Shown here piece by piece: positions 1 through 40,128 of a DNA stretch of 40,128 nt. Under the pieces are notes generated by a model. That model was not told where the DNA came from. It searched no databases and saw only the letters and a program-made list of their open reading frames with translations. The stretch is from Clostridiaceae bacterium (lineage in GTDB: Bacteria > Bacillota > Clostridia > Oscillospirales > Acutalibacteraceae), in NCBI GenBank assembly GCA_016288315.1, contig JAEEYU010000011.1:1-40128 (forward strand), given 5' to 3'. Position numbers and translations under genes: made by a program. Numbering within the stretch: the stretch's first letter is position 1; each line of letters opens with the position of its first letter.

Positions 1-465
1 CTCAACGAAGGTTACCTTTTTCAGGTCAATGTTGTATCTTGTTCTGTTTGCGAAAAGCTCAAGTGATTTATCTGCGCCGTTAATAGAATCGAAAACATTG
101 TCAATGTGGTGGTAAATAATTTCGGCATTGAACGGTTTGTTCACAAAAGCGTATGGCTGCATCTCGACATATATCAGTTCACAGAGTCGGGCATCGGAGC
201 TGTCAAAAATAATTCTTGCGTCGGGAAATCTGCTTTTTGCGATCATGGCAAGCGGGATTCCGGATTCTTTGCCGAGAGCAACATCAATGAAAACAATGTC
301 ATAGGCAGTGTCGGTCATATTCATGGCGCTCAGTGTTTCTTCATAATTATGGGCGGTATCAATCAGAATATCAATGAAGTTTGCCGCCTCGTTGTATTTG
401 CCGCGGATTATTTTTACAAGACTTAATATGGCGTTATTGTCGCTGTCGCATATAAGAATTTTCAT
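1..465 (-). CDS. LytTR-family response regulator, N-terminal part (cut by window edge)
   Basis: The reverse strand encodes a protein beginning MKILICDSDNNAILSLVKII, preceded by a good CGGAGG ribosome-binding site 5 nt before the ATG at 465. It has the layout of a CheY-like receiver: an acidic pair near the start (ICDSD), the phospho-acceptor region DIVFIDVALG near residue 60, and a KPF switch motif near residue 113. After the receiver the chain reads NRTRYNIDLKKVTFVE, which is how LytTR DNA-binding domains start, so an AgrA/VirR-type regulator is inferred. The rest, and any partner histidine kinase, lie outside the window. The acidic pocket and KP motif are seen directly. The LytTR assignment rests on only a few residues. 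Confidence 0.75.
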   Translation of the reverse strand, partial: MKILICDSDNNAILSLVKIIRGKYNEAANFIDILIDTAHNYEETLSAMNMTDTAYDIVFIDVALGKESGIPLAMIAKSRFPDARIIFDSSDARLCELIYVEMQPYAFVNKPFNAEIIYHHIDNVFDSINGADKSLELFANRTRYNIDLKKVTFVE

Positions 466-601
466 ATTGCCTCCGTTTTTAATAATTGTTCAGGAATAGT
501 TTAAAATTGCTTAACAAAAGCCCATATATAATAATGTATATATAATATATAAAGTTTTTACAGTTTTTCATTTTACGACAGTTTGACGGTAAAAACATAA
601 T

Positions 602-624
602 CTATAAAGTTAAACTCTTTACAA
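602..624. promoter_or_regulatory. Palindromic operator-like site, copy 1
   Basis: CTATAAAG-N7-CTTTACAA. The right half matches the consensus exactly and the left half differs in its first positions. It is the weakest of the three copies between the response regulator and the zinc-finger gene. The binding protein is unknown. Confidence 0.45.
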
Positions 625-665
625 AATCAGTTAATCGACAGTCCGAAATCCCTTGAAAATCAAGG

Positions 666-688
666 ATGTAAAGTGATTTACTTTACAA
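666..688. promoter_or_regulatory. Palindromic operator-like site, copy 2
   Basis: ATGTAAAG-TGATTTA-CTTTACAA, seven of eight positions per arm complementary. Arm sequence, 7-nt spacer and even the start of the spacer (TGATT) match the copy upstream of the tRNA-Leu promoter at 14287-14309. Confidence 0.55.
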
Positions 689-710
689 CAAAAACTGTAA
701 AATTGCATTT

Positions 711-734
711 TTGTAAAGTTTGATGCCTTTACAA
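711..734. promoter_or_regulatory. Palindromic operator-like site, copy 3
   Basis: TTGTAAAG-TTTGATGC-CTTTACAA, a perfect 8-bp inverted repeat with an 8-nt spacer. It lies 38 bp downstream of copy 2's centre region and about 170 bp before the promoter at 901-928. Confidence 0.55.
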
Positions 735-900
735 TATTATCATTAACCGGAACTACCCATAGTTTACCACATCTGGCGGAATAATCAATAGATTTTATCA
801 AATTAATTTCGGTTTTTCGGGACTTTATGTTGTTTTACGGGACAAAGTGCATCTATATATAGCAGAATATCCCGTTTTAACACCGATTATACAATTCAGG

Positions 901-928
901 TTGCAATATTTTTAATAATAATTATAAT
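901..928 (+). promoter_or_regulatory. Sigma-A-type promoter of the zinc-finger gene
   Basis: TTGCAA (901-906), 16-nt spacer, TATAAT (923-928). Transcription starting near 935 would give a leader of about 220 nt before the ATG at 1156, long enough to contain the hairpins at 946-960, 992-1036 and 1069-1110. Confidence 0.5.
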
Positions 929-945
929 AATAATTAACTTTATGG

Positions 946-1110
946 CGCTTGTGACAAGCGGGTGTAAAGGCAAATGAGTGGACAAAGCGAGGCCGTTTTA
1001 CAGCGGCAGCTGTGTTCGGAACATGCACAGCACGGCTTTTCGCAGAGACCAACAAAACTATTCAAAGATTGTTATATGCGTCCCTATGAGATTCCGGTTC
1101 CATATAACAA
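946..1110 (+). ncRNA. Structured 5' leader of the zinc-finger gene (unknown class)
   Basis: Three local hairpins can be drawn directly. The first is CGCTTG-TGA-CAAGCG (946-960). The second is GCCG/CGGC (992-995 with 1033-1036) enclosing GCTGTG/CACAGC (1009-1014 with 1026-1031). The third is TTGTTATATG/CATATAACAA (1069-1078 with 1101-1110), a perfect 10-bp stem around a 22-nt loop. The loop and right flank of the third hairpin are repeated in inverted orientation after the gene at 1981-2049. I cannot match the leader to a riboswitch class. It could be regulatory RNA, or one end of a small mobile element. Confidence 0.45.
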
Positions 1111-1136
1111 CAAAAATCACCGTTTGAAATTACGGT
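1074..1136 (+). repeat. Left inverted repeat flanking the zinc-finger gene
   Basis: Read on the opposite strand this block matches 1981-2049. Positions 1086-1101 are a perfect 16-nt inverted match to 2022-2037. Positions 1074-1083 are a perfect 10-nt match to 2040-2049, separated by 2 variable nt on both sides. Positions 1111-1119 match 2006-2014 (9 nt), and 1123-1136 match 1981-1993 with one gap and one mismatch. The hairpin stem around the conserved loop differs between the two copies but stays paired in both. Confidence 0.7.
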
Positions 1137-1155
1137 AAGAAAGGTATGGTTAACC

Positions 1156-1842
1156 ATGAAGAAAAGAATTTTAGCAATCCTCCTCGCAATCGCACTTCTT
1201 TCATCAGTTGCAGCTGTTGTTGCTTATGCAGCAGGCGGAACCTGCGTTAAATGCGGACAGGTTTTTACAACTGATGACGCATTTAATTCTCATATAGCAA
1301 CTTGTGACTATCAAAAATGTCCCTACTGCAATAATTATTATGGTCAAGCTCAAATTAATGATCATAAGGCAGCATGCGAAAAGAATCCTGCTAATGTAGC
1401 TCCTGCAAAGGAATACAAATGTTCAGAGTGCGGTCAGACCTTCGAATCGGCTGACGATCTCAAGGCTCACTATGAACAGCGTCACACTGAAAACACAAAT
1501 GCTATGCACTGCCCCTATGAAGGCTGCCATTATGTTGCTTTCAGCATCACGGACTACAACAACCACATCGCAGCCAACCATCAGAAGGACGGCGAACAGG
1601 TAACACCCAGAGATAACGTTCAGCGTTTCTTTGACAAGTATGTCATGGGTATCGGCCTCAACGTTGACACCAACTCCTTCTCATCTGTTGTTCGCGTATT
1701 CGCTTACATCACAGAAGTATTAATGTCAGTATTCACCGATTCAGGTGCTTCCGAAGTATTCCAGTTTGCAGGTGATTCAGGCGTTACATATTTCTTCGAA
1801 ACAATCGTTCCCCATTTCTGGTCAATTTTTACAGGCGCATAA
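1156..1842 (+). CDS. Exported protein with four zinc fingers
   Basis: 228 aa. Residues 1-26 are a clear signal peptide (MKKRILAILLAIALL..., cleavage after AYA). Four zinc-finger motifs follow: C30-x2-C33...H46-x3-C50; C55-x2-C58...H70-x3-C74; C89-x2-C92...H105-x4-H110; C119-x4-C124...H137-x4-H142. The first two are C2HC and the last two are classical C2H2. The C-terminal third (about 150-228) has no cysteines and is rich in aromatic and hydrophobic residues, ending FFETIVPHFWSIFTGA. RBS AGAAAGG lies upstream of the ATG. The gene has its own long leader and trailer and no operon partner. Zinc binding is inferred from spacing. A DNA-binding role is doubtful because the protein appears to be exported, so structural zinc sites or protein-protein contact outside the cell are more likely. 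No known bacterial family is recognised with confidence. Confidence 0.85.
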   Translation: MKKRILAILLAIALLSSVAAVVAYAAGGTCVKCGQVFTTDDAFNSHIATCDYQKCPYCNNYYGQAQINDHKAACEKNPANVAPAKEYKCSECGQTFESADDLKAHYEQRHTENTNAMHCPYEGCHYVAFSITDYNNHIAANHQKDGEQVTPRDNVQRFFDKYVMGIGLNVDTNSFSSVVRVFAYITEVLMSVFTDSGASEVFQFAGDSGVTYFFETIVPHFWSIFTGA

Positions 1843-1859
1843 TTAGTTTTTAATTTACA

Positions 1860-1974
1860 TATACGGGTAGCCGTTATTTGCAAAGTCGGTCTGAGGCTCT
1901 GCTGCAAGGCGGAAACCGGTTACCTCGGAACGACCGATGTGAAATAAATCGGCAACAAACCCCGATGCTGCCCG
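1860..1974 (+). ncRNA. Structured 3'-region RNA candidate (unknown class)
   Basis: Immediately after the zinc-finger stop codon several nested stems can be drawn: CGGGTAGC (1864-1871) with GCTGCCCG (1967-1974); TTATTT (1874-1879) with AAATAA (1942-1947); GTCGGT (1885-1890) with ACCGAT (1933-1938); CTGAGG (1891-1896) with CCTCGG (1923-1928), the last two separated by a 4-nt bulge. An alternative pairing, ATACGG (1861-1866) with CCGTAT (1982-1987), competes with the outer stem. The element is followed by the right inverted repeat and a terminator, so it is probably transcribed as a 3' UTR or a separate small RNA. I do not recognise the class. Confidence 0.5.
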
Positions 1975-1980
1975 GATTAA

Positions 1981-2049
1981 ACCGTATTTGAAAACACTGT
2001 GCACATGATTTTTGCTGATACGGAACCGGAATCTCATGTGGACGCATAT
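1981..2049 (-). repeat. Right inverted repeat flanking the zinc-finger gene
   Basis: Inverted partner of 1074-1136. Here the conserved core GGAACCGGAATCTCAT-N2-GGACGCATAT sits in the loop of a different, longer hairpin: GCAAAAATGCACAGT (2051-2065) pairs with ACTGTGCA-N5-TTTTTGC (1997-2015 region). Loop conserved, stem changed but still paired: this is the pattern expected of selection on structure, or of a mobile-element end. Confidence 0.7.
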
Positions 2050-2085
2050 AGGCAAAAATGCACAGTGAAAACAAAATAAGGATTC

Positions 2086-2114
2086 AGCGGTGGTTCGACC
2101 ACCGCTCTTTTTTT
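2086..2114 (+). terminator. Rho-independent terminator of the zinc-finger unit
   Basis: AGCGGTGGT-TCG-ACCACCGCT, a 9-bp perfect stem with a 3-nt loop, followed by a run of seven T. It closes the transcript that contains the zinc-finger gene and the structured trailer. Confidence 0.85.
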
Positions 2115-2158
2115 ATTTATGCGGTCTGCGCAGCTTGTCCTTAGTTCTTTGCTTTGTG

Positions 2159-2187
2159 TGATTCTTCGCCTTCGGCTCAGAATGACA
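2159..2187. repeat. Dispersed palindromic repeat (ATTCTTCGCC...CAGAATGAC type)
   Basis: ATTCTTCGCC-TTCGGCT-CAGAATGAC resembles the short interspersed palindromes (ATTCTnnGC...GCnnAGAATGAC) scattered in many Firmicutes genomes. Only one copy is seen in this window, so the repeat nature comes from general knowledge, not from this sequence. The surrounding 2115-2241 is otherwise featureless, AT-rich DNA. Confidence 0.45.
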
Positions 2188-2241
2188 TAGATATATTTTT
2201 ACTGCATAATTAAAAAAATGTTTTTATGAATTCAGGTTGAA

Positions 2242-2280
2242 TAACAACACCCCGCCTTTTAGCAGGACGGGGTGTTGTTA
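2242..2280 (-). terminator. Long perfect hairpin downstream of the GH95-like remnant
   Basis: TAACAACACCCCG (2242-2254) is perfectly complementary to CGGGGTGTTGTTA (2268-2280), a 13-bp stem with a 13-nt loop, 21 bp beyond the stop of the minus-strand remnant. It lacks a proper T-run on either side, so termination is probable but not certain. Confidence 0.5.
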
Positions 2281-2301
2281 CGTAATTGGTGTTTCTTTTT
2301 A

Positions 2302-2930
2302 TTATTGTATAACGGGGAAGCTTTCAAGCGTTTGCTGTCTGCGCTCAACAGCATATTCGTGCTGCGCTTCGGTTTCAAAGCAGACGGTGTCGCCTTCGGT
2401 ATAAAATGATATTTCGCTGTCTGTTTCAAGCTCGCGCACAACTGTATTGTCACCGAATGGGTTGACAACACTGCATTTATTGCCTGTGAGAGAACGGATT
2501 ATTGCATAGGCAGTTTTGCCTTCACGCATCTCCGCACTGACCAGAAATGCTCCGCCGGCACGAACGGCATCGCCGGTTTCTTCATCCCAGGCGGGAAAAA
2601 TCCGAAGCACCTCGCCCTGGCTCTGAAGCAGCATTTCGCTGATGACCTGCGCTGTGGATGCAGTGCCCTTGCCTACCGAATAATCGCAGTCAAAGGGCAC
2701 AGGAGCGTCAAGATTGCCTCCGATTTCATATTCTTCGGGAATGAGTTTTAAAATTCTGCCTGCGTATTTCTTGTCTTCCATACGAAGGCGGGCGATGATT
2801 CCAAACGACCTGTCCCACGGTATTTCATCGGAAGGAATAAGCTTCATAACGGTTTTTTGCCCGCAAAAGCGATTGACTCGCAGGCAAAAAGCATTGCCGC
2901 GGACAATAGCAGAGATAATATTTTTTTCAT
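2302..2930 (-). pseudogene. Frame-broken secreted GH95-like C-terminal fragment
   Basis: An ATG at 2930, preceded by GGGGAACGGT, opens a signal peptide (MKKILSLLLSAAMLFACESI, then AFAGKKPL) that runs into a TGA after 28 codons. The -1 frame then continues without a stop to 2302. The switch coincides with a run of six A's (near 2852-2857): a seventh A would join both parts into one 209-residue secreted protein. The downstream part contains STAQVISEMLLQSQGEVLRI, a charged linker, then AGGAFLVSAEMREGKTAYAI. This is the pattern of the C-terminal end of GH95 (and related alpha/alpha-barrel) enzymes, (A/S)EMLLQS-GE-LPA-RGGF. The catalytic barrel is absent. It is probably a decayed gene left after internal deletion, in the operon of the transporter upstream. 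Alternatives are a homopolymer sequencing error or slippage-controlled expression. Confidence 0.6.
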
Positions 2931-2995
2931 ACCGTTCCCCCTGTGCAGTTGTTTTATGCCGGGTTTGTTGTAATACAATATATATAATGTGTTTT

Positions 2996-4369
2996 TTATT
3001 CGGTTTTGCCTTTATGCTTTTCTTCAAGACCGGTTTTGATTTTTTCCCATTTCTCGCCGGCAAGAGGATAGAATTTAAGACTCAAGGCGCAAAGAACAAG
3101 CAGAATTGCAGGCACAGCCATCCAGGCAACGAGGATTCCCTGCTTTGCCCAATCTGTCTGCAGAGCAGTGCTTTTGCTCATATCGAAGCCGAAAAGACCG
3201 AGAATCATAATAAAAGAGGAGTTTGCAAAGCTGATTGCGGGCTTTGTGACAAGTGAATTAACGCCTGCATACATGCCCTCCCTGCGCTGACCGCAGAGAT
3301 GCTCGTCATAATCAATGACATCGCCGTTCATAAGCGGAACAAGATACATTCCGCCTGCAAAGCCGACACCGGCTATGAAAAACCCGACGGCGGCAACTAT
3401 GCTGAATCTTCCGAAAACAGCCATACAGGCGGCTCCTGCGGCAAAGACAACGCACATTATGAAAACGCACTTTTTGACTCCCCAGGGAATTGTCTTTTTT
3501 GCCCAGAGAACGACTCCGCACACTGCTCCTGCACCGAGCATTCCGTAAGCTGCCGCCATAGGCAGACCGAAGGCGTCAAAGTAATAGATAACGCCCTGCA
3601 TAAGCACAGTCTGTATAAAAATGACCGAGAACGACAGCACCTCAAACACTACAAAAGAGCGGTTTTTAAAGCAGGAAATGACTGATCTGAAAATATTGTC
3701 GCCGTTTTCCGGCTCGGTGGTGACTTTTTCTTTATAGAAGAAGGTTGAAATAAAGATTACGGCAAAAGAAACTATACCGATTGCAGCCATAATAATCTGA
3801 AAACGAGTGCAGCCATCTCCGGGTGCGGGCTTGATTATCGGGAAGAGAACAAGCGGAACCCCAAGTGAGATGAGTGAAAAGAATATTTTCATAATGAAAA
3901 TGGAGCTGCGCGCCTTGTTTGAGACCGCCATTGTGTAAGGCATAACATAGAGAGAGGTTGCTATTGCCGTGTAAAGCGTATCAAAAAGGAAGAGTGTGGC
4001 AAGCATCTGGAAGAAGAGAGCGCCCTGCGACCCTCCGAGCGGCCATTTTACCCAGGTGAAAATAAAGACGAGCGAGTAAAACAGCGAACCGTATCTTATG
4101 TAGGGTATTCTTCTGCCGAGTCTTGATCTGGTGTGATCGGAAATATAGCCGAAAAGCGGGTCGTTAAACGCGTTCCAAATTGCAAAAATAATCCAGACCG
4201 TGCTCGCTTTGCCGGCATCAAGACCGAGATAGCTTGTAAAAAAATAAGTCAGTCCGCCGCCCGTAAGCAGACTGTTAAGAGTGGCGCACAGGCAGTCTGC
4301 AGAGCAGAGCCAAAGCTTGCTGCCCACGGTGACTTTCTCTTTTACCGTTGCAATACCGTTTTCAGACAT
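2996..4369 (-). CDS. GPH-family (MelB-like) sugar:cation symporter
   Basis: 457 aa, the usual length for glycoside-pentoside-hexuronide symporters of the MFS_2 type. About twelve hydrophobic segments are visible, beginning LWLCSADCLCATLNSLL, and a family-typical loop NAFNDPLFGYISDHTRSRLG (about 75-94) holds the Asp and Arg residues used in cation coupling. A second signature, NGDVIDYDEHLCGQRREGMY, follows transmembrane segment 10. The start MSENG is chosen because GGAGG lies 5 nt upstream; the longer reading has no RBS. It is the first gene of a minus-strand operon whose second gene is the broken GH95-like remnant, so it probably imported a sugar released by that enzyme. Substrate unknown. 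Confidence 0.85.
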   Translation of the reverse strand: MSENGIATVKEKVTVGSKLWLCSADCLCATLNSLLTGGGLTYFFTSYLGLDAGKASTVWIIFAIWNAFNDPLFGYISDHTRSRLGRRIPYIRYGSLFYSLVFIFTWVKWPLGGSQGALFFQMLATLFLFDTLYTAIATSLYVMPYTMAVSNKARSSIFIMKIFFSLISLGVPLVLFPIIKPAPGDGCTRFQIIMAAIGIVSFAVIFISTFFYKEKVTTEPENGDNIFRSVISCFKNRSFVVFEVLSFSVIFIQTVLMQGVIYYFDAFGLPMAAAYGMLGAGAVCGVVLWAKKTIPWGVKKCVFIMCVVFAAGAACMAVFGRFSIVAAVGFFIAGVGFAGGMYLVPLMNGDVIDYDEHLCGQRREGMYAGVNSLVTKPAISFANSSFIMILGLFGFDMSKSTALQTDWAKQGILVAWMAVPAILLVLCALSLKFYPLAGEKWEKIKTGLEEKHKGKTE

Positions 4370-4404
4370 AATAACCTCCGAAATTTTCCGCAATTATTAT
4401 TTTT

Positions 4405-4433
4405 ATTCTATACGATACGGATGATATATTCAA
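4405..4433 (-). promoter_or_regulatory. Promoter of the GPH transporter gene
   Basis: On the reverse strand: TTGAAT, 17-nt spacer, TAGAAT. It points away from the promoter at 4467-4496, giving a divergent pair. Confidence 0.55.
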
Positions 4434-4466
4434 GTTTTTGTTTTCGGTCATAATTAACGCTTCAGG

Positions 4467-4496
4467 TTGATTTTTAATATGGTTTTATAGTATACT
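4467..4496 (+). promoter_or_regulatory. Promoter of the GH5-transporter operon
   Basis: TTGATT, 18-nt spacer, TATACT; leader about 50 nt to the ATG at 4554. Confidence 0.55.
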
Positions 4497-4553
4497 GAAA
4501 TATACTGCGATATATTCTTATTTGACAATATAGAAAACAACACGGAGAAGCGT

Positions 4554-6023
4554 ATGGATAAACTTTCGGCTCAGGGCATTAAATTTGTTGACGGCAAAGG
4601 CAGAACAAGGTTTTTAAACGGCTTCAATATTGACGACAAGCTCATAGAGTGCAGTGAATTCCGATACAATCTGGATGAAGAATTCTTTAAAAAATACCGT
4701 GCTAACGGTCTTGATTTTATCCGCCTTGCGGTAACGTGGCAGAACATTGAGCCGGAAAAAGGGAAATATAACGAATCATACCTGAAATCCATTGATTCGA
4801 TATTCGACCTTGCCGAAAAATACGGTGTCTACATTCTTCTTGACATGCACCAGGATTTGTATTCCGGCTTTGAGGGTGTAGGCGGAGGCGACGGCGCTCC
4901 CGGCTGGGCGTGCCTGACAGACGGTTACAGACCCAAGCCGTATAAATTCGTCTGGGCGGAGGCATACGTTTTCGGCAAATGGGTTCACAGATGCTTTGAC
5001 CACTTCTGGAGAAACGACCCCGTTGACGGCAGAGGGTTGCAGGACAGATACGCCGACCTGTGGCAGATGCTCGCCGGAAGATACGGCGGCAGAGCGGCGC
5101 TTTTCGGCTTTGATTTTATGAACGAGCCCGCTCCGGGCACTGCGGGCAAAAAGATGGCTGCACGCTTTGCGCTGAGTGCTGCAAAATGCATTGCTTTCAG
5201 TAAAAAAATCAAACGCGCCGATATAATAAGCGCACTTATAAAAAAGGATATGAAGAAGCTTCTTGACAGCGTGCCGGGCAGTATTGTGCGTGAAATTGCC
5301 TGCAGGGTTGACAAGCTTGAAGCGGAATTTGAAAAGAAATACTACTCGCCGTTTCTCGTTAAAATGGCGGAAAATGTGCGGGAGATTACACAAAACGGTT
5401 TTTTGATGATCGAGCAGCCGTTCTTATGTAACGGCGGAGTCAGACTCTCCGTTGAACCGATAAGCGTTAAAGGCAGAAGGGAGCCGCTGCAGTGCTTCGG
5501 ACCGCACGCCTATGATATGACGGTTGACACTCCGCTTTACAAATACGCAAACGCAGGCAGAGTCAAGGCATTTTTCAGTGAAATGCGCAACTCGCAGCTG
5601 CGTCTCAATGTGCCGGTTGTTGTGGGCGAGTGGGGCGGATGCAGCGACAACAAGGACACATCCTGGTTCCCGCACGCACAGGAGCTGCTCGACTTTTTTG
5701 ACGAGATGCAATGGGGGCAGGCATACTGGGATTACCACGGCGACGACCTTGATTCGCCACTTATGAGTCTGCTTTGCCGAACGCACCCCATTGCGGTTGA
5801 CGGTGAAATTGATTTTTACCGCTACGACAGGCAGACGGATGTTTTTACGCTTAAATACACATCGGACACAGACGGAGAGAGCGTGATATTCGTTCACAGA
5901 CCGGTTGAAGATGTCGGCGGCGCGGAATATGAGGTGCTTGAGAATTATGAAAACGGGGCGTCGCTTATTCTTGTAAAATCAAAAGCGGGCGAAAACACCG
6001 TAACAATAAAAATCGGACAATAA
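4554..6023 (+). CDS. GH5 glycosidase, endoglycoceramidase-like, no signal peptide
   Basis: 489 aa. Residues 10-30 (FVDGKGRTRFLNGFNI) and the motif LLDMHQDLYSGFEG followed by GDGAPGWACLTDG (about 95-124) are typical of the endoglycoceramidase/glucosylceramidase-like branch of GH5. Acid/base Glu is E191 in DFMNEP and the nucleophile is E359 in VVVGEWGG. The last ~90 residues form a beta-rich C-terminal domain. RBS is CGGAGAAG. No signal peptide or anchor is present, so it should act in the cytoplasm. The GPH transporter starts 17 bp downstream, consistent with import of a glycoside and cleavage inside. Family assignment is strong. The exact linkage (glycolipid, sterol or other beta-glucoside) is not determinable; flavonoid or steryl glucosides are as plausible as ceramides. 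Confidence 0.85.
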   Translation: MDKLSAQGIKFVDGKGRTRFLNGFNIDDKLIECSEFRYNLDEEFFKKYRANGLDFIRLAVTWQNIEPEKGKYNESYLKSIDSIFDLAEKYGVYILLDMHQDLYSGFEGVGGGDGAPGWACLTDGYRPKPYKFVWAEAYVFGKWVHRCFDHFWRNDPVDGRGLQDRYADLWQMLAGRYGGRAALFGFDFMNEPAPGTAGKKMAARFALSAAKCIAFSKKIKRADIISALIKKDMKKLLDSVPGSIVREIACRVDKLEAEFEKKYYSPFLVKMAENVREITQNGFLMIEQPFLCNGGVRLSVEPISVKGRREPLQCFGPHAYDMTVDTPLYKYANAGRVKAFFSEMRNSQLRLNVPVVVGEWGGCSDNKDTSWFPHAQELLDFFDEMQWGQAYWDYHGDDLDSPLMSLLCRTHPIAVDGEIDFYRYDRQTDVFTLKYTSDTDGESVIFVHRPVEDVGGAEYEVLENYENGASLILVKSKAGENTVTIKIGQ

Positions 6024-6040
6024 TTCGGGAGTATGAGAAT

Positions 6041-8212
6041 ATGAACTATATCAAAGCCGGTATTGAAAAGGTCAAAGAAGTCAAAACCTACTGGAACAAA
6101 CCCGCAGAGGGCAACTATATGCCTTTCAGGGAGATTATGGCATACTCGGTGGGCGGCTTCGGCGCTTATTCCATCTTCACGATGGCTCAGGCGCTCCTGC
6201 TCTCCACGACAAACGTTATTATCGGCAACACAATAGGCATTCAGCCGATGCACATGTATGTTATGTATCTTATCTCGGTCATTACAAATATTCCTCTGAC
6301 AATGGTCAGGGCGAATATGATTGACAACGTCAGATACAAGCAGGGCAAATACAGGCCGTATCTTCTGCGTATGGGCGCGCCGACTGTTGCGATATCAATG
6401 CTGTTTGTTTTCACCCCCTACACGAGAATCGACTATATCTGGCGCTGTGTGCTGATTTTTGTTTATAACTTCGGTCTGCAGTTTTTTTATAACTTCTTTT
6501 ATGATGCATACGAAAACCTTATTCACGTTCTTTCACCCAACTCGCAGGAACGCACAAATGTAACTGCGATAAAGAGCATGATTTACTCGCTTTCGCCGAC
6601 GGTTACGAACTTTATCACTCCCCTTATAGCGAGCAAGGTTGCAAACGGCAATATGTATGACCTGAAGGTTTACAGATGGCTCTACCCGTTTATTGCGGTT
6701 GTCGGCGTCGGCATGCTTATTCTTGTTTATGCGAGAACGGAAGAAAAAATCGTTATTGCAAAAACTCACCCGATGAAAATCAAATTCACCGACGCTCTGC
6801 GCGAGGTTGCCAAGAACAAGTATTTCTGGATAATCTCGCTTGCGGGCTGGCTCGGTTTTCTTGAAACCTGCACCTATGTTATTCTTCAGTGGCTTTACAA
6901 CTACGCACATCTCTGCACGCCGGAGCAGTATTCGCTTATCACTCTCATAAGAGGCACCGCCTATTCGTGGGGTATGATCCTCGCACCCTTTGCGATTAAG
7001 AGGTGGGGCAAAAAGAAGGTTCTTATTGTAACAAACATTTTCAATATCGGCTTTCTTGCGCTGGTTTATCCGCTAATGGGTTCAATCTGGACCGTGCTTA
7101 TGTGTATGTATTTCAACTCCGTCGCGGACTCGTTCATTCTTGTTCTCAACCCTGCTATTCAGTCGGATATACGCGACTTTCAGCACTACAAAAGCGGTGA
7201 GAGAATTGACGGCATGTTCGGCGCAGTTGCCATGATCGGCTCCTTTGTAACAATGGCTACGAGCTCCGTTCTGCCTGCGGTTTATGAAAAATACGGCATA
7301 TATTCAGGCAACGGCTATGAGAATATGTATGACGTACTCTACAACACCGACATTCTTTACCGTCTTGTGGGCGTGCTTGTCATTCTTTCGGCAGTGGGCG
7401 CGGCGCTTAATGTAATACCCTATTTCTTCTACGATTTAACCGAGACAAAGCAGAAAGCGATAATAAAAATCCTTAAAATCAGGGCTATGTTTGAGGATTA
7501 TGGCAACGGCGTTCTGACCGACGGGGATATGAAGAGTACAATGGAATTCATCCGCTCTTCAAAAGAAAAAATAAAAGAGGATGAAATCGACGTAAAAGCC
7601 CTCAAGAAAAATAAAGCGCCGAAAAGCGAAATCAAAGCGGCAAGAAATCACAACGAAGAAAAAGAAATCTCCGCTGCGGTAGTTGAGGAGCTGGAACGCT
7701 TCACCACCAATGAAGCAAAGCTCCGCCTTGAACGGGCAAAAGAGGTTGTTGCAAACGGCATTGAGGGAATTATCTCAATCACATCCGAATCGCTTGAAAA
7801 GGCGAAGGCGCTGCCCGCCGGAACCCGTGAAGAAAAAGAGATACGCAAAAATTCGATTGCAGATGCAAAGCTCGGTTTGCGTTCACGCAAGGCGATGGCA
7901 AAATATTATCCCGACGGCATAAGGGAGTTTGACGAGGCGGAGTTCGACGCCCTTTGCATTAAAGAAAACGAACTTGCGCAAGAGAAGGCGGACCTTCTTA
8001 AGGCAAAGGCGTCCAAGGATGAAATAAAGAGAATTACCGCCGAGCAGGCAGAGATTTCCGGGCGCATAAACGCACTCAATGAAGAGCATCAGCAGTTTGT
8101 AAGAAGCACAAGCGTTTACCACAAAGCAAAGAAGTTTATTGAGCAGGCGGAAAACTATGCAAGATTCGGCGAGCTTGACACGAAATATTCGGAAAGTCTG
8201 CAGGAGGATTAA
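6041..8212 (+). CDS. GPH-family transporter with long C-terminal coiled coil
   Basis: 723 aa, about 250 more than the normal 450-480 of GPH symporters. Residues 1-460 show the MFS_2 pattern: FREIMAYSVGGFGAYSIFTM as first segment, NMIDNVRYKQGKYRPYLLRM in the loop where GPH proteins carry Asp/Arg, and QSDIRDFQHYKSGERIDGMF near the end of the transport domain. From about 470 the chain becomes highly charged (Lys/Glu/Ala) with heptad-like spacing up to the C-terminus and should form a cytoplasmic helical or coiled-coil domain. RBS GGGAG. It is the second gene of the GH5 operon, 17 bp after it. The tail may sense or recruit something; this is inference. The tail shows no PTS EIIA motif, unlike the tail of LacS-type GPH transporters. 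Confidence 0.8.
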   Translation: MNYIKAGIEKVKEVKTYWNKPAEGNYMPFREIMAYSVGGFGAYSIFTMAQALLLSTTNVIIGNTIGIQPMHMYVMYLISVITNIPLTMVRANMIDNVRYKQGKYRPYLLRMGAPTVAISMLFVFTPYTRIDYIWRCVLIFVYNFGLQFFYNFFYDAYENLIHVLSPNSQERTNVTAIKSMIYSLSPTVTNFITPLIASKVANGNMYDLKVYRWLYPFIAVVGVGMLILVYARTEEKIVIAKTHPMKIKFTDALREVAKNKYFWIISLAGWLGFLETCTYVILQWLYNYAHLCTPEQYSLITLIRGTAYSWGMILAPFAIKRWGKKKVLIVTNIFNIGFLALVYPLMGSIWTVLMCMYFNSVADSFILVLNPAIQSDIRDFQHYKSGERIDGMFGAVAMIGSFVTMATSSVLPAVYEKYGIYSGNGYENMYDVLYNTDILYRLVGVLVILSAVGAALNVIPYFFYDLTETKQKAIIKILKIRAMFEDYGNGVLTDGDMKSTMEFIRSSKEKIKEDEIDVKALKKNKAPKSEIKAARNHNEEKEISAAVVEELERFTTNEAKLRLERAKEVVANGIEGIISITSESLEKAKALPAGTREEKEIRKNSIADAKLGLRSRKAMAKYYPDGIREFDEAEFDALCIKENELAQEKADLLKAKASKDEIKRITAEQAEISGRINALNEEHQQFVRSTSVYHKAKKFIEQAENYARFGELDTKYSESLQED

Positions 8213-8215
8213 TCT

Positions 8216-8244
8216 GTGACAATTCCGGAAAAATATGTTATAAT
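8216..8244 (+). promoter_or_regulatory. Promoter of the secreted protease gene
   Basis: GTGACA, 17-nt spacer, TATAAT. It begins just after the stop codon of the transporter gene, so the protease is transcribed separately. Confidence 0.65.
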
Positions 8245-8288
8245 ATTATATGTTAAGAATTAAAGCACTGCATCCTACGGAGGATAAA

Positions 8289-9968
8289 ATGAAAAAACTG
8301 CTATTAATTACTGCGGCCGTGCTTACTGTTCTTGTTTTTACGGTAACGGCAAACGCCGCTGTGCTGCCCGAAAGCTACAGCTCCGTTGACAAGGGGTATG
8401 TCACTCCCGTAAAAAACCAGGGTGATTACGGTGCCTGCGCCGCTTTCTCGACGGTTAGCTGCCTTGAGAGCGACTACATTATGCAGGGCTACGGCACAAA
8501 GGACAACACCGATTTTTCGGAGGCATATCTCTATTGGTTCAGCGTGAACAATGCGTGGAATGACGAAGATTCGCGCTATTACGGCGACGGTTTTGAAATT
8601 GAGGGCAACATTTTTTCACTCGGTTTAAACGAGCTTGAGCTGTTCTCATCACTCAAGACAGACACGGCAATCGCTTACGAAAAAGATTTTCCATACAGCC
8701 CCTACACCTACACAAATATGGGTGATTATTCCGAAATTGAGAGGGTAAGTTCTGGCTGTAACATAAGAATAAAGGATGTTGTGACATTTGACCTGGGTGA
8801 CAGAGATGCCGTCAAGCAGTGGGTTATGCAGCACGGCGGAGCTTCGGTCATGTTCAACTCAAACCAGTTTTTTCACGGTGACAACGGAACGGTAGCGGCA
8901 AACAAGCTGAAAATTATTTCGAACCATGCCGTTACAATAGTCGGCTGGGATGACAACTTCAAGGCACAGGGCAGGTTCAGCGAGCTTGTTATGAGCAGAC
9001 CGGGCGCCTGGCTCTGCAAAAACAGCTGGGGTCCGGACTGGGGTGACAACGGATATTTCTGGCTCCCCTACACCGACCCGTCAATCACCTCGATTATGGG
9101 ATACTCCGTTGCGGTAAACAACTCGTGCGAGAGCAAATACTCGTATAACGCTCTGCCCGACTACACCTCGCCTTCCGTTTTCCGCACCGTTTCAAAGACG
9201 GCAAACCGTTTTACCGCAGACACGGACGGTGTTATTGAAAAGGTTGCATTTTACACCTACGGCGGAAGCGACGTGAATCTGACGGTATATAAAGACAACG
9301 GCGACGGTATTCCCGACTCGGGCAAAGCTCTGGCAACTGCGGGCGGTCACTATGACACCGAGGGCTATTACACCGAAAAGCTGTCTGCTTGCGTCGGCAT
9401 AAAAGAAGGCGAAGTTTTTTATGTTGTTGCCGATTATTCGGGCGATATTCCTATAGAAAACGCAATGTCTCTCACCAACAGCAATTCGGATGAATCTTTC
9501 ATTTACACTAACGGCAGATGGGAAGACACATACGACGGTTATGCAACGGGCAACAGCGCCGTTGACGCAATAATCAGAACAAGCCACAGCTACGGTGAAA
9601 ACAGGCACAAGGACCCGACCTGCACCGCCGTCGGTTATGATATGAGAACCTGCGAAAACTGCGGAAAGGTGCAGAGAAAAGACATCCCCGCAAAGGGACA
9701 TTCCTTCGGAGAATGGGAGGAAAACGGCATTCTCGGCGAATACACGCTTTATATCAGAACCTGCTCCGAATGCGGTGAAATTGAAATAATCTGCATGGAC
9801 GAAGGCGGTAACAAGGTAAGTCTGGAGAAAGCGACAAACGAAGCGAAAAAGGAAAAAACTCCCGCAGGTATGCGCCTCAACGCATTAAATGCGGTCAATT
9901 CGGCAATCACGCTGACATCGGACATTATGAGAACGGGCCTTATGGTTATTCTCGGACAGTATCCGTAA
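8289..9968 (+). CDS. Secreted papain-like (C1A) cysteine protease with C-terminal Cys motifs
   Basis: 559 aa from the ATG with GGAGG 6 nt upstream (a longer reading lacks an RBS). Signal peptide 1-23 (cleavage after ANA). The C1A catalytic set is complete: VKNQGDYGACAAFS with Q44 and C50, SNHAVTIVGWDD with H213, and CKNSWGPDWGDNGYFW with N245. The catalytic Cys lies only about 27 residues after the signal peptide, so there is no inhibitory propeptide. Residues 290-430 look like a beta-sandwich typical of bacterial C1A proteins with a lectin-like domain. The region 440-510 contains CENCGK and CSECGE pairs, and the protein ends in a hydrophobic stretch (SDIMRTGLMVILGQYP). It is monocistronic, with its own promoter and terminator. 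Likely acts on extracellular peptides or surface proteins. Confidence 0.88.
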   Translation: MKKLLLITAAVLTVLVFTVTANAAVLPESYSSVDKGYVTPVKNQGDYGACAAFSTVSCLESDYIMQGYGTKDNTDFSEAYLYWFSVNNAWNDEDSRYYGDGFEIEGNIFSLGLNELELFSSLKTDTAIAYEKDFPYSPYTYTNMGDYSEIERVSSGCNIRIKDVVTFDLGDRDAVKQWVMQHGGASVMFNSNQFFHGDNGTVAANKLKIISNHAVTIVGWDDNFKAQGRFSELVMSRPGAWLCKNSWGPDWGDNGYFWLPYTDPSITSIMGYSVAVNNSCESKYSYNALPDYTSPSVFRTVSKTANRFTADTDGVIEKVAFYTYGGSDVNLTVYKDNGDGIPDSGKALATAGGHYDTEGYYTEKLSACVGIKEGEVFYVVADYSGDIPIENAMSLTNSNSDESFIYTNGRWEDTYDGYATGNSAVDAIIRTSHSYGENRHKDPTCTAVGYDMRTCENCGKVQRKDIPAKGHSFGEWEENGILGEYTLYIRTCSECGEIEIICMDEGGNKVSLEKATNEAKKEKTPAGMRLNALNAVNSAITLTSDIMRTGLMVILGQYP

Positions 9969-9990
9969 AACATAATAAATAAATGAATTT

Positions 9991-10024
9991 AATCTCTCCC
10001 GTAAAAAAGCGGGAGAGATTTTTT
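9991..10024 (+). terminator. Terminator after the protease gene
   Basis: AATCTCTCCCG and CGGGAGAGATT form an 11-bp stem around TAAAAAAG, followed by six T including the stem end. Confidence 0.9.
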
Positions 10025-10097
10025 GCTGTTATTAAATATTTACTTTTTTGAAATAATTTTATATAATATATTATATATTGAAAGAAGGAGCATCTTT

Positions 10098-10514
10098 ATG
10101 GAAAATTCAAAGCTTTTTCAGGTATGCGAACAGGGTTACAACTGCTCACAGGTAGATGAATACATAGCCGCGGTCAAAAAAGAATACAAAAAGCTTTACG
10201 AATACTCCAAAAAGCTTGACTCGACGGCAAAGGAACTGCGTGAGAAATCAGCCGCCGTTGTGGAGGAAAATGAGAAGCTCACACAGCAATCCGCAGAGAG
10301 AGAAAAGAAAATTCTTGAGCTTGAAACCGCACTTTCAAAGGCAAAGGGAGCGGCGGAGAAAGCGGCTGCGCCCGAACCTGCGGCGCAGGACAGAAGCGCC
10401 GAATACGAGGCACTTCTCAAGAGCGTTTCAACAATGCAGATTCTCAGCGAAGAGGTTGTGCGCGAAAACAAGGAGCTGCGCGCAAAGCTTGAAGCTATCA
10501 AAGCGGGAATATAA
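10098..10514 (+). CDS. DivIVA-like coiled-coil protein
   Basis: 138 aa from the ATG preceded by GAAGGAG. The first 40 residues (KLFQVCEQGYNCSQVDEYIA) match the DivIVA N-terminal membrane-binding/curvature domain pattern (F...GY...VD.Y/F). The rest is a long coiled coil rich in Lys, Glu and Ala with an Ala/Pro linker (about 93-103). It is the first gene of a run leading to MurD, so a role in cell-division-site or pole organisation is plausible. It is shorter than typical DivIVA (about 160-200 aa); GpsB-like or other division-scaffold functions are alternatives. The next gene continues in the same reading frame after the TAA, separated by 18 nt. Confidence 0.8.
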   Translation: MENSKLFQVCEQGYNCSQVDEYIAAVKKEYKKLYEYSKKLDSTAKELREKSAAVVEENEKLTQQSAEREKKILELETALSKAKGAAEKAAAPEPAAQDRSAEYEALLKSVSTMQILSEEVVRENKELRAKLEAIKAGI

Positions 10515-10519
10515 ACGAA

Positions 10520-10535
10520 GGGAGCGGTTCATACG
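10520..10535 (+). promoter_or_regulatory. Ribosome-binding site followed by an apparent ACG start codon
   Basis: GGGAG (10520-10524) is followed after 8 nt by ACG (10533-10535). The codons after it (DNFDFTPKSLDDLDKEFF) look fully coding and are in frame with the membrane protein to 11564. No ATG, GTG or TTG occurs in this frame before the TTG at 10629, which lacks an RBS. Confidence 0.55.
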
Positions 10536-11564
10536 GATAATTTTGATTTTACACCTAAGTCGCTTGACGACCTTGACAAAGAGTTTTTTGAGAATGTCCG
10601 CGCCCTTGACAGCGGTCTTGAGGGAGCGTTGCACGATGATTTCACATCTCCCGACGACCTTGGAATAAAAGTTTCAAAGCAGAAACAAGACACTCCCCCT
10701 GCAGTGGCGAAGGCAGAGCCGGAGCCGGAACCGGCGCCCGTGACACCCTCAAAGCCGCCCGTAAAACAGGCGGCAAACCCTCGTCCGGCCGCCGCAGACA
10801 CTCAGGCGGGAAGAGACAGTCTTCTGCCCAGGCAGATGCTGTATAAAGCGGCTCCGATGCAGGATATGCCAGAACAAAACGGAGCGCAGAGCCCTTATGT
10901 TATGCCGAAGGACTATGCCCTTTACGGCAGGGATGCCATGCGTATAAACACACCTGTTGAAGAACCTGCCGCCGAAAAAGAAGAACCGAAGCAGAGAGGA
11001 AAGGCGAAAAAGCACAATGGCGTTATAGCCGTGTCGGCCGTTCTTCTTGTGCTCACCGTTATTCTGAGCGCATTTACGGGGCTGATAAAATATTACAGCG
11101 ACAACACCGCGCGGCTGCTCGGCGGCAAGAACGTATGTGTTGTTGAGAAGAGCACGAAGAGCCCGTATCTGAGCAGAGGCGACATTGTTTTTGTAACACC
11201 GGTAAAGCCCGAAAAGCTTGAAGAAAACTCGATAGCCGCCGTGCTTGTCAAAGAAAAGGGATTTTTTGTTTACGGAATAATCACGGACCTTGAGATTGAT
11301 GAAAACGGCAAAACAACCGCAACGGTAAAGAGCGTAAACGGCAAGTCTGAGATAATGGAAAATGAAGTCAGAGCCGAACTGATACTCGGCACTGCGGACA
11401 ATTACATTCCGAAGGCGGGTTACCTTGTAAACCTGCTTAACAGCTACACCGTTGTTTGCGCCTGCGCCGCAGGTGTATTAATTCTGCTGCTGATAATAAT
11501 TCTCATCGCAGCATCAAAATCCGGAAAGAAGGCGGCGGCAGATGATAAAAGCGGCAGTATTTGA
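10533..11564 (+). CDS. SipW/S26-like membrane protein lacking recognisable catalytic residues
   Basis: 343 aa if started at the ACG codon behind GGGAG, or 311 aa from the TTG at 10629. Residues 1-60 are acidic, 60-160 are Pro/Ala/Glu-rich and disordered, one membrane helix lies at about 163-185 (VIAVSAVLLVLTVILSAF), and a second at about 304-327. Between them a small beta domain (LSRGDIVFVTPVKPEKLEEN ... IPKAGYLVNLLNSY) follows the layout of S26 signal peptidases of the SipW type: a G-D-hydrophobic strand, a turn, then iP.aG.l..l before the last helix. The SGSMEPT box with the catalytic Ser is replaced by VEKSTKSPYL, and no clear catalytic Lys or His can be assigned, so it is probably a non-enzymatic relative. 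It lies between a DivIVA-like gene and a HAD gene, whose start overlaps by 23 bp. Confidence 0.65.
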   Translation, partial: TDNFDFTPKSLDDLDKEFFENVRALDSGLEGALHDDFTSPDDLGIKVSKQKQDTPPAVAKAEPEPEPAPVTPSKPPVKQAANPRPAAADTQAGRDSLLPRQMLYKAAPMQDMPEQNGAQSPYVMPKDYALYGRDAMRINTPVEEPAAEKEEPKQRGKAKKHNGVIAVSAVLLVLTVILSAFTGLIKYYSDNTARLLGGKNVCVVEKSTKSPYLSRGDIVFVTPVKPEKLEENSIAAVLVKEKGFFVYGIITDLEIDENGKTTATVKSVNGKSEIMENEVRAELILGTADNYIPKAGYLVNLLNSYTVVCACAAGVLILLLIIILIAASKSGKKAAADDKSGSI

Positions 11565-12234
11565 CCTTGACCACACACTGTTTGACAGATATTCGACGCT
11601 TGAAATAATAGCGAAGGAATTCCGCAAATTCTTTGACATTGCAGACGGAATAACAGACGAATACATTACCGAAAAATTTATTTTTGCCGACAAGAACTTT
11701 GTTCACATCGGCTGGCCGAGAATTCACGAATATCTGATTGAGAGCGGTTTTTTCGGAACTCCCCCGACATTTGAAGAATACAGCTCGTTTCTGCTCGAGA
11801 GATTCCACCACTACGCAGTGCCGTTCCCGTTCACAAGACCGATGCTTTTAAAACTGCGCAAAGACGGCATAAAAACGGGGCTTATAACAAACGGTTCGCA
11901 CGAGCTGCAATACAAAAAGCTTGAGATGGTAGGTATAAGCGACTGTTTTGACAGCATTATTGCTACAAAGGATATAGGCGTTCACAAGCCCGAAAGAGGA
12001 CCGTTCGACATTATGGCGGCGCGTCTGCGTTTGAAAGCGGAGGAATGCCTTTACATCGGCGACAACCCGCTCAACGATGTTGAAGCGTCGCGCAGGGCGG
12101 GCTATATTCCCGTGTGGATCAAAACCACGGGAGTGTGGAGCTACCCCGATATTGAAAAGCCGGAGCTTCAGGCGGAAACGGTTGAAGAAATACCGTCAAT
12201 TATTGAAAAACTCAACAGCTCTGAAAAGGAATAG
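11542..12234 (+). CDS. HAD-superfamily hydrolase (phosphatase, class IA type)
   Basis: 230 aa. All four HAD motifs are visible: FDLDHTLFD (nucleophile D8, D10), LITNGS (motif II Thr/Ser), K in HKPERGPFD (motif III, about 149), and YIGDNPLNDVEASRRAG (motif IV). A helical cap lies between motifs I and II. It most resembles the YjjG/phosphoglycolate-phosphatase-like group; the substrate cannot be told. The start overlaps the preceding gene and its stop is 2 bp before the MurD start, so it is translationally coupled within the division/cell-wall operon. Confidence 0.85.
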   Translation: MIKAAVFDLDHTLFDRYSTLEIIAKEFRKFFDIADGITDEYITEKFIFADKNFVHIGWPRIHEYLIESGFFGTPPTFEEYSSFLLERFHHYAVPFPFTRPMLLKLRKDGIKTGLITNGSHELQYKKLEMVGISDCFDSIIATKDIGVHKPERGPFDIMAARLRLKAEECLYIGDNPLNDVEASRRAGYIPVWIKTTGVWSYPDIEKPELQAETVEEIPSIIEKLNSSEKE

Positions 12235-12236
12235 AT

Positions 12237-13580
12237 ATGGATTTCAAAGATAAGAAAGTTCTTGTAATAGGTCTTGCGAGAAGCGGTATGGCGGCGATAA
12301 AGGTGCTGCACCGTCTGGGCGCAGTAATCACGCTGTCGGAATCAAAGAGCAGGGACGAGATAAAAGAGGCCGACGACCTCGAAGCCCTCGGCGTTGAAAT
12401 CGTCAACCAGGAAATGAGCGTTTTTGAACGTGATTTTGACCTTGTTGTGAAAAACCCGGGCGTTCCGTTCCGCACACCGATGATTGAGAGACTCAACGAG
12501 CGCGGAATAAAAATCATTACGGAAATCGAGCTTGCTTTTATTGTTGCCGGGGAGCAGCACTATGTTGCAATTACCGGCACAAACGGCAAGACGACAACGA
12601 CATCTCTCGTTTATGAAATACTCAACAAGGCGTTTCCGGGCAGGGCGCACCTGTGCGGAAACATCGGAATTCCGCTTTGCGAAACGGTTCTTGAAAACAA
12701 TCTGATGGAAGAGGAAGGGCATTACATAGCCCTTGAAATCAGCAATTTTCAGTTAATAAACATTGACCGTTTCCGCCCCGAGGTTGCTACAATAATAAAT
12801 CTTACACCCGACCACGTGGATTTTATGGGCGGGCTTGAGAACTACTACAAATCAAAAACGGAGATTTACCGCAACATGGCGGAAAACGATGTTTTTATTC
12901 TCAACGCCGACGACCCCGTGCTTGCGCAGTATGTTGAAAAATACCCGGTGAAATGCAGGGTTGAAAGTTTCAGCATTGAAAATGAAAATGCGGACTGCAT
13001 AATAAAAGACGGTTTTATGATTGTAAACGGAGAGAAGGTTCTGCCGCTTGACTGCATAAAGCTTGTTGGCAGACACAACCTGCAGAACGTTATTATAGCC
13101 GTTACCGCCGCAAAGGCGCTCGGAATAGGTAATGAAACCATAGTTGACGCCGTTTCGGGTTTTGCGGGAGTTGAGCACAGAATTGAGTTTGTGCGGGAAA
13201 TTGACGGAATAAAATACTATAACGATTCAAAGGGAACAAACACCGACGCTACCGTTACTGCCCTCAAATCTTTTGACAGAGGAGTCATCCTGCTGCTCGG
13301 CGGCTTTGAGAAAGGGCTTGCGATGGACGATGTCAGACGTCACCTCGGCTGTGTCAAAAAGGTTATCGGTTTCGGCGCCTGCGGCCCTCGGCTTGTCAAA
13401 GAGCTTGTCGGCGATGACGGAATTGTAGTAACAACACTTGACGAAGCGGTTGCCGAGGCGAACAAAATTGCAAAAAGCGGAGACACCGTTCTGCTCTCGC
13501 CCACAACGAGTTCATTTGACCAATACACCTGTTTTGAAGAACGCGGAGAACATTTCAAAAAGATTGTAAATGCATTATAA
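12237..13580 (+). CDS. murD: UDP-N-acetylmuramoylalanine--D-glutamate ligase (MurD)
   Basis: 447 aa, normal MurD length. An N-terminal Rossmann-like UDP-binding domain (VLVIGLARSGMAAIKVL, 8-24) is followed by the ATP-binding loop GTNGKTTTT (114-122), then the Mur ligase motifs EISNFQL (EISSFQL in most MurD), NLTPDHVDFMGGLENYYKSK, and C-terminal YYNDSKGTNTDATVTALKSF, LLGGFEKG and LLSPTTSSFDQYTCFEERGE. It adds D-Glu to UDP-MurNAc-L-Ala in the cytoplasm. SPTTSSFDQY replaces the common SPACASFD, and DFMGG replaces DRHG, so it is a divergent member, but the residues expected for ATP and substrate binding are present. It is the last gene of the DivIVA-like operon. Confidence 0.93.
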   Translation: MDFKDKKVLVIGLARSGMAAIKVLHRLGAVITLSESKSRDEIKEADDLEALGVEIVNQEMSVFERDFDLVVKNPGVPFRTPMIERLNERGIKIITEIELAFIVAGEQHYVAITGTNGKTTTTSLVYEILNKAFPGRAHLCGNIGIPLCETVLENNLMEEEGHYIALEISNFQLINIDRFRPEVATIINLTPDHVDFMGGLENYYKSKTEIYRNMAENDVFILNADDPVLAQYVEKYPVKCRVESFSIENENADCIIKDGFMIVNGEKVLPLDCIKLVGRHNLQNVIIAVTAAKALGIGNETIVDAVSGFAGVEHRIEFVREIDGIKYYNDSKGTNTDATVTALKSFDRGVILLLGGFEKGLAMDDVRRHLGCVKKVIGFGACGPRLVKELVGDDGIVVTTLDEAVAEANKIAKSGDTVLLSPTTSSFDQYTCFEERGEHFKKIVNAL

Positions 13581-13587
13581 AAAATAT

Positions 13588-13622
13588 GGCTTGCAGGATG
13601 GCGTAAAACCTATCTGCAAGCC
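13588..13622. terminator. Bidirectional terminator between murD and the RluA-type gene
   Basis: GGCTTGCAG pairs with CTGCAAGCC (9 bp, 17-nt loop), followed by TTATTCTTTTTT on the plus strand and preceded by A-rich sequence that serves the minus strand. Confidence 0.75.
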
Positions 13623-13623
13623 G

Positions 13624-14268
13624 TTATTCTTTTTTGTTGCCGAACATATTCCAGGGCGGAATGGTAAAGTCGGGCGGATATTCAAATTCAAGCGCTTCTC
13701 CGCTGCGCGGATGGCTGAACGCGAGGCGGTATGCGTGAAGGGCGAGGTTGCCTGCGCGGCCGCCGTATTTACGGTCGCCGAAAAGAGGATGGTTTCTTGA
13801 GGAGAGCTGTGCGCGTATCTGATGGGTTCTGCCCGTGCGAAGGACAATATCAACGAGTGAAAAGCCGTTTTTTTCATCAATAACATTGTAAGAGAGTTCA
13901 GCCGTTTTTACGCCCGCTCTCTGCCTGCTGACGGCAAAAGTTTTATTCTTTTGTTTGTCGTGAAAAAGGAGGTTCTGCATTTCACCGCTTTTCTCATCAA
14001 AAACACCCTGAGCGACGGCAAGGTAGCGTTTTTTGAAACTCCACTGCTGTATCTGTCGTGACAGTTCAGCCGCAGCCTGCTTTGTTTTTGCATAAACCGT
14101 AACGCCGCCCGTTTCTTTGTCAAGGCGGTGAACCGGGAAAGGTTCTGCGCCCGTGTGAGCGGCAATCAATGAGACCATATTCGGCTTTTCGCTTTTTTCG
14201 CTGAGCACTCCCGATGGCTTTACGCAGACGATGAGAGCGTCATCTTCATATAAAACAATCATATTCAT
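13624..14268 (-). CDS. RluA-family pseudouridine synthase
   Basis: 214 aa, on the short side because there is no N-terminal S4 domain. The signature PVHRLDKETGGVTVYAKT contains the catalytic Asp (D50), and LRTGRTHQIRAQLSSRNHPL and GDRKYGG complete the family motifs. It should convert uridine to pseudouridine in rRNA or tRNA. The start is behind GGGGAAAG; an in-frame second ATG two codons later is an alternative. It converges with murD, with a bidirectional terminator between, and diverges from the tRNA-Leu promoter. Confidence 0.9.
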   Translation of the reverse strand: MNMIVLYEDDALIVCVKPSGVLSEKSEKPNMVSLIAAHTGAEPFPVHRLDKETGGVTVYAKTKQAAAELSRQIQQWSFKKRYLAVAQGVFDEKSGEMQNLLFHDKQKNKTFAVSRQRAGVKTAELSYNVIDEKNGFSLVDIVLRTGRTHQIRAQLSSRNHPLFGDRKYGGRAGNLALHAYRLAFSHPRSGEALEFEYPPDFTIPPWNMFGNKKE

Positions 14269-14286
14269 TATTCTTTCCCCGTGTGC

Positions 14287-14309
14287 TTGTAAAGTGATTA
14301 CCTTTACAA
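14287..14309. promoter_or_regulatory. Palindromic operator-like site upstream of tRNA-Leu
   Basis: TTGTAAAG-TGATTAC-CTTTACAA: perfect 8-bp inverted repeat with a 7-nt spacer, ending 5 bp before the -35 box of tRNA-Leu and 19 bp upstream of the RluA-type start codon. It belongs to the same family as the copies at 602-734. Confidence 0.6.
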
Positions 14310-14314
14310 TGAGG

Positions 14315-14343
14315 TTGACAAAAATCCGCTTTTCTTATATAAT
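14315..14343 (+). promoter_or_regulatory. Consensus sigma-A promoter of tRNA-Leu
   Basis: TTGACA, 17-nt spacer, TATAAT: a perfect consensus, as expected for a stable RNA. The tRNA begins 14 bp after the -10 box. Confidence 0.9.
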
Positions 14344-14357
14344 ATTTTTTCGGATAT

Positions 14358-14444
14358 GCCGGTGTGGCGGAATTGGCAGACGCAAGGGACTTAAAATCCC
14401 TCGCTGGCAACAGTGTACCGGTTCAAGTCCGGTCACCGGCACCA
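14358..14444 (+). tRNA. tRNA-Leu (anticodon UAA), CCA encoded
   Basis: Acceptor arms GCCGGTG and CACCGGC pair perfectly. The anticodon stem AGGGA/TCCCT encloses loop CTTAAAA with anticodon TAA. A long variable arm (class II) and the T-arm CCGGTTCAAGTCCGG are present, followed by A and an encoded CCA. It reads UUA (and UUG by wobble) leucine codons. Confidence 0.97.
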
Positions 14445-14502
14445 GGAACGTTCCGTTTGCGTTTTGAAAACGAAAGTTTTCATAGGGGCGTTCGATTTAA
14501 TT

Positions 14503-14581
14503 GAATGACGATTTTCAAAGGGTTTTTATTGCAGGCAAGAGCGCAGTTGTGACCCGATGATTAAATCGTCATTCTTTTTTT
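14503..14581 (+). terminator. Long-range hairpin and T-run after tRNA-Leu
   Basis: GAATGACGATTT (14503-14514) is perfectly complementary to AAATCGTCATTC (14563-14574), followed by seven T. The loop is 48 nt, unusually large for a simple terminator. It ends the tRNA transcript and lies next to the stop of the convergent PHP gene at 14587. Confidence 0.65.
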
Positions 14582-14586
14582 GTCTG

Positions 14587-15360
14587 TTATTTCAGGGGTT
14601 TTAACGAAACGGTTCCAGCGAGTTTCAGCCCGTATTTTTCAACTATACGCCCGGCTTCGGACAGGGAGCCGCCGTCAAAAGCCGCCTCTGCCCTGTGGGC
14701 GTCAAAGCCGAAAACTGCCGTGCAGCCCTCTTCACCCGCAATTCTCCAGAAATCGTCGTTGGGATAATGCCGGTGATCTCTTATGCCGAGGAAGTTTATT
14801 TCAAGCGGAATATCCGCCTTTGCCGCCGCTTTGCAAAGCCGGCGGTTTTCGCGTTCATAGACGGCTTTGTCACCGGTGTAAAGAACGACATCTGGGTGGC
14901 AGATATAAGTAAACTTATTTGTTTTGATTGCTTCGAGCACGCAGTCAACATATTCGGCAAGTTCTTTTTCGCCGTTTATGCCTTCGCCGATATATTTGCC
15001 GTGCGGATGCTCGTTGCCGATAAAGTGCTGACCGAGAATCAGATATTCACTGCCCCAGCTGACGGCGTTTTCAAGCATCTTATCAAAATAGAGAGGGTAA
15101 TATTCCATCTCCCAGCCGATGTGTATTTCTATTTCGTTTTTGTATTCATCTCTGAGACTGCGAAGGGTTTTGAAGTAATCTTCAACCTCGCTTGTGTGCA
15201 CCCTGTAATCGGACTCATAGCCGTCGGGAAAGCGGAATGCGATGTGGTCAGAAAAGCCCATAATCCTGATTCCGCCTTCGATGGCTCTCTCAATATATTC
15301 CCGCTCCGTGCCGTCTGCGTGGTGGCAGCGGAATGTGTGCGTATGGTAGTTTGCAATCAT
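14587..15360 (-). CDS. PHP-domain phosphatase (histidinol-phosphatase-like)
   Basis: 257 aa. It starts MIANYHTHTFRCHHADGT with the HxH metal motif and continues with GFSDHIAF, a metal-binding Glu region (IGWEMEYYP), ILGQHF, YICHPDVVLY and GFDAHRAE, the ordered His/Asp set of the PHP family (trinuclear metal phosphoesterase). Histidinol-phosphatase HisK is the closest known activity, but no other his gene lies here, so another phosphate ester is possible. Its start codon overlaps the stop of the upstream isomerase (4 bp), indicating translational coupling on the minus strand. Confidence 0.85.
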   Translation of the reverse strand: MIANYHTHTFRCHHADGTEREYIERAIEGGIRIMGFSDHIAFRFPDGYESDYRVHTSEVEDYFKTLRSLRDEYKNEIEIHIGWEMEYYPLYFDKMLENAVSWGSEYLILGQHFIGNEHPHGKYIGEGINGEKELAEYVDCVLEAIKTNKFTYICHPDVVLYTGDKAVYERENRRLCKAAAKADIPLEINFLGIRDHRHYPNDDFWRIAGEEGCTAVFGFDAHRAEAAFDGGSLSEAGRIVEKYGLKLAGTVSLKPLK

Positions 15361-16211
15361 CTGTAATTACCTGCCTTGCGCTTTGCCGCAAAACGGCAAG
15401 CCCTTTTATATGCCTCGGCAAAAAACTCTTCAATTTCCATTTTGCCGTAAATGTCGTTTTCGTGCCTGCCCGGCTTGGAGATGCGGTTGAGTTCAAATGT
15501 GAGAATACCTTTGTAGCCGCATTCATCAAGCTCGCGGGCGGTTTCATCCCAGTTCCTGATACCGTCAAACGGGAGAAGATGCAGATCGTCAAGCCAGGTG
15601 ATTTCGCCGCGGCGCGAACGGATGCCGAGGTTGTCGTTTATATGTGTGGCGATAAGCTTGTCGCCGAAGCGCTTGATAAGATTGTGCGGGTGGTTGTAGC
15701 ACATTTCGTGACCTGTGTCGAGGCAGAATCGGACGCTTCTGCTGTTTGGAAAGGCGTTGAAAACTGCCTCGAGGTATTCGAGACCTTCAGTGTTTTCAAA
15801 CGCTATGCGGACGCCGAGTTCCTCCGCCTCGTCAATGACCTTTGCGAAGTTTTCGATTCCCTGCTCGTTGGGAGCATATTCCCTGTCGAAACCGATAAAG
15901 ACGTGGGAAACCATAACGGGCACATTATATTTTGCGCAGTCGCGCACACAGGCAATAAGCTCTGCGACCGCCTCCTCCTGCTGAGAGGAACTGCCGTGCC
16001 ACATATCGGCAACTTTGCCGAAGGGAGCGTGAACGGACTGGTAAACCATACCCGTCTCCTCTGCGAGGGCGGCGTAGTCTTCCATTCTGAAGCTGTAATC
16101 CCAGGGGGTGAAAAAAGCGTCAAATCCGCTTTGCTGCATAAGTTTTATCTGCTCATCATAAGGCAGATCAAACTGAGTGCTGACACCTAAGCAAAAAATG
16201 TTTCTGAACAT
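15357..16211 (-). CDS. Sugar phosphate isomerase/epimerase (AP endonuclease 2-type TIM barrel)
   Basis: 284 aa. Pattern of the xylose-isomerase-like TIM-barrel family: QSVHAPFG early, SHVFIGFD, IAFENTEG (metal-binding Glu), CLDTGHEM (Asp and His), THINDN and GILTFEL (last Glu), all in the usual order. A divalent-metal sugar isomerase or epimerase is expected. The start MFRN at 16211 is chosen because GGGGG lies 7 nt upstream; an ATG two codons earlier is too close to the RBS. It is the first gene of a two-gene minus-strand operon with the PHP phosphatase. Substrate unknown. Confidence 0.85.
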   Translation of the reverse strand: MFRNIFCLGVSTQFDLPYDEQIKLMQQSGFDAFFTPWDYSFRMEDYAALAEETGMVYQSVHAPFGKVADMWHGSSSQQEEAVAELIACVRDCAKYNVPVMVSHVFIGFDREYAPNEQGIENFAKVIDEAEELGVRIAFENTEGLEYLEAVFNAFPNSRSVRFCLDTGHEMCYNHPHNLIKRFGDKLIATHINDNLGIRSRRGEITWLDDLHLLPFDGIRNWDETARELDECGYKGILTFELNRISKPGRHENDIYGKMEIEEFFAEAYKRACRFAAKRKAGNYR

Positions 16212-16235
16212 AAACATGCCCCCTTTTATGCTCAT

Positions 16236-16265
16236 ATTATAGATTAAGCCGTCCGCCTGTGTCAA
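16236..16265 (-). promoter_or_regulatory. Promoter of the isomerase-PHP operon
   Basis: On the reverse strand TTGACA, 18-nt spacer, TATAAT. It is back to back with the plus-strand promoter at 16275-16303. Confidence 0.75.
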
Positions 16266-16274
16266 TAATAGTGA

Positions 16275-16303
16275 TTGACTATTTTTCCGTATTATTTTAT
16301 AAT
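16275..16303 (+). promoter_or_regulatory. Promoter of the lipoprotein-GH2-DUF3798 operon
   Basis: TTGACT, 17-nt spacer, TATAAT; leader about 38 nt. Confidence 0.75.
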
Positions 16304-16347
16304 ATTTAAGATGGTGCGGATAAACAGAATAAATTGGAGATGATGTT

Positions 16348-16914
16348 TTGAAACGGTTTGTTTCACTTATTTCGGCAGTGATTCTGATTTTTTCATTTGC
16401 CTCCTGCGGCAGTCAGACAAAAGAAGCGGCGACTGCCCCCGGCGGCGTGCCCGAGCTGTATGTGGGCGAAGGGTTCCGCACAATTCTTTCGACTCTTATG
16501 ACGGGCAATTTCAATATTGTTGAAAAGGTTGCCGTTTTCGGAAGACCTCAGACGGATGAAAACGGCAGGGTATCCGAACCGGATGAAAGAAATTACGCCC
16601 TTGACTCTTACGATGCGCTGCTGGTTCTTTTCAGATCTGTTTACACCGAAGAAAAAGCGGAAAAGCTTATTGAAAAATGCGGCTATTACGAAAAAGACGG
16701 CGCTCTGTATTCAAATAAAAAGGCGAAAGACGAAGGCGCCTCTTTCGATATAAGCAGTATGAAAATCGAAGTTACCGAAAAGGATGACAAAAGTTGCTCG
16801 TTCAACGTAACGGTAATTAAAACGGACGGCAGCGGAAAACAGAAAGAAAAAAGCTTCAGGTGCAAAGCGGTTTGCGAAAACGGCACCTGGCTGCTCGAAG
16901 ATATGTATTATTAA
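16348..16914 (+). CDS. Putative lipoprotein of unknown function
   Basis: 188 aa, starting at TTG with GGAGA 8 nt upstream; nearby ATG triplets in other frames run into stops at once. The signal peptide MKRFVSLISAVILIFSFASC ends in a lipobox (FASC), so it should be lipid-anchored to the outer face of the membrane. The mature part is a small domain of mixed helix and strand ending in a typical KAVCENGTWLLEDMYY, which resembles the strand ending seen in NTF2-like/SnoaL-type lipoproteins; that similarity is weak. It is the first gene of an operon with a GH2 enzyme 17 bp downstream. Confidence 0.8.
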   Translation: MKRFVSLISAVILIFSFASCGSQTKEAATAPGGVPELYVGEGFRTILSTLMTGNFNIVEKVAVFGRPQTDENGRVSEPDERNYALDSYDALLVLFRSVYTEEKAEKLIEKCGYYEKDGALYSNKKAKDEGASFDISSMKIEVTEKDDKSCSFNVTVIKTDGSGKQKEKSFRCKAVCENGTWLLEDMYY

Positions 16915-16931
16915 GCGGAGGGAGATTCAAT

Positions 16932-18689
16932 ATGACAGTTCTTAAAACAAGATGGACAGATTCGGTTGACACCGCCTGCCCGAGAAACGAATACCCGAGA
17001 CCTCAGCTTGTGAGGGATGATTGGCTCTGCCTCAACGGCGAGTATGATTATGCAATCACCCCTGACACAAACGAAAGGCCGAAAAATTTTGACGGCAGAA
17101 TCACAGTTCCCTTCGCAATAGAGAGTCTGCTCTCCGGCGTAGGTCATACGCTTATGCCCGACGAGCGTCTGTGGTATCGCAGGTATTTCACTCTTCCTGA
17201 ATCTTTTGAAGGCAAGCGTGCGCTCCTGCATTTTGAGGCGGTTGACTGGCAGTGCGAGGTTTATGTGAACTGCGTTAAAGTCGGCGGTCACACGGGCGGC
17301 TACTGCCCCTTCACCTTTGACATAACCGAAAACCTCAAAGAAGGCGAAAACGAGCTGATAGTCAAGGTCTATGACCCCACGGATGACGGTTGGCAGCAGA
17401 GAGGCAAGCAAGTCCACAAATCAAAGGGCTTCTGGTATACCTCAACATCGGGTATATGGCAACCCGTCTGGCTTGAGCCCGTTGATTTAAGTCATATTGA
17501 AAATATAAAAATAACTCCCGATATAGATAAAAGCTCTGTTGCCCTCAAGGTTGAAACAAGCGAAAAAGGCGGTAAGCTCACGGCGAAGATTCTCAAGGAA
17601 GACACCGAAATATTCAGCGGCGAAATAAGCCGGGATTGTGAAATTCCGATAAACGACCTTCGTCTGTGGAGCCCGGAGGACCCGTTCCTCTACGACCTTG
17701 AAATCACGCTTGAAAACGACGGCGACACCGACACGGTAAAAAGCTATTTCGGTATGCGCAAATTCAGCATCGGCAAAGATATGACGGGCATACCGCGCAT
17801 AATGCTCAACAACGCCCCGTATTTTCAGAGAGGTCTGCTCGACCAGGGCTACTGGCCCGACGGCGGTCTTACCGCGCCCTGCGACGAGGCGATGATATTT
17901 GACATTGAAGAAATGAAAAAGCTCGGCTTCAATATGCTTCGCAAACACATCAAAACCGAGCCCGCACGCTGGTATTACCACTGCGACCGTCTCGGAATGA
18001 TAGTCTGGCAGGATATGATAAGCGGCGGAAAGGCGCTCAACCCCATTTATGCAGGCGGTCTGCCGAACATAAACGTTCACGTGAAAGACAACCAGTATAA
18101 GATGTTCAACCGCGACCTGCCCGAATGGCGCGAACAGTTCAAAGAGGAGCTGTTTGAGGTTATAGACTGGCTTTACAACTTCACCTGCATCGGCTGCTGG
18201 GTGCCGTTCAATGAGGGCTGGGGTCAGTTTGACGCAAAGGAAATCGGTGAAAAGGTCAAGGCATACGACCCCTCAAGAGTCATCGACCACGCAAGCGGCT
18301 GGCACGACCAGGGAGGTCCCGACTTCAAGAGCGTTCACAAATACATCTTCCCCGTTCATTTGCCAACGGCGCGCAGGCAGGCGGGAAGGCCCTTTGTTCT
18401 TAGCGAATACGGCGGATACAGCCGCACAATAAAGGGTCACGTGTGGAACCTTCAGAGAAGCTTCGGATATGTCAGATTCGGCACAAAGATGTCTTTGTCA
18501 CAGGGTTACAGAATACTGCACGAAAAGCAGATTATTCCGCTTATTGCAAAAGGTCTTTCGGCAACGGTTTACACTCAGGTAAGCGACGTTGAGTTTGAAG
18601 TCAACGGCATTTACACCTATGACCGTGAAGTTCTTAAAATGGATGCCGACATTATAAAAGAAATCAACTCTAAAATGATTCTTCCGTAA
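16932..18689 (+). CDS. Glycoside hydrolase family 2 enzyme, no signal peptide
   Basis: 585 aa from the ATG behind GGAGGGAG. The order is GH2: a jelly-roll sugar-binding domain (about 20-185, with TVPFAIESLLSGVG and YRRYFTLPESFEG), an Ig-like domain (about 190-280), and a TIM barrel from about 290. Acid/base Glu is E428 in WVPFNEGWGQF, the nucleophile is E492 in FVLSEYGGYS. The chain ends soon after the barrel, so it is a compact GH2 lacking the extra C-terminal domains of LacZ. Expected to be a cytoplasmic exo-acting beta-glycosidase (galactosidase, glucuronidase or mannosidase type cannot be separated). It is flanked in the operon by two lipoproteins. Confidence 0.9.
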   Translation: MTVLKTRWTDSVDTACPRNEYPRPQLVRDDWLCLNGEYDYAITPDTNERPKNFDGRITVPFAIESLLSGVGHTLMPDERLWYRRYFTLPESFEGKRALLHFEAVDWQCEVYVNCVKVGGHTGGYCPFTFDITENLKEGENELIVKVYDPTDDGWQQRGKQVHKSKGFWYTSTSGIWQPVWLEPVDLSHIENIKITPDIDKSSVALKVETSEKGGKLTAKILKEDTEIFSGEISRDCEIPINDLRLWSPEDPFLYDLEITLENDGDTDTVKSYFGMRKFSIGKDMTGIPRIMLNNAPYFQRGLLDQGYWPDGGLTAPCDEAMIFDIEEMKKLGFNMLRKHIKTEPARWYYHCDRLGMIVWQDMISGGKALNPIYAGGLPNINVHVKDNQYKMFNRDLPEWREQFKEELFEVIDWLYNFTCIGCWVPFNEGWGQFDAKEIGEKVKAYDPSRVIDHASGWHDQGGPDFKSVHKYIFPVHLPTARRQAGRPFVLSEYGGYSRTIKGHVWNLQRSFGYVRFGTKMSLSQGYRILHEKQIIPLIAKGLSATVYTQVSDVEFEVNGIYTYDREVLKMDADIIKEINSKMILP

Positions 18690-18699
18690 GGAGAATAAT

Positions 18700-19830
18700 A
18701 TGTTTCGAAAAATTACCGCATTTCTTCTTGCCGTGTGCCTTGTTTTAGGTTTATGCGCCTGCGGCAGAGAAATAAAGACAGACAAAAAAATTGCAATAAT
18801 CACCGCTCCGAAGGATGAATACCCCGAGGATTATATGGCAGTGAAGGCGCTCGCAGAGCAATACCCCGACACTGTTATTCACAAGGAGCTGCCCGATACG
18901 CGCATTCTTCATCCGGGAGACCCGGAGGTTATGACCGTTGCGCAGGAGCTTGCCGCCGACCCGGCGGTGGGTGCGATAATCTTTGCACGTGCGGTCAGGT
19001 TCTCATCCGCCGCCATATTGAAGGCGAAGGCACTGAGCCCGGAGCTTGTTATTGCGGCTGTTGAGCCGGAGGACGACATAAAGGCAGTTGCCGGTTCCGC
19101 CGATTTTGTTACCGCCTGCGACTGGACTGCAGCGGCGGGCGAAATCGTTTCAAGAGCAAAGGATGCGGGCACGGAATACTTTGTGTTTTTCTCATATTCA
19201 CGGCTCAATATGAATTCTCTTGTTGAAGGCGAGCAGAACGCACTCAAAAGCGAGTGTGAAAACGCCGGAATAGAGTTTATTGCCGACAACGGCAACGACC
19301 CCGGCGGCGGATTCACCGACGAGACGGGAATAGTAAAAGCGAACGACGTTATTAAAGAACGCCTTGCCTACCTTGAAAACAAGGGCAGAATAAAGGGTGA
19401 AAACGTTGTGCTCTTCTCCGCGGATGTTACCGTTCAGCAGACGCTTGTTGAGCTTGCAGATGAAAACGGGATGATTTATATCTGCCCCGAATTTCCCGGC
19501 ATATTCAGCGGAACAGGCGGTGCATACGGCGTTGACCTGCCCGAAAGCATTGACGCTTCAAAAGAATACATCGGTGCATTGAAAAATGCCGTCAAATCGG
19601 GCAGTTTTTCATCAAAGCTGTTTTATTACGGTTTTCCGCTGATGACCGCACTGATTAATGCGACATTTTACGGCGTCGTTGACATTCTTCAGTGCTCAGC
19701 CGGTTCGCTTGCGGAGTGCATAACATCAAATCTCAGAAAAGCGGCGAAGAACAGAAAGTTTGCTGTATCGCAGGGCGATGACCCGAATGTGTTTTACGGC
19801 TACTGCCCTGACATACAGAGAATTAAATAA
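18700..19830 (+). CDS. DUF3798-type lipoprotein (periplasmic-binding-protein-like fold)
   Basis: 376 aa. Signal peptide and lipobox MFRKITAFLLAVCLVLGLCAC, then a chain that alternates strands and helices like type I periplasmic binding proteins: KIAIITAPKDEYPEDYMAVK, VGAIIFARAVRFSSAAILKA, YFVFFSYSRLN, VVLFSADVTVQQTLVELADE and SGTGGAYGVDLP. I recognise this as the DUF3798 family of clostridial lipoproteins by these features. Ligand unknown. It starts 10 bp after the GH2 gene and is followed by a terminator, so it closes the three-gene operon. No ABC permease or ATPase is nearby, which argues against a normal importer component. Confidence 0.75.
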   Translation: MFRKITAFLLAVCLVLGLCACGREIKTDKKIAIITAPKDEYPEDYMAVKALAEQYPDTVIHKELPDTRILHPGDPEVMTVAQELAADPAVGAIIFARAVRFSSAAILKAKALSPELVIAAVEPEDDIKAVAGSADFVTACDWTAAAGEIVSRAKDAGTEYFVFFSYSRLNMNSLVEGEQNALKSECENAGIEFIADNGNDPGGGFTDETGIVKANDVIKERLAYLENKGRIKGENVVLFSADVTVQQTLVELADENGMIYICPEFPGIFSGTGGAYGVDLPESIDASKEYIGALKNAVKSGSFSSKLFYYGFPLMTALINATFYGVVDILQCSAGSLAECITSNLRKAAKNRKFAVSQGDDPNVFYGYCPDIQRIK

Positions 19831-19848
19831 AGCATAACAAAGAAAATG

Positions 19849-19871
19849 CGGGCTGTCGGTTGACAGCCCGT
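19849..19871. terminator. Bidirectional terminator with GGCTGTC-GGTT-GACAGCC core
   Basis: CGGGCTGTC-GGTT-GACAGCCCG between convergent genes, T-rich on both sides. The same core recurs at 33031-33058. Confidence 0.8.
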
Positions 19872-19890
19872 TATTATATTATCTTTTATC

Positions 19891-21279
19891 TTAAAGTAAA
19901 TCGCCTGTTCTGAGTTTTCTTATCCAGTCAAGAATTGTTGTTTTGATTGCGGTGAGCTTTTCTTTTTGCATACCTGAACGCTGTTCGGGAGTGCCTGCCA
20001 TATCAATAAGACCGAAGGTCATAAGCGAGGTTTTGTCGGAATAGCCATCGGTGAAATTCGCCGCATAGCCGGCAAATGTGGTGCGTGTGAATTTGCCGCC
20101 GTCTGTTCTCAGAACGGAGCCGAACTTTTGCATAAGAGTTTCGTAGCTGTCTTTTTCATAGTCAATTTTTTCAATATCCGACGAGCCGTAAAGGAACCAG
20201 GGTGATTTGTCGGCATCGGGACCTGCTCCCTTGTATGTCCAGGTGGTCCAACTCAGGTTTCTGCTGTTGAAAAGAGAGAGCATATAGCCGAAGGTTGTGA
20301 GACCGCGCGGATAAAACTCGCCGATATAAAAAGGAGCGTTGTAATTTGCGTTTTTAATCTCGTTTGCCTTGCGCAGAACAGTGAAATTTGTTATGTCGTA
20401 GATGTGCTCCTGGTAAACAATATTCTTCCAGCCGTAAACATCGGGAGAGGCAATAGCCGAAGGATCCCAGATTGCCTCCATACAGATGATATGGTCGGGG
20501 TCAACGGCTCTGACCGCCTTGTAGAGGTCGTTGCTGAAATCCCAGAAGGTCTGCTGAAAGCTGCCGTCGCGCGTGATGTTTGTGCCGAGAGGCTCATTCA
20601 TAAGGTCATACATTGCAATTACGCTCTCGCCCGCATAGTGCTTTGCAAGTTCAACCCAGAAATCGAGGGTTACCTTTCTGTATGCCCTGCCCTTTTCGGT
20701 GTCATCAAACAGAGACATCGACTTTGACTGACCGCAGTGGTCGTAATCATTCTGATAGCCGGGCAGACCGTGAAGGTCAATTATGAGATAAAGCCCGTAT
20801 TTGCGGCACATATCAACAACGCCGTCAAGCTCACTGAAATCTATTTCGCCGTCTGCCGTTCTATACCACGTGCCGCTGTCATCGCTCTGAAGGTTGCGAT
20901 ACCAGATGGGCAGGCGCACAACGTTCATGCCGAGGTCGGCAACGTTTTTGTAATCGGTTTCGGTTATCCAGTTGCTTCTGTAGGTTTTGAAAAGCTCGTG
21001 CGTTTTCTCCTGCCCGAAGCGTTCAACGAGAGTTTTGTAAACTCCCTCTTCGCCTGCGGGGTTGGTGTAGGGGCAGAACCAGTCTTCCATAATGCCCCAG
21101 CCGCCGAAGTTTGTGCCGCGCAGAACAACCTCGTTGCCCTGTGCGTCAAATATTTTTTCGCCTTCGGTGTGGAGCAGGGGCAGAGTTGTGCTCTGCGCAA
21201 AAACGAAGGCGGGCAGGCAGGTGAATGCCATAATAACGGCAAGCAGAAACGCCGCTGTTCTTTTTATTGTTTTTTTCAT
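19891..21279 (-). CDS. Secreted GH5 glucanase (exo-1,3-glucanase-like)
   Basis: 462 aa with signal peptide 1-28 (cleavage after VFA). The sequence VVLRGTNFGGWGIMEDWFCP, NVVRLPIWY and LIIDLHGLPGYQN matches the branch of GH5 that contains exo-beta-1,3-glucanases. Acid/base Glu is E229 in YDLMNEPLG, the nucleophile is E321 in FYIGEFYP. It ends with an amphipathic helix (LTAIKTTILDWIRKLRTG). Third gene of a minus-strand operon, 17 bp after the FAD reductase gene. As the only secreted GH5 in the window it is likely to release oligosaccharides outside the cell. Exact linkage not determinable. Confidence 0.9.
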   Translation of the reverse strand: MKKTIKRTAAFLLAVIMAFTCLPAFVFAQSTTLPLLHTEGEKIFDAQGNEVVLRGTNFGGWGIMEDWFCPYTNPAGEEGVYKTLVERFGQEKTHELFKTYRSNWITETDYKNVADLGMNVVRLPIWYRNLQSDDSGTWYRTADGEIDFSELDGVVDMCRKYGLYLIIDLHGLPGYQNDYDHCGQSKSMSLFDDTEKGRAYRKVTLDFWVELAKHYAGESVIAMYDLMNEPLGTNITRDGSFQQTFWDFSNDLYKAVRAVDPDHIICMEAIWDPSAIASPDVYGWKNIVYQEHIYDITNFTVLRKANEIKNANYNAPFYIGEFYPRGLTTFGYMLSLFNSRNLSWTTWTYKGAGPDADKSPWFLYGSSDIEKIDYEKDSYETLMQKFGSVLRTDGGKFTRTTFAGYAANFTDGYSDKTSLMTFGLIDMAGTPEQRSGMQKEKLTAIKTTILDWIRKLRTGDLL

Positions 21280-21296
21280 AATTACGACCTCCGGTT

Positions 21297-22664
21297 TTAT
21301 TGATTGTCTGTCTGAAGTTCCTGCGACGGACTGCGCCTGACGGAATTGAAAAACTCGTTGTATTTTTCAGCCCATTTTTCAATGTCGGAGCGCTCGTATC
21401 TGTTGGGGAACGACGGTTCGACCGCTGCGAACCTGCCGATATTTGAAACTATTGTGAGAAGCTTGGAACGCAGTTCGGGCATCTCGCCGAGAATCTGCAG
21501 TTTTGATTTTAAGGTTGAAAAGAATTTGCCCTTGATTACCGTTTCAAGTCTGCCTTCTGAGAACGCCTGAAGCTCCTCGCTTGAAATAAGCCCGGTTGCA
21601 AACATACGGTCCACCTCTTCGGCGGTAACAAAAGGCAGGAAGTTTTTGGCTATTGCAATTCTGCAGGCGCCGAAGCCGATTTCTCTGAAAAAGGTTTTTT
21701 CGTATTCCCAGAGCGTTTCGGCGGTGTAAAAGCCGTCTGAATCCGCAAGAACGGCGTTTGCAAGCATTGTGCCTGCGCGCAGACTGTATGCAATGCCGGA
21801 TCCCTTGAGCGAGTAAGTCATAAATGCGCTGTCGCCCACTGCCGCGTAACCGTCTGCCACTAAAACGGCGAGAGGCTGGCGCACGGGGATGTCCACAAAA
21901 TAACCGCCGCGTATAAGCTTTGTGCCCATCTGCGGGTTTTTGATGCTCAGCGTATGCAGGCAGGGCGCGAGAGCACTGTAAGAGGTCTCGTCAAATCTTG
22001 CAATAAGTGCGTCTGTGTATTCGTCATCCGTAACGAGCCACATAAGTCCCTCCGTGCCGTCATTATAGAGGTAGAGGTTGTAATTCGTTTCGGGTCTGGG
22101 AGCATCTTTGACATTTTCAAAATATGCGCGGTAGGTGTGAAGAACATCGAAATGCGCAGGGGATTTTTCAATCATTGTAAAGCCGGGCAGATTTGAGCGA
22201 ACGGGAGAGTTCATACCGCAGGCGTCTATTATCAGGTCTGCGTAGAACCTGCCTTTGTCTGTTTCAATGCCTGCCACGCGGCAGCCGAGAATGAGCGGCG
22301 CTTTGATTTCGGTTTCGTAAACAATCTGCGCACCTGCGTTTTCGGCAAGGGAGATTAGATACTCGTGAAGCTCCTTACGTTCAACCGTCAGGGTCTCGCT
22401 GCCCTCTTTCGCGGGCAGGGTGAGAACGGGAGTGTCATCGCCGACGGCAACGAACGTGAGGTTGTTGCTTTTTGCCCTGTAGTGCTCCGGAATCTCAATA
22501 CCGGCATACTCCATTGCGCCCGCTTCGAACGAATCGCGCTGGTCGAGGTAATACTCCCCTTTTTTGTGCCTGTCATAAACAGTAACTTTATGACCTGCGG
22601 CGGCAAGCTTTATTGCGGCGACAAGACCGCCGTGACCTGCGCCCGCAACTATGATTTCCGACAT
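21297..22664 (-). CDS. FAD-dependent oxidoreductase, geranylgeranyl-reductase-like
   Basis: 455 aa. The N-terminal dinucleotide fold AGAGHGGLVAAIKLAAAGHKV has the GxGxxG motif (7-12), a second FAD contact is LIIDACGMNSPVR, and the third is AAVGDSAFMTYSLKGSGIAY, the GD motif of the aromatic hydroxylase/geranylgeranyl reductase superfamily. The C-terminal 120 residues are helical. A reductase or monooxygenase acting on lipid-like or aromatic substrates is expected. It lies between a YhhN-type membrane protein (16 bp upstream) and a secreted GH5 (17 bp downstream); the first pairing hints at membrane-lipid chemistry, the second does not fit any obvious pathway. Confidence 0.8.
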   Translation of the reverse strand: MSEIIVAGAGHGGLVAAIKLAAAGHKVTVYDRHKKGEYYLDQRDSFEAGAMEYAGIEIPEHYRAKSNNLTFVAVGDDTPVLTLPAKEGSETLTVERKELHEYLISLAENAGAQIVYETEIKAPLILGCRVAGIETDKGRFYADLIIDACGMNSPVRSNLPGFTMIEKSPAHFDVLHTYRAYFENVKDAPRPETNYNLYLYNDGTEGLMWLVTDDEYTDALIARFDETSYSALAPCLHTLSIKNPQMGTKLIRGGYFVDIPVRQPLAVLVADGYAAVGDSAFMTYSLKGSGIAYSLRAGTMLANAVLADSDGFYTAETLWEYEKTFFREIGFGACRIAIAKNFLPFVTAEEVDRMFATGLISSEELQAFSEGRLETVIKGKFFSTLKSKLQILGEMPELRSKLLTIVSNIGRFAAVEPSFPNRYERSDIEKWAEKYNEFFNSVRRSPSQELQTDNQ

Positions 22665-22680
22665 AAAACCGCCTTCCTTT

Positions 22681-23346
22681 TTATTTTGAAAGCATAATCA
22701 TACCCTGCACAATCATAAACTCGCCGAGTATGTAGGTAAGCATAACGGTAAAGTGCTGTCTGAATATAATCTCCGGCTTCTTGTAGTAGCGGACAATGAA
22801 GAGGGTGCAGTCCGACACAAAGAAGAGGACCGCTCCGATATAGGCAACCGCCGAGCCGGCACAGGGGTTGGAAATCAGCTGCATAAGGGCAAAAACGTTC
22901 ATTGTGCTGTTGGCAAGCAGATAGACATACATCGGAATCTGCATCTTTTTGGGCGTTGTGGGTATTAAAAGATGAATAATGAAGGCAGATATTGAATAGT
23001 AGGCAATGGCAACGGGAACGGTTATGAACCAGTTGACATGCGAAAAAGCGACCTGCGGAACGTAAACGGCAATAAACAGGAAGTGCGCGAGCATAAATGC
23101 TATTCCGCCCGCAGTAAACCAGGCGTTGCCCTTCGGCATAAGCAGAACATCGCCGAGCCAGCTTGCGACAAGAGCGGCGATGAGGAGCGGAATTACATGC
23201 ACGCCGCCTGTAACATAATAAAGAATGATGAAAAGCAGAAGCATCGGCTTTGTTACGATGCGGAGTTTTTCTTTTTTGACCCAGCTGCCGTAAAGGTGGA
23301 TAACACTTGAAACAGCAAGCAGAACAAGAAACACGATTTTAAGCAT
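22681..23346 (-). CDS. YhhN-family membrane protein (lysoplasmalogenase-like)
   Basis: 221 aa from the ATG behind GGCGGTG; upstream ATGs have no RBS. About eight hydrophobic helices. The family signature residues are present: SWLGDVLLM (Asp) in the third helix and FFVSDCTLFI (Ser-Asp) near the C-terminus. Eukaryotic and some bacterial members hydrolyse the vinyl-ether bond of lysoplasmalogens, and several Clostridia make plasmalogens, so this activity is possible here. First gene of a minus-strand operon with the FAD reductase and GH5. Confidence 0.8.
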   Translation of the reverse strand: MLKIVFLVLLAVSSVIHLYGSWVKKEKLRIVTKPMLLLFIILYYVTGGVHVIPLLIAALVASWLGDVLLMPKGNAWFTAGGIAFMLAHFLFIAVYVPQVAFSHVNWFITVPVAIAYYSISAFIIHLLIPTTPKKMQIPMYVYLLANSTMNVFALMQLISNPCAGSAVAYIGAVLFFVSDCTLFIVRYYKKPEIIFRQHFTVMLTYILGEFMIVQGMIMLSK

Positions 23347-23385
23347 ATTTTCACCGCCGTAAATGTGATTATTCATAACATTTTT

Positions 23386-23414
23386 ATTATAATCTTTCCA
23401 AAGCGTAAAGTCAA
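23386..23414 (-). promoter_or_regulatory. Promoter of the YhhN-FAD-GH5 operon
   Basis: On the reverse strand TTGACT, 17-nt spacer, TATAAT, about 40 bp before the YhhN start codon. Confidence 0.7.
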
Positions 23415-23473
23415 CGAAACGCTGTCTTCTGAAAAAACACAGAATCAAAAATCTTTATATTTTTCAAAAAGGG

Positions 23474-23501
23474 TTGACAAAAAAAATATATATAATACTA
23501 T
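23474..23501 (+). promoter_or_regulatory. Possible promoter of the LRR/Big2 gene
   Basis: TTGACA is clear; the -10 is less so. TACTAT at 16-nt spacing is the best-placed hexamer, while a better TATAAT lies too close (11 nt). Confidence 0.4.
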
Positions 23502-23549
23502 TAAAGAAAAAAATATACAAAAGGATTGATTATGTTAAAGGAGGAAAAA

Positions 23550-24893
23550 ATGAAAAAGTTAAAAGCCGTAATTGCTGTTATTGTCTCAATTATTATTGCA
23601 TTTGCTTCGATAAGCTACGGTTCGGCGACAGATGACAAAGGTCCCGGAGCATATATCACAACATACGCAAAAACTTCAAAAGACGGCAGATATCTATACT
23701 CTGCTTCCCCCGAATCCGATGGAATATATTTTGTGGCTTCAACTCAAAAGAATATAACTGTTCTGAAAATTCCCGATGAAATTGACGGAAAAAAAGTAAC
23801 CGGCGTCTGGAGCCTTTATACCGCTTCTCCGGCTGTTTCAAGAGTTGAATACGGCAAAAATGTTAAAGTTATCAAAGGTTTCGGATATCAGAATGATGCG
23901 GGGTTGCACACAAGATACCGTCCGGAAATGACATATGAACACAATTCGCAGACCTGTATTCCTCTTATGAGTGCAATTTTTAATGAGGGGTTGGAGATAA
24001 TAGAACATAACGTCGCTGCAGCCGGATATAAAGAAGGCGACTCATTTAAATTGATGGTATTCCCATCAACTTTAAAAAATATGAAAACTTGGGCATTAGA
24101 TGGAATATCGGTTGATAATATTATTTTTCAAAGTGATGCAGAACTTAGTTATAATATAGCTTATTCATCTTATGCAACTTCATATTCCTTCCCGAAACGT
24201 TCAATCTATTTTACAGGCAACTGTCTTAACGCCAATCCTTTTGCTTTTAACTATCTTCCCTGGATTAACGATGGCTTTAATGAAAGAGAATGTCCATATA
24301 CTTTCCCCCCGGATAATGTCACAATTTATAAAAAAACCGATGCACTCGGTTTTGAAAAATTTGAAACAACCGATTATGAAGAATACACAACACAGGATTT
24401 TCAAATTGAACCACCTAAATTTGATGTGAGAACATATGATAACGAGTGGTGGAACTACATCAAAGAAGTTAAGGCAATAACACTTTCTGCTGCCGGGATT
24501 ACAGAAGACAGCAGTTTAAAAGCCGGCCTTTCCGCAGAAGAAAAAGATTATGTTTCAAATACATATACCGTAACCACCGACGGCAGTGATAATATTACCT
24601 TTAACGCTACAACATCACCTTCCGACGCATACGACTCAAGAGTTTATTATGTTTCGTTGAATGAAAATGTTGCAAAAGTTGACAAAGAAACAGGGAAAGT
24701 TAATATAGTCGGCGACGGCACTGCCACAATCCGCTGCGTATCCGCATCCGGCGTGTTCTCAGATTGTGTTGTAAAAGTCAATTTGCCGTTAATAACAAAG
24801 ATAATCAATGCAATTCAGAATTTTTTCTTCTCAATTTCAAATTCACTAAAAGCCTTTATCAACTCAGTTTCATATACTCTTTTCAAACACTAA
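23550..24893 (+). CDS. Secreted LRR_5/Big2-domain surface protein
   Basis: 447 aa from the ATG with AAAGGAGG 5 nt upstream. Signal peptide 1-33. The middle part carries the wording of BspA-type leucine-rich repeats (VLKIPDEIDGKKVTGVWSLY, VEYGKNVKVIKGFGYQ, FNEGLEIIEHNVAAAG, FPSTLKNMKTWALDG) in degenerate, widely spaced copies. Residues about 330-420 form a Big2-like Ig domain (NENVAKVDKETGKVNIVGDG followed by TATIRCVSASG). The C-terminus is an amphipathic helix pair (IINAIQNFFFSISNSLKAFI). Codons are visibly more A/T-rich than in neighbouring genes, suggesting recent acquisition or relaxed selection. Probable adhesin or surface protein; partner unknown. Confidence 0.8.
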   Translation: MKKLKAVIAVIVSIIIAFASISYGSATDDKGPGAYITTYAKTSKDGRYLYSASPESDGIYFVASTQKNITVLKIPDEIDGKKVTGVWSLYTASPAVSRVEYGKNVKVIKGFGYQNDAGLHTRYRPEMTYEHNSQTCIPLMSAIFNEGLEIIEHNVAAAGYKEGDSFKLMVFPSTLKNMKTWALDGISVDNIIFQSDAELSYNIAYSSYATSYSFPKRSIYFTGNCLNANPFAFNYLPWINDGFNERECPYTFPPDNVTIYKKTDALGFEKFETTDYEEYTTQDFQIEPPKFDVRTYDNEWWNYIKEVKAITLSAAGITEDSSLKAGLSAEEKDYVSNTYTVTTDGSDNITFNATTSPSDAYDSRVYYVSLNENVAKVDKETGKVNIVGDGTATIRCVSASGVFSDCVVKVNLPLITKIINAIQNFFFSISNSLKAFINSVSYTLFKH

Positions 24894-24910
24894 AAAAACA
24901 ATCAGTTACA

Positions 24911-24939
24911 GCGAGCCGTAATAAACGCGGCTCGCTTTT
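24911..24939 (+). terminator. Terminator after the LRR/Big2 gene
   Basis: GCGAGCCG pairs with CGGCTCGC (8 bp, 9-nt loop), followed by TTTT-GG-CTTTTT. Confidence 0.8.
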
Positions 24940-24997
24940 GGCTTTTTATAGTCTGTTTGAAATTTTCAAAAAAACACATTAAAAATACAATATAATG

Positions 24998-25025
24998 TTG
25001 CAATTATAATTATATGTGATAGAAT
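24998..25025 (+). promoter_or_regulatory. Possible promoter of the fused isomerase-oxidoreductase operon
   Basis: TTGCAA, 16-nt spacer, TAGAAT; leader about 25 nt. Several other AT-rich hexamers nearby could serve instead. Confidence 0.35.
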
Positions 25026-25058
25026 TATACTGTATTTTGTATTTCGGAGGTAAAACAG

Positions 25059-27080
25059 ATGGCAAAGTTTATTCTGTCGGCTTTTGCCGATGAGGCGTCG
25101 CCGAAGGTTGCGGAGCAGCTCAAGGCGCTCAAAGACAATAAAATCGAACTTATTGAGCCGCGCAACATCGACGGCAAAAACATTTCAGAGCTTAGCGTTG
25201 ACGAGGCAAAACAGCTCAAGGCGCAGCTTGACGAGGCGGGAATCAAGGTTTCGTCAATCGGCTCATACTACGGCAAAATATTTATAAACGAAGATTTTGA
25301 GCCGCATTTTGAGGCGTTCAAAAACACGGTTGAGGTTGCGAAGATTCTTGAGACAAAATATATCAGAATGTTCAGCTTCTATATTCCCGAAGGTGAAAAC
25401 GCCGATAATTACAAAGATGAGGTTCTCCGCAGAGTTAAAGCTATGGCGGAATACTCATACGAACAGGGCATTCTGTGCTGCCATGAAAACGAAAAGGGCA
25501 TTTACGGCGATGTTCCCGAGCGCTGCCTTGTGCTCGCCGAAGCGCTGGGCGAAAAGCTCGGCTGCATATTCGACCCCGCAAACTACCTGCAGTGCGGAGT
25601 AAACACGCTTGAGGGCTTTAAGCTCCTTGAAAAGTATATTACCTATATGCACATCAAAGACGTGCGCACATTTGACGGCGCTGTTGTTCCCGTCGGCTGC
25701 GGAGACGGAAAGGTCGAAGACATTCTGCGTGCGCTCGATTCATACGAGGGCAGAAAATTCATCCTGACTGTTGAACCGCACCTCAAGGTTTTTGAAGGTC
25801 TTGACAAGCTTGAAACCGACGACGAGACTGCGAACAACATGGGCAAATTTGTTTACCCCGACAACTTCACATCATTCAAAGCCGCCTGCGACGCCATTCA
25901 CGGCATAATTGAAAAAGTTCAGCCCGTGCGCTACGGCATTATCGGCATAGGCAACATGGGCACCTCGCACATAAACATGAACGTTGACGGTAAGCATAAG
26001 GAAATGCGTATTACCGCAGTTGCGGACATCAACCCCGAACGTCTTAAAGTTGCGAAGGAGTTGCTGCCTTATGTAAACACATACAACACAGCAGAGGAGC
26101 TTATTGACAGCGGCGACTGCGATGCGGTTATTATCGCCACCCCCCACTACTTCCACCCGCCCATTGCAAAATACGCTTTTTCAAAGGGCGTAAACGTTCT
26201 TACCGAAAAGCCCGCAGGCGTTTACACAAAGCAGGTTCGCGAAATGAACGAGGCGGCGGCAAAGTCCGGACTTGTTTTCGGAATAATGTATAACCAGAGA
26301 ACAAACTGCGTTTACCGCAAGATGCGTGAAATGGTAAAGAGCGGCGAATACGGTGAAATCAGACGCGTGAACTGGATTATAACCGACTGGTATCGCACCC
26401 AGGCGTATTACAACTCCGGCGGATGGCGCGCCACCTGGGAAGGTGAAGGCGGCGGCGTTCTGCTTAACCAGTGCCCGCACAACCTTGACCTCTGGCAGTG
26501 GATCTGCGGTGTTCCCGTAAAGGTTCAGGCAACCTGCCACGAAGGCAAATGGCACGATATTGAAGTTGAAGACGATGTTACAATATATGCCGAATACGCA
26601 AACGGCGCAACCGGTGTTTTTGTAACCACAACGGGCGATTATCCGGGCACAAACCGTTTTGAAATCACACTTGACGGCGGCAAACTCGTTTGTGAGAATA
26701 ACGAACTGAAGTTCTTTAAGCTTAACGAAAGAATCTCGGAGCACTGCAGGAATTCCGAAGCCGGCTTCGGCAGAATCGAAGGCGAATGGATTACCATTGA
26801 AACTGACGGCAGAAACATTCAGCACCCCGAAGTTGTAAACAAATTCACGGGTAAACTGCTTCACGGCACAGAGCTTGTTGCAAACGGTGAGGAAGGCATA
26901 AACGGTCTTTCAATCTCGAATGCGGCGCACCTTTCATCCTGGCTCGGCAAACCCGTTGAGATTCCCGTTGACGAGGACCTCTACTATGAAAAGCTTCAGG
27001 AAAAAATAAAAAATTCTACATTTAAAAAGACTGTTAAAGAAACCGTTCAGGATGATATGTCATCCACCTTCGGCAGTTGA
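25059..27080 (+). CDS. Fusion of sugar isomerase (TIM barrel) and Gfo/Idh/MocA oxidoreductase
   Basis: 673 aa in one uninterrupted frame with GGAGG before the ATG. Residues 1-288 are an AP-endonuclease-2-like sugar isomerase: LSAFADEASP, GILCCHENEKGIYG, CIFDPANYLQCG, YMHIKDVRTFDG, FILTVEPHL. After a short join (IIEKVQPVRYG) residues 290-640 are a Gfo/Idh/MocA dehydrogenase: YGIIGIGNMGTSHI for the nucleotide, VIIATPHYFHPPIAKYAF and the catalytic EKPAG, then LLNQCPHNLDLWQWICG. The two families normally occur as separate neighbours in inositol, uronate or 3-keto-glycoside pathways, so the fusion probably channels an oxidised sugar between active sites. It is the first of three co-directional genes. 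An assembly join is unlikely because the junction reads as ordinary coding sequence. Confidence 0.88.
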   Translation: MAKFILSAFADEASPKVAEQLKALKDNKIELIEPRNIDGKNISELSVDEAKQLKAQLDEAGIKVSSIGSYYGKIFINEDFEPHFEAFKNTVEVAKILETKYIRMFSFYIPEGENADNYKDEVLRRVKAMAEYSYEQGILCCHENEKGIYGDVPERCLVLAEALGEKLGCIFDPANYLQCGVNTLEGFKLLEKYITYMHIKDVRTFDGAVVPVGCGDGKVEDILRALDSYEGRKFILTVEPHLKVFEGLDKLETDDETANNMGKFVYPDNFTSFKAACDAIHGIIEKVQPVRYGIIGIGNMGTSHINMNVDGKHKEMRITAVADINPERLKVAKELLPYVNTYNTAEELIDSGDCDAVIIATPHYFHPPIAKYAFSKGVNVLTEKPAGVYTKQVREMNEAAAKSGLVFGIMYNQRTNCVYRKMREMVKSGEYGEIRRVNWIITDWYRTQAYYNSGGWRATWEGEGGGVLLNQCPHNLDLWQWICGVPVKVQATCHEGKWHDIEVEDDVTIYAEYANGATGVFVTTTGDYPGTNRFEITLDGGKLVCENNELKFFKLNERISEHCRNSEAGFGRIEGEWITIETDGRNIQHPEVVNKFTGKLLHGTELVANGEEGINGLSISNAAHLSSWLGKPVEIPVDEDLYYEKLQEKIKNSTFKKTVKETVQDDMSSTFGS

Positions 27081-27091
27081 GAAAGGCGATT

Positions 27092-28108
27092 ATGAGAGTT
27101 GCTATAGTCGGATGCGGCAATGTTTCGGCATTGCATTTTGATGCGGCAGACAACAGCCCGCTCGCCGAACTTGTTGCCGCTGTGGATATAAAACCCGAAC
27201 GGGCGCGGAAATACGCCGAAAAATACGGCATAAACGCCTACACCGATTATTATGAAATGCTTGACAAGGAGCAGCCCGACACGGTTCATATCTGCACTCC
27301 GCATTATCTTCACACGACTTATGCGGTCGAAGCGCTGACAAGAGGGATAAACGTTCTCTCCGAAAAGCCCTGCTCGGTAAGCGATGAAGAGGTCAGGGCG
27401 CTGCAAAAGGCGCAAAAAGCCTCATCCGCGCAGTATGCGGTGTGCTTTCAGAACAGATACAACTCCTGCATAAAGAGATTAATCGAGGTCAGGGACAGCG
27501 GCGAGCTCGGCAGAATCAAAGCAATACGCGCTTTCGTAACCTGGTTCAGAGGCGCCGACTACTACAGCGACGACTGGCACGGCACGCGTGAAAAAGAGTG
27601 CGGCTGTCTGCTGATTAATCAGGCGATTCACACGATTGACCTCATAGGGTATATCGGCGGAGACTGCAGGGCGCTGACCGCCCACGTCAGCAACGATTCC
27701 CTTCAGGGAATTATAGAGTGCGAAGACACGGCTTCAATGCGCATGGAGCTTGAAAACGGCGTAACGGCAATTTTTTACGGCACCCTCGCTCACGGAAGCA
27801 ACGCACCTGTTATTATTGAGGTTGCCTTTGAAAAAGGAACCCTTCGCACCGAGGGAGAAAAGCTATTCAGCATAGAGGAAGACGGCAGTATTAATGAAAT
27901 CTCGCTTAAATCTAAAGAGGCGGGCGGCAGAGATTACTGGGGCTCGGGGCATCCGTCGCTCATAGGCGATTTTTATGATGCGGTTGCAACGGGCAGAGAA
28001 TTCTCAACGGACGCTTTCAGCGGCGGCAAGGCGGCAAAGATTGTTTTTGCGGCATACCGTTCATCAGAGCTCGGCGCCCGCGTGGAAATTGACAACACGG
28101 AGGAATGA
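27092..28108 (+). CDS. Gfo/Idh/MocA-family oxidoreductase
   Basis: 338 aa from the ATG (GAAAGG upstream; a TTG five codons earlier is unlikely). NAD(P) site RVAIVGCGNVSALHF, HICTPHYLHTTYAVEAL, catalytic-region EKPC (Cys in place of the usual Ala/Gly), and substrate-side INQAIHTIDLIGYIGGD with the conserved His. It starts 11 bp after the fused protein and its last codons overlap the SDR ribosome-binding site. Probably oxidises or reduces a ring hydroxyl of a sugar, inositol or glycoside, paired with the fused enzyme. Exact substrate unknown. Confidence 0.88.
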   Translation: MRVAIVGCGNVSALHFDAADNSPLAELVAAVDIKPERARKYAEKYGINAYTDYYEMLDKEQPDTVHICTPHYLHTTYAVEALTRGINVLSEKPCSVSDEEVRALQKAQKASSAQYAVCFQNRYNSCIKRLIEVRDSGELGRIKAIRAFVTWFRGADYYSDDWHGTREKECGCLLINQAIHTIDLIGYIGGDCRALTAHVSNDSLQGIIECEDTASMRMELENGVTAIFYGTLAHGSNAPVIIEVAFEKGTLRTEGEKLFSIEEDGSINEISLKSKEAGGRDYWGSGHPSLIGDFYDAVATGREFSTDAFSGGKAAKIVFAAYRSSELGARVEIDNTEE

Positions 28109-28110
28109 TT

Positions 28111-28959
28111 ATGAGTCACGAAAATTTAAAGGGCAGAACAGCGGTTATTACAGGCGGCGGCGGAGTTCTCTGCGGCGGCTTTGCGAAGGATCTGGCGGCT
28201 CTCGGCGTAAAGGTTGCGATTCTCGACCTCAAGGAGGAGGCGGCACAGGCGGTCGCCGATGAAATCAAGGCAAACGGCGGAGAGGCGCTTGCGGTAGGCT
28301 GCAACGTTCTTGAGCCCGAAAGTCTTGAAGCCGCAAGACAGAAAATCAATTCCGTTTACGGCAAGTGCGATATTCTGATAAACGGCGCGGGCGGAAATAA
28401 TCCCAAGGGCACAACCTCAAAGGAATATTATGAGGACGGCGACCTTGAAAACAAGGCGCAGGATGTCAAAACATTTTTTGACCTTGACGCATCGGGCGTG
28501 CAGTTTGTTTTTAACCTCAACATTTTAGGCACACTGCTCACAACACAGTGCTTTGCAAAAGATATGGTAGGACGTGAAAACGTAAGCATTCTCAACATCT
28601 CATCAATGAACGCCTTTACACCGCTGACCAAAATCCCCGCATACTCGGCGGCGAAGGCGGGCGTTTCAAACTTCACACAGTGGCTTGCGGTTCATTTTGC
28701 AAAATCGGGCATCAGGGTAAACGCCATTGCGCCCGGCTTTTTTGCGACCAACCAGAACAAAACACTGCTTTTCAATGAGGACGGCTCGCTCACTCCCCGC
28801 TCCGACAAAATCATTTCGCAGACTCCGATGGGAAGATTCGGTGTTCCCTCAGACCTCACGGGCGCTCTGATTTTCTTCTGCGATGAGAAGTATTCCGCAT
28901 TTGTGACCGGCGTTATTCTGCCGATTGACGGCGGTTTCTCGGCTTATTCGGGCGTCTGA
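28111..28959 (+). CDS. SDR-family D-mannonate oxidoreductase (fructuronate reductase type)
   Basis: 282 aa. NAD site TAVITGGGGVLCGGFAKDLA, then ILINGAGGNNPKGTTS, LNISSMNAFTPLTKIPAYSA with catalytic Ser and YSAAK, and FFATNQNKTLLFNEDGSLTP plus the terminal LPIDGGFSAYSGV. These stretches match the SDR type of mannonate oxidoreductase used in hexuronate breakdown (D-fructuronate/D-mannonate). The start at 28111 is chosen because GGAGG lies 7 nt upstream; an ATG two codons earlier is only 1 nt from the RBS. No uxuA or uxaC is in the window, so the pathway is completed elsewhere or the enzyme serves a related keto acid. Confidence 0.85.
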   Translation: MSHENLKGRTAVITGGGGVLCGGFAKDLAALGVKVAILDLKEEAAQAVADEIKANGGEALAVGCNVLEPESLEAARQKINSVYGKCDILINGAGGNNPKGTTSKEYYEDGDLENKAQDVKTFFDLDASGVQFVFNLNILGTLLTTQCFAKDMVGRENVSILNISSMNAFTPLTKIPAYSAAKAGVSNFTQWLAVHFAKSGIRVNAIAPGFFATNQNKTLLFNEDGSLTPRSDKIISQTPMGRFGVPSDLTGALIFFCDEKYSAFVTGVILPIDGGFSAYSGV

Positions 28960-28970
28960 TAAAAGTATTT

Positions 28971-29006
28971 ACGGCTCCGGCATCGGTCAGTCGGAGCCGT
29001 TTTTTA
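28971..29006 (+). terminator. Terminator after the SDR gene
   Basis: ACGGCTCCG pairs with CGGAGCCGT (9 bp), followed by six T. The next 170 bp to the hydrolase gene are AT-rich with no clear signal. Confidence 0.9.
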
Positions 29007-29176
29007 TACGTTTTGATTGCCGTTTATCTGTTTTTCACAAAATTATATGTTAATATTTGATTAAAATAGTTTATTTTCTTTTTTAGAAAAATAAGTTGTT
29101 GCATTTATTGTATACTTTTTTGCAATACGGCAATTTAGTAAACATATTTCAAACTGAAAAAGAGGCGAAACTGAAA

Positions 29177-30751
29177 ATGAAAAAGCATTCACTCAGAATC
29201 ATAAGCGTTCTGCTGTGCCTTGCCCTTCTGTTCGGTGCGGCGGCTCCTGCGGTATTCTCGCTTGACACTGCGCATCTGACAGACGTGCCGATGATTTACA
29301 TCCGCGGTCAGGGTCTTGACCTCGGCATAAAGCAGGAAAACGGCACCTGGGATAAAGTATATCCCCTGACCGTTCCCAACGGTTTTGTCAGGAGTCTGCT
29401 CACAGCAGACAAAATCACGAACTTCATAAAATGCTACTACACCAACAATTATGACTGGTTCTGCGATGCGCTTTATGAAGACCTGAAGACGATTTTTGAA
29501 GATTTCAAGCTTGACAACACAGGCAAAGCGGCAAACGGCAGCACAGTTATTTCAGACTGGCACAAAACTCTTACCAGAACGACCGTAGACGGCAAATACC
29601 CCGTTGACAAATTTGCATTTACATATGACTTCCGCCTTGACCCCTATGAGGTGGCAGACGAACTCAATGAATATATTGAGGCGGTGTGCAAACTTACGGG
29701 TCATGAGAAGGTTGCCGTTCTCGGCAGATGCCTGGGGGCAAACGAGATTCTTGCATACATCGACAAATACGGCAACGACCGTTTTTCGGATATCATTCTT
29801 TATGCGAGCGCTCTTGAGGGCTGTGTTGAGGTTTCACACCTCTTTAACGGCGACGTTTATGTTGACAACAACGGCACTGTCCGCTTTGTTGACGACTACG
29901 ACATAAACAAATACATAAACGACGAGCAGATAACCGAGTTTATCAGAGCATTTCTTCACACCTACAATGCGGTAGGCGGCGTAAAACTTGCTCTCAACGA
30001 GGTCAACAGAGTTTACAAGCTCGTCTGCGACAACGTCGTTCCCCGCATTCTCAGAGACTCCTACGGCACAATGCCCGGCTACTGGGCGATGGTCGAGGAT
30101 GAGTGCTACGACTCCGCTAAGAAGCTTGTTTTCGGCGGTGTTGAGAGCGAATGGTCCGAGCTCATTGCAAAGCTTGACAATTACCATAACAATGTGGCGC
30201 TTAAATCCGAAGAGATTCTTCAGCAGTGCGCCGATGACGGAATAAACATTTACAACATTGAAAAATACGGTTTTGCCGTATTCCCGGTTGTAAAGGACAC
30301 CGAAATGGTGTGCGACAGCACTGTTAACCTCACTCTTGCGAGTGAAGGTGCAACAACGGCAAAATCCTTCAAGAAGCCCTTTGACAAGGACTATATGGCA
30401 AAAGCCGAAAAGAACGGCACTGCAAAATACATTTCACCCGACCGTCTTGTTGACGCTTCGACCTGTATGTTCCCCGACAACACCTGGTTTGTAAAGAACC
30501 TGAGGCACAAGACATTCCCCGACAGCATGAACGCCCTTGTGTGCGAGATGATAAACGCCGAAGGAACATACACCGTTTTTGACAGCGCAGAGTGGCCGCA
30601 GTATATGGTTTATGATGAAGAGACAGCGACGGCTTCACCGATGACCGAAGAAAACTGCAACACCACCGACAGATGGAAGACAAACTTCTTTAAAAATCTG
30701 ATTATTGTTTTCAAAAATATCGGCTATGTTCTCAAAAAGCTTTTCGGCTGA
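29177..30751 (+). CDS. Secreted alpha/beta-hydrolase-like protein with Cys nucleophile elbow
   Basis: 524 aa from the ATG before KKHSLRIIS, with AGAGG upstream. Signal peptide 1-28 (cleavage near VFS). Early strand VPMIYIRGQGLDLG, then HEKVAVLGRCLGANEILAYI: this is the strand-elbow-helix unit of alpha/beta hydrolases, but the elbow reads G-R-C185-L-G with Cys in place of the usual Ser. A following strand FSDIILYASALEG supports the fold, which resembles the PGAP1/LCAT-type lipases. The last 25 residues form an amphipathic helix (FFKNLIIVFKNIGYVLKKLF). Monocistronic, with terminators on both sides. Function unknown; dienelactone-hydrolase-like enzymes use Cys at this place, so activity is possible. 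Confidence 0.7.
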   Translation: MKKHSLRIISVLLCLALLFGAAAPAVFSLDTAHLTDVPMIYIRGQGLDLGIKQENGTWDKVYPLTVPNGFVRSLLTADKITNFIKCYYTNNYDWFCDALYEDLKTIFEDFKLDNTGKAANGSTVISDWHKTLTRTTVDGKYPVDKFAFTYDFRLDPYEVADELNEYIEAVCKLTGHEKVAVLGRCLGANEILAYIDKYGNDRFSDIILYASALEGCVEVSHLFNGDVYVDNNGTVRFVDDYDINKYINDEQITEFIRAFLHTYNAVGGVKLALNEVNRVYKLVCDNVVPRILRDSYGTMPGYWAMVEDECYDSAKKLVFGGVESEWSELIAKLDNYHNNVALKSEEILQQCADDGINIYNIEKYGFAVFPVVKDTEMVCDSTVNLTLASEGATTAKSFKKPFDKDYMAKAEKNGTAKYISPDRLVDASTCMFPDNTWFVKNLRHKTFPDSMNALVCEMINAEGTYTVFDSAEWPQYMVYDEETATASPMTEENCNTTDRWKTNFFKNLIIVFKNIGYVLKKLFG

Positions 30752-30770
30752 TAAATAAAATCTGCTTTCA

Positions 30771-30805
30771 CCCCCTGCGGTTTTTGAACTGCAGGGGTAT
30801 TTTCT
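30771..30805 (+). terminator. Terminator after the secreted hydrolase gene
   Basis: CCCCTGCGGTT pairs with AACTGCAGGGG (one G-U pair, 4-nt loop), followed by TATTTTCTTGT. Confidence 0.7.
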
Positions 30806-30896
30806 TGTATTTAAAAAATACAAACAATTTTTATAAAAATAATGATTTTACAAAACGGCTGTGTTATAATAATAAAAGTTATGTATGAAAGGCAGT

Positions 30897-33026
30897 ATGT
30901 TTATGCACAATCTCATAAAGCGCAACACACCGCAGATATTCCAGTCGTTCATTCTTGAAAAGACCGAAAAAGAAAACGGAAAATCCGTTTATTATATTTC
31001 ACAGCGCGCAGGCAGAATCGTTCTGGGCGGCGACTGCAAAATCAGCCAGGCGATGGCCTACTACCGCTATCTCAAAGATTACTGCGGCGTGAACATATCA
31101 CACGCGGGCAACACGGAAATGCCCGAAATCACGCAGGCGCCCCTGCCCGACAGAGAGATAAAGCACGTAATCGAACAGGACAGACGTGTATATATGAACT
31201 ACTGCACCTTCGGCTATTCCTGCGCCTGGTGGGGATGGGATGAATGGGAAAAAGAAATCGACTTTATGGCGATGAACGGAATAAACATGCCGCTTGCCGT
31301 AATCGGCACGGAGGCGGTGTGGTTCTACACGCTGCGCGAATTCAAATACAGCGAGAACGGCGCTATGAGATACCTTTCGGGGCCAGGCTTCTGGCCGTGG
31401 CAGCTCATGGGCAACCTATGCGCATACTTTCCGCTTGCGGATAAACAATTTATTGATGCGAGACTTGAGCTCGGTCAGAAAATAATCAACCGTCAGATTG
31501 AACTCGGTATGACGCCGATTCTTCAGGGATTTTCCGGCATTGTGCCGAGGTCGATTGGCAAGGTTTTCAAGACGGCACGTCTCAGGATGGTAAAACCGTG
31601 GTGCAGCTTCCCCTGCACCTGTATGCTTGACCCGCTCGACCCGCTGTTTACCAAAATCGGCACGGTATTTCTTGAAAAGCAGCGTCAGATGCTCGGTGCT
31701 TACCATTACTACGCCTGCGACCCGTTTCACGAAAACGCACCCAATTCAAAAAAGAAAAACTATCTTTCGGATGTAGGCAGGACGATTGACCGTCTGTATA
31801 AAAACTTTGATTCAGAATCGGTCTGGGTTATGCAGTCGTGGTCGCTCTATGAAGATATTGTCAAAGCCGTTCCCGAGGGCAGATTGCTCATACTTGACAT
31901 AGACGGTCAGAAGGCGGATGAATCCGACGGCTTCTGGGGTCACAAGTTTGTTACGGGCAGAATACACAATTTCGGCGACAGAACAACTCTTCACGGCAGT
32001 ATGGATGTTATTGCGGGCAATGAATATCTCACGGTAAAAGAGAAGCACCCCAACGTCTGCGGAACGGGACTTTTCCCCGAAGGAATAAGGCAGAACCCGA
32101 TGCTGTTTGACCTTGCATTCTCGATGCTTACGGAGAATGAAAAGAAAGATATTAAGCCGTGGCTCACGGACTACGCCCTGCGCCGTTACGGAAGCGATGA
32201 GAAATGCCTTGCGGATGCGGTCGGAATAATATACGAAACCGCTTATTCTCCCGAATGCACGGGAAGAGAGACGGGCTCGATAATCTGTGCAAGGCCGTCA
32301 ACACATCTGCTGCACACCGCGCCCAATGACACGCTGACTGTGCGTTATGACAACGCAAGGCTGTTTGAAGCGCTGGAGCTGCTCCTCAAAGCGGAAAAGG
32401 CGGACAAGGACGGCTATGAATATGACGTGTGCGACATAACGAGGCAGGTGCTGAGCAACTTTGCAAACTCGCTCTACACAAAGATTATGAGCGCATACTA
32501 CGACAAGGACGTAAACTCCTTTGAGAGAAACTCGAATCTGTTTTTAAAGGTGCTTGAAGACCTTGACGCTCTTCTTATGACACGCAAAGAGTTTACCCTG
32601 AGTTACAACCTTGAGCAGGCGGGCTCCTGCGCTCTTGATGAAAAAGAAAAGCAGAATTTTGAGCTTAACCTGCTGACTCAGCTGACAATATGGGGACCGA
32701 TGACAAACCCCGTAAACTACGATTACGCGTGGAAGGAATGGGGCGGACTCATTGAGACGTATTACCTGAGACGCTGGCACTCCTTCTTTGAGCAGCTTGC
32801 GGTTTATTTCAAAAAGCGCAGCTTTAAGACGGAGACAAAAAAGCAGTATTGCGAGCGCAACATCTATGCAGGCAACGCCTTTTACAAGAACTATGAGAAG
32901 TTTGAGAAAAACTGGCTGCAGACGGTTGACCCGACTCCGCCCGGAGAAGAAGAAACTGTTGAATGCGCAAGGAAGCTTGCGGAAAAGTATTCAAAATATT
33001 TCAAAGAAAATCTATATGAGCAATAA
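30897..33026 (+). CDS. GH89 alpha-N-acetylglucosaminidase (NAGLU-like), no signal peptide
   Basis: About 709 aa; the start is uncertain among ATGs at 30885, 30897 and 30903, and 30897 or 30903 follow AAAGG. The NAGLU pattern runs through the protein: YMNYCTFGYSCAWWGWDEWE, MPLAVIGTEAVW, SGPGFWPWQLMGNL, then the two catalytic glutamates in DPFHENAP and GTGLFPEGIRQNP, matching the NE and PEG positions of human NAGLU and clostridial GH89. The C-terminal third is all-helical as in the family. Cleaves terminal alpha-GlcNAc, as in heparan sulfate or GlcNAc-alpha-1,4-Gal of gastric mucin. It lacks a signal peptide and carbohydrate-binding modules, so it acts inside on imported oligosaccharides. Monocistronic; no importer adjacent. 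Confidence 0.9.
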   Translation: MFMHNLIKRNTPQIFQSFILEKTEKENGKSVYYISQRAGRIVLGGDCKISQAMAYYRYLKDYCGVNISHAGNTEMPEITQAPLPDREIKHVIEQDRRVYMNYCTFGYSCAWWGWDEWEKEIDFMAMNGINMPLAVIGTEAVWFYTLREFKYSENGAMRYLSGPGFWPWQLMGNLCAYFPLADKQFIDARLELGQKIINRQIELGMTPILQGFSGIVPRSIGKVFKTARLRMVKPWCSFPCTCMLDPLDPLFTKIGTVFLEKQRQMLGAYHYYACDPFHENAPNSKKKNYLSDVGRTIDRLYKNFDSESVWVMQSWSLYEDIVKAVPEGRLLILDIDGQKADESDGFWGHKFVTGRIHNFGDRTTLHGSMDVIAGNEYLTVKEKHPNVCGTGLFPEGIRQNPMLFDLAFSMLTENEKKDIKPWLTDYALRRYGSDEKCLADAVGIIYETAYSPECTGRETGSIICARPSTHLLHTAPNDTLTVRYDNARLFEALELLLKAEKADKDGYEYDVCDITRQVLSNFANSLYTKIMSAYYDKDVNSFERNSNLFLKVLEDLDALLMTRKEFTLSYNLEQAGSCALDEKEKQNFELNLLTQLTIWGPMTNPVNYDYAWKEWGGLIETYYLRRWHSFFEQLAVYFKKRSFKTETKKQYCERNIYAGNAFYKNYEKFEKNWLQTVDPTPPGEEETVECARKLAEKYSKYFKENLYEQ

Positions 33027-33030
33027 GAAG

Positions 33031-33058
33031 CACGGGGCTGTCGGTTGACAGCCCCGTG
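33031..33058. terminator. Bidirectional terminator with GGCTGTC-GGTT-GACAGCC core
   Basis: CACGGGGCTGTC-GGTT-GACAGCCCCGTG: 12-bp perfect stem, GGTT loop, between the convergent GH89 and histidine-kinase genes. Core and loop are the same as at 19849-19871. Confidence 0.85.
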
Positions 33059-33075
33059 AGTATTTATTTAACTGT

Positions 33076-35055
33076 TTATCGGTTGTTATCCGCTTTTTTT
33101 GTTTCATTGAAAGTAAGAACCGTTTTGAATAAATCGCCGTCAATTACGAGGTCGAACCTGCCGCGCTGAACCTCGGTAAAGCTTTTTGCGATAGATAAGC
33201 CGAGACCGTTGCCGACTGTTCTGCGGGATTTGTCGTTGCGCTTAAAGCGCTGAACGAGCTCTTCTTCAGTGAGAGTAATTTTGTTTGCCGATGTGTTTTT
33301 GAGTGAAATCTCGGCTTTGCCTGCATTGCTTCTGACATCTATGAATACTCTTGTATCCGGCATGGCGTAGCTGCAGATGTTGTTGATAAGGTTTTCAAAA
33401 ACGCGCCAGAGCATTGAGCTGTCACACTCAATAAAGACGGACTCGTCGGGAATGTCAAGAACGGGTGTAAGATTTTTCTCGGCAAACATAGGCGAGAATT
33501 CATCGACAACCTGTGTGAGATAAAGCCCTATGTCAAGCGATTCGTAATAAACCTGAATTGTTCCCGCCGAAACCTTTGAAACCTCTATAAGATTCTGCAG
33601 AAGATTGTTTAGCTTTTGCGACTGGTTTTTAATAATGCCGAGATAATTGTTTATTTCTTCTTCATTGCAGCCGCCGCTGCTGACAATATCGGAATAATTA
33701 ATAATTGATGTAAGAGGAGTTTTGATGTCGTGTGAAATGTTGGCGATAAGTTCGTTGCGCATTTCGGTGCTGCGGTTTTTCTCTTCAAGAGCGTTTATCA
33801 TTTCATCCTTTATTGCTATGAGGTCATCGTTTATCGCCCTGAAATCGCCGAACATTATGTGAGAGTCGGGAATGCTGCCGTAATCACCGCTGGCAATCTT
33901 TTTGCTGTTTTCGCGCATGGCGTTGAGGTTGAATGCGATAAGAAAGAAAATTGCGCCGAAAACGAACAGGAAACCGACCTGGCTGAAGGCAAAGAAGAGG
34001 AAATTGAAATCTGAAAGCAAGCCCGTTTCACAGGTTTTGTATTTATAAACAAAAACGAATACAATTGCGAGGTCGATTGCGAGAACCGCACTCATCGCTA
34101 TCAGAGTTTTGCCGATAAAGGGGATTTTTATATTACCGCTGTGATGGTTCTTTTTGCTGATTCTGCTGATAATCCTGTAAGGAACTGTGTTTTTGAGAAC
34201 CGAGCCGGATTTTATTCTCGAAGCAAGTGAAATGCAGAAAACAAGAAGAACAACCGACTGGAAAAATTCAAGAATGAGAATAATGGCGTTCCAGAGAACA
34301 ATATTTGTTTCTTTTATATTCGGCACCGATGTCAGAAGAATAAGTGTCAGTGTAAAGGCGGTATAGGCAATCACCATCAGCACGAGCACGTCAAACGGGA
34401 TTTTGTCAACAAGGAACTGTTTTTTTGAGTCTTTAGGCTTGCCGACGGAATACATAAGCCACCCCAGAAGAAAGACGGCAACGCATATAAGAATAAAGAG
34501 AACAACAAAGACGGCGTATCTGAGAGTGCTTGCAATATTAATCAAAGTAAGGGCAAGATAATAATTATCATGCGCGGTCATATCGCTGCGCACGCAGAGA
34601 GTAACCTTGCCCGAGACACTGCCTGTTTCATCGGAAAGAACGTTGAACGAGCGTTTTTCTCTGTAACAAAAAGAGTCCTGACTGTCAAAATCAAAGCTCT
34701 CATCGCTGTTGAACATTGTGTCGCCGTTTTTGTTTTCCGCTTTGAATACGATATTGGTGTTTTCGGGGCTGTATTCGGAAACATAATAATCGAACGTTTT
34801 TTGCTCGTCGGGCGACAGCCCTGCGGGCGTTTCGCTCTGAAACTGCAGAGTCAGATATTTGGATATCTCCTCATACTCCTGCTCCGAAATTTTACTCATT
34901 GCCTTCTGGACGGGGTAAGTGCCCGCATCACTTCCGAAAAAGTGGTAGTCATACATAAAGTTTATTGCAAGGGCAACGGCAATGGCGATTTCAACGACGA
35001 AAACATAGGTCAGCGCCACTGTTATTTTGTCTGAAAACTTTTTGAGTCTTAGCAT
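33076..35055 (-). CDS. Membrane sensor histidine kinase
   Basis: 659 aa. One helix at 12-32, an extracytoplasmic domain (about 35-170), then several further helices (about 175-205, 220-242, 253-278, 315-336, 350-375), so it is multi-spanning with both a loop sensor and a membrane block. The HisKA motif NELIANISHDIKTPLTSI contains the phospho-acceptor H442. N-box FENLINNICSYA and G-box VGNGLGLSIAKSF complete the ATPase; the DxG-type loop is poorly conserved. Second gene of a minus-strand operon; the response regulator ends 3 bp before it. Signal unknown. The close partner and the CTTAAT boxes upstream suggest control of the divergent 36034-37524 genes. Confidence 0.9.
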   Translation of the reverse strand: MLRLKKFSDKITVALTYVFVVEIAIAVALAINFMYDYHFFGSDAGTYPVQKAMSKISEQEYEEISKYLTLQFQSETPAGLSPDEQKTFDYYVSEYSPENTNIVFKAENKNGDTMFNSDESFDFDSQDSFCYREKRSFNVLSDETGSVSGKVTLCVRSDMTAHDNYYLALTLINIASTLRYAVFVVLFILICVAVFLLGWLMYSVGKPKDSKKQFLVDKIPFDVLVLMVIAYTAFTLTLILLTSVPNIKETNIVLWNAIILILEFFQSVVLLVFCISLASRIKSGSVLKNTVPYRIISRISKKNHHSGNIKIPFIGKTLIAMSAVLAIDLAIVFVFVYKYKTCETGLLSDFNFLFFAFSQVGFLFVFGAIFFLIAFNLNAMRENSKKIASGDYGSIPDSHIMFGDFRAINDDLIAIKDEMINALEEKNRSTEMRNELIANISHDIKTPLTSIINYSDIVSSGGCNEEEINNYLGIIKNQSQKLNNLLQNLIEVSKVSAGTIQVYYESLDIGLYLTQVVDEFSPMFAEKNLTPVLDIPDESVFIECDSSMLWRVFENLINNICSYAMPDTRVFIDVRSNAGKAEISLKNTSANKITLTEEELVQRFKRNDKSRRTVGNGLGLSIAKSFTEVQRGRFDLVIDGDLFKTVLTFNETKKADNNR

Positions 35056-35058
35056 GGT

Positions 35059-35763
35059 TTACGCCTTCTCCATTTTGTATCCGTAACCGAAAACAGAAAC
35101 AATGTATCTCGGCTGAGCGGGATAGATTTCTATTTTTTCTCTCAGGTGTCTTATGTGAACAAGAACGGTGTTCTCTGCGCCGAGGGGGTCGCACTGCCAG
35201 ACCTGTCTGTAAATCTCTTTAAGGGAAAAAACAGTGCCGGCATTTTCTGTCAGGAGCTTGAGAATGGAATATTCCGTAGGTGTGAGGCTGACGGGTTTTC
35301 TGTCAACCGTTACTGTCTTTTTGCTGTCATCTATTACTATGGAGCCGTTATGCAGAACATTTTCATCCTCCTGATGTGCGGGAGCGTTCTCAAACCTCTG
35401 CGCGCGTCGCAGCTGATATTCCACCCTTGCCGCAACCTCGATTTTATTGAACGGCTTTGTAATATAATCATCAACACCCAGGCGGAAAGCCATGCGCTTG
35501 TCTTCCGCTTCGCTCTTTGCCGTTAAGAGAATGACCGGAACATCGGAGGTTTTGCGGATTTCGCACAGCGCCTCGACGCCGTCCATTTCGGGCATCATAA
35601 CATCCATAAGAACCAGGTCAATTTTGTTACCGGCAAGCTTTTCAAGCGCCTGCCTGCCGTTGAATGCCTCGATAATATTGTAATCCTTACTGTCGGCAAG
35701 CAGATAAATTCTGAGCGCGCGGACTATGTCTTCTTCATCGTCGCAAATCAATATGTTATACAT
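35059..35763 (-). CDS. OmpR-family response regulator
   Basis: 234 aa. Receiver with the acidic pair D8-D9 (ICDDEED), phospho-acceptor D54 in VLMDVMMPEMDG, LLTAKSE and the KPF switch. Then a winged-helix effector domain: LTPTEYSILKLLTENAGTVF, RQVWQCDP and HIRHLREKIE ending in VFGYGYKME. RBS GGAAGGAG upstream. It forms a pair with the kinase 3 bp downstream. OmpR-type regulators bind direct repeats with about 11-bp period, exactly the arrangement found in the divergent intergenic region (35855-35943). Confidence 0.93.
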   Translation of the reverse strand: MYNILICDDEEDIVRALRIYLLADSKDYNIIEAFNGRQALEKLAGNKIDLVLMDVMMPEMDGVEALCEIRKTSDVPVILLTAKSEAEDKRMAFRLGVDDYITKPFNKIEVAARVEYQLRRAQRFENAPAHQEDENVLHNGSIVIDDSKKTVTVDRKPVSLTPTEYSILKLLTENAGTVFSLKEIYRQVWQCDPLGAENTVLVHIRHLREKIEIYPAQPRYIVSVFGYGYKMEKA

Positions 35764-35798
35764 CGGCTGCTCCTTCCGCTTTTTGTCGGTTTTTGTCT

Positions 35799-35827
35799 AT
35801 TATAATGTAAAAAAACCGGTTTAACAA
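35799..35827 (-). promoter_or_regulatory. Promoter of the two-component operon
   Basis: On the reverse strand TTGTTA, 17-nt spacer, TATAAT, about 35 bp before the regulator start. The nearest CTTAAT box lies 28 bp upstream of its -35. Confidence 0.65.
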
Positions 35828-35854
35828 TTGATTTAATAAAATATTAGTTCAAAT

Positions 35855-35871
35855 CTTAATGCAATCTTAAT
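35855..35871 (+). promoter_or_regulatory. CTTAAT direct-repeat box 1
   Basis: CTTAATGCAATCTTAAT: two hexamers with 11-bp period. With its flanks it is identical over 19 bp to the reverse complement of box 2. Confidence 0.65.
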
Positions 35872-35904
35872 ATGTGCCGCTGCGGGAGCGATTATGCCGG
35901 GGTT

Positions 35905-35921
35905 ATTAAGATTGCATTAAG
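35905..35921 (-). promoter_or_regulatory. CTTAAT direct-repeat box 2
   Basis: Read on the reverse strand: CTTAATGCAATCTTAAT, same 11-bp period. It faces box 1, with 33 bp between them. Confidence 0.65.
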
Positions 35922-35926
35922 ACAGG

Positions 35927-35943
35927 TTTAATGCCTTCTTAAT
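35927..35943 (+). promoter_or_regulatory. CTTAAT direct-repeat box 3
   Basis: TTTAATGCCTTCTTAAT, same period, ending 11 bp before the -35 of the 36034 promoter: the usual place for an OmpR-type activator. A single further CTTAAT lies in the promoter spacer (35961-35966). Confidence 0.65.
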
Positions 35944-35954
35944 GCTTTGCGCAG

Positions 35955-35983
35955 TTGAATCTTAATCGCCGGAAAAATATAAT
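35955..35983 (+). promoter_or_regulatory. Promoter of the 36034-37524 operon
   Basis: TTGAAT, 17-nt spacer, TATAAT, leader about 44 nt. It is preceded by boxes 2 and 3. Confidence 0.7.
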
Positions 35984-36033
35984 GCAGTCAAGACAAGGGC
36001 GGACAGCCCGAAAAAAATCTGGAGGGAAATACA

Positions 36034-36297
36034 ATGAAAAACACAAGAAACGACAAACTCATCTGCTGGAACAGAAAGAACGAAAACGGCACAGTCACCG
36101 AAAAATATCACTGCGGCAATTCGGTAATCGGCGTTTCAAGATTCAGGAACCTTGTTTCCGATGAAAACTGCGTTGTCATTTCTTTTGAACGCGGAAGACT
36201 CAACCGTGACAGAAAGGCGGAAATCGCCCGCAGTCTCGGCGCTGATTTAAGCGCCTGCTGCTTTGACAGCCACACAATCTACGGCAGAGCCGTATAA
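36034..36297 (+). CDS. Small Cys-containing protein of unknown function
   Basis: 87 aa with GGAGGG 7 nt before the ATG. There is no signal peptide or membrane segment. The chain is basic in the middle (FERGRLNRDRKAEIARSLGA) with five Cys (LICWN, YHCGN, ENCVV, ACCFD). No family recognised. First gene of the operon behind the CTTAAT-controlled promoter; the next gene starts 17 bp later. It may be a small cytoplasmic regulator or a partner of the exported products, but nothing in the sequence decides this. Confidence 0.7.
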   Translation: MKNTRNDKLICWNRKNENGTVTEKYHCGNSVIGVSRFRNLVSDENCVVISFERGRLNRDRKAEIARSLGADLSACCFDSHTIYGRAV

Positions 36298-36314
36298 ATC
36301 AGGAGGATACAAAA

Positions 36315-37283
36315 ATGAAAAAAATAATCTCAATGCTGCTTGCGGCGGTAATGCTTGTTATTCCGCTTTCAGTTCTTGCAAATGCTGACGAAGAAAACCC
36401 TGTTGAATCAACCGAAGCGAAAGACGAGACAACTATTGAATTTGCACCTACGCCAGAATTTGACAATGACAACATGCTGATAATTAAATTTGACAAAAGG
36501 TATGTTTCGGCTTGCAGTAACAAACAGGACATAACCATTGAAATCACGACAAAAACCGTTGACAGCACGGACGATGAGAACGGTGACGGTGATGACGGCG
36601 GTGATGAAAGTGATGACGATTATGACGAAAACGCAACATATTCAACCGTAACTTTTTCGGGGGATGATCTTATTTTTGTCAAAGAAGATGATGATGATTA
36701 TTTCTCCCCGTTTATTGCCGCTTATATTCTTCATGCGGGAGACATTGATTATTACAACTTTTACAGAGCGGTTATTTCCGAAAACACGGTGTTTGACGCG
36801 CAGGGAAAAGGCAACAAAGTCATTACACTTACAAGTATGACGCAATGCTTTATGTGGGTTGACAGCGACTGCGGTTACCACTTTAATGACACTCTGATGG
36901 AAAAAACCGATATCTTTTTCTACTTGGATTCCAGAATACCTGCCGATTTCTATCTTGACGGCGAGCTTGTTGCCGAAGACTCCGTTTACTACATAATGAA
37001 AAACGCTGAGAGAGGCACTCACACGGTCAGCGCCAAAAAGCTGGGTATTGTTGTTGATGAGATAACTTTCAACGCTAACAAAATAGACAAAGGAGCAACA
37101 ATTTTAGGCCTTTTTGCAGAAAGCGGAATGTATTTTCTGACCTCTTTGTATGCATTCCCTCTCGCTCCTCTGCTGGGTCTGATTATTCCTCCGCTGGGGA
37201 TAGCCGGGCTTGCATCGCCGTTTGTTGCAATAGGTGCGTTTTTCATGGCAATAATCCAGTCCGTTACTGTTCTGTTTATATAA
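36315..37283 (+). CDS. Exported Asp-rich protein with hydrophobic C-terminal region
   Basis: 322 aa, RBS AGGAGG. Signal peptide 1-25 (cleavage after NADA or LANA). A strongly acidic stretch at about 82-112 (runs of Asp/Glu/Gly such as DENGDGDDGGDESDDDYDEN) and a second cluster VKEDDDDYF suggest cation binding or a flexible linker. A central beta-rich domain with YFLDGELVAEDSVYY-type strands ends in a PEGA-like unit (IPADFYLDGELVAED ... RGTHTVSAKKLGI). The last ~65 residues are almost entirely hydrophobic, with Pro/Gly (APLLGLIIPPLGIAGLASPF), consistent with two membrane-inserted helices. No family recognised for the whole. Co-transcribed with a 62-residue hydrophobic peptide. Cell-envelope role is likely by inference. 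Confidence 0.75.
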   Translation: MKKIISMLLAAVMLVIPLSVLANADEENPVESTEAKDETTIEFAPTPEFDNDNMLIIKFDKRYVSACSNKQDITIEITTKTVDSTDDENGDGDDGGDESDDDYDENATYSTVTFSGDDLIFVKEDDDDYFSPFIAAYILHAGDIDYYNFYRAVISENTVFDAQGKGNKVITLTSMTQCFMWVDSDCGYHFNDTLMEKTDIFFYLDSRIPADFYLDGELVAEDSVYYIMKNAERGTHTVSAKKLGIVVDEITFNANKIDKGATILGLFAESGMYFLTSLYAFPLAPLLGLIIPPLGIAGLASPFVAIGAFFMAIIQSVTVLFI

Positions 37284-37335
37284 TCTGAGATAACCGGACT
37301 GTAATTTGTAATAATAAAAAGGAGAAATACCGATT

Positions 37336-37524
37336 ATGGGAACGATAATGCTGATGCTTATATCCGCACTGCCTATGATAACTGCACTTTTGCCGTTTCT
37401 GGGCGCTTATGAACTGCTTTCGGCAGGGCTGCAACAACTGCCGGTTATTCTTGAACCTGTTGCCGACTCTTTTGAGTTTTTATTCGGCACAATCGAAAAC
37501 TACGCAATAATCCTGTTCGGCTGA
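37336..37524 (+). CDS. Small hydrophobic membrane peptide
   Basis: 62 aa with AAGGAG upstream (spacing about 11). Two hydrophobic stretches (MLMLISALPMITALLPFLGA and the end FLFGTIENYAIILFG) and almost no charged residues except a few Glu/Asp. It follows the Asp-rich exported gene by 52 bp and is closed by a terminator. It is similar in style to the C-terminal region of its neighbour. Could be a membrane-active peptide, a small subunit or an envelope-stress effector. Coding status rests on RBS, position and composition. Confidence 0.55.
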   Translation: MGTIMLMLISALPMITALLPFLGAYELLSAGLQQLPVILEPVADSFEFLFGTIENYAIILFG

Positions 37525-37542
37525 CAGAACAAGTTTTAAAAG

Positions 37543-37565
37543 CACCGGATATCCGGTGTTTTTTT
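37543..37565 (+). terminator. Terminator of the 36034-37524 operon
   Basis: CACCGGATATCCGGTG, a perfect palindrome folding into a 6-7 bp stem, followed by seven T. Confidence 0.8.
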
Positions 37566-37669
37566 GCTGTTTGGAAATTAACAGCGGTAATTTGTGATTT
37601 TAACAGATAAATACAGCATTTTTACACAAAAATTTATTGTCGTGATATTAAAAACTTACAAAAAAACTA

Positions 37670-37699
37670 TTGATTATTATACTTTATAACTGTTATAAT
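37670..37699 (+). promoter_or_regulatory. Promoter of the membrane pyrophosphatase gene
   Basis: TTGATT, 18-nt spacer, TATAAT. The ~65-nt leader contains a small hairpin (CGCA-TTTT-TGCG, near 37727-37740). Confidence 0.55.
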
Positions 37700-37770
37700 G
37701 TTGAATTACCGAAAGGGATTGCAGCTTCGCATTTTTGCGATTCCGTTTTGAATTGGAGTGAAATATATTT

Positions 37771-39864
37771 ATGTTCTCAAGTCAGATTATGATTGTCTGT
37801 ATGACTGCGGCGGCATCCGTTCTGGCACTGCTTTTCGCAATCTTCACAGCAAAAAAAGTTCTTAAATTCGACGAGGGCACGGACCTTATGAAAAAGATTT
37901 CACAGTCCGTGCGCAAGGGCGCAAACGCCTACCTCAGCAGACAATACAGAATTGTTATTGTCTTTTTCGGCGTGCTCTTTGTTGTGCTCGGCGTTATGGC
38001 GTTTATGGGACTTCTCACGCCCTATGTTCCGTTTGCATTCCTTACGGGCGGATTTTTCTCGGGACTTTCCGGCTTTATAGGTATGAAGATAGCGACCGCT
38101 TCAAACGCAAGAACAGCCAATGCCTGCAGAGAGGGTCTCAACAGAGGTCTGCGCGTTGCGTTCTCAGCGGGCTCGGTTATGGGCTTTACCGTTGTAGGTC
38201 TCGGTCTGCTTGACATCACAATCTGGTTTTTCCTTCTTAAATTCATTTTCAAGCTCCCCGACAGCGAGGTAACGGGCGCTATGCTCACCTTCGGAATGGG
38301 CGCTTCATCAATGGCTCTGTTTGCCCGTGTGGGCGGCGGTATATTCACAAAGGCGGCCGATGTAGGCGCCGACCTTGTAGGCAAGGTTGAAGCGGGTATT
38401 CCCGAGGATGACCCGAGAAACCCCGCGGTTATTGCCGACAACGTGGGCGACAATGTAGGTGATGTTGCAGGCATGGGTGCCGACCTCTATGAATCCTATG
38501 TCGGCTCGATTATTTCATCCTGCGCTCTCGGCGTTTCCGCCTTCCACAGCTTCAGCGCCATGGCTCTTCCGCTTTGCATTGCGGCAATCGGCGTTCTCTG
38601 CTCGGTAGTGGGCACCTTCCTTGTCAGAACAAAAGAGGGCGCAACACAAAAGCAGCTTCTCAGGGCGCTTTCAAAGGGCACGAATTTCTCGGCTGTTCTT
38701 ATTGCCGTTATTGCAATCCCCCTTGTATATTTCATTTTAGGCAAAGACAACTGGCACATTTATTTTGCAATATTTGCGGGACTTGTTTCCGGCGTTCTCA
38801 TAGGTCAGTCCACCGAATATTACACATCAGACAGCTACAAGCCCACGCAGAACCTTGCCAAGGCAAGTGAAACGGGAACGGCTACAATAATCATAAACGG
38901 TCTTTCGGTAGGTATGCTCTCAACGCTTATTCCCATTGTTATTGTTTCAATCTGCGTGCTTGTTTCATACTTCATTTCAGGCGGTTCGGCAAGCGCTTCA
39001 AGAGGTCTTTACGGAATTGCACTTGCGGCGGTAGGCATGCTCTCAACACTCGGCATTACACTTGCGACCGACGCTTACGGTCCCGTAGCCGACAATGCAG
39101 GCGGTATTGCCCAGATGGCGGAGCTTGAAGAAAAGGTCCGCGAGAGAACAGACGCTCTCGATTCACTCGGCAACACAACGGCTGCAACCGGCAAGGGCTT
39201 TGCCATCGGCTCTGCGGCACTTACCGCACTTGCGCTTATGGCTTCATACATTGACAAAATCAAGGTTATTCCCGGCGGCGCCGAAAAGATAGCCAACCTC
39301 AATATAAACAATCCTTCGGTGCTTATCGGCCTGTTTATCGGTGCGTGCCTGCCCTTTGTTTTTGCGGCGCTCACAATGAACTCCGTAGGCAGAGCTGCTC
39401 AGAGCGTTGTAAAAGAGGTTCGCCGTCAGTTTAAGGAAATCACCGGCCTTATGGAAGGCAAGGCGGATGCCGACTACGCAAAATGCGTTGACCTTTGCAC
39501 AAGGTCAAGCCTGCGTGAAATGGTATTCCCGACCATCGTTGCGGTGGCTGTTCCCGTTATTGTGGGTATGGTTCTCGGCTGCACGGGCGTTGTGGGAATG
39601 CTTGCGGGCGCAACCGCAACGGGCTTCCTCATGGCTGTATTTATGTCAAACGCAGGCGGTGCGTGGGATAACGCAAAGAAATATATTGAAAGCGGCAATT
39701 TCGGCGGCAAGGGCTCCGAAAATCACAAGGCGGCAGTTGTCGGCGACACGGTAGGCGACCCGTTCAAAGACACATCGGGTCCCTCAATCAACATCCTTAT
39801 CAAACTGCTTTCAATGGTTTCAATCGTATTCTCCGCGCTTATTGTAAAGTTCTCAATACTTTGA
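37771..39864 (+). CDS. hppA: Membrane-bound ion-translocating pyrophosphatase
   Basis: 697 aa, normal length, about 16 membrane helices. The hallmark loops are [57 protein letters not shown] and [20 protein letters not shown], which bind Mg-pyrophosphate. The motif [13 protein letters not shown] has Ala where K+-independent enzymes carry Lys, so it should be the K+-dependent type, many of which pump Na+ (or Na+ and H+). It hydrolyses PPi and exports cations across the cytoplasmic membrane, saving energy in an anaerobe. GGAG lies about 12 nt before the ATG, a rather long spacing. Monocistronic, with terminator. Confidence 0.95.
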
Positions 39865-39875
39865 TTAAAAGATTA

Positions 39876-39905
39876 CCGTGCAGCCGCTGGGCTGCACGGA
39901 TTTTT
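39876..39905 (+). terminator. Terminator after hppA
   Basis: CCGTGCAGCC-GCTG-GGCTGCACGG (10-bp perfect stem), followed by ATTTTT. Confidence 0.92.
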
Positions 39906-39928
39906 ACAATAGTTCATCATCAAATGGT

Positions 39929-40128
39929 ATGGTTGCATTTAAACCGATACAATTGCTTCCCCGCTCAACAGAAACAAATACAAATATAAAAAACTATTGG
40001 TTAAAATTGGATTGCTTTTATAACTATCTTAAAAATTTTGATGATAGTTGTCCTTCAAACCAAAAAAGCGTATTGCTGACCAAAGATTATTGGGATTCTG
40101 TTGAAGATATCCTTTTTAGGTATACCAC
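39929..40128 (+). CDS. Unrecognised reading frame, cut by window edge
   Basis: From the ATG at 39929 the frame stays open for 66 codons to the end of the window, reading MVAFKPIQLLPRSTETNTNI and later KNYWLKLDCFYNYLKNFDD. The composition (Trp, Tyr, Cys and Lys in reasonable places) looks like real protein. It is AT-richer than hppA. There is no good RBS before the ATG and the frame is also open upstream to the terminator, so the true start is uncertain; it could also be a gene remnant. Function not recognised. Confidence 0.45.
   Translation, partial: MVAFKPIQLLPRSTETNTNIKNYWLKLDCFYNYLKNFDDSCPSNQKSVLLTKDYWDSVEDILFRYT

Follow-up and report, generated by a model that had tools for sequence, protein, structure and literature searches.

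A conserved inverted repeat in the predicted leader and trailer of a zinc-finger mRNA resembles known 5'–3' UTR interactions

Introduction

Several bacterial RNAs pair their 5' and 3' untranslated regions (UTRs) with each other, over lengths that are short where the cited passages state them: 7 nt in RNAIII of Staphylococcus aureus (PMC7821165), a 7-nt motif in icaR mRNA of the same species (PMC3868564) and 14 nt in hbs mRNA of Bacillus subtilis (PMC7821165). The icaR motif is an anti-Shine-Dalgarno sequence that is key to the interaction and absent from four other staphylococci named in that text, which also shows RNase III acting on the duplex (PMC3868564). In hbs, the interaction protects the mRNA from RNase Y (PMC7821165). 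The toxin-encoding hok and aapA mRNAs are described as closed by a long-distance 5'–3' interaction in their full-length form and as carrying metastable hairpins while nascent, with a sequestered Shine-Dalgarno and an antisense RNA present (PMC6733600).

Here we analyse a locus in a 40,128-nt stretch of DNA from a Clostridiaceae bacterium (the window), where an inverted repeat flanks a gene for a putative exported zinc-finger protein. Computation shows that the two arms are complementary, fold as hairpins, are conserved in four species and prefer a shared duplex, and that the 3' UTR holds a structured domain, T1. A sequence-only reading of this DNA had entertained both a small non-autonomous mobile element and an mRNA whose leader and trailer pair; our results support the pairing and do not support the mobile element. 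We propose that the two arms together make up an RNA switch within one mRNA, a reading that we hold to be fairly probable.

An inverted repeat flanks a zinc-finger gene

A single gene is framed by two complementary arms, one in the 5' UTR and one in the 3' UTR of its inferred mRNA.

1073–1119, plus strand: leader arm of the inverted repeat (self-comparison and pattern search)
1156–1842, plus strand: gene for a 228-aa protein with a signal-peptide-like N-terminus, C2H2 fingers and a predicted helical C-terminal part (open reading frame, Pfam, structure model)
2006–2050, minus strand: trailer arm of the inverted repeat (self-comparison and pattern search)

The inverted repeats are real and lie far beyond chance. 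The main pair (1073–1114 with 2009–2050) spans 42 nt at 83% complementarity and is extended by 1105–1119 with 2006–2020. Compared without gaps, the 5' and 3' flanks reach a best complementarity score of 24, against a maximum of 14 in 3000 equally spaced pairs elsewhere in the window. The upstream block had been described as returning inverted downstream with perfect matches of 16, 10 and 9 nt, and this is borne out by blocks of 16 nt (GGAACCGGAATCTCAT, 2022–2037), 11 nt for the middle one (GGACGCATATA, 2040–2050) and 9 nt (CAAAAATCA, 1111–1119).

Each arm occurs once in its genome. When searched against the 2.15-Mb assembly (78% complete), the arms hit one another at E = 3.3e-8, and no third copy appeared among the 40 of 62 candidates scored there. 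A pattern search of the same assembly allowing up to three mismatches returned one forward and one reverse copy. The 16-nt core by itself, also at up to three mismatches, has 20 genomic sites besides both arms, against 3 for a backwards-pattern control. Simulated genomes with the dinucleotide make-up of the window yield 12–23 core-like and 3–10 control sites, so core-like sites are not enriched in the genome.

The description of the gene product as an exported zinc-finger protein also holds. The 687-nt coding region begins with a signal-peptide-like segment, judged by eye, and matches Pfam zf-C2H2 at E = 3.9e-9. The AlphaFold model is of low confidence (mean pLDDT 56), as is its prediction of a helical C-terminal part.

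Distribution among genomes

The repeat accompanies one orthologous gene in four species of the genus. We searched for the protein in 99 genomes, comprising 45 of the genus (the window's own included), 16 of the family and 38 of the order, and found matches in 32. Full-length orthologs number four: the window's own protein and those of genomes G013 (80%), G037 (70%) and G030 (61%). The other 39 matches are partial, at 23–42% identity. A search for the core pattern in the 45 genus genomes recovered the same four bearers and none else, with one forward and one reverse copy in each, and in all four both arms surround the orthologous gene in identical orientation. Within the genus, a leader model (R1) and a model of the 3' domain agree on these four, bar weak R1 matches (E 0.1–0.7) that we dismiss because chance gives as many over 45 genomes.

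The ideas of the earlier reading hung on whether other genomes carry the core and whether homologs of the gene lack the repeats. Three others do carry the core among the 45 genus genomes searched; as to the homologs, all four full-length orthologs have the repeats, whereas the distant paralogs lack convincing ones. The 39 weak protein matches resolve to 26 loci, of which 23 were taken and one dropped for its short flank. The remaining 22 show no convincing leader–trailer complementarity, scoring 8–13 against 638 swapped pairs with a 95th percentile of 11 and a maximum of 15. Three of them (L027, L037 and L048) reach 11–13 but are not counted as repeats, because 22 draws can give such scores.

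The exported proteins at loci L026–L051 in the genus genomes belong to a broad family marked by pairs of C2H2-like fingers. Several have a GAAAGGAATGGTTC-type start region in common, and several end in a hydrophobic tail preceded by what we take to be a PADTGS-like sorting signal. The locus also points to an exported zinc-finger protein family in uncultured relatives of Ruminococcaceae.

Searches further afield were negative. Covariance models of leader and trailer, run on 394 genomes drawn from the order, gave nothing convincing outside the window's genome: R1 matched there only, and the trailer model (R2) matches in L144 (E 5e-4) and L145 (E 0.009) are weak and read as ordinary terminator-like hairpins without the core. 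This draw tests spread beyond the genus only, because the three other bearers, absent from it, would have matched. At gathering score, the sole Rfam match in the window is a tRNA away from the repeats; at low threshold over 560–2300, every match fell below the cut-off. Viral contigs (searched by pattern and protein) and phage and plasmid collections held no match. A literature search of titles and abstracts, covering few subscription journals, returned no description of a paired-arm RNA or of this zinc-finger gene family.

Transcript architecture and conservation

A predicted promoter and terminator bracket both arms, and these consensus sites would place the transcription start near 935 and the transcript end near 2115. 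The resulting mRNA would have a leader of about 220 nt and a 3' UTR of about 270 nt.

901–928, plus strand: sigma-70-like promoter TTGCAA-16-TATAAT (consensus scan; TATAAT kept in all four genomes)
935–1068, plus strand: 5' part of the leader, less conserved (pairwise identity 43–81%)
1069–1110, plus strand: leader hairpin with stem UUGUUAUAUG/CAUAUAACAA and the repeat core in its loop (folding and conservation)
1119–1136, plus strand: second leader hairpin, ACCGU...ACGGU, directly 5' of the Shine-Dalgarno (fold prediction)
1137–1157, plus strand: Shine-Dalgarno AAGAAAGG (1137–1144) and palindrome ATGGTTAACCAT (1146–1157) overlapping the start codon, both unchanged across the four genomes
1864–1974, plus strand: folded 3'-UTR domain T1, closed by CGGGUAGC/GCUGCCCG (compensatory changes)
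1981–2067, plus strand: trailer with hairpin 1995–2067 and a candidate pseudoknot (folding and conservation)
2086–2116, plus strand: intrinsic terminator, a 9-pair stem followed by a T run

Both copies of the repeat fold with the core in a hairpin loop, as had been read from the letters. Folded without neighbouring hairpins, the leader hairpin stretch (1069–1110) scores z = -2.6 and the trailer hairpin stretch (1995–2067) z = -3.0 against shuffles; a trailer fold that includes the terminator reaches z = -5.4. One pair of the leader stem varies, from U-A to U-G, and in G030 as many as three pairs of the local trailer stem are lost. The possible trailer pseudoknot, CCGUAU (1982–1987) with AUACGG (2018–2023), varies in two of its six pairs in G030, both still wobble-paired. 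The 3' half of the second leader hairpin has an alternative predicted pairing with the start of the trailer.

Conservation along the transcript is highest in the two arms. From the leader hairpin to the start codon, between 81 of 87 and 87 of 87 positions are identical between species, and trailer identity runs from 75 of 87 to 85 of 85, in comparisons of four sequences from one assembly per species. For the same species pairs, four-fold degenerate coding sites agree at 54–70%; pairwise identity is 57–91% between stop codon and trailer, 33–77% in the terminator region and 59–78% in the 300 bases 5' of the inferred start. Windows of 30 nt contain 25–30 columns invariant in the four species inside the arms, versus 3–23 clear of them. 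Conservation sets in exactly where the leader hairpin begins and gives out near the end of the trailer hairpin.

This pattern suggests constraint on more than one structure. The outer half of the trailer stem (2051–2067) is also conserved, and in the predicted duplex only 2051 and 2053–2055 of it pair with the leader. Because this outer stem is kept despite so little duplex pairing, selection seems to act on the local hairpins and on the complementarity alike. The arms may also owe their conservation to something else, for instance to trans targets or to a protein.

Covariation in T1 is an independent sign that the 3' UTR works as RNA. Seven of its 34 consensus pairs have changed on both sides, a count that none of 500 shuffles matched, and sliding the partners by 1–3 columns leaves 0–2 two-sided pairs. 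The signal rests on few independent changes, because G030 supplies six of the eight two-sided cells and the window two. In the 5' part of the leader (935–1068), the RNAalifold fold has seven pairs changed on both sides, with a covariation term of zero.

Two further elements adjoin the arms. Opposite the leader, the minus strand at 1117–1138 reads as a terminator-like hairpin followed by a T-rich run, kept in all four genomes bar two loop bases in G030; it could be the end of an antisense RNA or a by-product of the repeat. Directly past the terminator, 2148–2197 is a short dispersed repeat of TGATTCTTCGCCTTCGGCTCAGAATGACA type, with 24 similar places of about 28–40 nt in the same genome.

The leader–trailer duplex

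Computed folds prefer a leader–trailer duplex over separate hairpins in all four species. The predicted duplex joins 1069–1136 with 1981–2055 through 58 pairs, 42 of them between the arms. Its energies are -68.8, -68.8, -65.9 and -65.6 kcal/mol, whereas the leader alone reaches -15.6 to -15.7 and the trailer alone -25.0 to -30.5 kcal/mol, about -41 to -46 when summed. Random pairs of same-size segments from the window (n = 2000) average -28.6 kcal/mol (sd 7.7), and the best of them reaches -60.9. In each of the four species, 42–57 leader–trailer pairs appear in the minimum fold predicted for the inferred transcript, although long-range folds of a translated mRNA are unreliable when drawn from energy alone.

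Sequence variation leaves the duplex largely paired. Five of the 58 pairs vary; four persist as wobbles and one (1098/2025) is broken in G030. Under random change, the chance of keeping at least four of five is 0.004–0.10, depending on transition bias, and the wobble-preserving changes are at most suggestive. Among the four sequences, no two-sided compensatory change occurs within the arms.

The duplex ends at 1136, just short of the Shine-Dalgarno (1137–1144), which it leaves uncovered. The predicted unpaired fraction of the Shine-Dalgarno is 0.31–0.84 in the full transcript and 0.69–0.83 in the nascent one; that of the start codon is 0.30–0.65 and 0.24–0.38, mostly paired in the nascent form. 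Since these figures differ between species, the folds do not settle the direction of the effect: they give no clear sign, and the modelled start-codon values point the opposite way.

Regulator and genomic surroundings

A response regulator gene lies divergent from the zinc-finger gene and is kept alongside it in the other bearers.

1–465, minus strand: gene for a LytTR-type response regulator, truncated at the window start and divergent from the zinc-finger gene (239 aa in G037)
668–732, no strand assigned: a pair of inverted GTAAAG-N7/8-CTTTAC sites with a spacing of 45 bp that may bind a regulator, at a promoter distance equal within 1 bp in all four genomes

The regulator matches Pfam LytTR at E 3.5e-19, and in the G037 ortholog a receiver domain scores E 3.3e-5, below the cut-off. 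Among the 45 genus genomes, close orthologs (57–85% identity) occur only in the three other bearers; any match at E <= 1e-8 occurs in 13, the remaining nine at 23–32%. Transcription of the zinc-finger gene is probably set by this regulator. AgrA binding sites are direct repeats in the cited description (PMC4227749), whereas the sites at 668–732 are inverted, so another factor may bind there.

The regulator and the zinc-finger gene form a unit, and either this unit as a whole or its surroundings have changed place. In G037 and G030 the two genes lie side by side in divergent orientation, flanked by a PfkB kinase gene and an HflX-like GTPase region; in G013 the outer neighbours are the same, and a contig break separates the two genes. 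The PfkB and HflX orthologs of the window's genome are found on other contigs, where similarity to the relatives ends near the expected unit start; the unit does not end at the repeats. G043, a near relative by PfkB (92%) with an incomplete assembly, is without the trailer in the 0.35 kb past PfkB and has no core match and no regulator ortholog. An in-frame TGA in PfkB relatives proved to be a natural stop near the end in both loci showing it (L132 and L138).

Upstream of the regulator in the window's genome lies a 511-aa coiled-coil-like gene (L109:12911–14443), whose N-terminus gives weak NUMOD/I-HmuI-like matches just below the cut-off. Window positions 1–324 reappear at the end of contig G000:C21 (L109), where the encoded protein is 99% identical and differs by one or more amino acids; either strain variants overlap in the assembly or this is a second copy. 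No transposase had been noticed at this locus, and our scan of 14 neighbour and cassette proteins likewise named no transposase or recombinase.

Proposed mechanism and alternatives

We favour a switch in which the two ends of one mRNA meet after synthesis. A single transcript from about 935 to about 2115 would carry both arms. At the nascent stage the leader would fold into its own hairpin, with the Shine-Dalgarno largely unpaired. Once the trailer is made, its hairpin loop would contact the complementary loop of the leader, and the loop pairing would spread into a long 5'–3' duplex that closes the mRNA on itself. The idea of a paired leader and trailer draws support from the promoter and terminator that bracket both arms, from conservation that peaks there and from the duplex in all four minimum folds.

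The outcome of closure that we infer is a shorter life of the finished mRNA. Long duplexes are classical substrates of RNase III, and our guess is that this one would be such a substrate. We favour a limit on mRNA life for that reason and because the duplex leaves the Shine-Dalgarno uncovered. The main alternative outcome would be protection of the 5' end, as in hbs.

The regulator and the divergent structured mRNA might together form an RNA control unit. Leader and trailer would have arisen by inverted duplication of a hairpin unit of about 70 nt, each evolving its own stem around the same complementary loop, and the RNA would be bistable between two hairpins and a closed duplex, perhaps acting on other mRNAs as RNAIII does. 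We regard this extended scheme as doubtful.

It is unlikely, in our estimate, that the trailer works as a 3'-UTR-derived small RNA, released or separately made, which pairs with the leader in trans in an OppZ/CarZ-like autoregulation. The terminator that follows the trailer, and the trailer hairpin whose loop shows the complementary core, would suit such an RNA, and matching loops suit bimolecular kissing, but the presence of both arms on one molecule makes pairing in cis likely. The predicted duplex, moreover, leaves the Shine-Dalgarno uncovered, and neither a processing site nor an internal promoter is in evidence.

A dual-function RNA of the RNAIII type, LytTR-regulated, long and structured, encoding an exported protein and pairing with other mRNAs through its conserved loops, has a slimmer chance still. 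The divergent LytTR regulator kept alongside, the structured domains at both ends and the 5'–3' pairing fit it, as does an arm conservation stricter than cis pairing alone needs, because changes of any kind are rare. However, the core-like sites outside the arms number what simulated sequence yields, and the coding region is 687 nt long, not that of a short peptide. Membership in an agr system also fails: the regulator has a LytTR domain but scores 34 bits against the AgrA model, whose cut-off is 400, and no agrB, agrC or agrD gene occurs among the 14 proteins scanned.

That the repeats act in DNA, whether by bounding an invertible segment for phase variation or as the termini of a non-autonomous transposon, we consider very improbable: a roughly 28-bp inverted repeat around an exported-protein gene looks like an inverton, the regulator–gene unit is placed differently in the window's genome, and the weak NUMOD-type matches lie upstream of the regulator, but the moved unit includes the regulator and has its boundaries away from the repeats, the outer neighbours are the same in three of the four genomes, no recombinase or transposase was found among the 14 proteins, and an inversion would exchange outer halves between the two conserved stems, disrupting both. 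An inverton would be expected to show an identical crossover core and both orientations; here the central two bases, read in the same sense, are CT in the leader and AC in the trailer in all four genomes, a mismatch that speaks against a common core, and a single orientation is seen in all four (one assembly per species). A MITE or IS relic would be expected in several copies per genome, and we found one in each; the lack of any match in the viral, phage and plasmid collections likewise speaks against a mobile element.

Comparison with known 5'–3' UTR interactions

As in icaR and hbs, complementary 5' and 3' UTR stretches occur here in one mRNA, taking the transcript as delimited by its promoter and terminator consensus. 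Where the icaR interaction turns on a 7-nt motif in the cited text, the window's mRNA offers 42 arm pairs, kept in four species and placed upstream of the Shine-Dalgarno. With hbs it shares 5'–3' UTR pairing in a Gram-positive; the hbs interaction measures 14 nt, and the cited passage mentions no paired hairpin loops, whereas both arms here lie in loops.

Other known RNAs share parts of this arrangement. As in the cited account of hok and aapA, the mRNA would be closed by 5'–3' pairing and would form hairpins while nascent, both predicted here; it differs in encoding an exported zinc-finger protein and in having no antisense RNA identified. Assignment to the hok/aapA type fails on the Shine-Dalgarno, which the duplex leaves uncovered; the 228-aa protein with C2H2 fingers is not small. 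RNAIII and agr, as described in the cited passages (PMC7821165, PMC4227749), likewise combine a LytTR regulator and divergent promoters with a 5'–3'-paired structured RNA that encodes an exported product; their pairing spans 7 nt, and agrBDC genes were absent from the proteins scanned here. OppZ and CarZ are 3'-UTR RNAs that act on their own transcript (PMC7398697, PMC7821165), and in those sources they are processed small RNAs, whereas the window offers a candidate trailer only.

The window's case thus resembles known 5'–3' UTR interactions in how it would work, while being longer than those with a stated length and kept across species. Through natural variation and swapped arms, such a case would allow tests of how the ends of an mRNA meet and what this does to translation and decay. 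What sets it apart is the combination of 42 arm pairs, their presence in four species, the position of both arms in hairpin loops and a message for an exported zinc-finger protein.
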